Of a DNA stretch of 64,000 bases, positions 1-64,000 are shown piece by piece. A program made the position numbers and the translations under genes. This stretch comes from Streptomyces sp. QL37 (GTDB lineage Bacteria; Actinomycetota; Actinomycetes; Streptomycetales; Streptomycetaceae), in contig NZ_PTJS01000001.1 of the NCBI RefSeq assembly GCF_002941025.1, positions 2,232,001-2,296,000 of the forward strand, read 5' to 3'. The notes beneath the pieces are model-generated. The model was not told the DNA's origin, searched no databases, and was given only the letters and a program-made list of their open reading frames with translations. The number at the start of each line of letters is the position of its first letter. Position 1 is the first letter of the stretch.

Positions 1-1
1 C

Positions 2-325
2 TCAACGGTGCTCGGCCCTCCGCCGCGGGACCTCGACGGCGAGGTACGCGCGCATCTGGCCTCGCTGTACGGCACGCCCACCGACGACTGGGAGCTGCTG
101 GCCTCCCATCACGACCCGGAGGCGGTCCCCGCCATGCCACCGCCGCACGACCCGCGCCGCCCGGTCCGGCTGCTCGCCGGGCTGTACGTCTGCGGCGACC
201 ACCGCGACACCAGCACGGTCCAGGGCGCGCTGCGCTCCGGCAGGCGCGCCGCCTCGGCGATCCTCGCGGACCTGGGGGTGCGCGGACAGGGGGCGGACGG
301 GACGGTGCTGCACGCCGCCGCGTAA
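2..325 (+). CDS. C-terminal end of an FAD-dependent oxidoreductase (amine oxidase type), partial
   Basis: The gene runs in from before the window; only the last 107 codons are present and they end in TAA. The visible tail contains GLYVCGDHRDTSTVQGALRS followed by a helix GRRAASAILADLG. This is the typical C-terminal FAD-contacting block of amine oxidase and phytoene desaturase-like flavoproteins, where GD contacts the ribityl chain and the following helix caps the cofactor. The substrate cannot be told from this piece. The neighbour on the minus strand converges on it only 9 bp downstream. I see no hairpin terminator in that gap. Confidence 0.7.
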   Translation, partial: STVLGPPPRDLDGEVRAHLASLYGTPTDDWELLASHHDPEAVPAMPPPHDPRRPVRLLAGLYVCGDHRDTSTVQGALRSGRRAASAILADLGVRGQGADGTVLHAAA

Positions 326-334
326 GCCCTTCGC

Positions 335-1978
335 TCAGCCCAGAGCCGCGACCCGGTCGCGGTATCCCCGCACGGCGACGGCGTCGCGGTACGGCTCCAG
401 GCGGCGCTCGAAGTCCCGTACGTACTCCGTCGCGCGCACCGACCGCATCTCCGCGGCCTGCTGGGCCGCCTCGGCGCCCAGCAGGCACGCCTGGTCCAGC
501 TCGCCGAGCCCGAGCCGGGCGGAGGCGAGCACCACCCGGCAGAACAGCCGGCTCCGGGCGTACGCCGGTGCCCGCAGCTGGAGCGACCGCTCGGCGTGCT
601 GGGCGGAGACGCGGTACTGCTGAAGATCGCGGTGGCAGTGGGCGAACTCGTCGGCGAGCTGGGCCTCGTCGAAGTGCCGGGCCCAGTGCGGCACGTCGTC
701 CCCGGGCCGGGAGATCCCCAGCGCGCGCTCCGCCCGCGCGAGCGCGGCGACGCAGGGCCTGGTCTCCCCGAGGACGCCGTGTCCGCGCGCCTCGACCGCG
801 TGCAGCAGGGCCATGACGACGGGCGGCGCGGAGGAGCCGATGCCCTGCTGGGCGACGCGTGCGAGCTGGACGGCTTCCCTGCCGTGCCCGAGATAGACCG
901 CCTGCCGGCTCATCGTGATCAGCACGTAGGCGCCGTACGCGCGGTCCCCGGCTGCCTGGGCGAGCCGCAGCGCCTGGACGAAGTAGCGCTGGGCGAGGCC
1001 GTGCGCCGCGATGTCGTACGAGGTCCATCCCGCGAGCCTGGTCAGATCGGCCGCGGCGGAGAACAGCCGGCGGCCCAGTGTCTCGCCGTAGCTCCCGCGG
1101 AGCATGGGCTCGGCCTCGTGCTCCAGGTACCGGACGAGGGCCTGCCTGGCGTGGCCGCCGCCGTAGGCGTTGTCCAGCGTGCGGAAGAGCTCGCCCACCG
1201 AGCGCAGGGCGGCGACGTCACCGCTGCCGACCCGCTGGCCTGCGCCGCGGTCGGTCTGCCGCTGGCGCGGGACGCCGAGGGCCGGTCTCCGCAGGGTCTC
1301 CAGCAGGGCCATGGAGCCGGCGCCCTCCAGACGCCCGGTGCCCCGGGAACGGCGTGCGGCCCGGGCGCCGTTGGCCACCGCCCCGCACGCCGTTCCCGGG
1401 GCACCGGGCGTCTGGAGGGCGCCGGCTCCATGGCCCTGCTGGAGACCCTGCGGAGACCGGCCCTCGGCGGGCGTACGCGGGGCCGGCAGGCCCGTGGCGC
1501 CGTTCGCGCGCTCCAGGGGTTCGCCCCGGCCGACCCATTCGTCGGCACGGCCGATCAGCCAGTCCCTGCTGGGCACGACCAGACCGGCGGGGGTGAACGC
1601 GATCTTGCGCAGCTCCCCATGGCTGCCCGAGTCCTTGCGCCACAGCCCGCTGACGATGTCGACGGCCTCGGCGGGCGTGGCCGCGAACTCCAGGCCGGCG
1701 TAGACGGGCGCACAGGCGTCCAGGCCCAGGTCCTGCGCGGAGAGCCGGCGTCCCAGCCGTCTGGTGAAGACCTCTGCGATCAGCGCGGGGGTGGTTCCCC
1801 GGGGCTGCTGGCCACGCAGCCAGCGGGTCACCGAGGTCTTGTCGTATCGCAGATCGAGCCCGTGTTCGAGGCCGAGCTGGTCCACCCGGCGGGCCAGGCC
1901 CGCATGGGAGAACCCGGCCTCCGCGATGAGGGCAGCGAGCCGCCGGTTCGGGGTGCGCTGCGGAGGTCGTTCCGACAT
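335..1978 (-). CDS. Large XRE-like HTH transcriptional regulator with C-terminal TPR-like helices, interrupted by a palindrome
   Basis: This is a 547-residue cytoplasmic protein. Residues 8-60 look like a helix-turn-helix region (NRRLAALIAEAGFSHAGLAR, then TSVTRWLRGQQPRG), the layout of the Streptomyces NsdA/BldB-neighbourhood regulators, which have an N-terminal HTH and a helical repeat tail. Residues 250-540 are alpha-helical and TPR-like. ATG start with an AGGAGA box 12 nt upstream. The odd part is residues 170-236. They are encoded by both arms of an 87-bp perfect inverted repeat, so the protein reads one arm and then its reverse complement (AEGRSPQGLQQGH... and ...GSMALLETLRRPALG). The frame stays open, but at least one arm is unlikely to be ancestral protein sequence. 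The gene may be functional with an altered linker, damaged, or an assembly artefact. Targets are unknown. Confidence 0.7.
   Translation of the reverse strand: MSERPPQRTPNRRLAALIAEAGFSHAGLARRVDQLGLEHGLDLRYDKTSVTRWLRGQQPRGTTPALIAEVFTRRLGRRLSAQDLGLDACAPVYAGLEFAATPAEAVDIVSGLWRKDSGSHGELRKIAFTPAGLVVPSRDWLIGRADEWVGRGEPLERANGATGLPAPRTPAEGRSPQGLQQGHGAGALQTPGAPGTACGAVANGARAARRSRGTGRLEGAGSMALLETLRRPALGVPRQRQTDRGAGQRVGSGDVAALRSVGELFRTLDNAYGGGHARQALVRYLEHEAEPMLRGSYGETLGRRLFSAAADLTRLAGWTSYDIAAHGLAQRYFVQALRLAQAAGDRAYGAYVLITMSRQAVYLGHGREAVQLARVAQQGIGSSAPPVVMALLHAVEARGHGVLGETRPCVAALARAERALGISRPGDDVPHWARHFDEAQLADEFAHCHRDLQQYRVSAQHAERSLQLRAPAYARSRLFCRVVLASARLGLGELDQACLLGAEAAQQAAEMRSVRATEYVRDFERRLEPYRDAVAVRGYRDRVAALG
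1273..1469. repeat. Perfect 87-bp inverted repeat with a 23-nt spacer inside the regulator gene
   Basis: Bases 1273-1359 are the exact reverse complement of 1383-1469; bases 1360-1382 form the spacer. I checked the arms base by base and found no mismatch. The arms lie wholly inside the coding sequence of the minus-strand regulator. A transcript would fold into a very stable hairpin that ribosomes would have to unwind. Confidence 0.9.
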
Positions 1979-2288
1979 CAGCTGTAAGGTCTCCTGCCTT
2001 CGGCGGCTGGCGGGCAGCCCTTACGGGCTCCCCCACGAGTGGGAGCGGGCGAGCCCGTTATGGAACGGCGCGAATTTAACTGCCCCGGCGGCGGCTCCAA
2101 CGGCCTTCGCTCCACGTTCATCCGATCGTGTGAGGATTAATGGATCGCTGACGGGAAGCGCCCGTCCGTAACCTGCCGGACCCCGTGTTCGGGTGCGGTC
2201 GTACAGTGGCTCAGGGCGCACACGGATGGTGACGTGACTCCGGGGACACCCCCCGGCCCTCCGGCACCGCGAGTAGGGAGGCACCCGA
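1979..2288. promoter_or_regulatory. Divergent intergenic region between the HTH regulator and lipB
   Basis: There is no gene in these 310 bases. Near the regulator side there is a nested inverted repeat: ACGGGCT at 2023-2029 pairs with AGCCCGT at 2052-2058, and CCCAC/GTGGG at 2032-2043 pair inside it. It would form a stem in the 5' leader of the regulator transcript. A TACAGT hexamer in the GTCGTACAGTGGCT stretch near 2215 is a possible -10 box for lipB. Neither role is proven by sequence. Confidence 0.3.
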
Positions 2289-3098
2289 GTGAGTGAGCTG
2301 CGGTTCGTCCGTCTGGGATTCGGCGAGGAGCGGGTCGACTACCAGGAGGCCTGGCAGAAGCAGCGCGAGGTGCACGCCGCGAGGTTCGAGGACACGGTCC
2401 CCGACACCTGCCTGCTCCTCGAGCATCCGTCCGTCTACACGGCGGGGCGGCGCACGACGGAGAGCGAGCGCCCGCTCGACGGCACCCCGGTCATCGATGT
2501 CGACCGCGGCGGGAAGATCACCTGGCACGGCCCGGGACAGCTCATCGGCTACCCGATCCTCAAGCTCCCCCGCCCCGTGGACGTCGTGGCGCACGTCCGC
2601 CGCCTGGAGGACGCCCTGATCCGCACGGCCGCCGAGTTCGGCGTGGAGACCAGCCGGGTCGAGGGCCGCAGCGGTGTCTGGGTCCTCGGCGACCCGGTCG
2701 AGGACCGCCCCTCGCTCGGCGGGCTCTCCCTCGACTTCGACCCCCGGCTGCACGACGAGGAGTTCGACCCGCGGCTGAACGGCCCCGAGTACGCGCCCTC
2801 GAACGCCGGGCAGCGCCGCGAGGACCGCAAGCTGGCCGCGATCGGCATCCGGGTCGCCAAGGGCGTCACCATGCACGGCTTCTCCCTGAACGTGAACCCG
2901 GACAACACCTCGTTCGACCGGATCGTGCCCTGCGGGATCCGGGACGCGGGCGTGACCTCGCTCTCGTACGAACTGGGCCGCGAGATCACCATCGACGACG
3001 TCCTCCCGGTCGCCGAGAGGCACCTCAGGGACGTCCTGGAGAACGCGGAGCTCGCACCCCGCGTGGTCGCGCCGAAGGAGCCGGCCGTCCCGGCGTAG
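2289..3098 (+). CDS. lipB: Octanoyl-[acyl-carrier-protein]:protein N-octanoyltransferase LipB
   Basis: LipB transfers octanoyl groups from acyl carrier protein to lipoyl domains of 2-oxoacid dehydrogenases and the glycine cleavage H protein, the first step of lipoate synthesis. The 269-residue product has GRRTT and the [18 protein letters not shown] block (residues 73-90), the catalytic lysine at 181 (RKLAAIGIR) and the acyl-thioester cysteine at 215 (IVPCGI). A charged stretch at about 136-178 (VEDRPSLGG...[12 protein letters not shown]) lengthens it relative to the 213-residue E. coli enzyme. GTG start with GGGAGG upstream. lipA follows after 111 bp on the same strand, so the two lipoylation steps are encoded together. 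Confidence 0.97.
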
Positions 3099-3209
3099 GG
3101 AATAGGCCCCGTCGGCCACAGGTTGGCCAGACGCAAGGCCGTTCTAACCACGGGCGTACCCTGGTGTTCGCCGAAGAATCCAATGCAGCGAAAGCAAAGG
3201 GGTGCCGGA

Positions 3210-4178
3210 GTGTCCGGTGTCGCACCCGACGGGCGCAAGATGCTGCGCCTGGAGGTCCGAAACAGCCAGACCCCCATCGAGCGCAAGCCCGAGTGGATCA
3301 AAACCCGGGCGAAGATGGGCCCCGAGTACACGAAGATGCAGGCGCTCGTGAAGGGCGAGGGTCTGCACACGGTGTGCCAGGAGGCCGGCTGTCCGAACAT
3401 CTACGAGTGCTGGGAGGACCGCGAGGCCACGTTCCTCATCGGCGGCGACCAGTGCACCCGGCGCTGCGACTTCTGCCAGATCGACACGGGGAAGCCGCAG
3501 GCGCTGGACCGTGACGAGCCCCGCCGCGTGGGCGAGTCCGTCGTGACGATGGACCTGAACTACGCCACGATCACCGGCGTCGCACGCGACGACCTGGAGG
3601 ACGGCGGCGCCTGGCTGTACGCGGAGACCGTGCGCCAGATCCACGCGCAGACCGCGGGGCGGGAGGCCGGCGCCACGAAGGTGGAGCTGCTCATCCCCGA
3701 CTTCAACGCGGAGCCCGCGCAGCTCGCCGAGGTCTTCTCCTCGCGCCCGCAGGTGCTCGCGCACAACGTCGAGACGGTGCCGCGGATCTTCAAGCGGATC
3801 CGGCCCGGCTTCCGTTACGAGCGCTCCCTGGACGTCATCACGCGGGCCCGCGAGGCGGGTCTGGTGACGAAGTCCAACCTGATCCTCGGCATGGGCGAGA
3901 CCCGCGAGGAAGTCAGCGAGGCGCTCCAGGACCTGTACGACGCGGGTTGCGAGCTCATCACGATCACGCAGTACCTCCGGCCCTCCGCGCGGCACCACCC
4001 GGTCGAGCGCTGGGTGAAGCCGCACGAGTTCGTGGAGCTGAAGGACGAGGCCGACGCGATCGGTTACTCGGGCGTCATGTCCGGACCGCTGGTGCGCTCG
4101 TCCTACCGCGCCGGACGCCTCTTCCAGCAGGCGATGGAGCGGCGCGGCGCGACCGCCGCGACCGCACCGGCCGTGTGA
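3210..4178 (+). CDS. lipA: Lipoyl synthase LipA (radical SAM)
   Basis: LipA inserts two sulfur atoms into protein-bound octanoyl groups and completes lipoate synthesis after LipB. Both iron-sulfur clusters are visible. The auxiliary cluster cysteines are at residues 56, 61 and 67 ([13 protein letters not shown]), and the radical SAM CX3CX2C is at 82, 86 and 89 (CTRRCDFC). The SSYRAG serine motif lies near the C-terminus. I chose the GTG at 3210 because AAAGGGG lies about 7 nt before it and the following [18 protein letters not shown] aligns with the usual start. The frame is open upstream to 3123 but that part is not family-like. Length 322 residues. A hairpin 40 bp downstream ends the transcript. 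Confidence 0.97.
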
Positions 4179-4217
4179 ATCGGCGCACAAGCGGCTACTG
4201 AGCGGTAATGCCCGCGA

Positions 4218-4269
4218 CGACGCGGCCCGTACGTCCCCCGCAGGTGAGGGGCCCGTATGGGCCGCGTCG
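4218..4269 (+). terminator. Hairpin terminator after lipA
   Basis: A 15-bp stem pairs 4218-4232 with 4255-4269 with one G-U pair. The 22-nt loop has further C-rich/G-rich pairing. It begins 40 bp after the lipA stop. Confidence 0.6.
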
Positions 4270-4305
4270 GCGTGCGCGCCGCCGAAATCAGAGTTTCATT
4301 GGTGT

Positions 4306-4334
4306 TTGACCGACCGGTCATGCACTGGTAACAC
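4306..4334 (+). promoter_or_regulatory. Candidate vegetative promoter for the small gene at 4449
   Basis: TTGACC (4306-4311) and TAACAC (4329-4334) are separated by exactly 17 bp, a good match to the HrdB-type consensus. The predicted transcript start is near 4341, leaving a leader of about 108 nt before the ATG at 4449. Confidence 0.45.
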
Positions 4335-4448
4335 CGAGCAGTGACCCTAGGTACATACGCGGTGGCTCCCGCAGCCGCCGTCGTCATTGCTTCCCGCTAC
4401 TCAGTGCGCGCCGGGCGCGCGCATCCGCTCCGAGGGGGAACACCCACG

Positions 4449-4649
4449 ATGCACGCCGCACCGGTACGAGCCAATGCCATCCCGACCGTCGCCACCGCAC
4501 TCCGCGCCGTCGAGTCCCTGCTGATGAGCGGCGGCCAGCGCACCGCCCGCCGCAACGCCTGGACGGCGGTCCTCGAGGACCGCCGCAGGGCGCAGGACCG
4601 GGTCGAGGCGGAGCATGTGCTGAAGGCTGTGGCCGACCACCGTTCCTAG
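4449..4649 (+). CDS. Small conserved hypothetical protein (66 aa)
   Basis: The product is short, soluble and strongly basic and helical (TALRAVESLLMSGGQRTARR, then EDRRRAQDRVEAEHVLKAVA). It has no signal peptide, membrane segment or cysteine motif. The ATG is preceded by GAGGGGG 11 nt upstream. It lies between lipA and a conserved membrane protein gene that starts 30 bp downstream on the same strand, the same place a small hypothetical gene occupies in other Streptomyces. I do not recognise a function. The alternating charge in the second half suggests a helical protein-protein contact. Confidence 0.65.
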   Translation: MHAAPVRANAIPTVATALRAVESLLMSGGQRTARRNAWTAVLEDRRRAQDRVEAEHVLKAVADHRS

Positions 4650-4679
4650 GTCACTCCCGCGCCACGTAAACTTCCGTAC

Positions 4680-5387
4680 ATGGCGAGGAAGGCAAACACT
4701 GACGGCGCGGACAGCGCCGAGAACGCGGGGCGGCTCAAGCAGATCGCCCTGACCTACAAGATGACCAGGCGGTCGGACCCCAAGGTGGGTCTTGTCGTCG
4801 CGGGTGTGGGAATCGTCACCTTCGGTGTCCTCCTCGCCATCGGTTTCCTGATCGGTCACCCGGTCTACGCGGGCATCCTGGGCTTCGTCCTGGCCTTCCT
4901 CGCGATGGCGATCATCTTCGGACGGCGTGCCGAGCGTGCGGCCTTCGGTCAGATGGAGGGGCAGCCCGGCGCGGCCGCGGCGGTGCTGGACCGGGTCGGC
5001 CGTGGCTGGACCACGACCCCGGCCGTCGCGATGAACCGCAGCCAGGACGTCGTCCACCGGGCGGTCGGCAAGGCCGGCATCGTCCTGGTGGCCGAGGGCA
5101 ACCCGAACCGGGTGAAGAGCCTTCTGGCGGCCGAGAAGAAGCGCATGGCCCGCATCGTCGTGGACGTACCGGTGCACGACATCATCGTCGGTGACGGCGA
5201 GGGCCAGGTGCCTCTGAAGAAGGTGCGCACCACGATGCTGAAGCTTCCGCGGGTCCTGACCGGCCCGCAGGTGACCGCCGCCAATGACCGGCTCCGGGCG
5301 ATGGGCGACCTGATGAGCAACATGCCGCTGCCCAAGGGCCCGATGCCGAAGGGCATGCGGATGCCGCGCGGCGGAAAGATGCGCTGA
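4680..5387 (+). CDS. DUF4191 family membrane protein
   Basis: A 235-residue protein. An N-terminal basic segment is followed by two adjacent membrane helices (about residues 37-60 and 62-82: VGLVVAGVGIVTFGVLLAIG and GILGFVLAFLAMAIIFG). A cytosolic domain follows (VLVAEGNPNRVKSLLAAEKK) and then a Met/Gly/Pro/Lys-rich tail (PMPKGMRMPRGGKMR). This is the DUF4191 pattern found next to lipA and glnA in actinobacteria. Its biochemical role is unknown to me. The ATG start is 30 bp from the preceding small gene, so they may be co-transcribed. A strong hairpin follows immediately. Confidence 0.85.
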   Translation: MARKANTDGADSAENAGRLKQIALTYKMTRRSDPKVGLVVAGVGIVTFGVLLAIGFLIGHPVYAGILGFVLAFLAMAIIFGRRAERAAFGQMEGQPGAAAAVLDRVGRGWTTTPAVAMNRSQDVVHRAVGKAGIVLVAEGNPNRVKSLLAAEKKRMARIVVDVPVHDIIVGDGEGQVPLKKVRTTMLKLPRVLTGPQVTAANDRLRAMGDLMSNMPLPKGPMPKGMRMPRGGKMR

Positions 5388-5394
5388 CCCAGTA

Positions 5395-5453
5395 CGAACG
5401 CAGGAGAGCGGCCCCGGACGCGTACGTCGTCCGGGGCCGCTCTCCTGCGTTCG
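5395..5453. terminator. Bidirectional terminator between convergent genes
   Basis: A perfect 26-bp stem (5395-5420 with 5428-5453) and a 7-nt loop CGTACGT lie between the DUF4191 gene and the convergent RDD gene. Confidence 0.9.
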
Positions 5454-5486
5454 CGTCCTCTTCGTACGCGCTCGGGTCCGGGCGTC

Positions 5487-5954
5487 TCAGACGCGGACCT
5501 GGACGGCGCGGGCGAGCCGGTCGTGGAGGCCGCGGCTGTCGCGGTCCCAGACGATGGCCGGGATCACCAGGAGGAGCAGCACGCTCCGTACGACGACCCG
5601 CACGACACCGAGCCGTCCGCCGTCCTCGGCGATGACCCGCAGGCCCAGGATCCGCTTGCCGGGGGTGGAGCCGACGGTTCCGACCGTGAGGAAGCTCATG
5701 ACGAGGAACACGCCGAGCGCCCAGTTCCCCGCCGACTGCTGGTCACCACGAGCGAGCAGGCCGTATGCGATCACCATGCACACGGCCCAGTCGATGAAGA
5801 GGGCCCCGAAGCGGCGGCCCAGCGGGGCGATGGACCCGGGGCCTTCCTGGGGCAGACCGAGGCGCTCGCCCCGGTAACCGAAGTCGGCGCCCATCTCCTC
5901 GGCCGCCGCGCGCGGCCCCGAGAGCCACGATCCGATTGCTTGCCTGTTGTCCAC
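5487..5954 (-). CDS. RDD family membrane protein
   Basis: A 155-residue protein with a hydrophilic N-terminal part and three predicted membrane segments: [39 protein letters not shown] and [16 protein letters not shown]. The RDD signature residues are present: R and D in [10 protein letters not shown], and D in the final [21 protein letters not shown] is the usual loop between helices 2 and 3. I use the GTG at 5954 ([13 protein letters not shown]) because that is where family similarity begins; an upstream start at 6008 is also open. RDD proteins are proposed transporters or antiporters, but no substrate can be read here. It is divergent from glnA. Confidence 0.8.
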
Positions 5955-6039
5955 CCGTCCACGGTACTGCGCCCGTGTTTGCACCCGGCCGGGCGGGGCA
6001 CCGAACACGTCGCCGAGGTGCTGCCACCAGCCGCCCTGG

Positions 6040-6077
6040 TTAACTTGTGCGAAACAAATGGGTCATGCTGGAGAAAT
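6040..6077 (+). promoter_or_regulatory. GlnR operator of glnA
   Basis: Four pentamers have exact 6-bp spacers: TTAAC (6040-6044), GAAAC (6051-6055), GTCAT (6062-6066) and GAAAT (6073-6077). This is the a-b/a-b layout of Streptomyces GlnR boxes, lying 100 bp upstream of the glnA ATG. GlnR is the global nitrogen regulator of actinobacteria and activates glnA under nitrogen limitation. Confidence 0.85.
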
Positions 6078-6176
6078 CCCGTCTGCCTATGGTCGGGTCC
6101 AGCGTGTGCCACCGCACTGGCCACACAAACGAGCTGCAACCCCGCCCTTTCCCGGGTCGGGAGTAGGAGGAGTTGG

Positions 6177-7586
6177 ATGTTCCAGAACGCCGACGAAGTC
6201 CAGAAGTACATCGCCGACAACGACGTCAAGTTCGTCGACGTCCGGTTCTGCGACCTGCCGGGTGTGATGCAGCACTTCACGATCCCGGCGGCGTCCTTCG
6301 ACCCGGCCGAGGAACTGGCCTTCGACGGCTCGTCGATCCGCGGCTTCCAGGCCATCCACGAGTCGGACATGGCGCTCCGTGCGGACCTGTCCACGGCCCG
6401 TGTGGACCCGTTCCGCCGCGACAAGACGGTGAACGTCAACTTCTTCATCCACGACCCGATCACCGGCGAGCAGTACAGCCGTGACCCGCGGAACGTGGCC
6501 AAGAAGGCCGAGGCCTACCTCGCCTCGACCGGCATCGCCGACACCGCGTACTTCGGCCCCGAGGCGGAGTTCTACGTCTTCGACAACGTCCGCTTCCAGA
6601 CGTCGGCGAACGAGAGCTTCTACCACATCGACTCCGAGGCCGGCGCCTGGAACACCGGTGCGGTCGAGAACAACCGCGGTTACAAGGTCCGCTACAAGGG
6701 CGGCTACTTCCCGACGCCGCCGGTCGACCACTTCGCCGACCTGCGCGCCGAGATCTCCATGGAGCTGGACAAGAACGGCCTCCAGGTCGAGCGCCAGCAC
6801 CACGAGGTCGGCACCGCCGGCCAGGCCGAGATCAACTACAAGTTCAACACGCTGCTCGCCGCGGCCGACGACCTGATGCTCTTCAAGTACATCGTGAAGA
6901 ACGTCGCCTGGCGCAACGGCAAGACCGCGACCTTCATGCCGAAGCCGATCTTCGGTGACAACGGCTCGGGCATGCACGTCCACCAGTCCCTGTGGTCCGG
7001 CGGCTCCCCGCTCTTCTACGACGAGCAGGGCTACGCGGGCCTCTCGGACATGGCGCGCTACTACATCGGCGGCATCCTGAAGCACGCCCCGTCGCTGCTG
7101 GCCTTCACCAACCCGACGGTGAACTCCTACCACCGTCTGGTCCCGGGCTTCGAGGCGCCGGTCAACATGGTGTACTCGCAGCGCAACCGCTCCGCCGCGA
7201 TGCGCATCCCGATCACGGGCTCCAACCCGAAGGCGAAGCGCGTCGAGTTCCGCGCCCCCGACCCGTCCTCGAACCCGTACCTGGCGTTCTCGGCCCTGCT
7301 GATGGCCGGCCTGGACGGCGTCAAGAACAAGATCGAGCCCCCGGAGCCGATCGACAAGGACCTCTACGAGCTGGCCCCCGAGGAGCACGCGGGCGTCCAG
7401 CAGGTCCCGACCTCGCTCCCGGCGGTCCTCGACGCGCTCGAGGCCGACCACGAGTACCTCCAGGCCGGCGGCGTGTTCACGCCCGACCTGATCGAGACGT
7501 GGATCGACTACAAGCGCACCCACGAGATCGCCCCGATCCAGCTGCGCCCGCACCCGCACGAGTTCGAGCTGTACTTCGACCTCTAG
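6177..7586 (+). CDS. glnA: Glutamine synthetase type I (GSI-beta), GlnA
   Basis: GlnA makes glutamine from glutamate, ammonium and ATP, as a cytoplasmic dodecamer. The 469-residue protein shows the beta-Grasp signature FDGSSIRGF, the metal-binding block [10 protein letters not shown], the ATP-site segment [27 protein letters not shown] and the adenylylation loop [10 protein letters not shown]. The modified tyrosine is exactly residue 397, as in E. coli. That makes it a substrate for GlnE, whose gene lies 49 kb away in this window. The ATG at 6177 follows GTAGGAGGAG closely; the frame is open far upstream, but that part is the RDD gene antisense. It has a GlnR box upstream and a strong terminator downstream. 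Confidence 0.98.
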
Positions 7587-7608
7587 ACACACAGAGGTTC
7601 GCGGGAAC

Positions 7609-7656
7609 ACGGGCGAGGGCCGCCACCCCATGGTCGGGGTGGCGGCCCTCGCCCGT
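7609..7656. terminator. Terminator between glnA and the convergent flavoprotein gene
   Basis: A perfect 21-bp stem (7609-7629 with 7636-7656) with loop ATGGTC, 22 bp after the glnA stop. It ends 2 bp before the 3' end of the minus-strand gene, so it can serve both. Confidence 0.9.
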
Positions 7657-7658
7657 CG

Positions 7659-8987
7659 TCATGCCGGAAGGGCTCCAGGGGCCGGAGCGCAGCAGCCACC
7701 GCCGCCGCTCCGCCCTTCGGCGGGTTCGTCGAAGAGTCCTGCGCCACCGCACACTCCGGTCTCGGGGAGGGCGAGTTCGACGCGGTCGGCGGACCCGGTG
7801 TCTCCGGCGATGGCGGCGGTGACGGAACGGACCTGCTCGTAACCGGTCAGGGCCAGGAAGGTCGGGGCGCGGCCGTAGGACTTCATGCCGACCAGGTAGA
7901 GGCCCTGTTCGGGGTGGGACAGCTCGCGGTGGCCGTGGGGGTAGACGGTGCCGCAGGAGTGCTGGTTGGGGTCGATGAGGGGGGCGAGCTCCACCGGTGC
8001 CTGGAGGCGCTCGTCCAGGGCGAGGCGGAGCTCGGACAGGAACGACAGGTCGGGGCGCAGTCCGGTCAGGGCGATGACCTCGTCCACCGGGTCGAGGCGC
8101 CGGCCGTCCTCACCGGCCAGGACCAGGCGGCCGTCATCGGCCGGCTCGATGACCGCGGTGCGGAAGCCGGTGACGGCGTCGGCGTACCCGTCGTCGACGG
8201 CTGCCTTGGCAGCGAGGCCCAGGGCGCCGCGGGCGGGGAGCTGGTCCGCGCTGCCGCCGCCGAAGGTGGAGCCGTTGATGCCGCGGCGCAGGATCCACAC
8301 CGAGTGCGTACCGGGTACGTCCTTCGCCACGTCGGCGAGACCGGCCAGGGCGGTGAACGCGGAGGCTCCGGAGCCGATGACGGCGGTGCGCCTTCCCGCG
8401 TACCGGGCGCGGACGGCGGGGTCGCGCAGGTCGGGGACGCGGTAGGAGATACGGGCGGAGGCGGCGCGTTCGCCGAGGGCGGGGAGTCCGTCGGCGCCGG
8501 CCGGGCCCGGGGTGGACCAGGTGCCGGACGCGTCGATCACGGCCCGGCCGAGGATTCGCTCCTCGGCGCCGTCGGCACGCGTGAGGCGGACGGTGAAGGG
8601 CTGCTGCTCCCGCTCGGCGTCGACGATCCGGTCGCGGCCGAGGCGGGAGACTCCGGTGACGGCGGTGCCGTAGCGGACCCTGTCCCCGAGGGCGTCGGCG
8701 AGCGGCTGGAGGTACTGCTCGGCCCAGTCGCGCCCCGTCGGGTAGGTGCTCGCGTCGGGCCTGGACCAGCCGGTGGGCGCCAGGAGCTTCTCTGCGGCCG
8801 GGTCGGTGAGCTCGCCCCAGGTGGAGAAGAGCCGCACGTGCGACCAGCCGCGCACCGCGGTGGCCGCGGTGGGTCCGGCCTCCAGCACCAGCGGTTCGAT
8901 GCCGCGCTCCACGAGGTGCGCGGCGGCTGCCAGCCCGGTGGGACCGGCGCCGATGACGACGACCGGCAGGTCTGCTGTGGTGGTCAT
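7659..8987 (-). CDS. arsO: FAD/NADPH-dependent monooxygenase of the arsenic locus (ArsO-like)
   Basis: A 442-residue cytoplasmic flavoprotein. A first Rossmann fold starts at residue 8 (VVVIGAGPTGLAAAAHL), and a second NADPH-type fold follows at AVIGSGASAFTALA. LTGLRPDLSFL and YLVGMKSYGRAPTFLALTGY are typical of ArsO/MSOX-like flavoproteins. The C-terminus carries a cysteine-rich tail (VCGGAGLF and GGGGCCAPAP) like the ArsO proteins of Streptomyces ars operons. I chose the ATG at 8987 because the fold starts directly after it; the frame is open to 9068. It is divergent from an arsR gene and next to ACR3. Its role in arsenic metabolism is inferred from context. A general thioredoxin-reductase-like or disulfide role is possible. 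Confidence 0.75.
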   Translation of the reverse strand: MTTTADLPVVVIGAGPTGLAAAAHLVERGIEPLVLEAGPTAATAVRGWSHVRLFSTWGELTDPAAEKLLAPTGWSRPDASTYPTGRDWAEQYLQPLADALGDRVRYGTAVTGVSRLGRDRIVDAEREQQPFTVRLTRADGAEERILGRAVIDASGTWSTPGPAGADGLPALGERAASARISYRVPDLRDPAVRARYAGRRTAVIGSGASAFTALAGLADVAKDVPGTHSVWILRRGINGSTFGGGSADQLPARGALGLAAKAAVDDGYADAVTGFRTAVIEPADDGRLVLAGEDGRRLDPVDEVIALTGLRPDLSFLSELRLALDERLQAPVELAPLIDPNQHSCGTVYPHGHRELSHPEQGLYLVGMKSYGRAPTFLALTGYEQVRSVTAAIAGDTGSADRVELALPETGVCGGAGLFDEPAEGRSGGGGCCAPAPGALPA

Positions 8988-9090
8988 GTCGGTGATGCCC
9001 TCCAGGACGGGCGACCGCTCCCGGCCGCTGTTTCGACGGTTGTCTATATGAAGCCTGGCACTTTGCATCGACGGGTGTCAACATAGACGC

Positions 9091-9456
9091 ATGTCGAATT
9101 CAGAGCGCGTGGAGCTGCCGGTCCTGGACGCGGGTGCCGCGGTGCCGTGCTGCCCGCCGATCACCGCGGGAGAGCTGTCCCAGGACGACGCGGAGCGGAT
9201 GGCCGTGATGTTCAAGGCACTGTCCGACCCGGTGCGGCTCCGCCTCTTCTCCAAGGTCGCCTCGCACCCCGGTGGCGAGGCGTGCGTGTGCGACATCTCC
9301 GACGTCGGCGTCTCCCAGCCGACGGTCTCCCACCACCTGAAGAAGCTGCGCGAGGCCGGCCTGCTGACCTCGGAGCGGCGTGGGACCTGGGTCTACTACC
9401 AGGTCGCCCCGTCCGTGGTGGCGGCCATGTCAGCCATGCTCGACCTGCGGGTCTGA
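9091..9456 (+). CDS. arsR: ArsR-family metalloregulator (first copy)
   Basis: A 121-residue winged-helix repressor with vicinal cysteines at VPCCPP (residues 20-21) and the metal-binding ACVCDI in the alpha3 region (EACVCDISDVGVSQ), then the recognition helix QPTVSHHLKKLREAGLL and wing RGTWVYYQ. As(III) binding to the cysteines would release DNA. The ATG at 9091 has no evident Shine-Dalgarno sequence. CAACAT at 9079-9084 would act as a -10 element placing the transcript start at the ATG, so a leaderless message is likely. It is divergent from arsO across 103 bp that holds GTCTAT (9042-9047) and ATAGAC (9083-9088), a possible operator. Confidence 0.9.
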   Translation: MSNSERVELPVLDAGAAVPCCPPITAGELSQDDAERMAVMFKALSDPVRLRLFSKVASHPGGEACVCDISDVGVSQPTVSHHLKKLREAGLLTSERRGTWVYYQVAPSVVAAMSAMLDLRV

Positions 9457-9470
9457 TCGCGGGTGGTGCG

Positions 9471-10592
9471 TCAGGCCTCCCCGCCCGGGGTGGTGAGGCC
9501 CGCGGAGGCGAACTTCCTCCGCCAGGCCAGCGCGACGTACACGAGTCCGATCAGGACGGGGACTTCGATGAGCGGGCCGACGACACCGGAGAGCGCCTGG
9601 CCGGAGGTGACGCCGAAGGTGGCGATGGCGACGGCGATGGCCAGCTCGAAGTTGTTGCCCGCCGCGGTGAACGCGAGCGTGGTGGTGCGGTCGTACGCGA
9701 GGCCGAGGCCCTTGCCGAGGAGGAAGGTCCCGAAGAACATGATCGCGAAGTAGGCCAGCAGGGGCAGCGCGATGCGTACGACGTCCATCGGCCGTGAGGT
9801 GATGGTCCCGCCTTGCAGGGCGAAGAGGATGACGATCGTGAACAGCAGCCCGTACAGCGCCCACGGGCCGATCTTCGGCAGGAACTTCGCCTCGTAGTCG
9901 GCGCGGCCCATCTTCCGCTCGCCGATGCGGCGCGTGAGGAAGCCGGCGAGCAGCGGGACACCGAGGAAGATGATGACGTTCAGCGCGATGTGCCAGACGG
10001 ACACGTCCAGGCCCTCGCCGTCACCGAGGTTCATCCAGCGGGGCAGCAGGTCGAGGTAGAACCAGCCCAGCAGGCCGAAGGCGAGCACCTGGAAGACCGA
10101 GTTCAGGGCCACGAGGACGGCTGCGGCTTCGCGGTCGCCGCAGGCGAGGTCGTTCCAGATGATGACCATGGCGATGCAGCGGGCGAGGCCGACGATGATC
10201 AGGCCGGTGCGGTACTCGGGCAGGTCGGGGAGGAAGATCCACGCCAGCGCGAACATCACCGCCGGTCCGACGATCCAGTTGATGACCAGGGAGGAGATGA
10301 GCAGCTTGCGGTCGCCGGTCACGCGGTCGAGCCGGTCGTAGCGGACCTTGGCGAGGACGGGGTACATCATGACCAGCAGGCCGAGTGCGATCGGCAGGGA
10401 GATCCCGCCGATCTCGATCCTCGCGAGCGCGTCGTTCATCCCCGGGACCAGCCGGCCCAGGCCGAGACCGACGGCCATGGCGAGCAGGATCCACACCGCG
10501 AGGTAGCGGTCGAGGGTGGAGAGCTTCTTGACGATCGAGTCGGCCCCTCCGCCGGCCGGAGCGGGGGAGGTGGTGGGCTCGGTGGAGGTCAC
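9471..10592 (-). CDS. acr3: ACR3-family arsenite efflux permease
   Basis: A 373-residue inner membrane protein with about ten hydrophobic segments. The conserved cysteine at residue 139 (GLARCIAMVIIWNDLACGD) and the C-terminal GPLIEVPVLIGLVY glutamate are the ACR3 residues needed for As(III)/H+ exchange; a second cysteine lies at 151. It exports arsenite produced by the arsenate reductase encoded nearby. The ATG overlaps the TGA of the upstream arsR by 4 bp, so translation is coupled and expression is under that repressor. It converges with the first arsR 14 bp away. Confidence 0.95.
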   Translation of the reverse strand: MTSTEPTTSPAPAGGGADSIVKKLSTLDRYLAVWILLAMAVGLGLGRLVPGMNDALARIEIGGISLPIALGLLVMMYPVLAKVRYDRLDRVTGDRKLLISSLVINWIVGPAVMFALAWIFLPDLPEYRTGLIIVGLARCIAMVIIWNDLACGDREAAAVLVALNSVFQVLAFGLLGWFYLDLLPRWMNLGDGEGLDVSVWHIALNVIIFLGVPLLAGFLTRRIGERKMGRADYEAKFLPKIGPWALYGLLFTIVILFALQGGTITSRPMDVVRIALPLLAYFAIMFFGTFLLGKGLGLAYDRTTTLAFTAAGNNFELAIAVAIATFGVTSGQALSGVVGPLIEVPVLIGLVYVALAWRRKFASAGLTTPGGEA

Positions 10593-10897
10593 GGGCAGGC
10601 CCTCTTGTTCTCGGACGCGGTACGGGCGGAGTCGGCCAGCGCGGCGAACTGCTCGGACAGCCCGGCCAGGACCTCGGGCTTGAGCTTGTAGTAGGTGAAG
10701 CGGCCGCAGGGCTCGGTCTCCACCACGCCTGCCTCGCGCAGGACCTTCATGTGGTTGGAGAGGTTGGTCTGCTTGGCTCCGGTCTCCTCGACCAGGTGGG
10801 TCGTGCAGAGCGTCTCGCGGGCCAGCAGGGTCACGATCCGGAGGCGGAGCGGATCACCCAGCACCCGGATGAGATCAGGATCCACTGAAGTCAGCAT
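10589..10897 (-). CDS. arsR: ArsR-family repressor of the acr3 operon (second copy)
   Basis: A 102-residue winged-helix protein: DPLRLRIVTLLARETLCTTHLVEETG, recognition helix TNLSNHMKVLREAGVV, and wing PCGRFTYYKL. Its cysteines differ from those of the first ArsR: one in TLCTTHL, one at EPCGR, and one in the C-terminal RACP. This suggests a different As(III) site type. It is the first gene of the arsR-acr3 operon with a 4-bp ATGA overlap. It is divergent from arsC across 111 bp with palindromic motifs. Confidence 0.9.
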   Translation of the reverse strand: MLTSVDPDLIRVLGDPLRLRIVTLLARETLCTTHLVEETGAKQTNLSNHMKVLREAGVVETEPCGRFTYYKLKPEVLAGLSEQFAALADSARTASENKRACP

Positions 10898-11008
10898 GCA
10901 CTGATACTGTCACATCACCCTTTGCTGATACCAGCAGGGGCTGAAGTCATCGGCGGCAGGTCAGGTCGTACGACAGGTCCCGCCTCACGACAAGAGAGAG
11001 CGATCACC
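10898..11008. promoter_or_regulatory. Divergent arsR-acr3 / arsC control region
   Basis: TCAGCATGCACTGA (10891-10904, TCAG/CTGA arms) and TGCTGATACCAGCA (10923-10936, a TGCTG-N4-CAGCA palindrome) lie about 32 bp apart. CTGATAC occurs at 10901 and again at 10925. These are the best operator candidates for ArsR control of both directions. Assignment is inference. Confidence 0.4.
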
Positions 11009-11431
11009 ATGGCCGACTCCTCGGGCAAGCCGTCCGTCCTGTTCGTCTGCGTCCACAACGCGGGCCGCTCCCAGATGGCGGCCGCCTGGCTGACCCATCT
11101 GGCCGGGGACCGCGTCGAGGTCCGCTCCGCCGGCTCGGACCCCGGCACCTCCGTCAACCCGGCGGCCGTCGCGGCGATGGCCGAGGCCGGCATCGACATC
11201 TCGGCCGAGATCCCGAAGGTCCTCACCGTGGACGCCGTACGCGAGTCGGACGTGTGCGTCACCATGGGCTGTGGCGACACCTGCCCCGTCTTCCCCGGCA
11301 AGCGCTACCTCGACTGGCGGCTGGAGGACCCGGCCGGCCAGGGCGTGGAAGCCGTACGGCCGATCCGCGACGAGATCAGGGCCCTGGTCGAGGGCCTGAT
11401 CGAGGAGATCGCCCCGGAGGCCACGGAGTGA
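11009..11431 (+). CDS. arsC: Thiol-dependent arsenate reductase ArsC (low-molecular-weight phosphatase fold)
   Basis: A 140-residue cytosolic enzyme reducing arsenate to arsenite for ACR3 export. The P-loop CVHNAGRSQ (Cys14, CX5R) opens the protein, and VTMGCGDTCPVFPGKRYLDW carries the two extra cysteines and the catalytic aspartate region. This is the pattern of the actinobacterial thioredoxin- or mycothiol-dependent ArsC family rather than the glutaredoxin type. I use the ATG at 11009 (MADSSGKPSVLFVC) with GAGAGAG upstream. It is divergent from arsR-acr3. A second, unrelated ArsC-fold protein lies at 16531. Confidence 0.93.
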   Translation: MADSSGKPSVLFVCVHNAGRSQMAAAWLTHLAGDRVEVRSAGSDPGTSVNPAAVAAMAEAGIDISAEIPKVLTVDAVRESDVCVTMGCGDTCPVFPGKRYLDWRLEDPAGQGVEAVRPIRDEIRALVEGLIEEIAPEATE

Positions 11432-11483
11432 GCGGGCCCGGAGTGCGCTCTCCCGGCCCGCTCGTCGCTCCCCGTGTCTCCGG

Positions 11484-13295
11484 TCAGTCCGCGAGGAGTT
11501 CGCGCAGTTCTGTCACCGCCTCGCGGAGGTGGTCGCCGAAGGCGTGCATCTGCCCGGCCACCGCCTGCGGGGTGCTCAGGTAGAGGTTGAAGCGGTCCGG
11601 CAGCAGGACGTAGGCGACGCCGATGCAGCGGCTGCTCGTGGACCCGAAGCCGAAGTACTGGATGTTCTCGGACGGGGCCGAGCTCGTGCTCAGGTAGTCG
11701 TCGCGCATGGTGAGCCAGCCCGGGGAGCGGTACAGCGCGGGCTGTTCGCGCACGCCGAGTTCGTCGCCGCGGCGGCGCTGGATCAGTTCGAGCTCCCAGA
11801 GGTGCTGCTCGGGGGCCTCGCCCGCCTGGCACTCCTTCGCCCGTGCCACGTGGGCTCCGGCGGCGGCCCGGAAGGCCGCACGGCGGGTGTCGCGGTCCGC
11901 CGTGGGGTCGTCCATCGCCGCGACGAAGGCGGGCATCTCGGGGGTGACCACGCGCATCGCCTCGGTGCGGCCGTGGCGGTACTGCCGGGTGGCGATCGAC
12001 TCGTACGTGGCTCCCAGGTGGCCCTTGGCCCGCTGGTGGGCCAGTTGGTACGCGACCTGGACGAAGGCGTCCGGGGACACTCCGAGCGCCTTGGCCGCCG
12101 TACTGCCGAAGTCCTCGAACGACACGGTGCGGGTGGCGGTGGCGTCTCCGTACGCGGCGAACTCCTCGGCCGCGGTGCGCACCCGCGCCCGCTGGGACGC
12201 GTCCAGTTCGAAGGTCAGGGGGCGTGGTGCCGGCTCGCCCTGGGGGCGCGCCCCGGACAGCCGGGAGTGCTCGTCCGGCGGGGTGCCGAGCAGGGCGTCG
12301 GTGAAGCTGAGGATGGTCGTCCCGTCCAGCTCGCAGTGCTCGACGTTGATGCCGGCCCGGCCGTCCGCGTAGACGACGAAGGAGACGGCCTTGTCGAACC
12401 AGCGGTTGCCCCGGTCGCCGTGGAGCAGTTCGTCGCAGGCGGCCTGGGTGTCATCGGGCGCGAAGTCCTCCAGGCAGACGCAGAAGAGTGCGGTCTCGAT
12501 GTCGTCCAGCGTGCGGGCGTTGCCGGGGTGGCCGTCGACGAGGGACGCCCGGGTGGCCGCCCACTCGGCGCGCGCCATGGTGGTGAGGTGGCCGGCCCGG
12601 TCCTCCTCGGGCGTGTGGACGTCGGCCTTGGTGACGGCGCGCAGGCCGGCCTCGATCTCGTCGAGGCTGTGCGGCACCCCGTCGGGGCCGAGCACGTCCA
12701 GCCGGAACATCGTGCCCCGGAAGAACACGACGATGTGCCGGGCCGTGGACGGCCCGGGCGCCTGCTCGCTGTACGGGGCACGCACCGTGTCCAGCGGCAC
12801 CCCGGGGATACGGGTCGTGGAGAAGAGGTACTTGTTCTGCACCATCGACTGGGGTACGCCGCGCTGCTCCACCGGCGCGATCAGCCCGTCGTCGAGCCGC
12901 CGCTTGTAGTGCAGTGCCCCCGCCACGAGCCCGGCCGCGCGATCGAGCTGACCCTGCCCGGTGTCCTGGAACAGGAAGAAGAAGTTGGCGTTGAGCGCGA
13001 TCCGGTCCCGGCGGCCGAGGTAGCGGTACGGCCAGAAGGTGTCGAGCCAGCTGTGCACACCCTCCGTGGCGTCGTACTCCTCCAGCGCCGCGTGCAGCGT
13101 CCGGCCGGGGCCGCCGGGCCGCAGGAAGGCGGCGACCTCGGCCTCCGTCGCGGCCCGCTCCTCGGCGGTCAGCAGTGGGGCGCACCAGGCGAGGAACCTC
13201 TCGCAGCTCGCCTCGAGCGTGGGCAGCGGCACGCGCGGGAGGCTTCCTTCACGGGCGAAGGTCGCGCCGGCTGCTGCTTCCTGACTGACGTTCAA
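11484..13295 (-). CDS. Choline/carnitine O-acyltransferase family protein
   Basis: A 603-residue enzyme of the carnitine/choline acyltransferase family, which moves acyl groups between CoA and a hydroxylated quaternary amine. The catalytic histidine is at residue 320 in GINVEHCELDGTT, matching the family H-x3-D-G motif. NKYLFSTTRIPGVPLDT and VVFFRGTMFRLDV are further family blocks, and the C-terminal STSS/YVLLPDRF region is typical. The TTG start at 13295 is preceded by a purine-rich AAGAGAG. It is the last gene of a three-gene minus-strand run with a methyltransferase and a 2OG-Fe(II) oxygenase, so its acceptor may be a hydroxylated, N-methylated amino acid made by its neighbours (inference). 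Confidence 0.88.
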   Translation of the reverse strand: MNVSQEAAAGATFAREGSLPRVPLPTLEASCERFLAWCAPLLTAEERAATEAEVAAFLRPGGPGRTLHAALEEYDATEGVHSWLDTFWPYRYLGRRDRIALNANFFFLFQDTGQGQLDRAAGLVAGALHYKRRLDDGLIAPVEQRGVPQSMVQNKYLFSTTRIPGVPLDTVRAPYSEQAPGPSTARHIVVFFRGTMFRLDVLGPDGVPHSLDEIEAGLRAVTKADVHTPEEDRAGHLTTMARAEWAATRASLVDGHPGNARTLDDIETALFCVCLEDFAPDDTQAACDELLHGDRGNRWFDKAVSFVVYADGRAGINVEHCELDGTTILSFTDALLGTPPDEHSRLSGARPQGEPAPRPLTFELDASQRARVRTAAEEFAAYGDATATRTVSFEDFGSTAAKALGVSPDAFVQVAYQLAHQRAKGHLGATYESIATRQYRHGRTEAMRVVTPEMPAFVAAMDDPTADRDTRRAAFRAAAGAHVARAKECQAGEAPEQHLWELELIQRRRGDELGVREQPALYRSPGWLTMRDDYLSTSSAPSENIQYFGFGSTSSRCIGVAYVLLPDRFNLYLSTPQAVAGQMHAFGDHLREAVTELRELLAD

Positions 13296-13330
13296 TGCGG
13301 CTCTCTTCTCGGTGAGTGGGGATGGTGGGT

Positions 13331-14215
13331 CTACCGGTGCTGCGGCCTGGAGAGATGGAGCTGGGCGTAGAGCCAGCCTTCCTCCTCCAGCCCGCTCGCG
13401 TCCACACCGGCGGCGGCGAGACCGTCCAGGACTCCCTGCCGCTCCTGCGGGCCCGCGAACCGCCGCTGCTTGAAGACCCCGTCGACCCGGGTGGTCCGGT
13501 AACCCAGCTCCTCCAGGGCCTTCTCGACGGGGTCGAAGGGGAACATCCGCAGCACGAAGTGGGCCATCCAGGGGAGGCGGCCGTCCTGGGCGGCGACGAC
13601 GCGGGTGAGGGTGCGCTCGGTGACGTAGCCGATGCAGCCCGTGGAGATCACCAGGTCCGTCCCGGCGAGCAGGTCGCGCTGCGCGGGGGTGGGGTCGTCC
13701 GCCTCCAGGTCGGCGTTGACGGTGTCGTCGAGGAAGCCGGCCTCCTGGGCGTAGGCCAGCGCCTCGGCGGACGCGTCCAGGCCGGTGAAGTGCAGGGCCC
13801 GCGCGGGGCTTCGGGAGCGGGAGAGGTCACGGTCGCGCTCCAGCAGTCCGGCGCGGGTCCCGGGGCCGCTGCCGTCGTAGCGCGCGTACAGCTCGTCCAT
13901 CGTGGCGTCGTACTTGAGCAGGGCGGCGTTGATCCCGTACGAGCAGCCGATGTCCAGCACACGGGGGACGGCGACCTGTTCCGTCTCCCGGTACTCCTTG
14001 ACGAGCTTGTCGAACCAGGGCTTGGCCAGTTGGGGCACGCGGTAGCCGAGCGGGCGGAGCACCTGGAAGTACGTGCGGGGGTCGGGTGCGGTGTAGATGT
14101 GGTCCAGCGAGACTTTTCCGGACGCGTCGAGACGCAAGGGTTTCTCCTCGGTGGGGCGCGTGGCAGTGCCTGAACCGTTCGCCGAGCCGCTGGGGCCTTT
14201 CGTCCGGACCGGCAT
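13331..14215 (-). CDS. Class I SAM-dependent methyltransferase
   Basis: A 294-residue protein. Motif I is VLDIGCSYG at residues 86-94; FTGLDASAEALAYAQEAG is the acidic motif II region and DLVISTGCIGYV the motif IV position. The conserved opening LDASGKVSLDHIYTAPDPRTYF is a family-specific N-terminal block. The start is uncertain: ATG 14215 gives an extra Ser/Gly-rich 25 residues, while a TTG near 14137 follows a better GAGGAGA box. It sits 17 bp downstream of the 2OG oxygenase gene and 35 bp upstream of the acyltransferase gene. The substrate is unknown; N-methylation of a hydroxylated amino acid would fit the operon (inference). Confidence 0.85.
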   Translation of the reverse strand: MPVRTKGPSGSANGSGTATRPTEEKPLRLDASGKVSLDHIYTAPDPRTYFQVLRPLGYRVPQLAKPWFDKLVKEYRETEQVAVPRVLDIGCSYGINAALLKYDATMDELYARYDGSGPGTRAGLLERDRDLSRSRSPARALHFTGLDASAEALAYAQEAGFLDDTVNADLEADDPTPAQRDLLAGTDLVISTGCIGYVTERTLTRVVAAQDGRLPWMAHFVLRMFPFDPVEKALEELGYRTTRVDGVFKQRRFAGPQERQGVLDGLAAAGVDASGLEEEGWLYAQLHLSRPQHR

Positions 14216-14232
14216 GGTCCGGACGAGGGGCC

Positions 14233-15096
14233 CTAGTCCAGGAGCTGGTCACCCCGTACGGCCCGGCCTTCCGCCGCCAGGTGTTCGGGAGTGACGCGGC
14301 CGAAGAGCTGCCGGGTGCGCGCCACGCTCCCGATGACGCCGGGGCGCTCGCTGTAGGCGAAGATCGCACTGTGGCGGGCGAGTCCGCCCCGGACCGGGCT
14401 GACCCGGTGCAGCGAGTAGCGGCCCTTGAACAGCTGGAGGTCGCCCGGGCGCAGGGGCAGTCGCTCCGGCGTGCCGCGGCCGTCCAGGACGTCCCGGACG
14501 TCGTCGAAGCGCTCGTCGTCGGCGGACCTGATGTTCGGGCAGTACTCGAACGATCCGCCCTCCTGGGCCTCCTGGGTCAGCATGCTCACCGTGTACTCGT
14601 TGGTGTCGAAGTGCCAGGGGTGCTCCATGCCCGGCCGTACGACGTTGAGCACCAGCCCGGAGAGCGGGTCGGCGAGCTCGTACAGGCAGGGCAGTCCGAA
14701 GCAGTCGGCGACGAAGCCCTGGAACGCCTCATGGGCGTAGAGCCGGCCGATGAGGGAGTCCCCCGGGATGTGGTCGCGGGCGACGAACGCGTTGCCCCGC
14801 TCGAAGGTGCGGCGCCCGGGGTGGTGTTCGGGCAGGTCCTCGTCCACGTCGATGTTGTAGACGTTGACCGTCTCGACGTCGAAGTACGCGTGCGGGGCGA
14901 GGGCGGCGCACTCCTGTCGCAGGACCTCCTGGAGCGGAGGGCGGACGAAGTCCGGCAGTACGGTGCAGCCGGCCTCGGCCAGTTCACGCCTCGCCCGCGC
15001 CACCACGGCGCGGGCCTGTGGGCTTCCCGGTTCCGACAAGGGGTAGTGGTCCGTGTCGACCACCTGGTCGAGCGTGATGGCTTGCAGAGTGCTCAT
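14233..15096 (-). CDS. 2-oxoglutarate/Fe(II)-dependent oxygenase, ArpA/HalD-like
   Basis: A 287-residue cytosolic enzyme. The iron facial triad is visible: H162 and D164 in PWHFDTNEY, and H230 in YSLHRVSPV. The arginine two residues after a nearby G (PVRGG) can bind 2-oxoglutarate. The family includes free-amino-acid halogenases that replace the aspartate with glycine. Here the aspartate is present, so hydroxylation is expected rather than halogenation. ATG 15096 has GAGAGGG upstream; the frame is open to 15129. It is the first gene of the operon with the methyltransferase and acyltransferase. The upstream gap has a TGTGAC-AC-GTCACA palindrome. Confidence 0.8.
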   Translation of the reverse strand: MSTLQAITLDQVVDTDHYPLSEPGSPQARAVVARARRELAEAGCTVLPDFVRPPLQEVLRQECAALAPHAYFDVETVNVYNIDVDEDLPEHHPGRRTFERGNAFVARDHIPGDSLIGRLYAHEAFQGFVADCFGLPCLYELADPLSGLVLNVVRPGMEHPWHFDTNEYTVSMLTQEAQEGGSFEYCPNIRSADDERFDDVRDVLDGRGTPERLPLRPGDLQLFKGRYSLHRVSPVRGGLARHSAIFAYSERPGVIGSVARTRQLFGRVTPEHLAAEGRAVRGDQLLD

Positions 15097-15177
15097 TACG
15101 ACCCTCTCACGCGTGGACGTCGGTAACACAACTGACGAGTAACGGAGTTGAAGTTCCCACAGCCCCGCTGCGTTGTC

Positions 15178-15191
15178 TGTGACACGTCACA
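15178..15191. promoter_or_regulatory. Palindromic operator candidate upstream of the oxygenase operon
   Basis: TGTGAC (15178-15183) and GTCACA (15186-15191) are separated by 2 bp, 82 bp upstream of the oxygenase ATG. The binding protein is unknown. Confidence 0.4.
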
Positions 15192-15250
15192 CTTCCGGAG
15201 TGCGTGTGCGGTGGCCAGAGGCCCTTTCCGGCCGCGACCGGTGGTCCGCG

Positions 15251-16057
15251 TCAGTCGAGGTCGATGACGGGACGCGCGTTGAAGTCGGCGAACATGTCCT
15301 CGCCCTCGGGCCCGTCGAGGAAGGCCGCGGTGTCCGGATTGCGGTTGGCGGTGGCGAGCGGCAGCCATTCGAGCAGCGAGCCGTAGCCCCCGCAGACCGC
15401 CTCTCCCCCGTCGCCGCCGTATACGGATCCGGGGTCCGAGGTCATCTCGGCGGTGTCGTAGACGTCGGAGGCGATGCGCAGCCCGAAGGCGTTCGGCGCG
15501 CGGTGCGGGCCGTCACCCTCGCCGTAGGGGGACACGTCCGCCGGGTAGCCGTCGCCCCAGCGGAAGAGCGTGCGGGCGCCGGCTCCGCAGGCGTGCTCCC
15601 ACTCGTCCGGGCGGGGCAGCCGAAGGCCCTCCCCGGCGAGCAGCCCGGGGACCAGCGCGGGGAGTTCGGGCAGTTTCCTGGGCTCGACCGCCATCAGCAC
15701 GGTGGGCAGGGTGACCGTGCGCGGCGGGGTCATCACCTGCGCGAGGCGCTCGCGCGGGTCGGTCTCGAAGCCGAAGCCGCCCGCGAGGCTCTCCTCGCGG
15801 TAGGAGACGAGCTGTTCGGGAAGCGGCTGCCAGGCGTCCACGTCGAAGCCGACGGCCACCTCACCGCCGGGCACCAGGGCGTACAGCTCCCCGGCCCGTT
15901 CGATCACGGCGCGGTGGGGACCGCCGCCGGGGAGCGGGGAGGTTTCCAGCCGGAGGAGCCGCCCGCCGGCCCGGCGGGCGGCCTCGTCCGCGCGGCGCGT
16001 GGCGGTGGCCGTGTCCAGGGCGCGCCAGCGGGCGAGGGTCAGGTCGGCGAGAGACAT
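15251..16057 (-). CDS. SUMF1/formylglycine-generating-enzyme-like protein
   Basis: A 268-residue protein. The middle contains LRLPRPDEWEHACGAGARTLFRWGD, closely resembling the RLPTEAEWEYA...YPWGD core of the SUMF1 family, which holds formylglycine-generating enzyme, EgtB and maturases such as PvdO. The end EAVCGGYGSLLEWLP resembles the usual GNVWEW block in degenerate form. The paired copper-binding cysteines of true formylglycine-generating enzyme are not obvious. The N-terminal 110 residues are not family-like to me. ATG 16057 was chosen as the first Met after a Pro-rich open stretch. It lies 154 bp upstream of the oxygenase operon on the same strand, so association is possible. Confidence 0.6.
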   Translation of the reverse strand: MSLADLTLARWRALDTATATRRADEAARRAGGRLLRLETSPLPGGGPHRAVIERAGELYALVPGGEVAVGFDVDAWQPLPEQLVSYREESLAGGFGFETDPRERLAQVMTPPRTVTLPTVLMAVEPRKLPELPALVPGLLAGEGLRLPRPDEWEHACGAGARTLFRWGDGYPADVSPYGEGDGPHRAPNAFGLRIASDVYDTAEMTSDPGSVYGGDGGEAVCGGYGSLLEWLPLATANRNPDTAAFLDGPEGEDMFADFNARPVIDLD

Positions 16058-16099
16058 GGCGTGCAGTCTCGCACCCCTCCCGCGCGGCGGCGGAACCGG

Positions 16100-16134
16100 C
16101 GCCTGTGCCCCCGGGCTCCCCGGGGGCACAGGCG
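16100..16134 (-). terminator. Terminator after the small gene at 16142
   Basis: A perfect 16-bp stem (16100-16115 with 16119-16134) with a 3-nt loop CTC, lying between two minus-strand genes. Confidence 0.85.
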
Positions 16135-16141
16135 GGCCGGG

Positions 16142-16411
16142 TCAGCGGCCGTAGCGGATCAGGGCACGGACCATGCGGCAGGTGGTGTCGGACGGCGGGT
16201 GGATGGCGAGACGGTCCGCGGTCGCGCGGATGCGGGCGTTGTCGGCGGTCGACGGCTGGTACACCCCGGTGTCGAGCAGGGCTATCGCCAGGCGCATGGC
16301 CTTCAGGCGGCGGTTGTGGGAGACATACCACTCGCGGGGCCGGCCCGCGGGGAGCGGCTTCTTCCGCAGCGGCTTTTCGAGCGGCTGGGTCGTGACTGTG
16401 GCAACGGCCAT
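16142..16411 (-). CDS. Small conserved hypothetical protein (89 aa)
   Basis: A basic soluble protein with a helical centre RRLKAMRLAIALLDTGVYQP and a second segment TADNARIRATADRLAIHPPS, ending in CRMVRALIRYGR. No catalytic motif, signal or membrane segment is visible. The ATG at 16411 is set by a textbook AGGAGG 6 nt upstream; a TTG two codons earlier is less likely. It stands alone between a terminator and the divergent ArsC-like gene. I do not recognise a function. Confidence 0.65.
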   Translation of the reverse strand: MAVATVTTQPLEKPLRKKPLPAGRPREWYVSHNRRLKAMRLAIALLDTGVYQPSTADNARIRATADRLAIHPPSDTTCRMVRALIRYGR

Positions 16412-16530
16412 CGGCAACCTCCTGGCACGGTGGTGGAACCCTCACGAACTACCTCCATTTTACTGCCCACCACTGACAATCGCCCCTGGCCAGAGGGGCT
16501 TTCGGGGATCCCTCCCGTACCCTGGGCCCC

Positions 16531-16890
16531 ATGGAGATCTGGATCAATCCCGCCTGTTCCAAATGCCGCGGCGCGGTGAGCCTGCTCGACGCGGAGGGCG
16601 CCGAATACACCGTCCGCCGCTATCTGGAGGACGTCCCGTCGGCCGAGGAGATCCGTGCCGTTCTCGACCGTCTCGGACTGGAGCCGTGGGACATCACCCG
16701 CACCCAGGAGGCCGAGGCGAAGGAGCTCGGGGTCAAGGAGTGGGCGAGGGACGCCGGTTCGCGCGAGCGGTGGATCACGGCGCTGTCCGAGCACCCGAAG
16801 CTGATCCAGCGCCCGATCATCACCGCGCAGGACGGTTCGGCCGTGGTGGCTCGGACGGACGAGGCCGTGCGGGACGCGCTGGCGCGCTGA
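16531..16890 (+). CDS. ArsC/Spx-family glutaredoxin-fold reductase
   Basis: A 119-residue thioredoxin-fold protein. CSKCRG (cysteines 9 and 12) at the N-terminus, LGLEPWDITRTQE, and the basic HPKLIQRPIITAQDG near the end are the ArsC/Spx/YfgD hallmarks. The conserved arginine of the QRP motif would bind an oxyanion. It may reduce arsenate with glutaredoxin or mycoredoxin, or be a YfgD-like homologue of unknown role. It is not in the ars island but 5 kb away next to glnII. Its start ATG has no clear ribosome binding site and the message may be leaderless. The 213 bp that follow it hold no gene I can support. Confidence 0.85.
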   Translation: MEIWINPACSKCRGAVSLLDAEGAEYTVRRYLEDVPSAEEIRAVLDRLGLEPWDITRTQEAEAKELGVKEWARDAGSRERWITALSEHPKLIQRPIITAQDGSAVVARTDEAVRDALAR

Positions 16891-17103
16891 GGGAGATCTC
16901 CATGCGGCTGCTGACCCCGGTGGCCCCGGGGCGCACAGCGGCATGGAGTGGTGGGTGGTCTCCCCCCGACCGTCACCCCGGCCGTCACCGTCCCCGCGTG
17001 CGGGAGCAGCCGGCCGGCCGCCGCGGCGACGCGTCCCACGTCGTGGGCGCGGCTGTCATCGGCACACCGTGACCGGCCGTTCAGGGCTCCTGGGACGGGC
17101 GGG

Positions 17104-18027
17104 TCAGGCCCGCCCCACCGCCTCCTCAGCCTGCGCGAGCACTTCGGTGAGACGCAGCCCGAACCGTACGTCGCAGGGGTGCGCCACCCCCGTACGCGCC
17201 GCGTCGGCCAGCGCGTCCACGGCCGCCCGGAACGCGCCGAGCGCGTCGCCGCCGCCCGCCGGCAGGGTGGACACGCCCCGCTCGCCGCGGAATTCGACCT
17301 CGGTGCCGGCCGCGCCCTCCGGTGCGCCCAGGGCGAGCGTCACCGTGCTCGACGCGCCGGAGGTGTGGCGCAGGAGCAGTTGGGTGGTGTCGGCCGGGCC
17401 ACGGGCCGCGACCACCTCCGTCACATCACCCAGGACCGGGATCAGGACGGAGAGCGCGTGCGGGCCCACGTCCCAGAGGCCGCCCTTCTCGCGCCGCCAG
17501 GGCGAGGCGCCGAACTCGTTGCCCGCGCCCGGGGCGAACAGCGCGCCCATCCACAGGGCGCGCGCCGTGAACCAGCCGCCCGCCGCGGCCTGCCCGGCGA
17601 TCCATCCGGCCGTGCCCTCGGCGAACCGCAGCGTGCAGAAGACCACGGAGGCGACCCCGGCCCGCTCGGCGGCGTCGGCGACCTCGCGCGCGCCCGCCAC
17701 GGTGGTGGCGACCGGCTTGTCCAGCAGGAGGTGGCATCCCGCCTCGGCGGCGCGCGCGGCCAGGGGCGCCTGCACGTCGGGCGGCACGGCGAACGCCACC
17801 GCGTCGCTCGCGGCCAGGAGCGCGTCGATGCCCGCCTCGCCCGTGTACGCCTCGGTGCCGTGGGCTGCGGCGAGCGCGTCCGCCGCTTCGGGGCGGCGGC
17901 CCCACACGCCGCTCAGCACGGCAGCGGGGTGGGCGGCGAGGGCGGGGGCGTGGGTCAGGCGCGCCCAGGGGCCCGCCCCGACGAGGCCGACCCGCAGCGG
18001 CGCGGCGGATTCCGGGTGTGTGGTCAT
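17104..18027 (-). CDS. Gfo/Idh/MocA-family oxidoreductase
   Basis: A 307-residue NAD(P)-dependent enzyme. A Rossmann fold opens the protein (VGLVGAGPWARLTHAPAL); the family EKP motif appears as LLLDKPVATT; WDVGPHALSVLIPVLGDV is the conserved substrate-side block with the catalytic histidine. The ATG at 18027 is supported by the fold starting 10 residues later; the frame is open far upstream but only as glnII promoter sequence. The substrate, a sugar or cyclitol in this family, cannot be told. It is divergent from glnII across 205 bp. Confidence 0.88.
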   Translation of the reverse strand: MTTHPESAAPLRVGLVGAGPWARLTHAPALAAHPAAVLSGVWGRRPEAADALAAAHGTEAYTGEAGIDALLAASDAVAFAVPPDVQAPLAARAAEAGCHLLLDKPVATTVAGAREVADAAERAGVASVVFCTLRFAEGTAGWIAGQAAAGGWFTARALWMGALFAPGAGNEFGASPWRREKGGLWDVGPHALSVLIPVLGDVTEVVAARGPADTTQLLLRHTSGASSTVTLALGAPEGAAGTEVEFRGERGVSTLPAGGGDALGAFRAAVDALADAARTGVAHPCDVRFGLRLTEVLAQAEEAVGRA

Positions 18028-18139
18028 GCCGCCAGTCTGCCCGGGCCGGGCCGCCGGCGCGGAACGTATCCAGTGCGCCGCTGGGTGAGACGGCACCGGG
18101 CGGCGGGGACCTGCCGTCGGGCGCCTTCGCGAAATCTCG

Positions 18140-18177
18140 GTAACACGGGGTTCACATTCGGGCAACGGTCGGGAAAT
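18140..18177 (+). promoter_or_regulatory. GlnR operator of glnII
   Basis: GTAAC (18140-18144), TTCAC (18151-18155), GCAAC (18162-18166) and GAAAT (18173-18177) each have 6-bp spacers. This is the same four-pentamer geometry as at glnA, lying 56 bp before the glnII start. Confidence 0.85.
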
Positions 18178-18232
18178 CGCGTCTTGCGAAGCTGCGCACC
18201 ATAGACCGCAGCACCCGCAAAGGATGGCGTCC

Positions 18233-19267
18233 GTGACGTTCAAGGCTGAGTACATCTGGATCGACGGCACCGAGCCGACCGCCAAGCTTCGCTCCAAGAC
18301 GAAGATCATGGCCGGCAGCCCTTCGAAGGCCGTGGCGGATCTGCCCATCTGGGGCTTCGACGGTTCGAGCACGAACCAGGCCGAGGGCCACGCGTCCGAC
18401 CGGGTCCTGAAGCCGGTCTTCACGTGTCCGGACCCGATCCGCGGCGGTGACGACATCCTCGTCCTGTGCGAGGTCTTCAACATCGACATGACTCCGCACG
18501 AGTCCAACACCCGCGCCACGCTGCGTCCGGTCGCCGAGCAGTTCGCGGGCCAGGAGCCGATCTTCGGCATCGAGCAGGAGTACACCTTCTTCGACGGACA
18601 CCGTCCGCTCGGCTTCCCCGAGGGCGGCTTCCCGGCCGCCCAGGGCGGCTACTACTGCGGTGTGGGCTCCGACGAGATCTTCGGCCGCGAGATCGTCGAG
18701 AAGCACCTGGACAACTGCCTGACGGCGGGCCTCGCCATCTCCGGCATCAACGCCGAGGTCATGCCCGGCCAGTGGGAGTTCCAGGTCGGCCCGGTCTCGC
18801 CGCTGGAGGTCTCCGACCACCTGTGGATCGCCCGCTGGCTGCTCTACCGCACCGCCGAGGACTTCAACGTCTCCGCGACCCTGGACCCGAAGCCGGTCAA
18901 GGGCGACTGGAACGGCGCGGGCGCGCACACCAACTTCTCCACGAAGGCGATGCGCGAGGGCTACGAGGCGATCATCACCGCGGCCGAGTCGCTCGGTGAG
19001 GGCTCGAAGCCGATGGACCACGTCAAGAACTACGGCGCGGGCATCGACGACCGGCTGACCGGCCTGCACGAGACCGCCCCGTGGAACGAGTACAGCTACG
19101 GCGTCTCCAACCGCGGCGCCTCGGTCCGTATCCCGTGGCAGGTCGAGCAGGACCAGAAGGGCTACATCGAGGACCGTCGCCCGAACGCCAACGTCGACCC
19201 GTACGTGGTCACGCGGCTGATCGTCGACACCTGCTGCACCGCGCTGGAGAAGGCCGGCCAGGTCTGA
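18233..19267 (+). CDS. glnII: Glutamine synthetase type II, GlnII
   Basis: A eukaryotic-type, heat-labile glutamine synthetase, 344 residues. Visible motifs are WGFDGSSTNQAEG, the metal-binding FGIEQEYTFFD, INAEVMPGQWEFQVGP, DWNGAGAHTNFST (ATP site) and GVSNRGASVRIP. It lacks the adenylylation loop of GlnA, so it is controlled by transcription rather than by GlnE. I chose GTG 18233 (VTFKAEYIW) because AAAGGA lies 9 nt before it; an ATG three codons earlier overlaps that box. It follows a GlnR operator and ends in a hairpin 20 bp downstream. Confidence 0.97.
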   Translation: MTFKAEYIWIDGTEPTAKLRSKTKIMAGSPSKAVADLPIWGFDGSSTNQAEGHASDRVLKPVFTCPDPIRGGDDILVLCEVFNIDMTPHESNTRATLRPVAEQFAGQEPIFGIEQEYTFFDGHRPLGFPEGGFPAAQGGYYCGVGSDEIFGREIVEKHLDNCLTAGLAISGINAEVMPGQWEFQVGPVSPLEVSDHLWIARWLLYRTAEDFNVSATLDPKPVKGDWNGAGAHTNFSTKAMREGYEAIITAAESLGEGSKPMDHVKNYGAGIDDRLTGLHETAPWNEYSYGVSNRGASVRIPWQVEQDQKGYIEDRRPNANVDPYVVTRLIVDTCCTALEKAGQV

Positions 19268-19287
19268 TCCGCCACCGGCTCGGCACG

Positions 19288-19315
19288 AAGGGGCGTCCGC
19301 TCGCGGGCGCCCCTT
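19288..19315 (+). terminator. Terminator after glnII
   Basis: AAGGGGCG (19288-19295) pairs with CGCCCCTT (19308-19315), continued by a T-G pair and CCGC/GCGG, giving a nearly continuous 13-bp stem with a tiny loop. It starts 20 bp after the stop. Confidence 0.8.
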
Positions 19316-19426
19316 CGGCGTGCCCGGCCGGTACGGGAGGGGCGCGTGAGGAACCTGACACAGCGGCCCGTATCGACGGGTGAGAGGACTCTCCTGCGCG
19401 GCCGCAATCTCTGCTTCAATGGGGAC

Positions 19427-19546
19427 ATGGCCAGCTTCCAGCACACCGCGTCGGGTCGCAGCGACCTCGAGCCGTTCTGGCCCTCTCGTCAACACCATGA
19501 CTTCGACCGGGTGTGTTGCCGCGCGTGGAACGCGCAGGCCCTCTAA
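19427..19546 (+). CDS. Putative short leader peptide upstream of a winged-helix regulator
   Basis: A 39-codon open frame from ATG 19427 ending in TAA. The end reads WPSRQHHDFDRVCCRAWNAQAL. The RxHxDxxRVxxxxCR pattern resembles the actinobacterial leader peptides placed upstream of sulfur and other metabolic genes, where adjacent Cys codons can stall the ribosome. Here two Cys codons are adjacent. The ribosome binding site is poor (ATGGGG). The regulator gene starts 78 bp downstream. It may instead be a chance frame; the stretch is otherwise a 357-bp gap. Confidence 0.35.
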   Translation: MASFQHTASGRSDLEPFWPSRQHHDFDRVCCRAWNAQAL

Positions 19547-19624
19547 AGCCGCATCACCCCGGCCTTCGGCCCGCGCGCACGACGTACGTCCTGGACGACT
19601 CCTCGCGCGAAAGAGCTGACCCTC

Positions 19625-20254
19625 ATGGCGAACACCCGTACCCTCTCCACCGCGTCCGCCGCCACCGCGGCGTCCGCGGTGCCCGCTGCGGCCACCACCG
19701 CCCGCAACACCCTCTCCCCCAACCGCCACCGGCTGCGTGCCGTCGACCGTGACGAGGTCGTCGAGGTCGCGGACGTCGCCGGCTTCCTGCCGCCGGGCGC
19801 CACCTGGCTGCCCGCACCCCAGCACACGCTGCCGGCCCTGCCCGGCCGGCCTCCGATGGTCGGCTACCTGGTGCTCGTGCCCGCCGACCAGCAGCCCGCC
19901 CTGGCCGGGGCCGTGGCCTCCGCCCGGAACCGGGAGTTCGTCCCGGAGCCGGCGGTGACCGACGCTCCGGCGGGCGGCCCCGTGCGGATCGACTCGACGC
20001 GGCGCACCGCCGCCGTGGACGGCGTCACCCTCGATCTCACGTACCTCGAGTTCGAACTGCTGGCACACCTGGTGGCACACCCGCACCGGGTGCACACCCG
20101 GGACCAGCTGGTGACGACGGTCTGGGGTTACGGGCACGTGGGCGACGGGCGCACCGTCGACGTCCACGTGGCCCGGCTGCGCCGCAAGCTGGGCGCCGAG
20201 CACCGCCGGTCCATCCAGACCGTGCGGCGCGTGGGCTACAAGTACGCGCCCTGA
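19625..20254 (+). CDS. Orphan winged-helix (OmpR/PhoB-type) DNA-binding protein without a receiver domain
   Basis: A 209-residue protein. The first 120 residues are Ala/Pro-rich and match no receiver domain (no phosphorylatable Asp pocket). Residues about 125-205 form a complete OmpR-type effector: LTYLEFELLAHLVAHPHRVH, TRDQLVTTVWGYGHVGDGRT, VDVHVARLRRKLG, and the wing TVRRVGYKYAP. Regulation must be by abundance or another ligand rather than phosphorylation. It is followed by a strong hairpin, so it is a single-gene unit, with a possible leader peptide upstream. Confidence 0.8.
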   Translation: MANTRTLSTASAATAASAVPAAATTARNTLSPNRHRLRAVDRDEVVEVADVAGFLPPGATWLPAPQHTLPALPGRPPMVGYLVLVPADQQPALAGAVASARNREFVPEPAVTDAPAGGPVRIDSTRRTAAVDGVTLDLTYLEFELLAHLVAHPHRVHTRDQLVTTVWGYGHVGDGRTVDVHVARLRRKLGAEHRRSIQTVRRVGYKYAP

Positions 20255-20272
20255 CCGGCCACCGCTCGTACA

Positions 20273-20302
20273 GGAGGCCCCGGGTTCTCCCCCGGGGCCT
20301 CC
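20273..20302 (+). terminator. Terminator after the winged-helix regulator
   Basis: A perfect 12-bp stem (20273-20284 with 20291-20302) with loop TTCTCC. Confidence 0.85.
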
Positions 20303-20431
20303 CGCCGTTCCGACGGTGGTGCCAGGTACACCCCGGCCGGGTGTCGGAACGGCTGCCGGTGCCCTTCGCGTACAGGCGAGACTGGGTGCCGAACGGGATC
20401 CGATGTGGACCCGGCGAGGGGAGACACCACC

Positions 20432-21697
20432 ATGAAGTCGGCACAGAGCCGGGTGCGGACCGCGCTGCTCGACGGAGGGCGGGCGTTCGTCCTCTCCTTC
20501 GCGAGCATCGCGGGCTCGGCCACCCTCTTCGTCCTGTCGGTCCTCTCGATCACCTTCGTCGTGCTCGGGGTGGGGCTGGTCACCACACCGTGGGTCATGG
20601 ACGCCGTGCGCAAGCACGCCAACCGGCGCCGGCTGCTCGCGGCGAACTGGTCGGACATCCGCATCCCGGTCCCCTACCGGCCGTTCCCGAAGGATGTGCG
20701 CTCCGGATTCACCGGGCGGGTCGAGCGCACCACTCTGCTGCTGAAGGACCCCGCCACCTGGCGGGATCTCCGGTGGCTGCTGCTCGACATGACGGCCGGG
20801 TACGTCCTCCTGGTCCTCGCCTTCGGCCTGCTGGTCTGGCCGCTGGAGGGGCTCGTCCTGGCGGCGGGGCTGTGGCGGGTGTTCGAGGACGACACGTACT
20901 GGTACGGATTCGTGCCGGTGGACAGCCAGATGACGGGTCTGGCCGCGGCGGCGCTCGGTGTCGTGATCTTCCATGTCGGGCTGTTCGCGAGCAAGCCCCT
21001 GCTGCGCATGCACTTCGTGCTCGCCCGGTCGGCGCTCTCGCCCACCCCGGAGGAGCTCGCGCAGCGCATCGACCGGCTCACCGAGACCCGGCACGAGGCC
21101 GTGGACACGGCGGCGTCCGAGCTGCGGCGCATCGAGCGGGATCTGCACGACGGGGCGCAGGCCCGGCTGGTCGCCATGGGCATGAACCTGGGCACCATCG
21201 AGGCGCTCGTCGAGAAGGACCCGGCGGAGGCGAAGAAGCTTCTGGCGATGGCCCGCGCCTCCTCCGCGGAGGCCCTGACCGAGCTGCGTGATCTCGTCCG
21301 GGGCATCCATCCGCCGGTGCTCGCCGAACGCGGGCTCGGGGACGCGGTGAAGGCGCTGGCCCTGCGGCTGCCGATCGCGTCGGAGGTGACCGTGGAGCTC
21401 GGCGGCCGGGCCGAGGCGCCGGTCGAGTCGGCGGCGTACTTCGCGGTGAGCGAGATCCTGACGAACGCGGTGAAGCACTCCGGCGCCGACCGCGTCTGGG
21501 TGGACATGCACCACTCCGAGGGCATGCTGCGGATCTCCGTCACGGACAACGGCAAGGGCGGCGCGACCGTCGGAACGGGCTCGGGACTGAGCGGAGTCGA
21601 ACGCCGGCTGGGTACATTCGACGGCGTCCTGGCCGTCAGCAGCCCTGCGGGCGGTCCCACCATGGTGACCATGGAGATCCCTTGCGCGTTGTCCTAG
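20432..21697 (+). CDS. Sensor histidine kinase (HisKA_3/NarL-type)
   Basis: A 421-residue membrane kinase. The N-terminal half has hydrophobic helices (SITFVVLGVGLVTTPWVM; MTAGYVLLVLAFGLLVWPLEGLVL; GLAAAALGVVIFHVGLF) and a sensor loop with DDTYWYGFVP. The dimerisation/phosphoacceptor motif IERDLHDGAQARL places the phosphorylated histidine at 239. ATPase boxes follow: SEILTNAVKHSGA (N box) and VTDNGKGGA (G1). ATG 20432 has GAGGGGA upstream; the frame is open 9 codons earlier. The stop lies 16 nt inside the response regulator gene, so the pair is translationally coupled. The signal sensed is unknown. Confidence 0.92.
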   Translation: MKSAQSRVRTALLDGGRAFVLSFASIAGSATLFVLSVLSITFVVLGVGLVTTPWVMDAVRKHANRRRLLAANWSDIRIPVPYRPFPKDVRSGFTGRVERTTLLLKDPATWRDLRWLLLDMTAGYVLLVLAFGLLVWPLEGLVLAAGLWRVFEDDTYWYGFVPVDSQMTGLAAAALGVVIFHVGLFASKPLLRMHFVLARSALSPTPEELAQRIDRLTETRHEAVDTAASELRRIERDLHDGAQARLVAMGMNLGTIEALVEKDPAEAKKLLAMARASSAEALTELRDLVRGIHPPVLAERGLGDAVKALALRLPIASEVTVELGGRAEAPVESAAYFAVSEILTNAVKHSGADRVWVDMHHSEGMLRISVTDNGKGGATVGTGSGLSGVERRLGTFDGVLAVSSPAGGPTMVTMEIPCALS

Positions 21698-22329
21698 CCG
21701 AAGATCTCTTCCTGCTCCGCGACGGCCTCGTGCGCATGCTGGAAGCCTACGATTTCGAGATCGCGGCGGCGGTCGAGTCCGGACCCGAACTGACCAAGGC
21801 ACTCGCCGAGTTGGAGCCCGACGTGGCCGTCGTCGACGTCCGGCTCCCACCGTCCCACACGGACGAGGGCCTCCAGTGCGCGCTGGCCGCCCGCCGCCGC
21901 AGACCGGGGCTGCCGGTACTCGTCCTGTCGCAGCACGTGGAGCAGCTGTACGCCCGGGAGCTGCTGGCCGACGGCAACGGCGGCATCGGCTATCTGCTGA
22001 AGGACCGGGTGTTCGACGCCGGCCAGTTCATCGACGCCGTGCGCCGGGTCGCCGCGGGGGGTACGGCGATGGATCCGCAGGTCATCTCGCAGCTGCTGTC
22101 ACGGCGGTCGGCGGACGAGCCGATGGGCGGCCTGACGCCCCGGGAGCGTGAGGTCATGGAGCTGATGGCGCAGGGCCGTTCGAACGTGGCGATCGCCTCG
22201 CAGCTGGTGGTCACGGAGCGGGCGGTGGCCAAGCACACCTCGAACATCTTCGGCAAGCTCGGCCTGCCCGTCTCGGACGACGACAACCGGCGCGTGCTCG
22301 CGGTCCTGGCCTACCTCGACCGGGGCTGA
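21682..22329 (+). CDS. NarL/LuxR-family response regulator
   Basis: A 215-residue cytoplasmic partner of the preceding kinase. The receiver has the acidic pair AED at residues 6-8, the phosphoacceptor D52 (VAVVDVRLPP) and the conserved lysine in YLLKDRV. The C-terminal LuxR-type HTH reads LTPREREVMELMAQGRSNVA followed by VVTERAVAKHTSNIFGKLGL. It starts with TTG at 21682 (GGAG 6 nt upstream), overlapping the kinase gene. Targets are not evident. Confidence 0.93.
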   Translation: MRVVLAEDLFLLRDGLVRMLEAYDFEIAAAVESGPELTKALAELEPDVAVVDVRLPPSHTDEGLQCALAARRRRPGLPVLVLSQHVEQLYARELLADGNGGIGYLLKDRVFDAGQFIDAVRRVAAGGTAMDPQVISQLLSRRSADEPMGGLTPREREVMELMAQGRSNVAIASQLVVTERAVAKHTSNIFGKLGLPVSDDDNRRVLAVLAYLDRG

Positions 22330-22450
22330 CCGGGCCGCCGTTCCGGTGTGATCCACGCGTACGGGATCCGCGGTGTGCTGAACGGGCGGGGCCGCCGGTC
22401 CGTATGGGACGTCACGCTTCTGACTCGAAGCACCGGAGCGGAGGAGTTCC

Positions 22451-23917
22451 ATGGGACGCACGTCGCGCAAGAAACGTTCGACGCTCGCCGGCCGGGCGGT
22501 GGCCGCCGCGGCGGCACTGGCTCTGGGCGGAGGTGGGCTGGTCGCCGTCAATGTCTACGCGAGCGCCGGGGAGGGCGGGTCCGGTCCGCCCCCGGCGCGG
22601 ACCCGGGACGCGGCTCGCCAGATGTCCACCATCGACTGTCCGGACGTGGGGCTCGCCCTGCCCGACGTGCCGGACGGGGCGCGGCCGGAGGTCGACCGCG
22701 AGCTGGCCGCGATGGATACGCAGATCACCGACGCCTACCGGGAGTTCGCGGACCGCAGGGAGCGGATCGCCCGGGATCCGGCCCTCGCCGGGAACGCGGT
22801 GCTCGGTCCGCTGAGGAGCAGGCGGGCTGCCGGTCTCGAACGGATCCGGATCGCCGTCGAGCGGGCCCGGGGCGTACGGCCGCAGGGCCTGGAGGGACTC
22901 GCGGGATGCGGCCTGCGCGCCGACGACGAGCAGGGCCCGGGCGACGGGGGCGGAGACGGCGGCCAGGGCGGCCAGGACGACGGGCAGGAGGGCGGCCAGG
23001 GTGAAGGCCAGGGCGGCCAGGGCAAGGAGGGCAACGGTCCCGAGGCGTCCGACTTCGTCGACATCCGGTCCGTCCGGCCCGGCACCGACCGCCCCCGTGA
23101 CCGCCGGGGCGCCTCCCGGGGTACGTTCACCACCGACTGCGGCCGCAACGAGAACGGCAAGTTCAACCCGGACAACGTCATCGCCGCCCCGGGCGTGAGC
23201 AACGGCGCCCACCACATGCACGACTACGTCGGCAACCAGGCCACCGACGCCTTCGCGGGCGACGAGGAACTGGCCGCCGGAGAGACCACCTGCCGCAACC
23301 AGGGCGACCGGTCCACGTACTACTGGCCCGTGCTCCGTCTGCAGAACGGCCAGGACGAGGACGACGCGGACGCGGACGGCGGCGGCCGGGACCAGAACAC
23401 CGGGGAGATCCAGACCCCGTCCCGGGTCACGCTGAAGTTCACCGGCTCCCCCGCCGGGAAGGTCACGGCCATGCCGCGCTTCCTGCGCATCATCACCGGG
23501 GACGCCAAGGCCTTCACCAACGGCGACGCCAACGCCAACGCGTCCTGGAGCTGCACCGGTTTCGAGGACAGGCAGCTGAAGGACAAGTACCCGATCTGCC
23601 CGGAGGGCAGCCAGGTGGTGCGGTCCTTCGCCTTCCAGAGCTGCTGGGACGGGCGGAACACCGACAGCGCCAACCACCGCACCCATGTGGCGTTCGCCCA
23701 GGACGACGGACGGTGCCCGGACGGCTTCAGGGCCATCCCGCAGCTGGTCCAGCGCATCGTGTACGACGTCCCGCCGGGGCCGGGCTTCGCCGTGGACTCC
23801 TTCCCGGAGCAGCTGCACAAGCCCGTGACCGATCACGGCGACTTCATCAACGTCTTCGACGACGCGTTGATGAAGAAGGTGGTGAGCTGCGTCAACGGCG
23901 GGCGCAGGTGCCGCTGA
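22451..23917 (+). CDS. Secreted DUF1996 domain protein
   Basis: A 488-residue exported protein. A basic N-terminus and hydrophobic core (residues 12-38) form a signal peptide. A linker follows that is extremely rich in Gly/Gln/Asp/Glu (residues 160-195). The C-terminal 290 residues are DUF1996-like, beginning [19 protein letters not shown] and with [21 protein letters not shown] and [15 protein letters not shown]. Six or more cysteines suggest disulfides. Family members occur in bacteria and fungi and lack a confirmed activity. The GGAG-rich box just upstream supports the ATG. The neighbours do not clarify the role. Confidence 0.88.
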
Positions 23918-23953
23918 CCCTGCGGCCCCTCCCTGCCCCCTGAACCTGCGCGG

Positions 23954-24430
23954 TCAGCTCCCGTGGTGACCGGAGTGCCCTTCCTCGTTCCCCCCACCGC
24001 CACTGCTCCCCGAGTGGTGCGGCGAGGCGGTCTCCACCGTCCCCCCGAGCCGGCCGCGCAGCGACGTGACCACGTCCGCGTCACCGACCGCGACCCATTT
24101 CCGGCCGACCAGATACGAGCCGCCGTAGTCGTTGGCCTCGTTGATCCACTCCCGCTGACCGCGGTCGGTGGCGAAGGTCGTCAGCACGTAACGCCCGTCT
24201 TCAGTCGTGCAGTTGGCCTGCCTGAGCTCCTCGGCATCGGTCTGCACGTCCGGCTCGCAGTCCGCCTTCGACGCGAGCTGCTCCAGGGTCCCGCTCGCGG
24301 TGGGCGGCACGGCGGGCTTGTCGTCGCCGTCCGCTCCCCCGCCGCAGGCGGTGAGCAGGGCGACCCCCGCCAGCACGGCCGCGGGCATCCGGCCGGCCCG
24401 CCGTCGTCGCCGCTCACGCTCCTCCGCCAT
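23954..24430 (-). CDS. Putative lipoprotein
   Basis: A 158-residue product with an Arg-rich N-terminus, hydrophobic core and lipobox LLTACGGG (lipidated Cys near residue 28), so it is expected on the outer face of the membrane. The rest is soluble with two cysteines (ADCEPD and ANCTTED) and ends in a Gly/Ser/His-rich tail (GHSGHHGS). DFTDRGQREW-type text resembles small actinobacterial lipoproteins of unknown function. It converges with the DUF1996 gene (36 bp) and is divergent from the next membrane protein gene. Confidence 0.75.
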   Translation of the reverse strand: MAEERERRRRRAGRMPAAVLAGVALLTACGGGADGDDKPAVPPTASGTLEQLASKADCEPDVQTDAEELRQANCTTEDGRYVLTTFATDRGQREWINEANDYGGSYLVGRKWVAVGDADVVTSLRGRLGGTVETASPHHSGSSGGGGNEEGHSGHHGS

Positions 24431-24538
24431 GCGGCCATCGTGCCCCGGGCCCCCCGGCTTCCGGGGGCAAACCGCACAACCCGCTCCGGAGCGCGCGCGC
24501 CGGAGTGACCATCGCACCATTCGCTCGTTCAGCTGAAC

Positions 24539-26464
24539 ATGCCCCCACTGCGAGCAGTACCGCCGTCCGCCGGCCGCCCGTATGCGGAGCAGACCGCCGG
24601 GGAGCGGGCCGAGGCCGCGCCGGCCGAGCACTACGCCCGGCTGGTGCGGCTCGCGTATCTCGTGCTGGCGCCCTCGCTCGGCCGTAACCGGCGGGTGCTG
24701 TCGGCCCACTGGACGGTCCAGCGGGCCCTGGCCGGCGGGCAGGGCGGAGATCCGGCGAGCGCGTACGCGCACGTACGTCTCCGGGTGCTGCGTTCCGCGC
24801 TGGAGGCGGGGCTGCCGTTGCTCCGGTTCGGCCGGCCGCGGCGGGCGCAGTTCCCGCCGCTGGTGCCGCAGGTGTGGGGGCTGCGGCTGTTCCCGCACTC
24901 CTGCGGCGCGGACGAGCTGGCTCTGGAGCAGGCGCTGGCCGAGACGTCGGGCCCCTGCCGGGCCGCGCACGTGCTGCGGGGGCTCGAAGGGCTGGACGAC
25001 GCCGAGGTGTGCCGGGTGCTGGAGGCGGCGGGTGTCGAGGAGCCCCGGGCGGCGCTGCTGGAGGCCGACGCGCTGACGGCGCCCCACGCCCTGCTGGCCT
25101 CACCGGAGTTCGACCCGTGCTCGTTGCAGGTCAGGCCGACCGATCCGGTCCGCCGCCGGCGGCGCGGGCGGGCCCTCCTGGCCGGTGCCGCCGCCCTGCT
25201 GGTCTGCGGGACGCTGATACTGATGCCGGGGGACGGCCTGGGCGGCCCGCACGCCGCTTCCGCGCCGCTCTACTCACGCAACCACACCGCCCAGCAGGCC
25301 CTGGATCCGGCTGAGTTGCGCCGGGTGCCCGGTGGGCTCTGGCGGGGTTCCACGCGCAGGGACTTCACCGTCTGGCCCACGCGCGGCGACCGGGCCGGGG
25401 ACGCCGGTCTGCTGGGCCGCGCCCTCGCCGCGTGGGCGCGGCCCGGCCCGGCGGTGGCCGTGTCGGCGACGCCCGGGACTCCCGACGGGCCGCCGATGGG
25501 ACCGCCGCAGCTGCTGTACGCGGGCGAGGCGGGCCGGGCGGCCGTGGTGCTGTTCCACGACGGTCTGCGCGTGGTGCGCTACGCCGAGCCCCGCAACGCC
25601 GATCCGTCCGGGGGTGCCGCGCTGGACTTCGCCCGGGTGGACGGTGCGGACGCGGTGGCGGCGAGTGCCCTGGTGGTGCAGCGCCGTGCCGGCCGTATCC
25701 GCTATCTGACCGCGCCCTGGGTGCGGGACGTCGGCGTGCGTGACCTGCTCGCGCCGTACGAGGCGGCCCGGTCGCTGGCCCGCGACCGCCACGGGGTGAC
25801 GGACCCGCTGGCGCTGCCGGAGACCGAGGAGGGCGGCCGGACCGGCTGCCGTTCCTGGCAGGCCCTGGAGATACGGGACGGCACCGCGGCGCACCTGATG
25901 ACGGACCTCGGTGAGCTCACCCCCGTACGCCTCACCTCCGGCGCGCCGTCGGCGCCGCACGACGTGTCGGGCCGGGCCGAGCGGGAGAGCTGGGCGCGCA
26001 CGGCCTGTCTGCTGCCGACGGTGCGGTCCAACGGCGTGCGGTCGGTGAACTCCTGGCGGTACGCGAAGCAGCGGCTGCCGGAGGGAGAGGGGGACGCCCT
26101 GTGGTTCTGCACCAGGGCGGACACCTGGCGGGGTACGGGCAGCAGGGTCCTGGCCCAGTTCCAGGCGCCGCCCGGGCTGTCGGGCGGCGCGGGGGCGCCG
26201 ACAGCGGTCGCGGCCCGCGCCGAGGACTCGCCGGACTGCGGGATGCGCAGGCCCCGGGTGCTGGCGGGTGTGCTGTGGAGGTCGGACGGCGGCCGGTGGT
26301 ACGTACTGGCGGCGGGCTCAGGGCAGTTCGCCGCCTTGACAGCGACCGGGGGCGTGCGGGGCAGGACCGACGGGCGGCTGCTGGCGCTGCCCGCCAGGGA
26401 GGGCGACCGGCCCCGGCTGGACGGGCTGCTGGCGGACGGCAGCCGGGTGGGCTCCCTGCGCTGA
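24539..26464 (+). CDS. Large single-pass membrane protein of unknown function
   Basis: A 641-residue protein. Residues 30-200 are helical and cytosolic (HYARLVRLAYLVLAPSLGRN; RAAHVLRGLEGLDDAEVCRV), vaguely like a sigma-factor-type helical domain. RRRRRGRALLAGAAALLVCG then forms one membrane segment at about 209-228. The C-terminal 400 residues would be extracellular and contain four or more cysteines and beta-rich text (FTVWPTRGDRAGDA; LLYAGEAGRAAVVLFHDGLR). No enzymatic motif is recognised. The ATG lacks a clear ribosome binding site, and the N-terminus MPPLRAVPPSAG is consistent with a leaderless start. It may sense envelope conditions, which is inference from topology only. Confidence 0.7.
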   Translation: MPPLRAVPPSAGRPYAEQTAGERAEAAPAEHYARLVRLAYLVLAPSLGRNRRVLSAHWTVQRALAGGQGGDPASAYAHVRLRVLRSALEAGLPLLRFGRPRRAQFPPLVPQVWGLRLFPHSCGADELALEQALAETSGPCRAAHVLRGLEGLDDAEVCRVLEAAGVEEPRAALLEADALTAPHALLASPEFDPCSLQVRPTDPVRRRRRGRALLAGAAALLVCGTLILMPGDGLGGPHAASAPLYSRNHTAQQALDPAELRRVPGGLWRGSTRRDFTVWPTRGDRAGDAGLLGRALAAWARPGPAVAVSATPGTPDGPPMGPPQLLYAGEAGRAAVVLFHDGLRVVRYAEPRNADPSGGAALDFARVDGADAVAASALVVQRRAGRIRYLTAPWVRDVGVRDLLAPYEAARSLARDRHGVTDPLALPETEEGGRTGCRSWQALEIRDGTAAHLMTDLGELTPVRLTSGAPSAPHDVSGRAERESWARTACLLPTVRSNGVRSVNSWRYAKQRLPEGEGDALWFCTRADTWRGTGSRVLAQFQAPPGLSGGAGAPTAVAARAEDSPDCGMRRPRVLAGVLWRSDGGRWYVLAAGSGQFAALTATGGVRGRTDGRLLALPAREGDRPRLDGLLADGSRVGSLR

Positions 26465-26517
26465 GGCCGGGGCGGGCAGGCGCAGGTCACCTGCCCTGCC
26501 CCGTTAGGCTGTTCGGC

Positions 26518-27252
26518 ATGACGACCGGGGTGCGACGCAGGATGGGCGTCGATGAGCGCAGGGCCCAGTTGATCGGTGTCGCGCTGGAGCTGTTCAGTCA
26601 CCGCTCGCCCGACGATGTGTCCGTCGACGAGATCGCGGCGGCGGCCGGCATCTCGCGCCCGCTCGTCTACCACTACTTCCCGGGGAAGCGCAGTCTGTAC
26701 GAGGCGGCGCTGAAGCGGGCCGCCGACGAGCTGTCGGGCCGCTTCCTGGAGGCGCACGAAGGGCCCCTGGGAGCGCGCCTGATGCGGGTGATGCGCCGGT
26801 TCTTCGACTTCGTCGAGGAACACGGTCCGGGCTTCGCCGCCCTGATGCGGGGCGGCCCGGCGGGCGGTTCCTCCACGGCCGACGCCCTGGTCGACGGGGT
26901 GCGGAAGGCGGCGTACGAGCAGATCATCGCGCACCTCGGGGTCCCGCACCCGCCTGCCAGGCTGGATCTCGTCGTGCGGTCCTGGGTGTCGCTGGCCGAG
27001 TCGACGGCGCTGCTCTGGCTCGACGGGAAGCGCATTCCGCGTGCGGAGCTGGAGTTGCAGCTGGTGCACGACTTCGCGGCGCTGGCATCGGTGAGCGCCG
27101 CGTACGACCAGGAGATGGCCGGCATCATGCTGCGGGTCTTCGCGCAGGAGCCGGCGGACGGCCCGTTCGGTGAACTGCTCTCCAGGCTCTCGGTCCTGGC
27201 CCCCGCCGCACCGGCCGTCCCGCCGCAGCGACTTCCTCAGCCCTTGCGGTAG
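26518..27252 (+). CDS. TetR-family transcriptional regulator
   Basis: A 244-residue repressor-type protein. The N-terminal HTH is clear: RRAQLIGVALELFSHRSPDD, VSVDEIAAAAGISRPLVYHY and FPGKRSLYEAAL. The C-terminal helical ligand domain includes VMRRFFDFVEEHGPGFAAL and WVSLAESTALLWLDGKRI. The ATG 26518 lies 54 bp after the membrane protein gene. Its 3' end overlaps the convergent isomerase gene by 16 bp. The ligand is unknown. Confidence 0.9.
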   Translation: MTTGVRRRMGVDERRAQLIGVALELFSHRSPDDVSVDEIAAAAGISRPLVYHYFPGKRSLYEAALKRAADELSGRFLEAHEGPLGARLMRVMRRFFDFVEEHGPGFAALMRGGPAGGSSTADALVDGVRKAAYEQIIAHLGVPHPPARLDLVVRSWVSLAESTALLWLDGKRIPRAELELQLVHDFAALASVSAAYDQEMAGIMLRVFAQEPADGPFGELLSRLSVLAPAAPAVPPQRLPQPLR

Positions 27253-27587
27253 GACGCGTCCAGGTCCCGGACCTCGGCCGACGCGTGGACGGTGAGGCCG
27301 TCGACCGGCTTCAGGTGCCCGGCCAGCAGCTCCAGGACGGCCTCCGTCAGTCGTGCCTTGATCTCGGGGGTCCGGCCGGGCAGCATCGCGATGGAGACGT
27401 TCACGACGCCGTCGCCCGCGGCGGCGTCACCGGCGACGAAGTCCTCGGCCCGGTGGAACCGGGTCTTGCAGGCGGGGATCTTGGTGGACACGGTCTCGGC
27501 GACGAGCGGGTGCAGGGCGAGCGCGAAGCCGCGGCGGTCGAAGCTGTCGTCGAGCTCGGCGGAGTAGTCGACGGTGATCTGCGGCAT
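27237..27587 (-). CDS. 5-carboxymethyl-2-hydroxymuconate isomerase-like tautomerase
   Basis: A 116-residue cytosolic protein of the CHMI branch of the tautomerase superfamily. The proline directly after the initiator Met (MPQITVDYSAEL) would become the N-terminal catalytic base. LHPLVAETVSTKIPACKTRF and the FVAGD, VNVSIAMLPGRTPEIKARLT and LTVHASAEVRDLD segments match the family. In homoprotocatechuate degradation CHMI isomerises the ring-cleavage product, but no such pathway genes are nearby, so the substrate is open. ATG 27587 has AGGAG upstream. Confidence 0.85.
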   Translation of the reverse strand: MPQITVDYSAELDDSFDRRGFALALHPLVAETVSTKIPACKTRFHRAEDFVAGDAAAGDGVVNVSIAMLPGRTPEIKARLTEAVLELLAGHLKPVDGLTVHASAEVRDLDASYRKG

Positions 27588-27694
27588 CAAGCGCTCCTGA
27601 TTGCGAGTACGGGTCCGTATACGTGTACAGCGTGCACGCACGTGTACGGATTCAGCTTCGCGTGATCCCGCCGCCCGCACAAGGGAGCACCTGA

Positions 27695-27743
27695 ACGGCC
27701 GGTCCCGGCTCCCGCCACGGAGGCGGGAGCCGGGACCGGCCGT
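27695..27743. terminator. Terminator downstream of the pullulanase gene
   Basis: A perfect 22-bp stem (27695-27716 with 27722-27743) with a 5-nt loop, 14 bp beyond the minus-strand gene end. Confidence 0.9.
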
Positions 27744-27757
27744 CGGTGGGGCGGGCG

Positions 27758-30700
27758 TCAGCGCTGGGTGAACACGGCGACCGTGCGTCCCGGGACGGTG
27801 AAGCTGCCCGACTTCCCCTCGTACGAGGACTTCTTGACGGCGGCGTCCGCGCCCGCCGCCTGGACGGGGTGCAGCGCGTACGCCTTCCCGGCGAGCCCGG
27901 GGATGTCCTGGCTCTGCGTGCCGGGGGTGGCGTTCATGACGACGACCAGGTCGCCCAGGCGCATCGTGATCACGCCGGGTGTCTCCTCCTTGCCGGAGAG
28001 CGGGAAGGACAGGGTGGACTGCACCTGCTCGGTGGTGGCGAGGCCGAAGTCCTTCTCGGTGGTGCGGATGGTGAGCAGGTCCTGGTACGCGGCCGACGCG
28101 CCGGTGATCTCCGCGCACCCGGGGGTGAGCGCGTCGGCGGTGAGCAGCGGTGCGCCGTAGGACCACTTGTCCTTGTTGTCCGCGGCGGGCGGCAGGCCCC
28201 GTCCGAAGCCGTTGCCCTTGCGGCAGTCCCAGTGCAGCGCGTTGAACCAGTCCCCGCTGTCGTAGGAGTTGCGGTCCAGCGACTTGGAGCGCAGCAGGTC
28301 GGTGCCGGCCTGGGAGAGCGCCGGTCCCTGCGAGAGCACGGCGGTCGCCATCGCCACGACCTGCATGCGGGCCCGGTCGGCGGCCGGGGTGTCCGCCGGG
28401 AGCTTGAAGGCGAGGGCGTCGTAGAGGGTTTCGTTGTCGTGGGCGTCGGCGTAGGCCAGCGCGTCACCCGGCGCCGCCGCGTATCCGGCGGGGGCGCCGT
28501 TGTAGTCGACGGCCGAGCCCTTGACCGTACGGCCCTGGGTGTCGGTGAAGGTGTAGTCGGCGAGGTTGCCGGTGAGACCGACCTTGATCAGGTCCTGGTA
28601 GTGGAGCAGCCGGGCCCTCTGCTCGGCTTCGGTGCCGTTGGCGGCCGAGGTGTTGGGGTCGGTGTAGAGACCGGAGGCGAAGCCCTGGACACCGGGGTCC
28701 TCGTCGAAGGGGCCGCCGCCGCGCACGGCGTCACGGGACCGGTCGGAGAAGGTGGCGATGCCGGTGCCGGCCATGTTCTTCTGGGTGGCCTGGACGAAGC
28801 GGGCGTCGTCGGCGATCTCACCGAAGTTCCAGCCCTCGCCGTACAGGATGATCTTCTTCCCGTCGACGCCGTCCTCGGCGACGGTCAGCTCGTCGAGGGC
28901 CTCGCGGACCGCGAGGATGTTGGCCTTGGGGTGGTGCCCCATCAGGTCGAAGCGGAAGCCGTCGACCTTGTACTCCTTGGCCCAGGTGACGATCGAGTCC
29001 ACGACGAGCTTGCCCATCATGGTGTTCTCGGGCGCGGTGTTGGCGCAGCAGGTCGAGGTGGCGACGGTGCCGTCCTCCAGGAGCCGCTGGTAGTAGCCGG
29101 GTACGATCCGGTCGAGGACGGACTTGTCGTCCTGGCCGGAGGCGACGGTGTGGTTGTAGACGACGTCCATGACGGTCCGCAGTCCGGCGCCGTTGAGCCC
29201 CTGGACCATCTGCCGGAACTCGACCGTGCGCTTCGTGCCGTCGGGGTCGGAGGCGTAGCCGCCCTCGGGGACCGTGTAGTGCAGCGGGTCGTAGCCCCAG
29301 TTGAAGGCGTCCTTCGCGGCGGCCTTCGTGACGCAGGCCTGCTGCTCCTCGGAGTCGGGGGCGTAGACGGACAGGTCGCAGGCCGGCTTCTGCTGGTCGG
29401 ACTTCTTCTCGGGGATCGTCCCGATGTCGAAGGCGGGCAGCAGGTGGACGTGGCTGGTGCCGGAGCCGGCGAGCTCCTTGAGGTGCTTCATGCCGTCGGA
29501 GCGGGTGTCGGTGAAGGCGAGGTACTCACCGGGGTGCTTCGACGTGGTGTCCGTGATCGAGAAGTCGCGGACGTGCAGCTCCTGGATCTGGGCGTCGCGC
29601 ATCGGGACCGCGGCCGGCTTCTTCAGGCCGGACCAGCCGCGCGGGGCCAGCTTCGGGTCGTCGAGGTCGACGACGAGGCTGCGGGCGGAGTCGGCGGTCA
29701 GCGCGGTGGAGTAGGGGTCGGTGACCTTGTTGGTGACCATCTTCTGGACGGTGGGCGCCCAGACGTCCACGGAGTACCGGTACGGCTTGCCGTTCCAGCT
29801 CTTCTTCCCGGTGACCGACCAGACGCCGGTGCGGTCGTCGCGCCGCATCGGGACGGTCCTCCCGTCGAGTTCGAGCGAGACGGTGCGGGCGGTGGGTGCC
29901 CAGACGGAGAGCGTCGGGCTGCTCTTGCGGAAGACGGGTCCGAGGGCGGAGCCGCTCGCGGCCTTCCCGTACAGCGCGTCCAGCACACCCGCGGTCTGTA
30001 CGCCGGTGGCGGCGAGCAGGGCGCCGTTGGCGGCGCGCTGGGTGGCGATCAGCTGGCCGCGGAGTGACTCACGGACGCGGTCCCGGTCCCGGGTGTCGAC
30101 GGTGAACGCCGGATAGTCCTTGAGGTGCGGGTACTTCGCCTTCTGCGCGTCGGTGAGTTCGGTGGCGCCGAGCCGCAGCCACTGTCCCTCGTCGGAGAGG
30201 GCGCCGTCGACGACGGAGATCCCGCCGTTCTTCGCGTACACGAGCTGCTGGCTGGTGGCGTCGGTCGCCTTGACCTTCCAGACCACGGTGTTCGCGTCGA
30301 TCCACTGTGCCTCGGCCTTGGTCAGGTCCGGGGTGGGCACCCCGCCGGCCTGCGGCAGCAGATAGCCGGACTTCCCGCCGAGCATCCAGACCTCGTGCCC
30401 GTACGAGGCGATGTCGAGCGACTGGTCGCTCGGAAGGTCCTTCTCGTCGCCCTTGTGGAGGATGTAGCTGAGCGAGGTGGCGCCGTCGGTGAGCGGGACC
30501 TCGAAGGTCACGCCGTACGCGTCGGTCTTCACGGGCTGCAAAGGCTTGGCCCAGTCCGTGGGCGAGGCCGCGCCGGTCCAGGTGTGCAGTCCCCAGCCGT
30601 CGTAGTCGCCGTCGGCGCGGTGGTAGTGCAGGACGGCCTTGGAGGTGTCCTGCGCCGGGGCCTCGGGAGCCTCGGTGGCCTGCTCGTCCTTGCCCTGCTC

Positions 30701-33064
30701 GACCCAGACCTGGCCGGTCCTGGCCAGGTCGACGGTGCGTTCGGGACCGTCGGCGGTGCCGTTCTTCTCGACCGTGTACGGGACCGAGGAGGCGCCCTCG
30801 TCGAGGTCGATCCAGGCGAACGCGCCGTAGGCGTCCCGCCCGACGAAGTCGGCGGTCCTGCCGCCGGACTTCAGCTGCCAGCCCTCGTAGTCGCCGTCCG
30901 CGCGCTTGTAGTGGACGATCGCGTGGTCCCGCTCGACGGCCACGGGCTTCGGGGCGGCCGGGGCCTGGCCCGCGGTCGTGGAGGCGAGGGCGCTCGCGGT
31001 GCGTCCGGCGCGGTCGACGACGACGGCCTTGTACCGCAGCGCGGTGCCCGCCTTCACCGACTCGTCCAGGTGCTGGGTGACCTTGTACGGGGCGTGGTCG
31101 GCGGAGCCGAGGGTGACCCACTTGCCGTTGCCGGTCTGCGCGGCGAAGACGACCCGGTTCAGCCCGCCGCCGTCGACGTCGGCGGTGAGCTCGACGGTGC
31201 CGGTGGCTCCGGCGGCCGGGGCCTTCAGGGTGACCGACGGCTTGGTGGCGGGGGTCGTGAGCGCCTTGTCGGCGCGGAGCACGACGCTGGACAGCGCGGG
31301 CACGGTGACCTCGACGGTCTTGTCGGCGCCGCTGCGGACGGTGCCGGAACCGCCGTACAGAGTGCGGAAGTTCATGCCGGCCGACTCGGTGGGCAGCTCG
31401 ACGGTCCTCGCCTCGGTGGAGTTGTTGGAGGCGACGACGTATTCGTACGGCCGCTTGGTGTCCGTGCGCGAGAAGGCGTGGACGGAGTCCTTCGAGTAGC
31501 GCTCGGTCTGCACGCCGTCGCGCAGGGCCGGGTGCTCGCGGGTGAGCTTCGACAGGGCCGCTATGGAGCGGTAGAGCGGGTGGGTGGTGTCGTACGCGTC
31601 GGAGGCGTGGGTGCGGTCGGTGCCGATCTGGTCGTCGTCGAGGTAGTCGGCGGTCTTCGAGGCGAACAGCGTCTGGCGTGCGTCCTTGTCGCCGCCCGCC
31701 CCGGTGTAGCCCTGCTCGTCGCCGTAGTAGATCACCGGGTTTCCGCGGCCGAGGAACATCAGCTCGTCGGCGAGGCGGGCGCGGTCCAGGAGCTCGGCGT
31801 CGCCGGCCTTCGGGTTGTCCTGCTTCAGGAAGGTGCCGATGCGGCCCATGTCGTGGTTGCCGAGGAAGGTGACCTGCTCGTAGGCGTTGGCCTTGTCGGT
31901 GGTGTAGCGGTAGTCGTCACCGTAGACCGAGGCGAGCTTCGAGGCCGGGGCGCCCTGGGAGGCGTACTGCCGGGCGGCTTCCTGGAAGGGGAAGTCGAGC
32001 GTGGCGTCGAGCCTGCCCCGCGTCACGTAGGGCGAGGTGATCGCGGTGTCGGCGGAGTAGACCTCGCCGAACATGAAGAAGTCATCCCGGCCGCGCTTCG
32101 CCGCGTAGTCGTCGAGGGCGGTGGCCCACTGGGTCCAGAAGTCCAGGTCGACGTGCTTGACGGTGTCGATGCGGAAGCCGTCGATGTCGAAGTCGCGGAC
32201 CCACTTCTCGTAGATCTTCTCCATGCCGGAGACGACCTCGGGGCGCTCGGTCCACAGGTCGTCGAGGCCGGAGAAGTCGCCGTACTCGGTGGACTCGCCC
32301 GCATAGGTCGAGTCACCCCGGTTGTGGTACATCGTGCTGTCGTTGAGCCAGGAGGGGACCTTCTTCCCGGTGTTCACCGGGGTGTACGGGAAGGAGTCGG
32401 CGTCCACGTCCTCGACGCCCTGGGTGTCGTCGAAGGGGCGGCCGTCCTCGTCGAGGTACGGGAAGGCGCCCTTGGGCTTGTAGCCGTACTTCTTCTCGGC
32501 GTAGTCGACGGTGTCGGCGGTGTGGTTGGTGATGACGTCGAAGAAGACCTTCATGCCCTTGCCGTGGGCCTTGTCGATCAGCTTCGTGAGGTCCGCGTTG
32601 GTGCCGAAGTGCGGGTCGACCTGGGTGAAGTCGGTGATCCAGTAGCCGTGGTAGCCGGCCGACGCGTTGTCGCCCGTGCCCTGGACGGGCCGGTTCTTGA
32701 AGATCGGGGCGAGCCAGATCGCGGTGGTGCCGAGGCCCTTGATGTAGTCGAGCCGCTGGGTGAGGCCCTTGAGGTCGCCGCCCTGGTAGAACCCCTTGTC
32801 CGTGGGGTCGTAGCCGGTCTCCAGCCGCGAGCCGGTCAGACCGCCGCGGTCGTTGGAGGTGTCCCCGTTGGCGAAGCGGTCGGGCAGCACGAAGTAGAAC
32901 TGCTCGCGGGTCAGGTCGTGCCTGGCCGGCTCCTTGGCGAGTTTCGCGTCCGAGGGCGGGGACGGAGGTCTGGGCGCGGCGGACGCGGAGGCCGCCGGCA
33001 CGACGGGGAGCAGTGCCGCGCACAGTGCGGCGACGGCTCCCCGCCGGAGGGTGGTTCGGGACAC
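27758..33064 (-). CDS. pulA: Secreted bifunctional amylase-pullulanase with two GH13 catalytic domains
   Basis: A 1768-residue extracellular starch/pullulan hydrolase. A Sec signal peptide covers about residues 1-30 (ending ASASAA). The first GH13 domain (about 50-600) has DVITNH (176-181), nucleophile D300 in GFRID, acid E334 in FGEVYS and D405 in FLGNHD. Two PUD/CBM41-type modules follow ([12 protein letters not shown] and [12 protein letters not shown]), then a CBM48-like region. The pullulanase-type GH13 domain has DVVYNHT, D1373 in [11 protein letters not shown]1410 in YGEGWNFGE and D1543 in AHDNET. Alpha-1,4 and alpha-1,6 cleavage in one chain is inferred. GTG start with AGAGGAG upstream. 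It lies 91 bp downstream of the amylase gene, with a hairpin between them. Confidence 0.92.
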
Positions 33065-33107
33065 GGGCGGGTACTCCTCTTTCGGGGATCGGGCGGTGTG
33101 GAGCGGT

Positions 33108-33145
33108 GCGGGCCGGGGACGCTCACCCTCGCGTCCCCGGCCCGC
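33108..33145 (-). terminator. Terminator or attenuating hairpin between amylase and pullulanase genes
   Basis: A perfect 15-bp stem (33108-33122 with 33131-33145) with an 8-nt loop, beginning 11 bp after the amylase stop. Only 43 bp separate it from the pullulanase start, so pullulanase expression may depend on read-through. Confidence 0.75.
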
Positions 33146-33155
33146 CGGGTGTGGT

Positions 33156-34874
33156 TCAGCCGCGCCAGACGTCGGCGGTCAGGGCGACCTTGCCGGAGGC
33201 GGGCACGGTGGCGGTGCGGTTGGCGCCGCTCTCCCAGGTGACGGTGCCGCTCGCGTCCTTGCGGAGGTACTTGTACTCGAACGAGGTCCCGGCGGGCAGG
33301 GCTACGTCGAGCTTCCAGACGGGGTAGGCCGCCGGGTCGAGCTTCAGCGCACCGCCGGGCGCCCAGTTGCCGAGCGCGGCCTGGCTGCCGGTGACGTAGA
33401 TGTTCTGGCCGGGCTGGGTGCCGGCGTTGACGCCGAAGGACGCGCCTGACTGGCCGGTGCCGGGGTCAGGGGTGGTACCGCCGGAGCAGCTACGGGCGTT
33501 GACGTGCAGCGCGACGGCGGTGTTCGCGCCCAGGGTGGCGGTGAACTGTCCGGAGCCGTTGACGGTGACGCCCTTGCCGGACTGGACGTCGCAGTAGTCA
33601 CCGGCGGGCAGCGACGTCTGGAACGTACGGGTCAGCGAGGAGCCCTCGTGGTTGATGGCGACGTACGCCTTGGAGCCCCGGCCGAAGGCGATCTGGTCAC
33701 CACCGTTGTCCCACCAGTTCGAGACGCCCTGGCCACGGGCGGCGTTGCGGAAGCCGACCATGGAGGAGATCTCGCGCCAGGCGTGCTGGCACTTCCAGCC
33801 GCCGCTGTAGCAGGCGCTCACCTGGCCGCCGCTGGGCGGTCCCGCGTCCTTGTCGGACCACTCGTAGCCGGAGTGGACGTCCGGGGAGCCGTAGGGGTAG
33901 GCCAGCATGAAGACGCTCGCCAGGGTGTAGTTGGCGCCGTCCTTGTAGTTCAGGGTGTCGCCGCCGCGCTCGGTGTCGTGGTTGTCGACGAAGACCGCGG
34001 ACTTGCCGGACTCCATGAAGCCCCAGCCCTCGCCGAAGTTCTTCAGGTTGGCGAGGTTCTCGTTGTTGAAGACCTGCTTGAGGCCGCGGCCGTAGCGGAA
34101 CTCCTGGACGTCGCCGCTGCCGAGGTACTCGGAGGGCGAGACGGCCTCGCCGGCCCCGTATATCGCCTCGTGCTTCCAGTACACACCGGTGATGCTCAGC
34201 CGGGACTTGATGTTCGCGAGGTCGGCGGCCGGCATGTGCTTGGCGGCGTCGATCCGGAAGCCGTCGACACCGAGGGAGAGCAGGTCGTTGAGGTAACCGG
34301 CTATCCGGCCGCGTACGTACTCCTCACCGGTGTCCAGGTCGGCGAGGCCCACCAGTTCGCAGTTCTGGACGTTGCCGCGGTCGCCGTAGTTGTTGATCTG
34401 CGACTGGCAGTCGTTCATGTCGCTGACGGAGTAAGTGCCCGGGTAGTCGTACTTGCTGTACGAGGAACCGCCCGTGCCGGTGCCGGACCCGGCCGACATG
34501 TGGTTGATCACCGAGTCGGCGATGACCTTGACGCCCGCGCCGTGGCACGTGCTGACCATGTTCGCGAAGGCCGTACGGTCGCCGAGCCGCCCGGCGATCT
34601 TGTAGCTCACGGGCTGGTACGAGGTCCACCACTGGCTTCCCTGGATGTGCTCCTGGGGCGGTGAGACCTGGACGAAGCCGTAACCGGCCGGGCCGAGGCT
34701 GTCCGTACACGCCTTGGCCACGGACGCGAAGTTCCACTCGAACATCACCGCGGTGACGTCCTTCTCGCCGGGCGGCGCGGCTTGGGCGGTTCCGGCGCCG
34801 GACACGGCGGGGACAGCGAGAACTGCGGCGCCCGTGGCGAGGGCGAGCGCGGCAGACAGGGGTCTGCGTGCCAT
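33156..34874 (-). CDS. amy: Secreted alpha-amylase (GH13) with C-terminal CBM20 starch-binding domain
   Basis: A 572-residue extracellular endo-amylase. A signal peptide ends near [10 protein letters not shown]. The GH13 barrel has VIADSVINH, nucleophile D209 in GFRIDAAKH, acid/base E236 in KHEAIYG and D300 in FVDNHD, the layout of Streptomyces/animal-type amylases. After a Thr/Pro/Gly linker ([13 protein letters not shown]) the last 95 residues are a CBM20: [32 protein letters not shown] and [12 protein letters not shown] 34874 follows AGGAGG; a longer frame to 34931 lacks signal-peptide character. The TTGCA/TGCAA motifs upstream suggest control by the maltose LacI regulator. Confidence 0.95.
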
Positions 34875-34961
34875 GACGTTCCTCCTGCGGTGGGGGAAGT
34901 GCGGGGATGGCGGAGCAGCCTCACCGGGCAACGCGCCGTGCCGTCAAGGCTTCTGAAGGTT

Positions 34962-34979
34962 CTTGCAGCAAGAATGCAA
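34962..34979. promoter_or_regulatory. MalR-like operator upstream of the amylase gene
   Basis: CTTGC-A-GCAAG (34962-34972) is a perfect palindrome, and TTGCA (34963-34967) with TGCAA (34975-34979) forms a wider one. GCAA/TTGC palindromes also occur in the malE-malR gap. It lies about 90 bp upstream of the amylase ATG. Confidence 0.5.
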
Positions 34980-35370
34980 AAACTGGGGTGCAGCAGACCG
35001 TACGAGCCTGACCTGCCCCGGTCAACCCCCTGGACACGACGCGATTACGTCCCGCTCACATCGACGAAATCTCGGAGATTTCTTCCTGCAAGGACTTACG
35101 CAAAATATTGCGGGGCTGTTAAGTTCGTCCCGACTCCGGCCCGGTCGGCCGGGGGTCCGGCACGCCGGGCCCCACGCGCCCGTCCGGCCGGGCCGGTCAC
35201 TGCGCGGAGAAGTCCGGACGTCACTTCCCCGCCGGCCCGGCCGGACGGGCGCGTGGGGCCCGGCGTGCCGGGCCCCCCGCCCCCCCCCGCCCCGGGGCGC
35301 CGGGGCCCCCCCCACCTCGAAAACCACCCCGGCCGCACCCCCCCAACGACTCCTTGGTGCGGGGTGCCGG
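34980..35370. repeat. Gene-free stretch with a 40-bp perfect inverted repeat and poly-C tract
   Basis: No gene is supported here. Near 35090-35115 is AT-rich text with GCAA-AATA-TTGC (another maltose-operator-like palindrome). Bases 35157-35196 are the exact reverse complement of 35232-35271, with a 35-nt spacer. This is followed by runs of 6-10 C residues around 35274-35330. The hairpin sits downstream of the GlxA-type regulator gene and may terminate it, but its arm length is unusual. Confidence 0.75.
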
Positions 35371-36363
35371 TCAGGCCGTGCCCGTTCGGAAGCGGCGCCG
35401 GTATTCGGTCGGTGTCGTGTCGAGTCGGCGGCGGAACGCCCTGACGAGGGTGTCGACGGTGCCGAATCCGCACGCGGACGCGACGCGTTCGAGGGTGGCG
35501 TCGGTGGATTCGAGCCGGCTGCGCGCCGCCTCGACACGGGCCGATTCGACGTAGGCGTGCGGAGTGGTGCCGAGTTCGGTCTTGAAGATCCGGGTGAGCT
35601 GCCGGTCACTGACGTGGGCGTGTTCGGCGAGGTCCGCGACGGTGAGCGGCTCGCCGAGGTTGCGCATGACGTGGTGGCGGAGGTCCTCGATACGCCGCGT
35701 GGCGGACAACTGCTCCAGGGGAACGCTGAACTGGCTCTGTCCGCTCGGCCGCTTCAGGTACATCACGAGTTGGCGCGCGACACTCAACGCGATGGCTTCG
35801 CCGAGGTCGTCGGCGATGAGGGCGAGTGACAGATCGAGGCAGGCGCTGATTCCCGCGCCGGTCCACACGTCACCCTCGCGGATGAAGATCGGATCGGCGT
35901 CGACCTCGACGGCCGGGTGGTCGGCGGCGAGCTGCTGCGCGGTCGACCAGTGGGTGGTCGCGCGCTTTCCGTCGAGCAGACCGGCGGCCGCCAGGATGTG
36001 CGCTCCGACGCAGACGGAGGTGACCCTCCGGGTGCGGTCGGCGAGTTGCTTCACCCGCGCCACCACGTCGGGGTCGGTGAGCGGGTGCACGCGGCGACGG
36101 CTGTCGATCTCGACCGCGCCGGGCACGATGAGGGTGTCGATGCGCTTCGTGGACAGCTCGTCGAAGGTGACGTCGGGGAGGACGCGCACCCCGGCGCCGG
36201 TGGTGACCGGGTCCACGGTCTCGGCGGCGAGGAGTACGTCGTAGCCCGCCGCTTCGTCCGACTCGCGTCGCGCGAGGGAGAACACCTCCGGGGGGCCGGT
36301 GACGTCGAGCAGGTCGACGCCGGCGAAGAGGACGATGACGATCAGTCGTCCGACGGTGCTCAT
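35371..36363 (-). CDS. GlxA-type transcriptional regulator (DJ-1/PfpI domain plus AraC HTH)
   Basis: A 330-residue protein. Residues 5-180 are a DJ-1/PfpI-like domain: IVIVLFAGVDLLDVTGPPEV and VTSVCVGAHILAAAGLL, with the nucleophile-elbow cysteine in SVCVGA. Residues 225-325 hold two AraC HTHs: LTVADLAEHAHVSDRQLTRI and LERVASACGFGTVDTLVRAF. Such regulators control catabolic genes, and the DJ-1 part may bind a ligand rather than catalyse. It is divergent from an isochorismatase-like hydrolase 145 bp away, its probable target. The ATG at 36363 is supported by the immediate beta-strand. Confidence 0.92.
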   Translation of the reverse strand: MSTVGRLIVIVLFAGVDLLDVTGPPEVFSLARRESDEAAGYDVLLAAETVDPVTTGAGVRVLPDVTFDELSTKRIDTLIVPGAVEIDSRRRVHPLTDPDVVARVKQLADRTRRVTSVCVGAHILAAAGLLDGKRATTHWSTAQQLAADHPAVEVDADPIFIREGDVWTGAGISACLDLSLALIADDLGEAIALSVARQLVMYLKRPSGQSQFSVPLEQLSATRRIEDLRHHVMRNLGEPLTVADLAEHAHVSDRQLTRIFKTELGTTPHAYVESARVEAARSRLESTDATLERVASACGFGTVDTLVRAFRRRLDTTPTEYRRRFRTGTA

Positions 36364-36508
36364 GGGACCCCCGGGGCAGAAGAAGCCGATGTCGGTTTCT
36401 GCAGGTTAGACGACATTGCCGACACCCCGGTGATGGCCATAGCGTCATAGGCGCAGGTCATCGCACCGGTGAGCTGCTCTCCGACACTCGATTCCCAGGT
36501 GGTTCCCC

Positions 36509-37099
36509 ATGCCCAGAACGACGCTGCGCCGGCTCAACGGCCTCGACGACACCCCCGCGAAGCTCGCCGGATCGACCCTGGTCCTCATCGACTACCAGAA
36601 CACTTACACGACCGGCGTGATGGAGCTGGACGGCTGGCAGGCCGCGCTCGACGCCGCCGCCGCGCTGCTGGCACGGGCCCGCCAGAAGGGCACGAAGGTC
36701 ATCCACGTCATCAACGACGGCGGCGAGGGCACCCCGTACGACGTCCGGGCCGAGATCGGCAGGATCCACCCCCAGGTCGCACCGGTCGACGGTGAGCCCG
36801 TCGTCGTGAAGCGGGCGCCGGACGCCTTCGTCGGTACGGACCTGGGCCGGCACGTCGACGAGGCGGGCAGCACCGATCTGGTCATCGCCGGTTTCATGAC
36901 GCACATGTGCGTGGCCTTCACCGCCCAGGGCGCCTTCCTGCGCGGCAACCGCCCCACTGTCGTGGCCGACGCCAGCGCCACCCGGGCACTGCCGGTCGCC
37001 GGTACCGAACTGGACGCCCACCAGGTGCACTACAGCGCGCTCGCCACCATCGCCGACCTGTACGGGGTCGTCGTGCCGTCACAGAAGGAGCTCACCTGA
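36509..37099 (+). CDS. Isochorismatase-family cysteine hydrolase
   Basis: A 196-residue cytosolic alpha/beta hydrolase. The catalytic triad is D28 (LVLIDYQN), K101 (VVVKRAPDAF) and C134 (THMCVAFTA), the standard D-K-C of nicotinamidase/isochorismatase-like amidases. FVGTDLGRHV and SATRALPVAG flank the active site. The substrate is unknown: an amide or a vinyl ether such as isochorismate. It is divergent from the GlxA-type regulator, suggesting control by it. Confidence 0.92.
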   Translation: MPRTTLRRLNGLDDTPAKLAGSTLVLIDYQNTYTTGVMELDGWQAALDAAAALLARARQKGTKVIHVINDGGEGTPYDVRAEIGRIHPQVAPVDGEPVVVKRAPDAFVGTDLGRHVDEAGSTDLVIAGFMTHMCVAFTAQGAFLRGNRPTVVADASATRALPVAGTELDAHQVHYSALATIADLYGVVVPSQKELT

Positions 37100-37141
37100 G
37101 GCGGCCGCCCCGGCCTCCTGCCACCGCTCCACCCGCCGAAA

Positions 37142-37178
37142 ATAGTAGCCATGGACATAGTAGCCAAGTACTCTATTC
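37142..37178. promoter_or_regulatory. Operator/promoter candidate of the MarR gene
   Basis: ATAGTAGCCA occurs at 37142-37151 and 37157-37166 (15-bp period). The second copy pairs partly with TACTCTAT further on. TACTCTATTC also resembles a -10 box. Together this suggests an autoregulatory site just before the ATG at 37182. Confidence 0.45.
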
Positions 37179-37181
37179 GGC

Positions 37182-37676
37182 ATGAGCAATGGTTCGCCGG
37201 GCCCCACACCCGGATTCCTGGTGTGGCGGCTCGCCAACAAGTGGCGTGTCGCGGTCGATCGCGCGGTGGCGCCGCTGGGCCTCACCCACGCCCAGTACGC
37301 CGTGGCCGCGTCACTGCACGGCATGCAACGCGCAGGCGAGCGGCCCAGTCAGCGCCGGCTCGCCGACCACACCGGCCTGGAGGCGCTGTACGTCTCGAAG
37401 CTCGCGCGCGCCCTGGAGTCCGCGGGGCTGATCGAGCGCACCCGCGATCCCCGCGACCCGCGCGCCGTACAGCTCGCCCTCACCGAGCAGGGCCAGGCCG
37501 TCGCGCAGCGGGCGATCGTGGTGGTCCAGGAACTGCTCGAACAGTTGCTGGAGCCGCTCGGCGGCCTCGACGCCCCGCGGACGCACGCGTTCACCGACGA
37601 GCTGATGACCCTGCTCGCTGTACCCATCGCTCCATCCGTACCGAACGACGAGAGCACTCAGGGGGCAACACCATGA
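37182..37676 (+). CDS. MarR-family transcriptional regulator
   Basis: A 164-residue winged-helix dimer protein. THAQYAVAASLHGMQRAGER, SQRRLADHTGLEALYVSKLA and RALESAGLIERTRDPRDPRA (wing) are the MarR DNA-binding core; LTEQGQAVAQRAIVVVQELL is the dimerisation helix. There are repeats and a palindrome directly upstream. The stop overlaps the next gene by 4 bp (ATGA), so the two are coupled. Confidence 0.92.
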   Translation: MSNGSPGPTPGFLVWRLANKWRVAVDRAVAPLGLTHAQYAVAASLHGMQRAGERPSQRRLADHTGLEALYVSKLARALESAGLIERTRDPRDPRAVQLALTEQGQAVAQRAIVVVQELLEQLLEPLGGLDAPRTHAFTDELMTLLAVPIAPSVPNDESTQGATP

Positions 37677-38125
37677 CCACTGCGTCCACCACCGGACCCG
37701 TAGCCGACGCCCGCACCCTCGGCCTGGCCCACTACGCCGCCCGCGGAGTCCTGGAGCACGTCCTGGCCCGGCACGGCGCGACGTTCCAGCAGCAGATCGT
37801 CCTGCGCGCCGCCATCACCGCCGACGCCCCGCAGACGCCGGACGATCTCGTCGCCCAGGTGCGGGGCTACCTCAAGGCGGATCCGGCCGGCATCCGAGCC
37901 ACCCTCGACGAACTGCTCGGCAGGCAACTGCTCGATACGGACGGCGCGCACCTTCGCCCCACGGACGCGGGGCGCGAGCTGCTCGCCGCAGTCGGCGCGG
38001 AGACCGCTCCCTTCAGCGCCCGTATCTGGGGCGGGATTCCCGCCGAGGACCTGGCCGCCGCAGGACGCGTCCTCGCCCTGGTGACAGAGCGCGCCGACGC
38101 GGAGCTCGCGGCGCTGACCGCCTGA
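37673..38125 (+). CDS. Winged-helix DNA-binding protein coupled to MarR
   Basis: A 150-residue helical protein. FQQQIVLRAAITADAPQTPD, DLVAQVRGYLKADPAGIRAT, LDELLGRQLLDTDGAHLRPT and DAGRELLAAVGAETAP form a MarR-like winged-helix arrangement, without the canonical long N-terminal helix pair. ATG 37673 overlaps the MarR stop. It could heterodimerise with or modulate the MarR protein (inference). No other target gene is adjacent on this strand. Confidence 0.7.
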   Translation: MTTASTTGPVADARTLGLAHYAARGVLEHVLARHGATFQQQIVLRAAITADAPQTPDDLVAQVRGYLKADPAGIRATLDELLGRQLLDTDGAHLRPTDAGRELLAAVGAETAPFSARIWGGIPAEDLAAAGRVLALVTERADAELAALTA

Positions 38126-38139
38126 CCTCGTGGTGACGC

Positions 38140-38511
38140 TCAGGGGCGGGGCATTGGCTGGCGCCAGTCGCCCAGCGTGGTGAGGAGGACCTGGCGCGCG
38201 AGACGGCGCATCTCGCCCCACGCCGGATCGGCAGAGAGCGCGTCGGCCCAGAGGCCGGTCCGGCAGGCGGCATCGATCTCACCGAGGCGACGCTCCATGG
38301 CCCGGAAGGAGCGCAGGTCCTGGGGCGCGAAGGCTCCACGCTCCGCGAGCCCTTCGGAGATCCGGCAGATGAGCTCCAGCTCGTCGACGACGTCCTTCGT
38401 CTCCAGCTCACGCTCACGCAGCCAGGCGAGCTGATCCGGGGCGTCGGCGGCGAGGAGCGCCATGAAGCGCAGCGTCCAGGTGCGCAGGTTCGCGTCGCCG
38501 AGGTCATTCAT
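38140..38511 (-). CDS. Hypothetical protein (123 aa)
   Basis: A soluble, acidic, helical protein: LRTWTLRFMALLAADAPDQL, AWLRERELETKDVVDELELI and LRSFRAMERRLGEIDAACRT. It resembles small proteins coded beside streptomycete accessory genes, with no catalytic motif. ATG 38511 begins 17 bp after the stop of the upstream gene, so both are probably one transcript. Function unknown. Confidence 0.6.
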   Translation of the reverse strand: MNDLGDANLRTWTLRFMALLAADAPDQLAWLRERELETKDVVDELELICRISEGLAERGAFAPQDLRSFRAMERRLGEIDAACRTGLWADALSADPAWGEMRRLARQVLLTTLGDWRQPMPRP

Positions 38512-38527
38512 CCGTGCTCCGTCATGG

Positions 38528-39004
38528 CTATCGGAGCGGTCCCTGCTCATCGATGAACGTGCTGGGCGTGGACAGGAACAGATCGGCACGCACCGGGCCG
38601 TAGGCGATGTTGAAGGTGTCCAGCCAGTACGACCAACCCCGGATCCCCATGGCGCTGCTGAAGCGGTAGTTGAGCTGCCAGCGCACCCACTGACCGGGGA
38701 CGAGCCGCACGGCCGGGGGCCGTCGGGGCCGGGGCGGCAGGCCGAACAACGGCTGGACCCGTGGGAGGACGCGCAGTCGGCCGTCGGCTTCCCGTAGCTG
38801 GACATCGACTGTGCTGCGGTCCGCCTGGGCATCGTGGGGTGCGAAACCGTCACACTCACGCATGCGGACCACGTGCGCGGAGGTGGCCGTCCCGGGAGGC
38901 GGGAGAGCGAATCCGACCGGGGCCGCGTTCCTGCGCGAGGCACTCTCCCCGCCCCGGGACTCCTTCGTCCAGGACGTCCGTATCCACTGGACGGTGATCT
39001 CCAT
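38528..39004 (-). CDS. Hypothetical protein (158 aa)
   Basis: The product has a polar, low-complexity first half and a more structured C-terminal half: VPGQWVRWQLNYRFSSAMGI, then RGWSYWLDTFNIAYGPVRAD, which is aromatic-rich. No signal peptide is evident. The ATG has GGGGGA upstream. It forms a two-gene unit with the following gene. I recognise no family. The aromatic YRFS...YWLDTFNIAYG stretch is the feature to use for homology searching. Confidence 0.55.
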   Translation of the reverse strand: MEITVQWIRTSWTKESRGGESASRRNAAPVGFALPPPGTATSAHVVRMRECDGFAPHDAQADRSTVDVQLREADGRLRVLPRVQPLFGLPPRPRRPPAVRLVPGQWVRWQLNYRFSSAMGIRGWSYWLDTFNIAYGPVRADLFLSTPSTFIDEQGPLR

Positions 39005-39053
39005 GGCATCCCCCGCCGAGTCGTCGAAGGGATCACCCTATGCGTCTCTCGGA

Positions 39054-39333
39054 TCAACGCCACCGTCCGGAGTCACATCCCCCGGACCGAGTCCCGCTGC
39101 TGTCGGCGGACGGCTCCTCGCTGAAGATCTCATCTGCTGTGGCGGCGACGAGCGCGCGCATCAACCAACGGTGCGAGAGTTCCGAGTCGCGGCAAGTGGT
39201 GATCCTCTCGCGAGTCGCGTCGGTGACATCGATACCGCGTGCGCCGAGAATGATCAGGATGTTCTCTACGCGACCTTCAGCACGCCCTTGCTCACGCCCT
39301 TCTTCCCGGATCTCCTCGCAGAGAGGCCGACCA
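39054..39333 (-). pseudogene. C-terminal remnant of an Rpn-type putative nuclease/transposase gene
   Basis: Reading the minus strand from about 39333 to the TGA at 39054-39056 gives EEIREEGREQGRAEGRVENI, then LIILGARGIDVTDATRERIT and SHRWLMRALVAATADEIF. This is the repetitive E/R/G linker and C-terminal tail of the Rpn/PD-(D/E)XK family hypothetical proteins common in Streptomyces. There is no start codon or catalytic N-terminal domain, and upstream lies the terminator and end of the next gene. The gene was probably truncated by deletion. Confidence 0.6.
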
Positions 39334-39338
39334 CTGTG

Positions 39339-39372
39339 GCCACCGGGTCGCGGGTTCTCGCGACCCGGTGGC
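39339..39372 (-). terminator. Terminator after the ATPase gene
   Basis: A perfect 14-bp stem (39339-39352 with 39359-39372) with loop GGTTCT, 5 bp beyond the 3' end of the minus-strand ATPase gene. Confidence 0.85.
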
Positions 39373-39377
39373 GATGG

Positions 39378-39815
39378 TCACCGCCCGAGGTCGATCTCGG
39401 CCCAGACGGTCTTTCGCGGCACGGGCCCGACGTCGATGCCCCAGCGGTCAGCGAACGCCCCGACGATCAGCAGGCCGCGCCCCGACTCCGCTGCGTCAGC
39501 GGGCATTTCGACGGCTCCGGGTGCCGGAGGAAGCCGATCACCCAGGGTGTCGGTCACCTCGATACGGAGGAGCGCCTCGCGGTGGACCGCGAGCCCCAGC
39601 CTGAAGTCCCGGCCCGGCACGCGACCGTGCACGGCAGCGTTGGCGGCCAGTTCAGCCACGATGTTCGCCGCCGGCTCCGTGGCCAGCCCCCAGTCGCCCA
39701 GCTGCGCCGTGGCCAGCAGGCGGGCGAGCCTGGCGCCACGGCGGGTGGGAGAGAGCAGCACGGTGAACTCCCGTGTCTGAGCGGAATGTTCGGTTCGAGT
39801 GATTTCTTGGGTCAC
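39378..39815 (-). CDS. RsbW-like HATPase-domain regulatory protein
   Basis: A 145-residue ATP-binding protein of the anti-sigma-factor/serine kinase type. AANIVAELAANAAVHGRVPG is the N box, EVTDTLGDRLPPAPG the G1-like segment and SGRGLLIVGAFADRWGID the G2 box. It lacks a histidine kinase dimerisation domain. It is divergent from an XRE regulator followed by a DUF397 gene, a recurrent Streptomyces arrangement (abaA-like) linked to development and antibiotic control. Its partner is probably encoded next door (inference). Confidence 0.85.
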   Translation of the reverse strand: MTQEITRTEHSAQTREFTVLLSPTRRGARLARLLATAQLGDWGLATEPAANIVAELAANAAVHGRVPGRDFRLGLAVHREALLRIEVTDTLGDRLPPAPGAVEMPADAAESGRGLLIVGAFADRWGIDVGPVPRKTVWAEIDLGR

Positions 39816-39980
39816 GTCACTCAGCGTGGCCGTTTTCGCTTACCGTGAGGAGTGGCAGCACGGTTACGTACGGTGATTGTCCAGTCCTTGTCCAGTGCTG
39901 TCCCGGCTGTCCGGGGTGACGCGCAGGGGACGACAGAGGTTGGTGCGAGAACGGCAGACGCGTCGGGAAGCGGGGCACGG

Positions 39981-40859
39981 GTGAGCGTGGATGAGACGGG
40001 TACGGAACGCCGGGGCGGCGAGCTAGACGACCACGGATGGGACGTCGATCCCGACGACGAGCCGGGCGCGGCCCTGGTCGCCTCCGTGGGCCGTCAGATC
40101 AAGGCGTGGCGGGAGTCGGCGGGGATGCGGGCCGGTGAGTTCGGTGCCGCGATCGGATACGGCGAGGATCTCGTCTACAAGGTGAAGGGCGGGCGCCGCA
40201 TCCCCCGTCCGGAGTTTCTGGACAGGGCGGACGAGGTGCTGGGGGCGGGCGGCAAACTCGCCATGTTGAAGCGGGAGTTGGCGGAGGTCCGGTATCCGAA
40301 AAAGGTACGGGATCTGGCGAAGCTGGAAGCCAGGACCATCGAGCTGGAGGCGTACCACCACCACAACATCAACGGGTTGTTGCAGACCGAGGAGCACATG
40401 AGAGCCCTGTTCACCTCGTGGTTGCCGGCCTATACGCAGGACGAGATGGAGCGGGTGGTGGCCGCTCGCTTGGCTCGACGCTCCATCTTCGACCGGACCC
40501 CCGCACCATCGCTGAGCTTCGTCCAGGAAGAGGTGACACTACGCCGCCCAGTCGGAGGCACAATGGCTCTACGCCGCCAGCTCGAACGCCTCTTGGAGCT
40601 GGGGCGGTTGCGGAACGTGGCAATCCAGGTGATGCCCACACATCGGGAAGAGCATCCTGGGACGGGTGGGTTGATCGAGGTGCTGAGATTTCCCGACGGC
40701 AGCGCGGTGGGCCGTTCCGAGGGAGCGTTCAGCGGACGTCCGGTCTCCGATCCGAAGCAACTCAGAATCCTTGGACTGCGCTATGGCATGATCCGAGCGC
40801 AGGCTCTTACGCCACGTGAGTCACTGGCCTTCATTGAGCAACTGCTGGGAGAGACATGA
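39981..40859 (+). CDS. XRE-family regulator with DUF5753 (Scr1-like)
   Basis: A 292-residue protein from GTG 39981. HTH: VGRQIKAWRESAGMRAGEFG and AIGYGEDLVYKVKGGRRIPR. The C-terminal DUF5753 region includes LEARTIELEAYHHHNINGLL, QTEEHMRALFTSWLP, VAIQ, VMPTHREEHPGTGG and RILGLRYGMIRAQALTPRES. The start is uncertain, since the frame is open to 39852; the chosen GTG follows a G-rich box and cuts off a low-complexity lead. The stop overlaps the DUF397 gene by 4 bp (ATGA). Such XRE-DUF397 pairs have been compared with toxin-antitoxin-like and developmental switches. Confidence 0.88.
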   Translation: MSVDETGTERRGGELDDHGWDVDPDDEPGAALVASVGRQIKAWRESAGMRAGEFGAAIGYGEDLVYKVKGGRRIPRPEFLDRADEVLGAGGKLAMLKRELAEVRYPKKVRDLAKLEARTIELEAYHHHNINGLLQTEEHMRALFTSWLPAYTQDEMERVVAARLARRSIFDRTPAPSLSFVQEEVTLRRPVGGTMALRRQLERLLELGRLRNVAIQVMPTHREEHPGTGGLIEVLRFPDGSAVGRSEGAFSGRPVSDPKQLRILGLRYGMIRAQALTPRESLAFIEQLLGET

Positions 40860-41065
40860 TCCACAAGGCCTCTGCAGGGGAAGCCACGGAGTTGGAGTGG
40901 CTCAGAAGCAGCTACAGCAGCAGTGGCGACGGCAACGACTGCGTCGAGGTGGCAACCGCACCGCGCACCGTGCACATCCGCGACTCCAAAAATCTGCCCG
41001 GCCCCCGCCTCCGCTTCACCGCTACCCCATGGCAAGCGTTCGTGGCGTACGCCTCCGGGAGCTGA
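40856..41065 (+). CDS. DUF397 family small protein
   Basis: A 69-residue protein with the full DUF397 pattern: LEWLRSSYSSSGDGNDCVEV, then VHIRDSKNL and TPWQAFVAYASGS. It is translationally coupled to the upstream XRE gene by an ATGA overlap. In Streptomyces this family is usually the downstream partner of an XRE/DUF5753 protein, often with an HATPase gene nearby as here. The mechanism is not established from sequence. Confidence 0.93.
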   Translation: MIHKASAGEATELEWLRSSYSSSGDGNDCVEVATAPRTVHIRDSKNLPGPRLRFTATPWQAFVAYASGS

Positions 41066-41070
41066 GTACC

Positions 41071-42150
41071 CTACGGCGTGCCGGGCAGCCATACCGTGAC
41101 GGCCAGCCCGCCGGTGGGGCGGGGGGCAAGGTCGAGGGTCCCGTCGTGGGCGCGGACGATGCTGTGCGCGATGGCCAGGCCGAGGCCCGCGCCGACGTGG
41201 TCGTCGGTGCGTACGCGTTCCGTTCCGCGCTGGAAGGGTTCGGTGAGGGTCTGTACCAGTTCCGGCGGAAGCCGACGGCCCGTGTTCTCGACCCGCAGCA
41301 CGCTCGTGTCGCCGTGCGCTTCGGTGCGGACCGTCACGGTGCCGCCGATGGGCAGGTTGTGGACGACGGCGTTCTGGACGAGGTTCGTCACCATCCGCAG
41401 CAGAAGCTCCGGGGAGCCGCTGGTGCGTGCCGCTCCCCCGGTGACGTCCAGCGTGATCCGGCGGTGTTCGGCGAGGGGGAGCAGGGTCTCCGCGGCTTCT
41501 TCGGCGGTGAGGGAGAGGTCGACGCTCTCGCGGGTGAAGTTTCCGCGGTCGCTGCGGCCGAGCAGCAGCAGGGCCTCGGTGAGGTCGATCGCACGCGTAT
41601 TGACGGCCTGCAGGCGTTCGAGGAGTTCGCCCCGGTCCCGGGTGGGATCCCTGCGGGCGACGTCGAGCAGCGCCTGCGAGACGGCCAGCGGGGTGCGCAG
41701 TTCGTGGGAGGCGTTCGCGGCGAACCGCTGCTGCTCGGCGACGTGCGATTCGAGCTGTTCGAGCATGGTGTCGAACGTGTCGGCGAGTTCACGGAATTCG
41801 TCCTGACGGCCTTCCATGCGGATCCGGTGGGACAGTGACCCGTCCCCGGCCAGCCGCGCCGCGGCGGTGATCCGGGTGAGGGGTGCGAGCATCCGGCCGG
41901 CGAGAACCCATCCGCCGACCAGGCCGATCACGAGCAGGATGCCCAGGGCCGCGGCCGCGGCGGGGGCGAACATGCGCACGAGGAGGTAGCGGTTGGGCGA
42001 GATCCCGAGGAGTCCCTGGGAGTTGTCGGGGACGTAGCGCAGCAGGAACACCCAGACCACGGCGAGCAGGAGCGCGCCGGCGACGGCGAGGAACCCGGCG
42101 TAGCTGAGGGTCAGTTTCAGCCGGGCGCTGAGACCGGGGCGTCTACGCAT
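41071..42150 (-). CDS. Sensor histidine kinase (OmpR-system partner)
   Basis: A 359-residue membrane kinase. Two membrane helices (about 14-38 and 62-83) flank a short extracytoplasmic loop (DNSQGLLGISPNR). A HAMP linker follows, then HisKA with phosphoacceptor H149 (NASHELRTPLAVS), N box TNLVQNAVVHN and G boxes VGAGLGLAIAHSIVRAHDG. ATG 42150 overlaps the response regulator stop by 8 bp. The small loop suggests sensing in or near the membrane. It converges with DUF397 5 bp away. Confidence 0.92.
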   Translation of the reverse strand: MRRRPGLSARLKLTLSYAGFLAVAGALLLAVVWVFLLRYVPDNSQGLLGISPNRYLLVRMFAPAAAAALGILLVIGLVGGWVLAGRMLAPLTRITAAARLAGDGSLSHRIRMEGRQDEFRELADTFDTMLEQLESHVAEQQRFAANASHELRTPLAVSQALLDVARRDPTRDRGELLERLQAVNTRAIDLTEALLLLGRSDRGNFTRESVDLSLTAEEAAETLLPLAEHRRITLDVTGGAARTSGSPELLLRMVTNLVQNAVVHNLPIGGTVTVRTEAHGDTSVLRVENTGRRLPPELVQTLTEPFQRGTERVRTDDHVGAGLGLAIAHSIVRAHDGTLDLAPRPTGGLAVTVWLPGTP

Positions 42151-42838
42151 GCGGACTGCCGGGGGCGATGCTGGCCGTACCGGTGTCGATCCGGTAGCCG
42201 ACGCCGGGCACCGTCGAGATGATCCCCGGTTCGCCGAGCCGTTTGCGCAGTGCGGAGACGGTGATGCGGACGGCGTTGGTGAAGGGGTCGGTGTTCTCGT
42301 CCCAGGCCCGTTCCAGCAGCTCCTCGGCGCTGACGACCCCGCCCTCAGCGGCGACGAGGACCTCCAGCACGGCGAACTGTTTGCGGGTGAGCGCCACGTA
42401 GCGTCCGTCGCGGAAGACCTCACGGCGGAAGGGGTCAAGCCGCAGCCCCCCGATCTCGCGGACCGGGGGCCGGGCGTACGCGCGTCTGCGGTCGAGTGCC
42501 CTCAGCCGGAGGACGAGCTCCCGCAGCTCGAACGGTTTGGTGAGGTAGTCGTCGGCGCCGAGCTCGAAACCGGAGGCCTTGTCGTCGATCCGGTCGGCGG
42601 CGGTGAGCATGAGGATCGGGATGCCGCTGCCCGAGGCCACGATGCGCCGGGCGACCTCGTCGCCGGAGGGGCCGGGGATGTCGCGGTCGAGCACCGCGAG
42701 ATCGTACGAGTGGACGCCGAGCAGTTCCAGGGCGGAGTCACCGTCACCGGCGATGTCGGCGGCGATCGCCTCCAGCCTCAGCCCGTCACGGACGGCTTCC
42801 GCCAGGTAGGGCTCGTCCTCCACGATCAGTACGCGCAT
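42143..42838 (-). CDS. OmpR-family response regulator
   Basis: A 231-residue protein. The receiver has VEDEP, phosphoacceptor D51 (YDLAVLDRDIPGPSGDEV) and the lysine in YLTKPFELREL. The C-terminal winged helix has LTRKQFAVLEVLVAAEGGVV, NAVRITVSALRKRLG and TVPGVGYRID. It is the first gene of the operon with the kinase. A VanZ family gene follows on the same strand upstream (42917), so this system may relate to the cell envelope, but that is only context. Confidence 0.95.
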   Translation of the reverse strand: MRVLIVEDEPYLAEAVRDGLRLEAIAADIAGDGDSALELLGVHSYDLAVLDRDIPGPSGDEVARRIVASGSGIPILMLTAADRIDDKASGFELGADDYLTKPFELRELVLRLRALDRRRAYARPPVREIGGLRLDPFRREVFRDGRYVALTRKQFAVLEVLVAAEGGVVSAEELLERAWDENTDPFTNAVRITVSALRKRLGEPGIISTVPGVGYRIDTGTASIAPGSPHA

Positions 42839-42916
42839 GTCCGAAGCCTAGGCAACACACCGTATCGCCGACGTATGCGAGGAGGTGCGCAGGAGGTGCG
42901 CACACCGGAAGCGTGG

Positions 42917-43627
42917 TCAACCCGCCCGGGCGGCCGTCGGCACGGGGCGGGGGCGGTCCGTCGGTGCTTCCGCCGCGGTGCGCCACCAGCGGCGCGACGC
43001 CAGTCCGGCCAGCACGGCGCCGGTGGCGTTGACGAGTACGTCGTCCACGGAGGACACGCGGTCCAGCCGCAGCACGTACTGCGCGGTTTCGACGAGGACC
43101 GAGCAGCCCGCCCCGAGCGCCAGGATCCGCGGGAGGGACGCCAGTGCGGCGAAGCGCATCGGCGCGAAGAATCCCAGCGAGGCGAGGACCAGCAGGTTGC
43201 CGACGATCCCGCCCGGACCCATCGTGACCAGGTCACGCAGGGGAACCAGGCTCGTCCGGCCGGGGACGACGCCGGCTCCGGCGCCCGGCATCATGGTCAG
43301 CCAGACGAACGGCACCGTCCCGTGGACCATGCCGACCTCGGCCAGCGACATCCGCCACGCGGACGTGCCGTCGGCTCCACTCCGAAGCCGTGCCAGAGCC
43401 CGGACCGCGAGCACGGAGAGCGGCAGCGCGACCAGCGTCATGAGCACCACTCCGTTGAACGTGTCGAAGCAACCGTGCCACCGCCCGGCCATGCACGTCG
43501 GGGCGGACATCATGAGCGGCCGACGCACGACGAACAGGGCACTCGCCAGGCCGAGGGCCGCCAGACCCAGGAGCACGATCGTGCGCATGCGTCGGGGCGG
43601 TGCCGGCGGGGATGCGTTGTCGTTCAT
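42917..43627 (-). CDS. VanZ-family membrane protein
   Basis: A 236-residue protein with about five membrane segments. GIVGNLLVLASLGFFAPMRF, the acidic ETAQYVLRLDRVSSVDDVLVN and ATGAVLAGLASRRWW form the classic VanZ C-terminal signature (E-x2-Q...R-x-x-x-x-D-D-x-x-x-N-x-x-G). VanZ confers low teicoplanin resistance in enterococci, but most homologues have no known role. The start is taken at ATG 43627; ATG 43636 is also possible. It lies 78 bp upstream of the response regulator on the same strand. Confidence 0.88.
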   Translation of the reverse strand: MNDNASPPAPPRRMRTIVLLGLAALGLASALFVVRRPLMMSAPTCMAGRWHGCFDTFNGVVLMTLVALPLSVLAVRALARLRSGADGTSAWRMSLAEVGMVHGTVPFVWLTMMPGAGAGVVPGRTSLVPLRDLVTMGPGGIVGNLLVLASLGFFAPMRFAALASLPRILALGAGCSVLVETAQYVLRLDRVSSVDDVLVNATGAVLAGLASRRWWRTAAEAPTDRPRPVPTAARAG

Positions 43628-43723
43628 GACCCCCATTGGAGCGGGAGGACCGTCGCGCGGGCGTATGCGGTTCTCGATACGTCCGCGATATGCGCCGGCT
43701 CCCGGAAACCGGGGGAACGCGAA

Positions 43724-43751
43724 GGGCCGGGTCCCCCTCCGGACCCGGCCC
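43724..43751 (-). terminator. Duplicated hairpin terminator (left copy)
   Basis: An 11-bp stem (43724-43734 with 43741-43751) with loop CCCTCC. It is part of the left copy of the repeat that also occurs after the intact lacI gene. Confidence 0.75.
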
Positions 43752-43933
43752 CGTCTTCCGCGCCCGTTCAGGCGGCGCGTGCCGCCGCGGCGGACCCTCG
43801 GACCACCAGCTCCGGCTGGAACACGTACTCCGTGCGCTGCACGGGACTTCCCGCGATCTCCTCCAGCAGCGCGCCGACCGCCGCCATCGCCTGCACCGGC
43901 TGGCGCACGGTGGTCAGCGGCGGGTCCGTGAAC
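43725..43933. repeat. Left direct repeat (copy of a lacI 3' end)
   Basis: About 209 bp are nearly identical, in the same orientation, to 47601-47817. Differences are a 1-bp C indel in the terminator loop, single mismatches at TCTTCCGC/TCTTCCTC and GCGGCGG/GCGGTGG, and a 6-bp deletion (two Ala codons). Similarity stops at about 43933. Confidence 0.9.
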
Positions 43934-43934
43934 G
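43768..43934 (-). pseudogene. Fragment of a LacI-family regulator gene (last about 55 codons)
   Basis: The minus strand reads FTDPPLTTVRQPVQAMA, ALLEEIAGSPVQRTEYVFQ and PELVVRGSAAAARAA ending at 43768. This is the effector-domain tail of the intact LacI protein encoded at 47645-48691, with two Ala fewer. Upstream the frame runs into unrelated sequence, so the fragment has no DNA-binding domain. It marks the left boundary of an inserted or duplicated segment. Confidence 0.85.
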
Positions 43935-44151
43935 CACGAAGTTCCGCGAACCCTTTGAACGCCGTCCAATCACAAGGAGCCCAGTCATGCCGCCGGCCTG
44001 TAGGCAGGTCACGATCGGCCTCAGTTCCGCTTCTTTCCGCCAGATTCCGCAGTTCAACGAATTGACATCTGAGTTGCTGTGCGCGGCGGAGAATGCTTGC
44101 CGGGTCGGGCGGCACACATGCGGTCGACTTCGTGGACGAACTGATCTGGTG

Positions 44152-46089
44152 GTGAATGTGTCTACCTTGAGTGATTTATGTAGTGACCCCGATTTCGCCC
44201 TTCGCCCGGTGGGGGCCCTGGCGTCGGCAGACCGGATGGTGGATGCAGTGTGCGTCCTCACAGATGGCTCATGGCCCGATGATCAGCTTGGAGAGGTTGG
44301 GGACGCACTGGTGGTGGTGGGCTTGTCAAAGAGCCTCAGCTTGAAATCGGCGGATGCGTCGCCTGGAGCCGTCGACCGTCTGCTCGGAGAGCTGGCTCGG
44401 CAGCGAGCAGCTGGCCTGGCGGTGTGCGTCGGCCACCATGGACGGCAGGACGTCCCGGCGATGATCCGCAACTCGGCTTCCCGAATGAACGTGCCGCTGC
44501 TCATGACGACGAAGTCGACGGCGGAATGGAGAGGTCTGGCGGCTCGCTTCCGCGAGCGCCGCTTCCGACGTGCCGAATGGCACGCCGATCAGCTCACCGC
44601 TCTGTTGCATCGTCTGCCTCACCAGCTTGCAGAGCCGGGAGAGAAGGCCACCCAGCGAATCGTTGACTGGCTTTCAGCGGCCTTGGATGCCGAGGTACTG
44701 GTCAGCAGCCCGCAGCAAGGCGTCCTAGCTGCGGCTCCGAACACAGCAGCCGAAAAATTGGCGCTTCTGCTCACCGGTCGGACCACGCGGCCGCAGCCTT
44801 TCGGAGCGCCTGAAGACCCCGCACCGAATACCCGCGTCATTCCGCTGGACCCGTGGGATCCAGCCACTGTGCTCTGGGTCGTCTCCTGTCGCGCATTCGA
44901 TGAGGTGCGTACCGACCTGATGCAGCATGCAGCCAAGGCGCTGGGTCTGATCGAACAGGCCAAGCACCAGTACCGGGTGGAAGAAGCCCGGCGCGCCGTC
45001 AACCAGGCCGCATTTCAACTGCTCCTCCTCGGGGAAACAGTAGGCGCACAACGTGTGCTGGCGAGCCTCGCCCCAGGTCTGCTGACGACAGAGCAAACGC
45101 GGGTATACGTCATCGACTGCGCCGACAACGACCGGGAAGCAACGCTCGAACGAGCCGAGGAAGCCATCGCCGGCCGTGCACTGCTCGCGCGCTGCCCCGC
45201 CTACAACCATCTGCTGGTCGCAGATCCTCTGCATCAGCAAGACCATGATCCTGGGAACGTCCTCAGCGCACTGACAAGTGTAGTGGCCTCCCTGCCTCAA
45301 CACTGGATGGGAAGCAGCCGCGTCCGCCCGCTCGGGGAGACCGCAGACGCCTACGCCGAGGCCGCTGCCTACTTGGCCATGGCGCGGCACGCACCTGACC
45401 GAGTCGCACATGTCGAGGAACGGACCCTCTTCGTGGATGCCCTGCCTCCGGGGCCCGCACGACGATGGGCGGGAGCAGTGCTACGTCCTCTGCTCGTCCT
45501 CCCCTCAGCGCAACGCAACCAGCTGCTGCACACGCTGGAGCTAGGTCTAGAGGTACAGCACAAGGCCGTCAGCCGGCTTCTCGGCATTCACCGCAACACC
45601 GTGACACACCGGATCACTCGTTGCTTCCGCCTGGTCGGCCTCGACCGGCACCACGTGATGAGCAAGGTGGTCGTCTCCGCGGCCCTCAAGATCATTGCGG
45701 TGCACGGCTACGACGACACCGGCACTGATCCCGCATCCGACTTCACCGAGATGATGACAGCACCCGACATGCGCTCCTGGGCCGAGGCCTTTCTGGAGCC
45801 GTTGAAGGATGTGGGGGGTGACCTGTTGCTCACGCTGGGCGCGTGGTTGGAGAACAACACCGATGCGGAACACACCGCAGCTTCAATGAGTACGTCGCCC
45901 GCCGCTGTTCGCGCTCACCTGAGGTCAGCCACCCCGCTGATGCAACACGAGGTGGCACCCGGTCTCGTGGCAGACCAAACACCCGACGGAGACGAGCACG
46001 GGCTCAGCGCTTTGCGCCCGCTCACCTTCGCGCTGTACGCGAGCACGGGCCTCCCGGCAATCCCGGCCGCACTGCGCGCCACTCCATGA
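44152..46089 (+). CDS. PucR-type transcriptional regulator (TTA codon)
   Basis: A 645-residue protein. The N-terminus VNVSTLSDLCSDPDFALRPV resembles the PucR N-terminal domain, a variable ligand/GGDEF-like centre follows, and near residue 500 the PucR C-terminal HTH_30 is clear: LEVQHKAVSRLLGIHRNTVT then HRITRCFRLVGLDRHHVMSK. The start is uncertain (GTG 44152 or 44158). A TTA leucine codon at 44176-44178 makes translation potentially dependent on the bldA tRNA. Base composition is visibly less GC-rich than the surroundings, and the gene lies between two copies of a lacI 3' end, suggesting horizontal acquisition. It may control the two secreted proteins downstream. Confidence 0.8.
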   Translation: MNVSTLSDLCSDPDFALRPVGALASADRMVDAVCVLTDGSWPDDQLGEVGDALVVVGLSKSLSLKSADASPGAVDRLLGELARQRAAGLAVCVGHHGRQDVPAMIRNSASRMNVPLLMTTKSTAEWRGLAARFRERRFRRAEWHADQLTALLHRLPHQLAEPGEKATQRIVDWLSAALDAEVLVSSPQQGVLAAAPNTAAEKLALLLTGRTTRPQPFGAPEDPAPNTRVIPLDPWDPATVLWVVSCRAFDEVRTDLMQHAAKALGLIEQAKHQYRVEEARRAVNQAAFQLLLLGETVGAQRVLASLAPGLLTTEQTRVYVIDCADNDREATLERAEEAIAGRALLARCPAYNHLLVADPLHQQDHDPGNVLSALTSVVASLPQHWMGSSRVRPLGETADAYAEAAAYLAMARHAPDRVAHVEERTLFVDALPPGPARRWAGAVLRPLLVLPSAQRNQLLHTLELGLEVQHKAVSRLLGIHRNTVTHRITRCFRLVGLDRHHVMSKVVVSAALKIIAVHGYDDTGTDPASDFTEMMTAPDMRSWAEAFLEPLKDVGGDLLLTLGAWLENNTDAEHTAASMSTSPAAVRAHLRSATPLMQHEVAPGLVADQTPDGDEHGLSALRPLTFALYASTGLPAIPAALRATP

Positions 46090-46398
46090 CATCGCCCCCG
46101 CAGTGAGCCCGGCCGAAGGGTATGAGACCGGGTCGCGACCCTGATGGCTCGCCAGGCATGCACAATCTGCTCGGCAATCCTCCTGACTCTTGTGCATAGG
46201 AACGCCCCATCGTGCACCGAGCGCGCCTCCACCTTGGCGATTGTTCATTGCCGCTCTGGAACCGACCGTCGCACGCTCATAGCGTGACCGTCACCAGAGC
46301 GGAGAGGCGGTCTCCTTTTCGGTCAGCAGGATACGAAAAGGAGACCGCCCGACTTTCACGCTGCACCTCGCGGGAACCCGACACAGAGAGGGATACGA
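46090..46398. promoter_or_regulatory. Intergenic region with a 16-bp hairpin
   Basis: There is no gene in these 309 bases. A perfect 16-bp stem (46306-46321 with 46334-46349, 12-nt loop) lies 50-93 nt before the ATG at 46399. It may terminate the PucR-type gene or act in the leader of the secreted protein gene. A 12-bp palindrome GGGTCGCGACCC occurs at 46130-46141. Confidence 0.6.
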
Positions 46399-46920
46399 AT
46401 GAGTAACCACCTGGCAGTGAAACGTAAGAACGCACTGACACCGCCCCGTCGTCGGAGAAGGTCCATGATGCTGACGGCGGGCATGATCGTCGCCGCTGGC
46501 ATGGGCGTGTCCAGCGCCGGCCCGGCGGTAGCCGACAGCCACATCCTCCACGCTCAGTCCCAGGCCAACGGCACCTCCAGCGCCCTCATCGGGGGCCGCG
46601 TCGGCTCGATGCCGAGCAGTTCGGGCTGGGACAACGTGGGTAAAAGGACATTCACCAACGGTAAGTCCGGTTGGGTCCGTTCCCACGGGACGAACTTCAA
46701 GGCCACCATCAAGACGGCCTCCAGCGGTGAGTACCGGTACGACCTCTGGGAACGCGACCCCGACAACCCTGACGAACACGTCGGCTACGGCTACCTGTCC
46801 GGTGCCGGCTCCATCATCTGGTACTCGATCAGCCCGTGGGTCGACGGGAGCGACGGAACTGCGGAATTCTACTTGACGACCGACGACCCAAAGGCCACGG
46901 TCGTGGTCTTCTACGACTGA
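46399..46920 (+). CDS. Small secreted protein of unknown function
   Basis: A 173-residue product with a basic N-terminus (PPRRRRRS) and a hydrophobic signal core (MMLTAGMIVAAGMGVSSAGP) with cleavage expected near AVADS. The mature 125 residues are cysteine-free and rich in Gly/Ser/Asp/Tyr/Trp (GEYRYDLWERDPDNPDEHVG; YLSGAGSIIWYSISPWVDG), likely a beta-sandwich. No family is recognised. It is preceded by a long structured leader and follows the PucR-type gene. Function unknown; a secreted antagonist or adhesion protein is possible but unsupported. Confidence 0.75.
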   Translation: MSNHLAVKRKNALTPPRRRRRSMMLTAGMIVAAGMGVSSAGPAVADSHILHAQSQANGTSSALIGGRVGSMPSSSGWDNVGKRTFTNGKSGWVRSHGTNFKATIKTASSGEYRYDLWERDPDNPDEHVGYGYLSGAGSIIWYSISPWVDGSDGTAEFYLTTDDPKATVVVFYD

Positions 46921-47191
46921 CGTTCGCGTGACCGAACGCCTGTCGCGCCGAGAGGTCAATGACGCGCAGCAATCCTTGGCTGGCCATATAGCGACTGTCA
47001 GGCCCCACGCTCAAAGAAATGGTGATGGGCGACTTCAGCCCACTCCCCTCGGCCTCAGCGCGTACGCGGAGTGAAGCCGTGACGCACGACCCTGAACCTA
47101 CGGGTCACTGAGCTGTCCGCTGCCTTTGGCAGCCAACTCATTCTGCGCCGCGGAGCTGCGCGGCGCCTCGCCATTCCCAGGAGGAAAGTCA

Positions 47192-47422
47192 ATGAAACGA
47201 TCATTCAGCGCGGTTACTGTCGGCGCCATCGCTGGCGCGGCCTTCTTCGCCCTGGCGCCTGTGGCCCAGGCCGACGCCCAGGCGCGATGGACGTGGACCG
47301 GTAGCTCCTACTCAAGCGCATCCGCTTGCCGGGCAGCGGCCGCCAAGATCCCCCCGCCCGTCTACGGCACGGACTGCCGGAAAGACGGCTCGGTCTACGA
47401 ACTCTGGGTCTTGGTGCCGTGA
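47192..47422 (+). CDS. Small secreted Cys-containing protein (76 aa)
   Basis: A 76-residue product. A signal peptide at residues 1-28 (ends PVAQADA) is followed by a 48-residue mature domain with two cysteines (SASACRAAA and YGTDCRKDG), probably one disulfide, and a Trp/Tyr-rich end (YELWVLVP). The ATG is set by AGGAGGAAAG. A textbook terminator follows 42 bp after the stop. This looks like a small extracellular effector or inhibitor, but no family is recognised. It lies in the same flanked segment as the PucR-type regulator. Confidence 0.8.
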   Translation: MKRSFSAVTVGAIAGAAFFALAPVAQADAQARWTWTGSSYSSASACRAAAAKIPPPVYGTDCRKDGSVYELWVLVP

Positions 47423-47463
47423 CGTGAGCTGGCGCTCCGCAGCGCCACACACGTGCTCGCTCC

Positions 47464-47486
47464 GGCCCCGCCTGACCGGCGGGGCC
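47464..47486 (+). terminator. Terminator after the small secreted protein gene
   Basis: A perfect 9-bp stem (47464-47472 with 47478-47486), loop TGACC, followed by TTT. Confidence 0.85.
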
Positions 47487-47600
47487 TTTGCACACCCCTC
47501 GTGGGCCCACTGGACGATGATTTTGGACGGGCATGCGCCCGCGGAGGCCTGACGCATACCGGCGGCTCGATGACGGCTGTTCCACGCGGGCGCTGGGCGG

Positions 47601-47817
47601 GGCCGGGTCCCCCCTCCGGACCCGGCCCCGTCTTCCTCGCCCGTTCAGGCGGCGCGTGCCGCCGCGGTGGACCCTCGGACCACCAGCTCCGGCTGGAACA
47701 CGTACTCCGTGCGCTGCACGGGACTTCCCGCGATCTCCTCCAGCAGCGCGCCGACCGCCGCCGCCGCCATCGCCTGCACCGGCTGGCGCACGGTGGTCAG
47801 CGGCGGGTCGGTGAAGG
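47601..47817. repeat. Right direct repeat (native lacI 3' end and terminator)
   Basis: This is the partner of 43725-43933, containing the terminator hairpin (47599-47610 with 47618-47629, 7-nt loop) and the last 57 codons of the intact lacI gene. The two copies flank 3.67 kb holding the PucR-type gene and the two small secreted protein genes. Confidence 0.9.
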
Positions 47818-48691
47818 CGATGAGCTGGGAGTCGTCGAAGCCGACGACGGAGACGTCGCGGGGTACGTCGAGGCCCCTCCCCCGGGCCGCCCTGACCACG
47901 CCGAGCGCCATCAGGTCGCTGCCGCAGACGATGCCGGTGCAGCCCGCGTCGAGCAGGGCGCCTGCGGCGACCTGGCCGCCCTCGACGCTGAACAGGGTGG
48001 AGCAGACGAGGAGTTCGGCCTCCTCGCGGTCCAGGCCCAGCAGGGAGACGGCCGCGTCGACGAAGCCGTCGCGCTTGCGGCGGGAGGGCACGTAGCGCTG
48101 CGGCCCGATCGCCAGACCGACCCGCCGGTGGCCGAGCTCGGCGAGGTGGCCGACGGCCATGCGTACGGCGGCCTGGTCGTCGGGTGAGACGAACGGGGCG
48201 CTGATGTGCTCGTTGTAGCCGTTGATCAGGACGAACGGCACGCCCCGGTCGATGAGCGCCGCGTAGCGCGCCGGGTCGGCCGAGGTGTCGGCGTGGAGCC
48301 CGGACAGGAAGACGATGCCGCCCACACCACGCTCGACGAGCTGTTCGACGAGCTCGTCCTCGGTGGCACCGCCGGGCAGCTGGGTGCAGAGCACGGGTGT
48401 GTAGCCGTGCCCCGCGAGGACCTGCTCCACGGACTGCGCGAACGCCGGGAAGATCGGGTTGGTGAGTTCGGGTGTCACCAGCCCGATCAGTCCGGCGCTG
48501 CGCTGCCGCAGCCGTACGGGGCGTTCGTAGCCGAGGATGTCGAGCGCCGCGAGCACCCGCTGACGCGTGGTGTCCGCGACGCCCGGCTTCCCGTTCAGCA
48601 CCCGGCTGACGGTGGCCTCGCTGACCGTGGCCTGACCGGCGATGTCGGAGAGCCGCAGCGCCGGTCCGGTCCTGGGTGCGGGGACGGTCAC
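47645..48691 (-). CDS. LacI-family regulator at the end of the maltose operon
   Basis: A 348-residue repressor-type protein. LRLSDIAGQATVSEATVSRV followed by LNGKPGVADTTRQRVLAALD is the LacI HTH/hinge; the periplasmic-binding-like effector domain includes GLVTPELTNPIFPAFAQSVE and DPPLTTVRQPVQAMA. It is strongly similar to MalR encoded at 54009 (same GYERPVRLR, SGLHADTSAD). GTG 48691 overlaps the aglA stop by 4 bp (GTGA), so it is the distal gene of malE-malF-malG-aglA-lacI. It probably binds a sugar and regulates related operators; division of labour with MalR is unknown. Confidence 0.93.
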   Translation of the reverse strand: MTVPAPRTGPALRLSDIAGQATVSEATVSRVLNGKPGVADTTRQRVLAALDILGYERPVRLRQRSAGLIGLVTPELTNPIFPAFAQSVEQVLAGHGYTPVLCTQLPGGATEDELVEQLVERGVGGIVFLSGLHADTSADPARYAALIDRGVPFVLINGYNEHISAPFVSPDDQAAVRMAVGHLAELGHRRVGLAIGPQRYVPSRRKRDGFVDAAVSLLGLDREEAELLVCSTLFSVEGGQVAAGALLDAGCTGIVCGSDLMALGVVRAARGRGLDVPRDVSVVGFDDSQLIAFTDPPLTTVRQPVQAMAAAAVGALLEEIAGSPVQRTEYVFQPELVVRGSTAAARAA

Positions 48692-50364
48692 ACCGTCCAC
48701 CACACCGTGGTGTCGGCGGGCAGCTCGACCGTGGTGCCGTCGACGGCCACCGGGCCGCTGGCGAGCAGCAGGGTGCCGGGGGCGTCGACGCGTACCGGTG
48801 CGCCCGTCGTGTTGACCGTACAGACGAAACCGGGGCGGCCGAGGGCGAGCACGCCTTCGGGGGCGTCGAGCCACTCGACGTCCGTGCCGGCGCCGAGGCC
48901 GGGGTGCTCACGCCGGGCGGCGATCGCGGCGCGGTACAGCTCCAGCGTGGAGCCCTCCGTGCCGGTCTGCGCCTCGACGGAGAGCTCGCCCCAGCTGTCG
49001 GGCTGCGGCAGCCAGCTGCCGCCGTCGCCGAAGCCGTACGAGCTGCCCTCCCGGGTCCACGGGATCGGCACCCTGCATCCGTCGCGGAAGCCGTCCTGGC
49101 CCTCCGCGCGGAAGAAGGACGGGTCCTGGCGGACCTCGTCGGGCAGGTCGGTGACGTCGGGGAGGCCGAGCTCCTCGCCCTGGTAGACGTAGGCGGAGCC
49201 GGGCAGGGCCAGCATCAGCAGGGTCGCGGCGCGGGCCCTGCGCAGGCCGAGCTCCCGGTCGCCGGGGGTGCGGATCTGGGTGCCCAGGCCAGGCGGGTTG
49301 CCGAAGCGGGTGGTGTGCCGGGTGACGTCGTGGTTGGAGAGCACCCAGGTGGTGGGGGCGCCCACCGGACGCATCGCGTCGAGCGAGGAGTCGATGACGG
49401 TGCGCAGCTCGGCGGCGTCCCAGGCGGTCGACAGGTACTGGAAGTTGAAGGCCTGGTGCATCTCGTCGGGACGCACGTAGTTGGCGGTGCGCTCGACGGT
49501 GGGGGTCCACGCCTCGGCGACGAGAATGCGGTCACCGGGGTACTCGTCGAGGATCGTGCGCCAGCTGCGGTAGATCTCGTGCACACCGTCCTGGTCGAAG
49601 AACGGCATGACATCGTTGCCCAGCAGCTTCAGCTGGTCGTGCGATCCGAGGTCCGGCAGGCCCTCCGCCTTGACGAGGCCGTGGGCGACGTCGACGCGGA
49701 AGCCGTCGGCGCCCATGTCGAGCCAGAAGCGCAGGATGGAGCGGAACTCGTCGGCGACGGCCGGGTGTTCCCAGTTGAAGTCGGGCTGCTCCGGCGCGAA
49801 GAGGTGCAGATACCAGTCGCCGGGGGTGCCGTCCGGGTCGGTGGTCCGGGTCCAGGCGGGGCCGCCGAAGATGGACTCCCAGTCGTTGGGCGGGAGTTCG
49901 CCGTCGGCGCCCTTGCCGGGGCGGAAGTGGTAGCGGTCGCGCAGGGCGGAGCCGGGGCCCTCGGCGAGGGCGCGCTTGAACCACTCGTGCTGGTCGGAGG
50001 AGTGGTTGGGGACCAGGTCGACGATGATGCGCAGGCCCAGGCCGTGGGCGTCGCGGATCAGTGCGTCGGCGTCGAGGAGTGTGCCGAACATCGGGTCGAT
50101 CGCCCGGTAGTCGGCGACGTCGTAGCCCGCGTCGGCCTGCGGCGAGGCGTAGAAGGGGCTGAGCCAGACGGCGTCCACACCGAGGTCCCGGAGGTACGGG
50201 AGCCGCGCGGTGACACCCGCGAGGTCCCCCATGCCGTCGCCGTTGCCGTCGGCGAAGCTGCGCGGGTACACCTGGTAGATCACCGCGTCCTGCCACCAGC
50301 CGGTGCGGTGGCCCGGGGCGTCGTCGGACGTGCCGGTGGAGGGGGCAGCGAGGTGCTGGGTCAT
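48688..50364 (-). CDS. aglA: Intracellular alpha-glucosidase (GH13)
   Basis: A 558-residue cytosolic enzyme releasing glucose from imported maltose and maltodextrins. GH13 features: WWQDAVIYQVYPRSFADGNG at the start, DLVPNHSS, nucleophile D225 (GADGFRVDVAHG), acid/base E284 (LVAEAWTP) and D346 (LSNHDVTRH). There is no signal peptide, as expected for a cytoplasmic enzyme. ATG 50364 with AGGGA upstream. It follows malG by 98 bp and overlaps the lacI gene downstream. Confidence 0.94.
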   Translation of the reverse strand: MTQHLAAPSTGTSDDAPGHRTGWWQDAVIYQVYPRSFADGNGDGMGDLAGVTARLPYLRDLGVDAVWLSPFYASPQADAGYDVADYRAIDPMFGTLLDADALIRDAHGLGLRIIVDLVPNHSSDQHEWFKRALAEGPGSALRDRYHFRPGKGADGELPPNDWESIFGGPAWTRTTDPDGTPGDWYLHLFAPEQPDFNWEHPAVADEFRSILRFWLDMGADGFRVDVAHGLVKAEGLPDLGSHDQLKLLGNDVMPFFDQDGVHEIYRSWRTILDEYPGDRILVAEAWTPTVERTANYVRPDEMHQAFNFQYLSTAWDAAELRTVIDSSLDAMRPVGAPTTWVLSNHDVTRHTTRFGNPPGLGTQIRTPGDRELGLRRARAATLLMLALPGSAYVYQGEELGLPDVTDLPDEVRQDPSFFRAEGQDGFRDGCRVPIPWTREGSSYGFGDGGSWLPQPDSWGELSVEAQTGTEGSTLELYRAAIAARREHPGLGAGTDVEWLDAPEGVLALGRPGFVCTVNTTGAPVRVDAPGTLLLASGPVAVDGTTVELPADTTVWWTV

Positions 50365-50462
50365 GTCGTCCCTGGGGTGTCTGGGGTGGGGGGCGGCGCC
50401 GGGACCGGGTCGGGGAGCCGGCGCCGCCGTGACAGGTGCGGTCGTACGGTCGTGCGGGACCG

Positions 50463-51341
50463 TCAGCCCTTGACGGCTCCGGCGGACATGCCGGTGACCA
50501 GGTGCTTCTGCGCGAAGAGGAAGACCAGGGCGGCCGGGATCGCGATGAGCACGGACGCCGCGGTCATCGGGCCCCACTGGGCGCCGTACTGGTTGACGAA
50601 CTTCTGCAGTCCGCCGGCGAGGGTGAGGTTCTCGTCACCGACCATGAACGCGGAGGCGTACGCCACTTCGCCCCAGGCGGTGATGAAGGAGTAGAAGGCG
50701 GTCACGGCGAGGCCGGGCTTGGCGAGCGGCAGGATGAGCCGCCAGAACGTGCCGAACGGGGTGAGCCCGTCGACCTGTCCCGACTCGTCGATCTCGCGCG
50801 GGATCGTGTCGAAGAAGCCCTTCATCATCCAGGCGCAGAAGGGCACCGAGATGGTGAGGTAGGTGATGACGAGCCCGGCCGGCTGGTTGAGCAGGCCCAT
50901 CGTCGACATGATGTTGTAGATCGGCACGATGAGGACGGCCACCGGGAACATCTGGGTGACCAGCAGGGTCCACATCAGCCCGCGCTTGCCGGGGAAGCGG
51001 AAGCGGCTGACGGCGTAGCCGGTGGTGGCGGAGACGAAGACACCGATGACGGTGGAGAGCCCCGCGACGATCACGGAGTTGGCGAACCAGCTCAGGAACT
51101 CGGTGTCCTTGATCAGGTTCGTGTAGTTCTCGAAGGTCGTCTCTTTGAAGAAGTCCGTGGTCGAGGCGAACTTCGCGGGCTTCAGCGAGGTCAGCAGGAC
51201 CCACAGCACCGGGAAGACCGCGATCACCGACGTGACGATCAGGGTGAGGTGCAGGGCCAGGGAGGCGACCGGCGAGCGGTCGCCGCGCTTGCGGGGCTTG
51301 CGGGCGCTGTGCCGGGCGGGGGTTGCCGTAGCGGTGGTCAC
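50463..51341 (-). CDS. malG: Maltose/maltodextrin ABC transporter permease MalG
   Basis: A 292-residue inner membrane permease with six helices. The EAA loop reads EIDESGQVDGLTPFGTFWRL followed by ILPLAKPGL, the contact site for the ATPase. No ATPase gene is in this operon; in Streptomyces the shared MsiK ATPase serves such systems. GTG 51341 overlaps the malF stop by 4 bp (GTGA). The N-terminus is a long basic cytosolic extension. Confidence 0.95.
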   Translation of the reverse strand: MTTATATPARHSARKPRKRGDRSPVASLALHLTLIVTSVIAVFPVLWVLLTSLKPAKFASTTDFFKETTFENYTNLIKDTEFLSWFANSVIVAGLSTVIGVFVSATTGYAVSRFRFPGKRGLMWTLLVTQMFPVAVLIVPIYNIMSTMGLLNQPAGLVITYLTISVPFCAWMMKGFFDTIPREIDESGQVDGLTPFGTFWRLILPLAKPGLAVTAFYSFITAWGEVAYASAFMVGDENLTLAGGLQKFVNQYGAQWGPMTAASVLIAIPAALVFLFAQKHLVTGMSAGAVKG

Positions 51342-52354
51342 CAGTTGTCTCCCTGCGTGCGGAGCACTCGCCGGTACACCATGGCGAAGAGCATCAGGAG
51401 TACGAGGATCAGCACGCCCCAGGTGGAGGACTGCGCGAAGTCGCGCGGGCTGATCTCGAAGGAGAATTTGTACGCCTGGGTCACCAGGATCTGGGTGGCC
51501 TCACCGGGTCCGCCGCGGGTCAGCAGGAAGATCACCGGGAACATGTTGAAGGTCCAGATGGTGGAGAGCAGGACCACCGTGGTGGAGACCGGGCGCAGGC
51601 CCGGCAGCGTCACGTGGCGGAAGCGCTGCCATGCGGTGGCACCGTCCATCTCCGCGGCCTCGTACTGCTCCGAGGGGATGGACTGCAGTCCGCCGAGCAG
51701 GGCGACCATCATGAACGGCACACCGAGCCAGACGTTGACGGCGATGACGGAGAACTTGGCCCAGGTGGGGTCGTTCAGCCAGGGTATGCCGTCGATCCCG
51801 GCACCGCCGAGGATCTTGTTGAGCAGCCCGTTGTTCTCGTTGTAGAGGAAGCGCCAGGCGAAGACGGAGACGAAGCCGGGGATGGCCCAGGGAAGGATCA
51901 GCGCCATGCGGTAGGCGGAGCGGCCGACGATCCTGCGGTTGAGGATGTTGGCCAGGGCCATGCCGAGGCAGAAGGTGATGGCCACACAGGAGACCGTCCA
52001 CACCAGCGTCCAGCCCAGTGTCCCGAGGAACTGGCTGCCGGTCAGGGCGTCGGCGTAGTTGTCCAGACCCACGAACTCGTAGGTGGCGGGCATCTCGTTG
52101 ACACCGATGGACCGGGCGACGTTGCGCTCGTTGGCGTCGGTCAGCGACAGCCAGATACCGCGGACCAGCGGGTAGCCGATGATCACGCCGATCACGAGCA
52201 CGACCGGGGCGACCATGGTCCAGGCGTACCAGTGGACCGAGAGGGCGCGCCGGAGCCTGCTCGGCGGCGGGGGGTTACCAGTACCGCGGCTCCGGCCGCG
52301 GGCGACGTCGTCGCCCGCGGCCTTCGCCACCGACTGGCTGGTGTGGACAGCCAT
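51338..52354 (-). CDS. malF: Maltose/maltodextrin ABC transporter permease MalF
   Basis: A 338-residue membrane protein with six helices and EAA loop EQYEAAEMDGATAWQRFRH followed by VTLPGLRP. It pairs with MalG to form the channel. It lacks the large periplasmic P2 loop of E. coli MalF, as usual in Gram-positives. ATG 52354 starts 22 bp after the malE stop. Confidence 0.95.
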   Translation of the reverse strand: MAVHTSQSVAKAAGDDVARGRSRGTGNPPPPSRLRRALSVHWYAWTMVAPVVLVIGVIIGYPLVRGIWLSLTDANERNVARSIGVNEMPATYEFVGLDNYADALTGSQFLGTLGWTLVWTVSCVAITFCLGMALANILNRRIVGRSAYRMALILPWAIPGFVSVFAWRFLYNENNGLLNKILGGAGIDGIPWLNDPTWAKFSVIAVNVWLGVPFMMVALLGGLQSIPSEQYEAAEMDGATAWQRFRHVTLPGLRPVSTTVVLLSTIWTFNMFPVIFLLTRGGPGEATQILVTQAYKFSFEISPRDFAQSSTWGVLILVLLMLFAMVYRRVLRTQGDNW

Positions 52355-52375
52355 CAGCCGGCCTGCCTTCCTGGG

Positions 52376-53647
52376 TTACTTCCAGCCCTCGAGGAGCTTG
52401 CGGTAGGAGTCGCCGGTCGCCTTGGCGGCCTTCTCCGGCGTGGTCTGTCCGGTGAGGACCTTGGTGTACTCGACGTTCAGCGGGGCGAAGAGGCTGCCCG
52501 TCTCCGGGATCCAGGGACGCTCGACGGCGGTCTCGACGACCGGCTTGAAGAACTGGACGATCTCGCTGTCCACGGCCTCCTTCTTGGAGTACGCGGAGGT
52601 GCGGGTCGGCAGCAGGTTCAGCTCACCGGCGGTCTGCGCCTGGGACTCGACCGAGGTCATGTACTCGACGAACGCGTAGGAGGCCTCGATGTTCTTGGAG
52701 CCCGCGTAGACACCGAGGTTGTGGCCGCCCTGCGGGGCGCCCTGCGCGGCGGAGCCGGCCGGCACCGTGGAGATGCCGAGGTTCGCCTTGTCGGTGAACT
52801 CCTTGCCGGTCAGCGTGTCGGCCACGGCCCAGGGGCCGTTGATCATCATCGCGACGTCGCCGTTCTTGAACGCCGACATCATGTTCTCCCAGCCGTCCGT
52901 GGCGTCGGTCTTGGCCGCCCCGGAGTCGACGAGGTCCTTCACGACGCCGAACGCCTTGGTGCCCTCGGCGTTGTCCACGGTGACGGTCTTCGAGTCGGCG
53001 TCGACCAGGTCGCCGCCCTCGCCGTAGAGGAAGGAGAGGAAGTAGTACGAGTCGTCGCCGCGCAGGTAGAGACCGGTCTTGCCGGTCTTGTCCTTGATCT
53101 TCTTGGCGATGCTCTTCAGGTCGGCGATCTTCGCGGGCGGCTCGACACCGGCGTCCTCGAACATCTTCTTGTTGTAGAAGATGCCCATGGAGTCGATCAC
53201 CTGCGGGACGGCGTACGTCTTGCCCTTGTACTTGGTCGACGCGGCGGCCTGCTTGAGGAAGTCGCCCTCGTCCTTCAGCGCCGCGGTGCCGTCCAGCGGG
53301 GCAAGGTAGCCGAGGTCGGCGAACTCGGGGGTCCAGGCGACCTCGGAGCGGATGACGTCGGGGGCGCCGGAACCGGCCTGGGCCGCGTTCTTGAACTTGT
53401 TCTGCGCCTCGCCGAAGGGGACGTTGACGTACTTGACGTCGACCTTCGGGTGCTTCTTCTCGAAGCCTTCGGCGATCTTCTTGAAGACCTTGTCCTCGCT
53501 GCCGACGTTCGAGGTGTCCCACCACGTCACCGTGCCGGAGAGCTCGCCCGAGCTCTTGCTGCCGCCGGACTCGTCGTCGCTTCCGCAAGCGGTCGCCGCG
53601 AGCGCCAGGGTCGCGACCAGGGCGGTGGCCGTTATGCCACGTCGCAT
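52376..53647 (-). CDS. malE: Maltose/maltodextrin-binding lipoprotein MalE
   Basis: A 423-residue extracellular binding protein anchored by lipid: signal MRRGITATALVATLALAAT, lipobox ATACGS (Cys near residue 21). The mature part is a family 1 solute-binding protein: GTVTWWDTSNVGSEDKVFKK, PDVIRSEVAWTPEFADLGYL, YAVPQVIDSMGIFYNKKMFE and MMINGPWAVADTL. It is the first gene of the operon, directly downstream of the divergent control region with MalR-like palindromes. Confidence 0.95.
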   Translation of the reverse strand: MRRGITATALVATLALAATACGSDDESGGSKSSGELSGTVTWWDTSNVGSEDKVFKKIAEGFEKKHPKVDVKYVNVPFGEAQNKFKNAAQAGSGAPDVIRSEVAWTPEFADLGYLAPLDGTAALKDEGDFLKQAAASTKYKGKTYAVPQVIDSMGIFYNKKMFEDAGVEPPAKIADLKSIAKKIKDKTGKTGLYLRGDDSYYFLSFLYGEGGDLVDADSKTVTVDNAEGTKAFGVVKDLVDSGAAKTDATDGWENMMSAFKNGDVAMMINGPWAVADTLTGKEFTDKANLGISTVPAGSAAQGAPQGGHNLGVYAGSKNIEASYAFVEYMTSVESQAQTAGELNLLPTRTSAYSKKEAVDSEIVQFFKPVVETAVERPWIPETGSLFAPLNVEYTKVLTGQTTPEKAAKATGDSYRKLLEGWK

Positions 53648-53731
53648 CTGAACTCCTTCAACTGCCGTACCGCTCCGTCGCGGCGCCGGGTCGACGTGAA
53701 CGTAACAAGGATGAAAGACGACCGAAAGACT

Positions 53732-53750
53732 TTGCGGAAGATTTCTGCAA
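53732..53750. promoter_or_regulatory. MalR-like operator at malE
   Basis: TTGCGGAA (53732-53739) and TTCTGCAA (53743-53750) form a 19-bp palindrome with one mismatch, 85 bp upstream of the malE ATG. A shorter GCAA-GG-TTGC lies at 53780-53789. Confidence 0.6.
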
Positions 53751-53891
53751 GCACTGCTGATCGTTACATTGGCGTGTCCGCAAGGTTGCCGTCAAGCCTC
53801 TTGACGAGAGCCCCTCCACCCTCCCCACGCCTGGCCAGGCCCGTTGCGGCGGCTGTACGACGATCCGACCGGAGCGGCCGGAAATGCGCCC

Positions 53892-53913
53892 GCAAGCCCT
53901 TGCAAGATGTTGC
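53892..53913. promoter_or_regulatory. Overlapping double MalR-like operator at malR
   Basis: GCAA-N4-TTGC occurs at 53892-53903 and again at 53902-53913, offset by 10 bp (one DNA turn) and sharing CTTGCAAG (53899-53906). It lies about 100 bp upstream of the malR ATG and may serve autoregulation. Confidence 0.6.
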
Positions 53914-53994
53914 CGCGGGAAGGGCTCCGACCGCTGACCGCCGGGGCGGATGGCCCGAATCCCGTGCATGGTGGGCAATCCGACACGCGCCCGG

Positions 53995-54000
53995 TACAGT
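53995..54000 (+). promoter_or_regulatory. -10 element of malR (leaderless transcript)
   Basis: TACAGT at 53995-54000 lies 8 bp before the malR ATG, and no Shine-Dalgarno sequence is present. A transcript starting at or next to the ATG is expected. Confidence 0.45.
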
Positions 54001-54008
54001 CCAGTGCC

Positions 54009-55052
54009 ATGACCGCACGGCTTGCCGATATCGCAACTCAGGCGGGGGTCAGCGAAGCTACGGTCAGCCGCGTCCTGAACGGCAAGCCCGGTGTTGCAGC
54101 GGCCACCCGTGAATCCGTCCTCGCGGCGCTCGACGTCCTCGGGTACGAACGCCCCGTCCGGCTGCGCCGGCGCAGCGCCGGTCTCGTCGGGCTGATCACG
54201 CCCGAGCTGGAGAACCCGATCTTCCCCGCGCTGGCCCAGGTCATCGGCCAGGCGCTCACCAGGCAGGGCTACACGCCGGTGCTGGCGACGCAGACGCCGG
54301 GCGGCTCCACCGAGGACGAGCTCACCGAGATGCTGGTCGACCGCGGCGTCTCCGGGATCATCTTCGTCTCCGGGCTGCACGCCGACACCTCCGCCGACAT
54401 GCAGCGTTACGAGCAACTGCGCGCGCAGGGCGTCCCCTTCGTGCTGGTCAACGGCTTCTCCCCGAAGGTGCAGGCCCCGTTCATCTCCCCCGACGACCGG
54501 GCTGCGATGCGGCTGGCGGTGACGCACCTGGTGGCGCTGGGGCATCAGCGCATCGGTCTGGCGGTCGGGCCCAAGCGCTTCGTGCCAGTGCTCCGCAAGA
54601 TAGAGGGATTCCACGCCACGATGCAGGAGCAGCTGGACCTCACGGCCGATGCCGTGGAGGAACTGATCCAGCACTCCCTGTACACGCTGGAGGGCGGCCA
54701 GGCGGCCGCGTCCGCGCTGATGGAACGCGGCTGCACCGCGGTGGTGTGCGCGAGCGACATGATGGCGCTCGGCGCGATCCGGGCGGCCCGCCGGCTGTCG
54801 ATGGAGGTGCCGCGTGACCTCTCGGTGGTCGGCTACGACGACTCGCCCCTCATAGCGTTCACCGACCCGCCGCTGACCACGATCCGGCAGCCGGTGACGG
54901 CGATGGGCCAGGCCGCGGTCCGCACCCTGCTGGAGGAGATCGGCGGCACGCCCGCACCGCACAGCGAGTTCGTGTTCATGCCCGAACTGGTCGTACGCGG
55001 ATCGACCGCCTCGGGCCCGGGCCCCTCCTCGGCCCCCCGCGCGCCTCGGTAA
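54009..55052 (+). CDS. malR: LacI-family maltose operon regulator MalR
   Basis: A 347-residue repressor: RLADIATQAGVSEATVSRVL, then NGKPGVAAATRESVLAALDV (HTH and hinge), and effector domain GLITPELENPIFPALAQVIG with DPPLTTIRQPVTAMGQAAVR. In S. coelicolor MalR represses malEFG until maltose is present. Placement divergent to malE with palindromic operators supports the same role here. The longer open frame upstream (to 53844) is not protein-like. It has a close paralogue at 47645. Confidence 0.94.
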   Translation: MTARLADIATQAGVSEATVSRVLNGKPGVAAATRESVLAALDVLGYERPVRLRRRSAGLVGLITPELENPIFPALAQVIGQALTRQGYTPVLATQTPGGSTEDELTEMLVDRGVSGIIFVSGLHADTSADMQRYEQLRAQGVPFVLVNGFSPKVQAPFISPDDRAAMRLAVTHLVALGHQRIGLAVGPKRFVPVLRKIEGFHATMQEQLDLTADAVEELIQHSLYTLEGGQAAASALMERGCTAVVCASDMMALGAIRAARRLSMEVPRDLSVVGYDDSPLIAFTDPPLTTIRQPVTAMGQAAVRTLLEEIGGTPAPHSEFVFMPELVVRGSTASGPGPSSAPRAPR

Positions 55053-55128
55053 AGTACTGGATGTGCGGCCGGAACCCGACCGGAGGATCATCGGGCAGAG
55101 GGGGACGTATCTGGCAGACTCTGCGCCT

Positions 55129-56124
55129 ATGGGTGAATCGCACGTGACCACACAGGAAGACCGCACGGCGGCCACCCCGTCACCCGTCGCGGACGGAACG
55201 ACGCCGTCCGGTTCGACGAGAGCGGTCACCCCCTCACGTACGCGGCGCCCTCGTCCCTCCCTCCGTTCGCTGCGCGCGCCGCGCCGCCCGCGGCTATGGT
55301 TCGAGATCCTGCTGATCGCGGTCAGTTACTGGCTCTACTCACTGGTGCGCAACGCCGTACCGGAGCAGAAGGCCGCGGCCCTGCGGAACGCCGACTGGAT
55401 CTGGTCGCTGGAGCACACCGTCGGGCTCGCCTTCGAGGAGACGGTCAACCAGGCCGTCAATTCGGTGACATGGCTGATCGTGTCGATGAACTACTACTAC
55501 GCGACCCTGCACTTCGTCGTGACCATCGGTGTGCTCATCTGGCTCTTCCGCCGCCACCCGGGCCGCTACGCCGCCACCCGTCTGATCCTCTTCGCCACCA
55601 CGGCGGTGGCCCTGCTCGGCTATTACGTCTTCCCGCTGGCACCGCCCCGACTGATGACCGGCGGCGGCTTCATCGACACGGTGATGCTGCACCAGACGTG
55701 GGGCTCGATGGCCTCGGGCAACTTCAAGCACATGTCCAACCAGTACGCGGCGATGCCGTCCATGCACATCGGCTGGTCCCTGTGGTGCGGTCTGACCGTC
55801 CTCGTCCTGGCGAAGGCCCCCTGGGCGCGCATCCTGGGCGCCCTGTACCCCGTGGCCACGCTGGTCGTGATCGTGGCGACGGCGAACCACTTCTGGCTGG
55901 ACGCGGTGGGCGGGATGGCCTGCCTGGCGTTCGGCATCGCCCTCTCCTACGCCTGGTACGGCTCGCTGCCGCACCGGCTGCCCAAGCGGGTGGGGCGGCG
56001 CCCCTCCGCGAGCCGTCTGCGCGCCCTGCGGAGGCCGCCGTCCCGGGCGCCCGAGCTGAAGCCCGGGGCCGGCACGGCACCCGCCGGGCCGGAGGCGAGG
56101 GCGTCGAGCCCGGCCGGCGACTGA
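55129..56124 (+). CDS. PAP2-family membrane phosphatase/phosphotransferase (inositol phosphorylceramide synthase-like)
   Basis: A 331-residue protein. A long Thr/Pro/Arg-rich cytosolic lead (residues 1-60) is followed by about six membrane helices. The PAP2-type active-site pieces are PSMHIGWSLWCG and ATANHFWLDAVGG (H and H-x3-D), with PLAPPRLM in the preceding loop. This subset is annotated as inositol phosphotransferase-like; lipid phosphate chemistry at the membrane is likely but the substrate is unknown. ATG 55129 has no clear ribosome binding site. A Pro/Arg/Ala-rich tail follows the last helix. Confidence 0.88.
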   Translation: MGESHVTTQEDRTAATPSPVADGTTPSGSTRAVTPSRTRRPRPSLRSLRAPRRPRLWFEILLIAVSYWLYSLVRNAVPEQKAAALRNADWIWSLEHTVGLAFEETVNQAVNSVTWLIVSMNYYYATLHFVVTIGVLIWLFRRHPGRYAATRLILFATTAVALLGYYVFPLAPPRLMTGGGFIDTVMLHQTWGSMASGNFKHMSNQYAAMPSMHIGWSLWCGLTVLVLAKAPWARILGALYPVATLVVIVATANHFWLDAVGGMACLAFGIALSYAWYGSLPHRLPKRVGRRPSASRLRALRRPPSRAPELKPGAGTAPAGPEARASSPAGD

Positions 56125-56153
56125 GGCGATGTGCCGGCCGCCGTGATGTGAGG

Positions 56154-56257
56154 TGAGCGTCCCGGGCTCACCCCGCAGTTGAGCGTCCCGGGCTCACCCC
56201 GCAGCTGAGCGTCCCGGGCTCACCCCACGGCTGAGCGCCCCGGGCTCAGCTTTCCGG
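56154..56257. repeat. Tandem 26-bp repeats (three full, one degenerate)
   Basis: Units start at 56154, 56180, 56206 and 56232. Each holds TGAGCGTCCCGGGCTCA, in which TGAGC pairs with GCTCA around a CCCGGG core. They lie between the convergent PAP2 and glnE genes and may act as serial hairpin terminators. Confidence 0.85.
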
Positions 56258-56266
56258 TTTCCGGGG

Positions 56267-59266
56267 TCACCCCCCGGCGGCTCCGTAGAAGCGCTCCTCC
56301 ACGACGGCCCGGGCCCGCCGGGTGATCCGCCGGTAGTCCTCCAGCATGTCCCCCACGTGCCCCGGCTCGTAGCCGAGGTACCGGCCCACCGCCGTCAGCT
56401 CACGCGGGTTCGAGGGGAACGTGTCGCCCGGCCGCCCCCGCACCAGCATCACCGCGTTGCGCACCCGCGAGGCCAGCACCCACGCCTCGTCCAGCGTCCG
56501 GGCCTCCTCCGCCGGGATCAGCTCCGCCGCGCACGCCGCCGCCAGTGCCTCCCGCGTACGCGGGGTCCGCAGCCCGGGTTCCGACCAGCCGTGCTGCATC
56601 TGGATCAGCTGGACCGTCCACTCGACGTCGCTCAGGCCGCCGCGCCCCAGCTTGGTGTGCAGCGTCGGGTCGGCACCGCGCGGCATGCGTTCGGACTCCA
56701 TCCGCGCCTTGAGGCGCCGGATCTCCCGGACCGCGTCGTCCCCCAGCCCCTCCATCGGGTACCGCAGGGGGTCTATGAGGTCGACGAAGGCACGGCCCAG
56801 TTCCTCGTCCCCGGCCACCGGGTCGGCGCGCAGCAGCGCCTGGCTCTCCCAGACCAGCGACCAGCGCCGGTAGTAGGCCTCGTACGACTTCAGGGTGCGG
56901 GCCAGGGGCCCGGTCTTGCCTTCCGGCCGGAGATCGACGTCGATGAGAAGCGGCGGGTCGGCGGTCGGCAGCTCCAGCAGCCTGCGCATCTCCGTGACGA
57001 CGGCGTTCGCGGCCCGGGCCGCCTCCTCGTCGCTGACGCCCTCCCGGGGTTCGTGCACGAAGAGGACGTCGGCGTCCGAGCCGTAGCCCAGCTCGTGCCC
57101 GCCGAAGCGGCCCATGCCGATGACGGCGAACCGGGTCGGCAGGGTGTCGCCCCACTTGTCACGGACGGCGGCGCGCAGCGCACCGGACAGCGTGGCGGCG
57201 TTGAGGTCGGTGACCGCGGAGCCGACCCGGTCGACGAGGGCGCCCGGGTCGGGTTCGGCCGGGTTGTCCTCGGTGCCGTAGGAGCCGATGATGTCGGCCG
57301 CCGTCGTACGGAACAGCTCCCGGCGCCGCACCCCGCGCGCCACCGCGACGGCCGCTTCGGCCCCGGGTGCCCGGCCCACCGCGGCCAGCACCTCCTGTTC
57401 CAGGTGGTCCCGGCTGCGCGGCCTCAGCCCTTCGGGGTCGCCGAGGATGGCGACGGCCTCGGGGGCCCGCATCAGCAGGTCGGGGGCGAGGCGGCCGGCG
57501 GAGAGGACCCGCGCGAGGTTCTCGGCCGCGGCGCCCTCGTCGCGCAGCAGCCGCAGATACCAGGGGGTCTTGCCGAGGGCGTCGGACACCTGGCGGAAGC
57601 CGAGGAGCCCGGCGTCCGGGTCGGCGGAGTCCGCGAACCAGCCGAGCAGCACCGGCAGCAGCGTGCGCTGGATCGCGGCCTTGCGGGAGACGCCCGACGA
57701 GAGGGCCTCCAGGTGCCGCAGGGCGGCGGCGGGATCGGCGTAACCGAGGGCCTCCAGACGGACCACGGCGGCCTTGGCGCTGAGCCTGCTCTCGCCGGGG
57801 GCGAGCTGGGCGACGGCGTCCAGGAGCGGCCGGTAGAAGAGCTTCTCGTGCAGCCGGCGGACGACGGAGGCGTGCCGCCGCCACGCCCGGTTGAGCTCGG
57901 CGACCGGGTCCGTACGCAGTCCCAGGGAGCGCCCGAGCCTGCGCAGGTCGGCGTCTTCCTCGGGGACCAGGTGGGTGCGGCGCAGCCGGTAGAGCTGGAT
58001 GCGGTGCTCCATGGACCGCAGGAAGCGGTAGGCCTCGTCCAGCTGCGCGGCGTCGGCGCGCCCGACGTACCCGCCGTCGGCGAGGGCCCGCAGGGCCTCC
58101 AGCGTGGAGCCGGCGTGCAGGGTGCTGTCGCTGCGGCCGTGGACGAGCTGGAGCAGCTGGACGGCGAATTCGACGTCCCGGAGCCCGCCGGGGCCGAGTT
58201 TGAGCTCCCGGTCGACGCGGTCGACGGGGATGTTGTCGATGACGCGGCGGCGCATCTTCTGTACGTCGCCGACGAAGTTCTCCCGGTCGGCGGCCTGCCA
58301 CACCAGCGGGGACACGGCCTCGACGTAGGCCGCGCCGAGTTCGGGGTCCCCCGCGACCGGCCGGGCCTTGAGCAGGGCCTGGAACTCCCAGGTCTTGGCC
58401 CAGCGCTGGTAGTACGCGAGGTGCGAGGTCAGGGTGCGCACCAGGGGCCCGTTGCGGCCCTCGGGGCGGAGATTGGCGTCGACGGGCCAGATCGTGCCTT
58501 CGACCGTGGTGTCGGAGCAGATCCGCATCAGGTGGGCGGCGAGCCGGGTGGCGGCCTGCATGGCGCCGCTCTCCTCCGCGCCGTCGACGGGCTCGGCGAC
58601 GAAGATGACGTCGACGTCGGACACGTAGTTCAGCTCGTGTCCGCCGCATTTGCCCATCGCGATGACGGCGAGCCGGCACTGCGCGGCGTCGGAGGGCGCG
58701 GCGGCGCGGGCGATGTCGAGCGCGGCCCGCAGGGTGGCCGTCGCCAGGTCGGCGAGCTCCGCCGCGACCTCGGCGACATCCGTCGTCCCGCACACGTCGC
58801 GCGCCGCGACGGACAGGAGGGATCTGCGGTAGGCGACCCGCAGGGAGTCCGGGTCGACGGCGTCGCCGAGCATCTGCTCGAACTCGGGGACCCCGGGGTG
58901 CAGGTCGGTGGCCTCGTAGGTGACCAGCACCTGCCAGTCGCGCGGGTGCCGCGCCAGGTGGTCCCCGAGCGCCTCGGAGGCGCCGAGGGCGCCGAGGAGC
59001 CGGTCCCGCAGCGGCTTGGCCGTGACGAGCGTGTCCAGCAGGATCTGCCGTTCGTCGGCCTCCTCGGCCTCGACGAGCCGTACGAGGCCGTGGAGGGCCA
59101 GATCGGGGTCCGCTGTCGCGCCGAGCGCCTCGAAGAGGACGGGATCGGCCCGTACGGACGAGAGCTCGGGCAGGTCCAGCAGCCGTTCGGCGGCGGACGG
59201 ATCGGTGAAACCGTGCCGCAGCAGTCGGGTGAACGTACTGCTCCTGCGTCCCGGCACCGTCGTCAT
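56267..59266 (-). CDS. glnE: Glutamine synthetase adenylyltransferase GlnE
   Basis: A 999-residue bifunctional enzyme that adds and removes AMP at Tyr397 of GlnA. Both nucleotidyltransferase domains are intact: GGHELNYVSDVDVIFV (D217, D219) and GGHELGYGSDADVLFVHE (D731, D733), with DANLRPEGRNGPL and DVDLRPEGKTGPL after each. A central helical PII-interaction region separates them. The ATG 59266 has AGGAG upstream. It is divergent from an FMN-binding protein gene. GlnII in the same window lacks the target loop. Confidence 0.97.
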   Translation of the reverse strand: MTTVPGRRSSTFTRLLRHGFTDPSAAERLLDLPELSSVRADPVLFEALGATADPDLALHGLVRLVEAEEADERQILLDTLVTAKPLRDRLLGALGASEALGDHLARHPRDWQVLVTYEATDLHPGVPEFEQMLGDAVDPDSLRVAYRRSLLSVAARDVCGTTDVAEVAAELADLATATLRAALDIARAAAPSDAAQCRLAVIAMGKCGGHELNYVSDVDVIFVAEPVDGAEESGAMQAATRLAAHLMRICSDTTVEGTIWPVDANLRPEGRNGPLVRTLTSHLAYYQRWAKTWEFQALLKARPVAGDPELGAAYVEAVSPLVWQAADRENFVGDVQKMRRRVIDNIPVDRVDRELKLGPGGLRDVEFAVQLLQLVHGRSDSTLHAGSTLEALRALADGGYVGRADAAQLDEAYRFLRSMEHRIQLYRLRRTHLVPEEDADLRRLGRSLGLRTDPVAELNRAWRRHASVVRRLHEKLFYRPLLDAVAQLAPGESRLSAKAAVVRLEALGYADPAAALRHLEALSSGVSRKAAIQRTLLPVLLGWFADSADPDAGLLGFRQVSDALGKTPWYLRLLRDEGAAAENLARVLSAGRLAPDLLMRAPEAVAILGDPEGLRPRSRDHLEQEVLAAVGRAPGAEAAVAVARGVRRRELFRTTAADIIGSYGTEDNPAEPDPGALVDRVGSAVTDLNAATLSGALRAAVRDKWGDTLPTRFAVIGMGRFGGHELGYGSDADVLFVHEPREGVSDEEAARAANAVVTEMRRLLELPTADPPLLIDVDLRPEGKTGPLARTLKSYEAYYRRWSLVWESQALLRADPVAGDEELGRAFVDLIDPLRYPMEGLGDDAVREIRRLKARMESERMPRGADPTLHTKLGRGGLSDVEWTVQLIQMQHGWSEPGLRTPRTREALAAACAAELIPAEEARTLDEAWVLASRVRNAVMLVRGRPGDTFPSNPRELTAVGRYLGYEPGHVGDMLEDYRRITRRARAVVEERFYGAAGG

Positions 59267-59414
59267 GCTGTGTCTCCTGCCGCCGATCCCACATGTCCGC
59301 CCTTCGAGCCTAGCCCCGCACCGATGATTCCGGAGCGCGGGCGGAGTCCGCACCACAGAGGCACGATCGACGAAAAGACCACGCACACCGCCATATCGCT
59401 TCTGGAGATCCGAA

Positions 59415-59939
59415 ATGCCGGAGAAGGACGCCACCGCCCCCGAAACCGCCCTGGACCCGCACTACAGCAGTGAGGGCGCCACCGCCCGCCCCTGGGCGGA
59501 GGCCGTCGCGCTGCTGGAGGGCGCCGAGCTGTACTGGCTCTCCACGGTCCGCCCGGACGGCCGCCCGCACGTCACCCCGCTGATCGGCCTCTGGTCGGAC
59601 GGCGCGCTGCATTTCTGCACGGGCCCCTCGGAACGCAAGGCGCGCAATCTGGAAGGCAACCCGGAGGTCGCCCTGACCACCGGCGCGAACACGCTGAACG
59701 AGGGGTTCGACGTCGTGGTCGAGGGCCGGGCCGCCCGGGTGACGGACGAGCCGCGGCTCATCGCGCTGGCCGAGGCCTGGGAGGCGAAGTACGGCGCCGA
59801 CTGGCACTTCGGCGTCACGGACGGCATGTTCTCCAACGGCGCGGGCGGCCGTGCGGAGGTCTTCGCGGTGGCCCCCCGCACGGCCTTCGGCTTCGCCAAG
59901 GGCGACCCGTTCGGCCAGACGCGCTGGCGCTTCGCCTGA
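59415..59939 (+). CDS. Pyridoxamine 5'-phosphate oxidase-like FMN/F420-binding protein
   Basis: A 174-residue split-barrel flavoprotein. LYWLSTVRPDGRPHVTPLIG, LWSDGALHFCTGPSERKARN and LEGNPEVALTTG are the conserved cofactor-binding strands, and VVVEGRAARVTDEP the dimer strand. The family includes PNPOx and F420-dependent reductases; the small size and RPDGRPHV loop fit the general PNPOx-like group. The substrate cannot be assigned. ATG 59415 has GGAG 7 nt upstream. It converges with the PrmC-like gene 18 bp away. Confidence 0.85.
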   Translation: MPEKDATAPETALDPHYSSEGATARPWAEAVALLEGAELYWLSTVRPDGRPHVTPLIGLWSDGALHFCTGPSERKARNLEGNPEVALTTGANTLNEGFDVVVEGRAARVTDEPRLIALAEAWEAKYGADWHFGVTDGMFSNGAGGRAEVFAVAPRTAFGFAKGDPFGQTRWRFA

Positions 59940-59957
59940 GCCGCTCCCTCCGCCCCG

Positions 59958-60746
59958 CTACCGGGGCCGGGTCCCGATGACGACGGTGGCGTACAGCTCC
60001 TCGGAGACGACGACGCGCGCGACGAGTCCGCTGCTCCCCACCGTCTCCTCGGCCCGCGCCGCCTGCCGCTCGCTCGTCTCGACCAGCAGGCTGCCGCCCG
60101 GGGCCAGCCAGTCGGTCGCCCCGGCGACGACACGCCGCATCACGTCGAGCCCGTCGCCGCCTCCGTCGAGCGCGACACGCGGCTCGTGGATCCGCGCCTC
60201 GGCGGGCAGCAGCTCGACGTCGTCGGTCGGTACGTACGGCACGTTGGCGAGCAGGACGTCGACCCGTCCGCGCAGCGACCGGGGCAGGGGCTCGAAGAGG
60301 TCGCCCTCGTGGACGGTCCCGTGTGCGCCCACGTTGCGGCGGGCACAGCTCACGGCGGCGGGTTCGACGTCGGCCGCGTGCAGTTCGACCTCGCGCAGCG
60401 ACGCCGCGAGCGCCTTGCCGAGCGCCCCGGTACCGCAGCAGAGGTCGACGACGACCGCCCCGTCGGGCGCGAGTGCGGCGGCCTGCCGGACGAGGAACTC
60501 CGTGCGTCTGCGGGGCACGAAGACCCCGGGGTCCACGGCGATCCGCATGCCGCAGAACTCGGCCCAGCCGAGCACGTGTTCAAGGGGCAGACCGGCTACG
60601 CGGCGTTCCAGCATGGTCGCGAGTTCGGCGGGGCCGGTCGCCGTGGAGAGGAGGAGTTCCGCCTCGTCCTCGGCGAAGACACAGCCCGCGGCGCGGAGCG
60701 TGGTGACAAGCGTGGGGAGGGTGGGCGACGGAGCGAATTCCTGCAT
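59958..60746 (-). CDS. PrmC/HemK-like protein glutamine N5-methyltransferase
   Basis: A 262-residue SAM enzyme. The N-terminal helical domain includes LEHVLGWAEFCGMRIAVDPG then VFVPRRRTEFLV. Motif I is VVDLCCGTGALG; motif IV reads LLANVPYVP. In PrmC this is NPPY; the first Pro is Val here. GALPRSLRGRVDVLLANVPY is followed by LLVETSERQA. True PrmC methylates release factor Gln in GGQ, but this divergent paralogue may act on other substrates. ATG 60746; start supported by the helical domain. Confidence 0.85.
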   Translation of the reverse strand: MQEFAPSPTLPTLVTTLRAAGCVFAEDEAELLLSTATGPAELATMLERRVAGLPLEHVLGWAEFCGMRIAVDPGVFVPRRRTEFLVRQAAALAPDGAVVVDLCCGTGALGKALAASLREVELHAADVEPAAVSCARRNVGAHGTVHEGDLFEPLPRSLRGRVDVLLANVPYVPTDDVELLPAEARIHEPRVALDGGGDGLDVMRRVVAGATDWLAPGGSLLVETSERQAARAEETVGSSGLVARVVVSEELYATVVIGTRPR

Positions 60747-60894
60747 GGTGCGGAGCCTTCCGGGATGACCGATGGGCGCTCCGCGATCGCTCAGGCCGGG
60801 TCGGCCACGCGACGGCGAGGGGTGAGCGCCCAGCCTGCTGAAGCGGTAATGGGTCTCACCTCCTGGGTCGGTCCCGTTCTCGGGAGAGGTCACA

Positions 60895-61261
60895 CTACCG
60901 GAAAGGGGCCGAGTGACTCACCGTCTGCCGTTCCTTCCGGGATCCGGTGAGGGCCGCCAAGGCACCGGGGCGTTCGAGCACGCAGGAGCCGGGCAGCGGG
61001 TGGTGGAGCTCGCCAGGCGGCTGGTGAGAGTCGATCAGGGCGCTTGAGGCCTCCGGGAGTTCGGGGAGATCCAGGCGAGGGGCTGCTCGTCGAAGCGCCC
61101 CTCGTCGCGCCCGGGGACGGTGGAGCCACACATCAGGATCGCGACGCCCCCGATGTGGTGCACCCGGTTGACCGGCCCGGCGTCGGGCGACTCCCCCGGC
61201 AGGGCCTCCCGGTACGCGGGACGGACGTCATGGTTCCCGGGGCACGGAAGGACCGGGAAGG
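60895..61261 (-). pseudogene. Frameshifted remnant of a CpdA-like metallophosphoesterase
   Basis: Reading the minus strand from 61261, one frame gives VLPCPGNHDVRPAYREALPG, SPDAGPVNRVHHIGGVAILM, GSTVPGRDEGRFDEQPLAWI and then stops. After a shift near 61060 the next frame continues EASSALIDSHQPPGELHHPL, VLERPGALAALTG. These are consecutive blocks of the 3',5'-cyclic-AMP phosphodiesterase family (GNHD metal site, then FHHPP-like site). The N-terminal third with the first DxH site and the end are absent. The 5' part is overwritten by the end of the repeat protein gene. Confidence 0.75.
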
Positions 61262-62805
61262 GCGCGGACGGACCCCGCTCCCTGATCCGGCCTGACCCGG
61301 CCTGCTCCAGACGAAAGACCCTGGTTCCGGACGACGCCCGCGACATCGAGCAGCCGGTGCATGAGCCGGGCGGGCAGTGCGGGGTTGCCGGCCGCCGAGC
61401 GTGGCAGCCCGTCCCCGCCGAGCAGTTCGACGAGCCTCGGGAGCGGAAGGCGCGGATCTGCCGCCGCGTGGCGGCGCACCATGTCCTCGTCGTCGTACGA
61501 GAGCCGGTCCACGAGCTCCGGTTCCGCCTCCGGGTCGAAGAGGGCCGCGTACCGCAGCCGGTGGTTCGGGTCGTCCGCGAACCGGGCCAGGCCGGGGCGC
61601 GCGAAGTTGCGGCGGTACGCCAGCGATCCCCAGCTGAGCCCGTCCCAGTCGGCGAACATCTCCACCAGGAGCTCGTGCGGGGCGTGGTCGTTCTCGCAGA
61701 GCATCAACCGGACGAAGTAGTCCTCGTCGGCCGCCAGCCGCTCGACCACATCGGCGGGCAGCTCCGGTGCGCACGTGACGCCCCGGCGCAGCAGGACGTG
61801 GCTGGAGGCCGCGATCTCCCGCAGCGCGTCCGGGTCGCCGAAGCGTTCCTCCACCCAGGGCGGCACCGGTTCGCGGCCCGGGCGCAAGGTGTAGTCGATC
61901 GCCGCCCGCTGCGCCTCGGTCACATCCGGGCGGAGGGACACCGTGAGACGGACGAAGGGCTCGGGGTCTGCGGCCAGCCCGAGGGCGAGGGCGGTGGGCA
62001 CATGCGGGTTGCGGGCGGCTCCGAGACGCAGCGAACGGTCCTCGTGGACCGCGAGGAGCTCGGCCAGGGCCGTCTCGACGGGTGCGGTGGACGCGGCGTC
62101 GAAGCGGCGGCGTTCGTCCGGCTCGGCGAGGAAGCCCTCGACGGTGGTCGGCAGGGGTGCTTCGACGTGCGTGGCGCGCGCGACCGCCTCGCGCACCTGC
62201 GGATCGGGGTCGGCCTCGGCCGCGGCCCTGACCTCCGGGCGCAGCCGGGGCCAGCTCCAGGAGTCGATGGCGGCGGCGCGGACGCGGGGGTGGGGATCCT
62301 CGGCCAGCACGAGCCGCGTCCGCTCGGGCAGGCCCCGCAGGCCGGCGGCCCAGTACCGCATCCGGGCCTCCTGGCCGGTGGCGAGGCGCACGGTCAGCTC
62401 GGCCGGCAGCTCGACGCCGAACTCGCAGGCCGTCATCGCCGCGATGCGCCGCACTCTCGGTTCCGGGTCCTCGACCAGCACGGCGAGCACGGCCGACGGC
62501 AGGGAGCGGTTCTCGGCCAGCATCGCGCGGACCCGCGGGTCGGGGTGCGCGGCGGCGGCCCTCGCCGCCTGGGGAGGCAGCCGGTAGTAGGGCAGCCAGT
62601 GCCGGGCCTCGGGCAGCGGGTCCACCGTGAACACCCGCCGCAGCACGTCGTCCGGCGCCGCGTGGTTCATGGCGAGCCCCTGGATCCACTCCGCGTGGAG
62701 TTCGCTGTCGGCTTCCAGCAGCCGCAGGGCACCGGCGCGGTCCGCTTCCGTCGCCTCCGACAACCCGAACGCGACCCGTGTCAGCTGATCACCGTTGTGC
62801 GCCAT
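61228..62805 (-). CDS. HEAT/LRV-like repeat protein
   Basis: A 525-residue soluble protein of repeated helical pairs with the recurring theme DPxPRVRxxA: AAAHPDPRVRAMLAENRSLP, LVEDPEPRVRRIAAMTACEF, LAEDPHPRVRAAAIDSWSWP, EADPDPQVREAVARATH. This is the leucine-rich variant/HEAT layout used for protein or nucleic-acid contacts. The last 35 residues after LPARLMHRLLDVAGV are unlike the rest and are read from the decayed phosphoesterase gene, so the native C-terminus was probably lost by deletion. ATG 62805. Function unknown. Confidence 0.75.
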   Translation of the reverse strand: MAHNGDQLTRVAFGLSEATEADRAGALRLLEADSELHAEWIQGLAMNHAAPDDVLRRVFTVDPLPEARHWLPYYRLPPQAARAAAAHPDPRVRAMLAENRSLPSAVLAVLVEDPEPRVRRIAAMTACEFGVELPAELTVRLATGQEARMRYWAAGLRGLPERTRLVLAEDPHPRVRAAAIDSWSWPRLRPEVRAAAEADPDPQVREAVARATHVEAPLPTTVEGFLAEPDERRRFDAASTAPVETALAELLAVHEDRSLRLGAARNPHVPTALALGLAADPEPFVRLTVSLRPDVTEAQRAAIDYTLRPGREPVPPWVEERFGDPDALREIAASSHVLLRRGVTCAPELPADVVERLAADEDYFVRLMLCENDHAPHELLVEMFADWDGLSWGSLAYRRNFARPGLARFADDPNHRLRYAALFDPEAEPELVDRLSYDDEDMVRRHAAADPRLPLPRLVELLGGDGLPRSAAGNPALPARLMHRLLDVAGVVRNQGLSSGAGRVRPDQGAGSVRALPGPSVPREP

Positions 62806-62889
62806 GGAACGATCGTCTCAAGGGCGCGTGCGGCATCGATCCACGGTGCCGGATCGGCCACTCGACCACCTGCACGCGCAGGCGAGTTA

Positions 62890-62930
62890 CGGCTTCGGGC
62901 CGGCGGTGTGTCACCGCCGGCCCGAAGCCG
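62890..62930 (-). terminator. Terminator after the glutamine synthetase gene
   Basis: A perfect 19-bp stem (62890-62908 with 62912-62930) with loop TGT, 20 bp beyond the minus-strand gene end. Confidence 0.9.
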
Positions 62931-62950
62931 TTCACGTACAGCCGGTTTCG

Positions 62951-64000
62951 CTACAGCACCGGCAGCAGGTTCTTCAGCTCGAAGGCCGTGACCTCGCTGC
63001 GGTACTCCTCCCACTCCTGCTTCTTGTTCCGCAGGAAGAAGTCGAAGACGTGTTCGCCCAGCGTCTCGGCGACCAGCTCGCTCTTCTCCATCAGCGAGAT
63101 CGCCTCGCCCAGGTTCTGCGGCAGCGGCTCGATGCCCATCGCGCGGCGTTCCGAGTCGGAGAGCGCCCAGACGTCGTCGTCGGCGCCCGCCGGGAGTTCG
63201 TAGCCCTCCTCGATGCCCTTGAGGCCCGCGGCGAGCAGCACCGCGTACGTCAGGTAGGGGTTGGCCCCCGAGTCGATGGAGCGGACCTCGACGCGGGCCG
63301 AGCCGGTCTTGCCGGGCTTGTACATCGGGACGCGGATCAGCGCGGAGCGGTTGTTGTGGCCCCAGCAGATGTACGAGGGGGCCTCGCCGCCGGCGCCCGC
63401 GGAGCGGCTGGAGCCGCCCCAGATGCGCTTGTACGAGTTGACCCACTGGTTGGTCACGGCGGAGATCTCCGCGGCGTGCTTGAGCAGGCCCGCGATGAAG
63501 GACCGGCCCACCTTCGACAGTTGGTACTCCGCACCCGACTCGTAGAAGGCGTTGCGGTCGCCCTCGAAGAGGGAGAGGTGGGTGTGCATGCCCGAGCCCG
63601 GGTACTCCGAGAACGGCTTCGGCATGAAGGTGGCCTGCACGCCCTGCTCCAGCGCGACCTGCTTCATGACCAGGCGGAAGGTCATGATGTTGTCGGCGGT
63701 GGAGAGCGCGTCGGCGTACCGCAGGTCGATCTCCTGCTGGCCGGGGGCGCCCTCGTGGTGGCTGAACTCGACGGAGATGCCCATCGATTCGAGCATGGTG
63801 ATCGCCTGGCGGCGGAAGTCCATGCCGACGTTCTGCGGGGTGTGGTCGAAGTAGCCGGAGCTGTCGGCCGGGGTGGGGCGGCTGCCGTCGACCGGCTTGT
63901 TCTTCAGCAGGAAGAACTCGATCTCCGGGTGGGTGTAGAAGGTGAAGCCCAGGTCGGAGGTCTTCGCGAGGATCCGCTTGAGCACGAAGCGCGGGTCCGC
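62951..64000 (-). CDS. glnA2: Glutamine synthetase-like enzyme (GlnA2 type), 5' end outside the window
   Basis: The last 349 codons are present; the N-terminus lies beyond 64000. Visible GSI features are THPEIEFFLLK, EFSHHEGAPGQQEIDLRYAD, ATFMPKPFSEYPGSGMHTHL, GHNNRSALIRVP and RVEVRSIDSGANPYLTYAVL. The adenylylation tyrosine context of GlnA (DLYELAPEE) is replaced by DDVWALSDSERRAMG, so GlnE control is not expected. By memory and position this corresponds to S. coelicolor GlnA2, a gamma-glutamylpolyamine synthetase. That specificity is inferred, not read. Confidence 0.88.
   Translation of the reverse strand, partial: ADPRFVLKRILAKTSDLGFTFYTHPEIEFFLLKNKPVDGSRPTPADSSGYFDHTPQNVGMDFRRQAITMLESMGISVEFSHHEGAPGQQEIDLRYADALSTADNIMTFRLVMKQVALEQGVQATFMPKPFSEYPGSGMHTHLSLFEGDRNAFYESGAEYQLSKVGRSFIAGLLKHAAEISAVTNQWVNSYKRIWGGSSRSAGAGGEAPSYICWGHNNRSALIRVPMYKPGKTGSARVEVRSIDSGANPYLTYAVLLAAGLKGIEEGYELPAGADDDVWALSDSERRAMGIEPLPQNLGEAISLMEKSELVAETLGEHVFDFFLRNKKQEWEEYRSEVTAFELKNLLPVL

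Follow-up and report, generated by a model that had tools for sequence, protein, structure and literature searches.

We found that three genes of Streptomyces sp. QL37, coding for an Fe(II)/2-oxoglutarate oxygenase (OX), a methyltransferase (MT) and a carnitine-type acyltransferase (AC), form a conserved unit that recurs across genera of actinomycetes. This cassette probably encodes a small pathway in which a small molecule resembling an amino acid receives hydroxyl, methyl and acyl groups. The genes are located in a window of 64,000 nucleotides, which is the whole stretch of DNA that was analysed.

14233..15096, minus strand: OX, HalD/BesD-family Fe(II)/2-oxoglutarate oxygenase with a hydroxylase-type motif (H162-x-D164 ... 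H230, R241); ATG start, 287 aa
13331..14137, minus strand: MT, class I SAM-dependent methyltransferase, assigned from orthologue alignment, a structural model (mean pLDDT 89.8), structural matches and position in the cassette
11484..13295, minus strand: AC, O-acyltransferase of the carnitine/choline type, in which H320 is catalytic and the acceptor site is altered (R91, A446, Q497, F548), assigned from Pfam PF00755, matches to CPT2/CrAT structures and invariant residues; TTG start, 603 aa

The initial annotation had described three tightly spaced minus-strand genes at 11484-15096, and all three open reading frames are present there. The frame of MT extends upstream to an ATG at 14215 (294 aa, 13331-14215). 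Because MT orthologues align only from about residue 25-33 of this frame, the TTG at 14137, which is preceded by GAGGAG, is the likelier start. The coordinates give gaps of 95 nt between OX and MT (17 nt with the ATG start) and 35 nt between MT and AC, and this spacing is operonic. Arsenic genes lie beside the operon in the window; they were rejected as partners, as no arsenic set is found among the gene clusters common to other cassettes. A small protein (c13), named ArsC-like from its sequence only, recurs near cassettes.

Distribution of the cassette

AC and orthologous OX are found in the same 32 genomes among 245 of the host order, and Streptomyces AC never occurs without OX (32/32 genomes). 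The scattering of homologues that would have spoken against the initial annotation is thus not observed. The 80 named AC loci are those kept out of 268 confirmed loci. OX adjoins AC in 79 of them, the remaining locus ending at a contig edge, and MT lies between OX and AC in 67; it is absent from 13, one of which is clipped. The cassette occurs in Streptomyces, Actinomadura, Saccharopolyspora, Amycolatopsis, Nocardia, Frankia and others. In one genus, probably Nocardia, AC is found in 58/59, OX in 57/59 and MT in 58/59 genomes; OX is missing from one genome (G741) that carries both MT and AC. The AC of one locus (L104), which has in-frame stops, and partial or interrupted genes were left out before counting.

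The distances of OX, MT and AC correlate with each other (r 0.90-0.92 at 73 loci, although the pairs are not independent). MT frames of at least 345 aa (6/94) were left out of this correlation. Of the 86 loci measured, 40 show a 1-nt overlap of MT and AC, given the starts called in this analysis. In Streptomyces specialis, in Frankia and in a second Nocardia-type cassette, the two genes share one open frame. Because the gene set recurs across genera, the grouping is beyond chance. No description of this gene set or its pathway was found in the available part of the literature on carnitine acyltransferase in bacteria or on natural-product clusters.

OX is a hydroxylase-type oxygenase by motif

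OX matches the Pfam HalD model (PF23169) with 51.2 bits (cut-off 26) and has a BesD-type fold, which bears out its assignment to the hydroxylase/halogenase family of 2OG-Fe(II) oxygenases. H162, D164 and H230 are invariant in 117/117 OX sequences (101 distinct among 116 loci). HWG of HalD is aligned opposite HFD of OX. Because HxD (D164) stands where halogenases have HxG, in which Gly or Ala replaces the iron-binding Asp, OX belongs by motif to the hydroxylase branch and is not a halogenase. Databases label OX "HalD/BesD family halogenase" or "arpA protein"; literature matches to the latter name, some of them dominated by an unrelated ArpA-type regulator, gave no meaning for it.

The window OX has no match to TauD (PF02668) at E ≤ 0.01. 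Among 17 OX members profiled, HalD was found in 17/17 and TauD weakly in 2/17 orthologues (best E 0.0036), and PADLOC gave a generic 2OG match only (E 4.8e-5). Solved members of the BesD/HalD lineage, which OX matches in a structure comparison, bind free Lys or Orn. Substrate carry-over from these relatives to OX is weak, because identity is about 15-19% and the predicted structure is middling (pLDDT 75, poor beyond residue 257). The neighbourhoods of the nearest non-cassette homologues (L102 and L103, 29-33% identity) pointed to no substrate. The residue names sought do not occur in the portion of the BesD literature that was available.

The fold of MT leaves its target atom undecided

MT matches Pfam models below threshold (Methyltransf_12, 23.5 bits with a cut-off of 30; Methyltransf_25, 21.6 bits with a cut-off of 27). 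Its confidently predicted structure matches class I methyltransferases, among which C-, N-, O- and S-methyltransferases match alike, being tied in Z. Thus, MT is a class I methyltransferase by its modelled fold, which leaves the target atom undecided. The structural ranking of target atoms carries no weight, because C-, N- and O-methyltransferases are tied. The fold agrees with the SAM methyltransferase of the initial annotation, and nothing found shows methylation of nitrogen.

AC is a carnitine-type enzyme with an altered acceptor site

AC matches Carn_acyltransf (PF00755) with 531 bits over 574/574 positions (cut-off 22.3), and the CPT2 and CrAT structures with about 205-212 bits. Its residues were surveyed in 124 loci (106 distinct sequences) and numbered against CrAT. 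The catalytic H320, as first proposed, is present in 124/124 loci, and this and the full-length domain place AC in the PF00755 family. The STS motif and F550 (CrAT F566) are also kept, as are the equivalents of CrAT Y452, T465 and S552. We take F566 and S552 to be the ammonium side of the carnitine site.

CrAT Arg518, which we take to contact the carnitine carboxylate, is Gln in AC (Q497), Ala106 is Arg (R91) and T467 is Ala (A446), each in 124/124 loci. Q497 is also found in 18/18 main cassettes of the Nocardia-like genus, and two cassette paralogues carry Arg at this position. AC thus lacks the Arg518 of a strict carnitine acyltransferase. It also lacks the signature of choline acetyltransferase, presumably Met, Val, Asn and Asn at CrAT positions 106, 465, 467 and 518, where AC has R, T, A and Q in 124/124 loci. 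Given these exchanges at positions 518 and 106 in every locus, carnitine itself is probably not the acceptor of AC. The acceptor site appears to have been rebuilt while the overall enzyme stays carnitine-like, and the new invariant Arg (R91) suggests that AC still binds an anion. CrAT M564, whose role we take to be linked to acyl-group length, is Phe in AC (F548), and this change argues for a short acyl group. CrAT Lys419 and Lys423 presumably contact the 3'-phosphate of CoA; the K423 equivalent is kept in 124/124 loci, and that of K419 is S, A, T, Q or G (S or A in 113/124). Public annotations of AC, among the 120 listed of 7993 scored candidates, read choline/carnitine O-acyltransferase or carnitine O-acetyltransferase.

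Proposed pathway and alternatives

We tentatively propose, somewhat short of calling it probable, a self-contained three-enzyme pathway to an O-acylated, N-methylated hydroxy amino acid, with an acyl-carnitine-like layout on a different acceptor. The gene set, its joint inheritance, the catalytic motifs and the folds are established directly; the order of steps, the substrate, the methylated atom, the acyl chain length and CoA as donor are inferred from them. The substrate of OX would be a small free amino acid, hydroxylated at an unactivated carbon; by analogy with the structural relatives of OX, a basic amino acid is most likely. MT would methylate this product, most likely on nitrogen, and AC would use acyl-CoA to place a probably short acyl chain on the hydroxyl that OX had introduced. 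In favour of this pathway are the co-occurrence of OX and AC, the correlated distances, the linkage of MT to the set, including the off-cassette MT described below, the HxD motif of OX and the exchanged residues of AC. Points against it are the loss of K419 (K423 being kept), the low identity of OX to its solved relatives, the tie among methyltransferase types, the tree-based control of the off-cassette MT, the genome without OX and the two paralogues with Arg at position 497. Of the acylated-betaine route in the initial annotation, the conserved trio, the HxD oxygenase and the catalytic His of AC stood; N-methylation and a carnitine-like acceptor, the latter only extrapolated from the enzyme family, did not gain the same footing. 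The carboxylate-holding Arg518 is replaced throughout the cassette family.

It is conceivable, though rather unlikely, that the same enzymes make no betaine and that MT methylates a carboxylate, a hydroxyl or a carbon, giving an O-acylated amino-acid ester or a C-methyl amino acid. An acceptor with a masked or relocated carboxylate would be in keeping with the missing CrAT R518. However, the ammonium-side F566 and S552 are kept, R91 suggests a bound anion, and the tie among C-, N- and O-methyltransferases lends this reading no weight.

A decidedly less likely reading is that OX and AC cooperate, but AC acylates nitrogen or is fed by a carrier protein, with MT as an accessory enzyme dispensable in many strains. 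The 13 named loci without MT and the family-wide loss of K419 agree with it, and in fungi, polyketide synthases with a fused carnitine-acyltransferase domain use this domain for release onto acceptors other than carnitine. However, 45 cassette loci read with a crude gene finder have no conserved PKS, NRPS or carrier protein in common, and some MT of the same family is held by 48/48 cassette-bearing Streptomyces genomes versus 33/213 cassette-free ones. The cassette lacks MT in 15 of these 48 genomes, and all 15 have an MT (39-46% identical) elsewhere, versus 2/33 genomes with an MT-bearing cassette. In the first test, this was seen in 11/11 MT-less genomes versus 33/213 cassette-free genomes (p 5.5e-9) and 1/21 comparison genomes (p 9.3e-8); in a forward test on 16 further genomes, the counts were 4/4 versus 1/12. 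The pattern does not pass a tree-based control, in which the starred branches force only one change; we therefore regard these tests as no more than suggestive, and relatedness could account for the pattern. The commonest off-cassette MT locus is also present in three genomes without the cassette and in one whose cassette has MT. A FadH-like gene and a PadR regulator lie beside many MT-less cassettes; they were rejected as cassette partners, as they mark a subgroup and are lacking in those cassettes with MT that were read.

Histidine, or a betaine derived from it, is very improbable as the substrate of the cassette. In the Nocardia-like genus, the cassette is directly upstream of hisE (PF01503) and hisG (PF01634) on the same strand; these follow AC in most regions read, often with an AC-hisE gap of 42-136 nt. 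However, on the opposite side these regions are bordered just as regularly by metH, a kinase gene and a HAD gene, so the site may be a fixed insertion point, and no his genes adjoin the cassette in the clustered Streptomyces and Actinomadura loci. Finally, an ordinary carnitine or choline acyltransferase with unrelated neighbours would fit the public annotation, the fold and the catalytic residues, but is hardly credible, as OX accompanies AC wherever the latter occurs among 245 genomes of the host order and R518 is replaced in 124/124 loci, yet a solitary actinobacterial homologue outside the cassette, without OX (L147), keeps it.

The three-enzyme pathway to an acylated N-methyl hydroxy amino acid has a bolder form, which we consider doubtful: starting from a free amino acid that is hydroxylated and N-methylated, actinomycetes would make an acyl-carrier or acyl-betaine of their own, using a dedicated acyltransferase with a shifted carboxylate clamp, as a bacterial counterpart of acyl-carnitine. 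If true, a metabolite of a wide range of actinomycetes, near-universal in one genus (probably Nocardia) of soil bacteria and opportunistic pathogens, is hidden behind the label choline/carnitine O-acyltransferase, and carnitine-type chemistry extends to bacterial specialised or core metabolism. OX would also be a new free-amino-acid hydroxylase for biocatalysis, and the BesD-fold hydroxylase and the altered carnitine acyltransferase would offer a defined two-substrate enzyme test.

Comparison with known systems

OX shares its fold with the halogenases BesD, HalD, HalB and HalA and a BesD-like lysine hydroxylase (PDB 6nie, 7u6h, 7u6j, 9oes, 7jsd). Unlike in these halogenases, D164 of OX rules out a halide site; OX is only about 14-19% identical to the solved members and always comes paired with an acyltransferase. 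AC shares the full-length domain, the catalytic His, the STS motif and the Y452/T465/F566 equivalents with CrAT, CPT2, COT and choline acetyltransferase (PF00755), but it is bacterial, and its operon also encodes an oxygenase and a methyltransferase. It differs from CrAT by R518 to Q497, A106 to R91, T467 to A446, M564 to F548 and the loss of K419. Carnitine biosynthesis uses the TauD-family trimethyllysine and gamma-butyrobetaine dioxygenases. The cassette would follow the same scheme, in which a 2OG enzyme hydroxylates a methylated amino acid and a carnitine acyltransferase then O-acylates it. However, OX is outside the TauD family, the carnitine carboxylate clamp is absent from AC, and MT and AC are in the same operon as OX.

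The window operon and its neighbours

Three genes of the window form an operon that encodes a BesD/HalD-fold Fe/2OG oxygenase (OX), a class I methyltransferase (MT) and a carnitine-family acyltransferase (AC). We assigned them from open reading frames and Pfam, together with the adjoining genes. The genome around the window is of Streptomyces type, and its closest relatives belong to Streptomyces.

15096 down to 11484, minus strand: OX, MT and AC, in that order
7659-11431: adjoining arsenic genes (FAD oxidoreductase, weakly ArsO-like; ArsR regulator; ACR3 arsenite exporter; ArsC-like low-molecular-weight phosphatase)
15251-16129: upstream ORF, weak FGE-sulfatase-like match (E 0.017)

OX matched Pfam HalD at 51.2 bits and AC matched Carn_acyltransf at 531 bits, whereas MT gave only weak matches to methyltransferase models. 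The catalytic residues named in the initial annotation were correct. The ACR3 exporter scored 440 bits. The upstream ORF was absent among gene clusters common to the compared cassette loci.

Distribution and co-inheritance

The OX-MT-AC set is real, widespread and co-inherited. OX matches occurred in 27 of 199 genomes of the genus, 20 of them full-length (69-100% identity), and AC lay within a 1.5 kb flank of OX in all 20; MT stood between them in 14 and no MT in six. Among 245 genomes of the order, 36 had OX matches, 32 of which were orthologues, and the AC carriers were exactly those 32. PF00755 was found in 5 of 296 phylum genomes, as three cassettes, one fragment and one solitary protein (L147, 30% identical), whose 4.6 kb region contains neither OX nor MT. 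A contig scan for AC retained 80 of 268 loci, from Streptomyces, Wenjunlia, Actinomadura, Saccharopolyspora, Amycolatopsis, Nocardia, Frankia and a Pseudonocardiaceae MAG; some of these strains also appear in the genome sets, so the counts should not be summed. The synteny predicted at the outset was borne out. OX adjoins AC in 79 of the 80, and the exception (L213) is a contig that begins at AC. MT was found in 67. Furthermore, OX, MT and AC distances are correlated (r 0.917, 0.900 and 0.907; 73 loci). Clustering of 45 loci with a crude gene finder revealed no fourth gene common across genera; the next commonest family occurred in 20, the Actinomadura ones. We found no description of this set in a search of mainly open-access papers.

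In many MT-less Streptomyces cassettes, genes for a large NADH:flavin oxidoreductase and a PadR regulator lie divergently upstream of OX.

L118:10566-12692 and L112:13121-13705: examples of these genes

In genome G253, the cassette copy L104 is decaying; its AC frame is interrupted, and OX and AC end fragments lie at a second place.

Of 59 genomes from the genus of G457, 58 have AC, 57 have OX and 58 have MT; G748 has none of the three, and only OX is missing from G741. The neighbourhood there (metH, kinase, HAD, cassette, hisE, hisG) agrees with that of L214, L225 and L228, which are named Nocardia loci, so this genus is probably Nocardia. Near-universal presence argues for a genus-level metabolite and against a strain-specific antibiotic. 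G746 has a second, divergent cassette (L246:6951-10495; OX 59%, MT 46%, AC 57% identity).

Does the methyltransferase belong to the proposed pathway?

MT has a confident predicted class I methyltransferase fold, but C-, N-, O- and S-methyltransferases tied as structural matches, and profile searches found no family-level model naming it. With the start codons that we chose, the MT and AC genes share a single base at 40 of 86 loci and are spaced by -4 to 120 nt at 82. A single open frame runs through both without a stop in Streptomyces specialis, Frankia (L199) and the second G746 cassette, and a separate AC start inside it is possible.

Eleven of 32 order-level cassette genomes have no MT in the cassette. 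All 11 carry an off-cassette MT (39-46% identity), versus 1 of 21 with a cassette MT; any MT match occurred in 33 of 213 order genomes without a cassette. Sixteen additional genomes gave 4/4 versus 1/12. Two observations weigh against this replacement pattern. Eight of the 11 share one conserved locus beside apparent xanthine dehydrogenase genes, found also in G284, whose cassette has MT, and in cassette-free G280, G346 and G407. On the OX tree, MT presence or absence needs six changes, and well-supported branches force only one. MT probably functions in the cassette pathway.

G399 has a 62% identical MT (L135:8214-9035) adjoining a PRK-family kinase gene, without OX or AC.

The acyltransferase acceptor site compared with carnitine acetyltransferase

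We compared AC with human carnitine acetyltransferase (CrAT; numbering by our offset of 21), taking the roles of site residues to be those in work on CrAT and choline acetyltransferase. AC retains CrAT W102, Y107, H343, Y452, S454, T465, S552, S554 and F566. CrAT A106, T467, R518 and M564 are replaced by R91, A446, Q497 and F548 (window numbering) in 124 of 124 AC loci (106 distinct sequences), and the main cassettes from the Nocardia-like genus show the same replacements (18 of 18). The solitary homologue L147 keeps Arg518. Two extra AC paralogues examined over their whole length both have Arg at 497. One of them, the solitary L247:8112-9905 from a Nocardia-like genome, has Glu in place of the catalytic His; similar extra copies were matched in G745, G701 and G723.

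From these residues, we infer that the AC acceptor would keep a cationic side, with any anionic group placed elsewhere. Such a placement would be expected of a beta-hydroxy alpha-amino acid, whose carboxylate would sit on the carbon that bears the nitrogen. An acylated betaine, as first proposed, would be a reasonable candidate product, and the acceptor is probably not carnitine.
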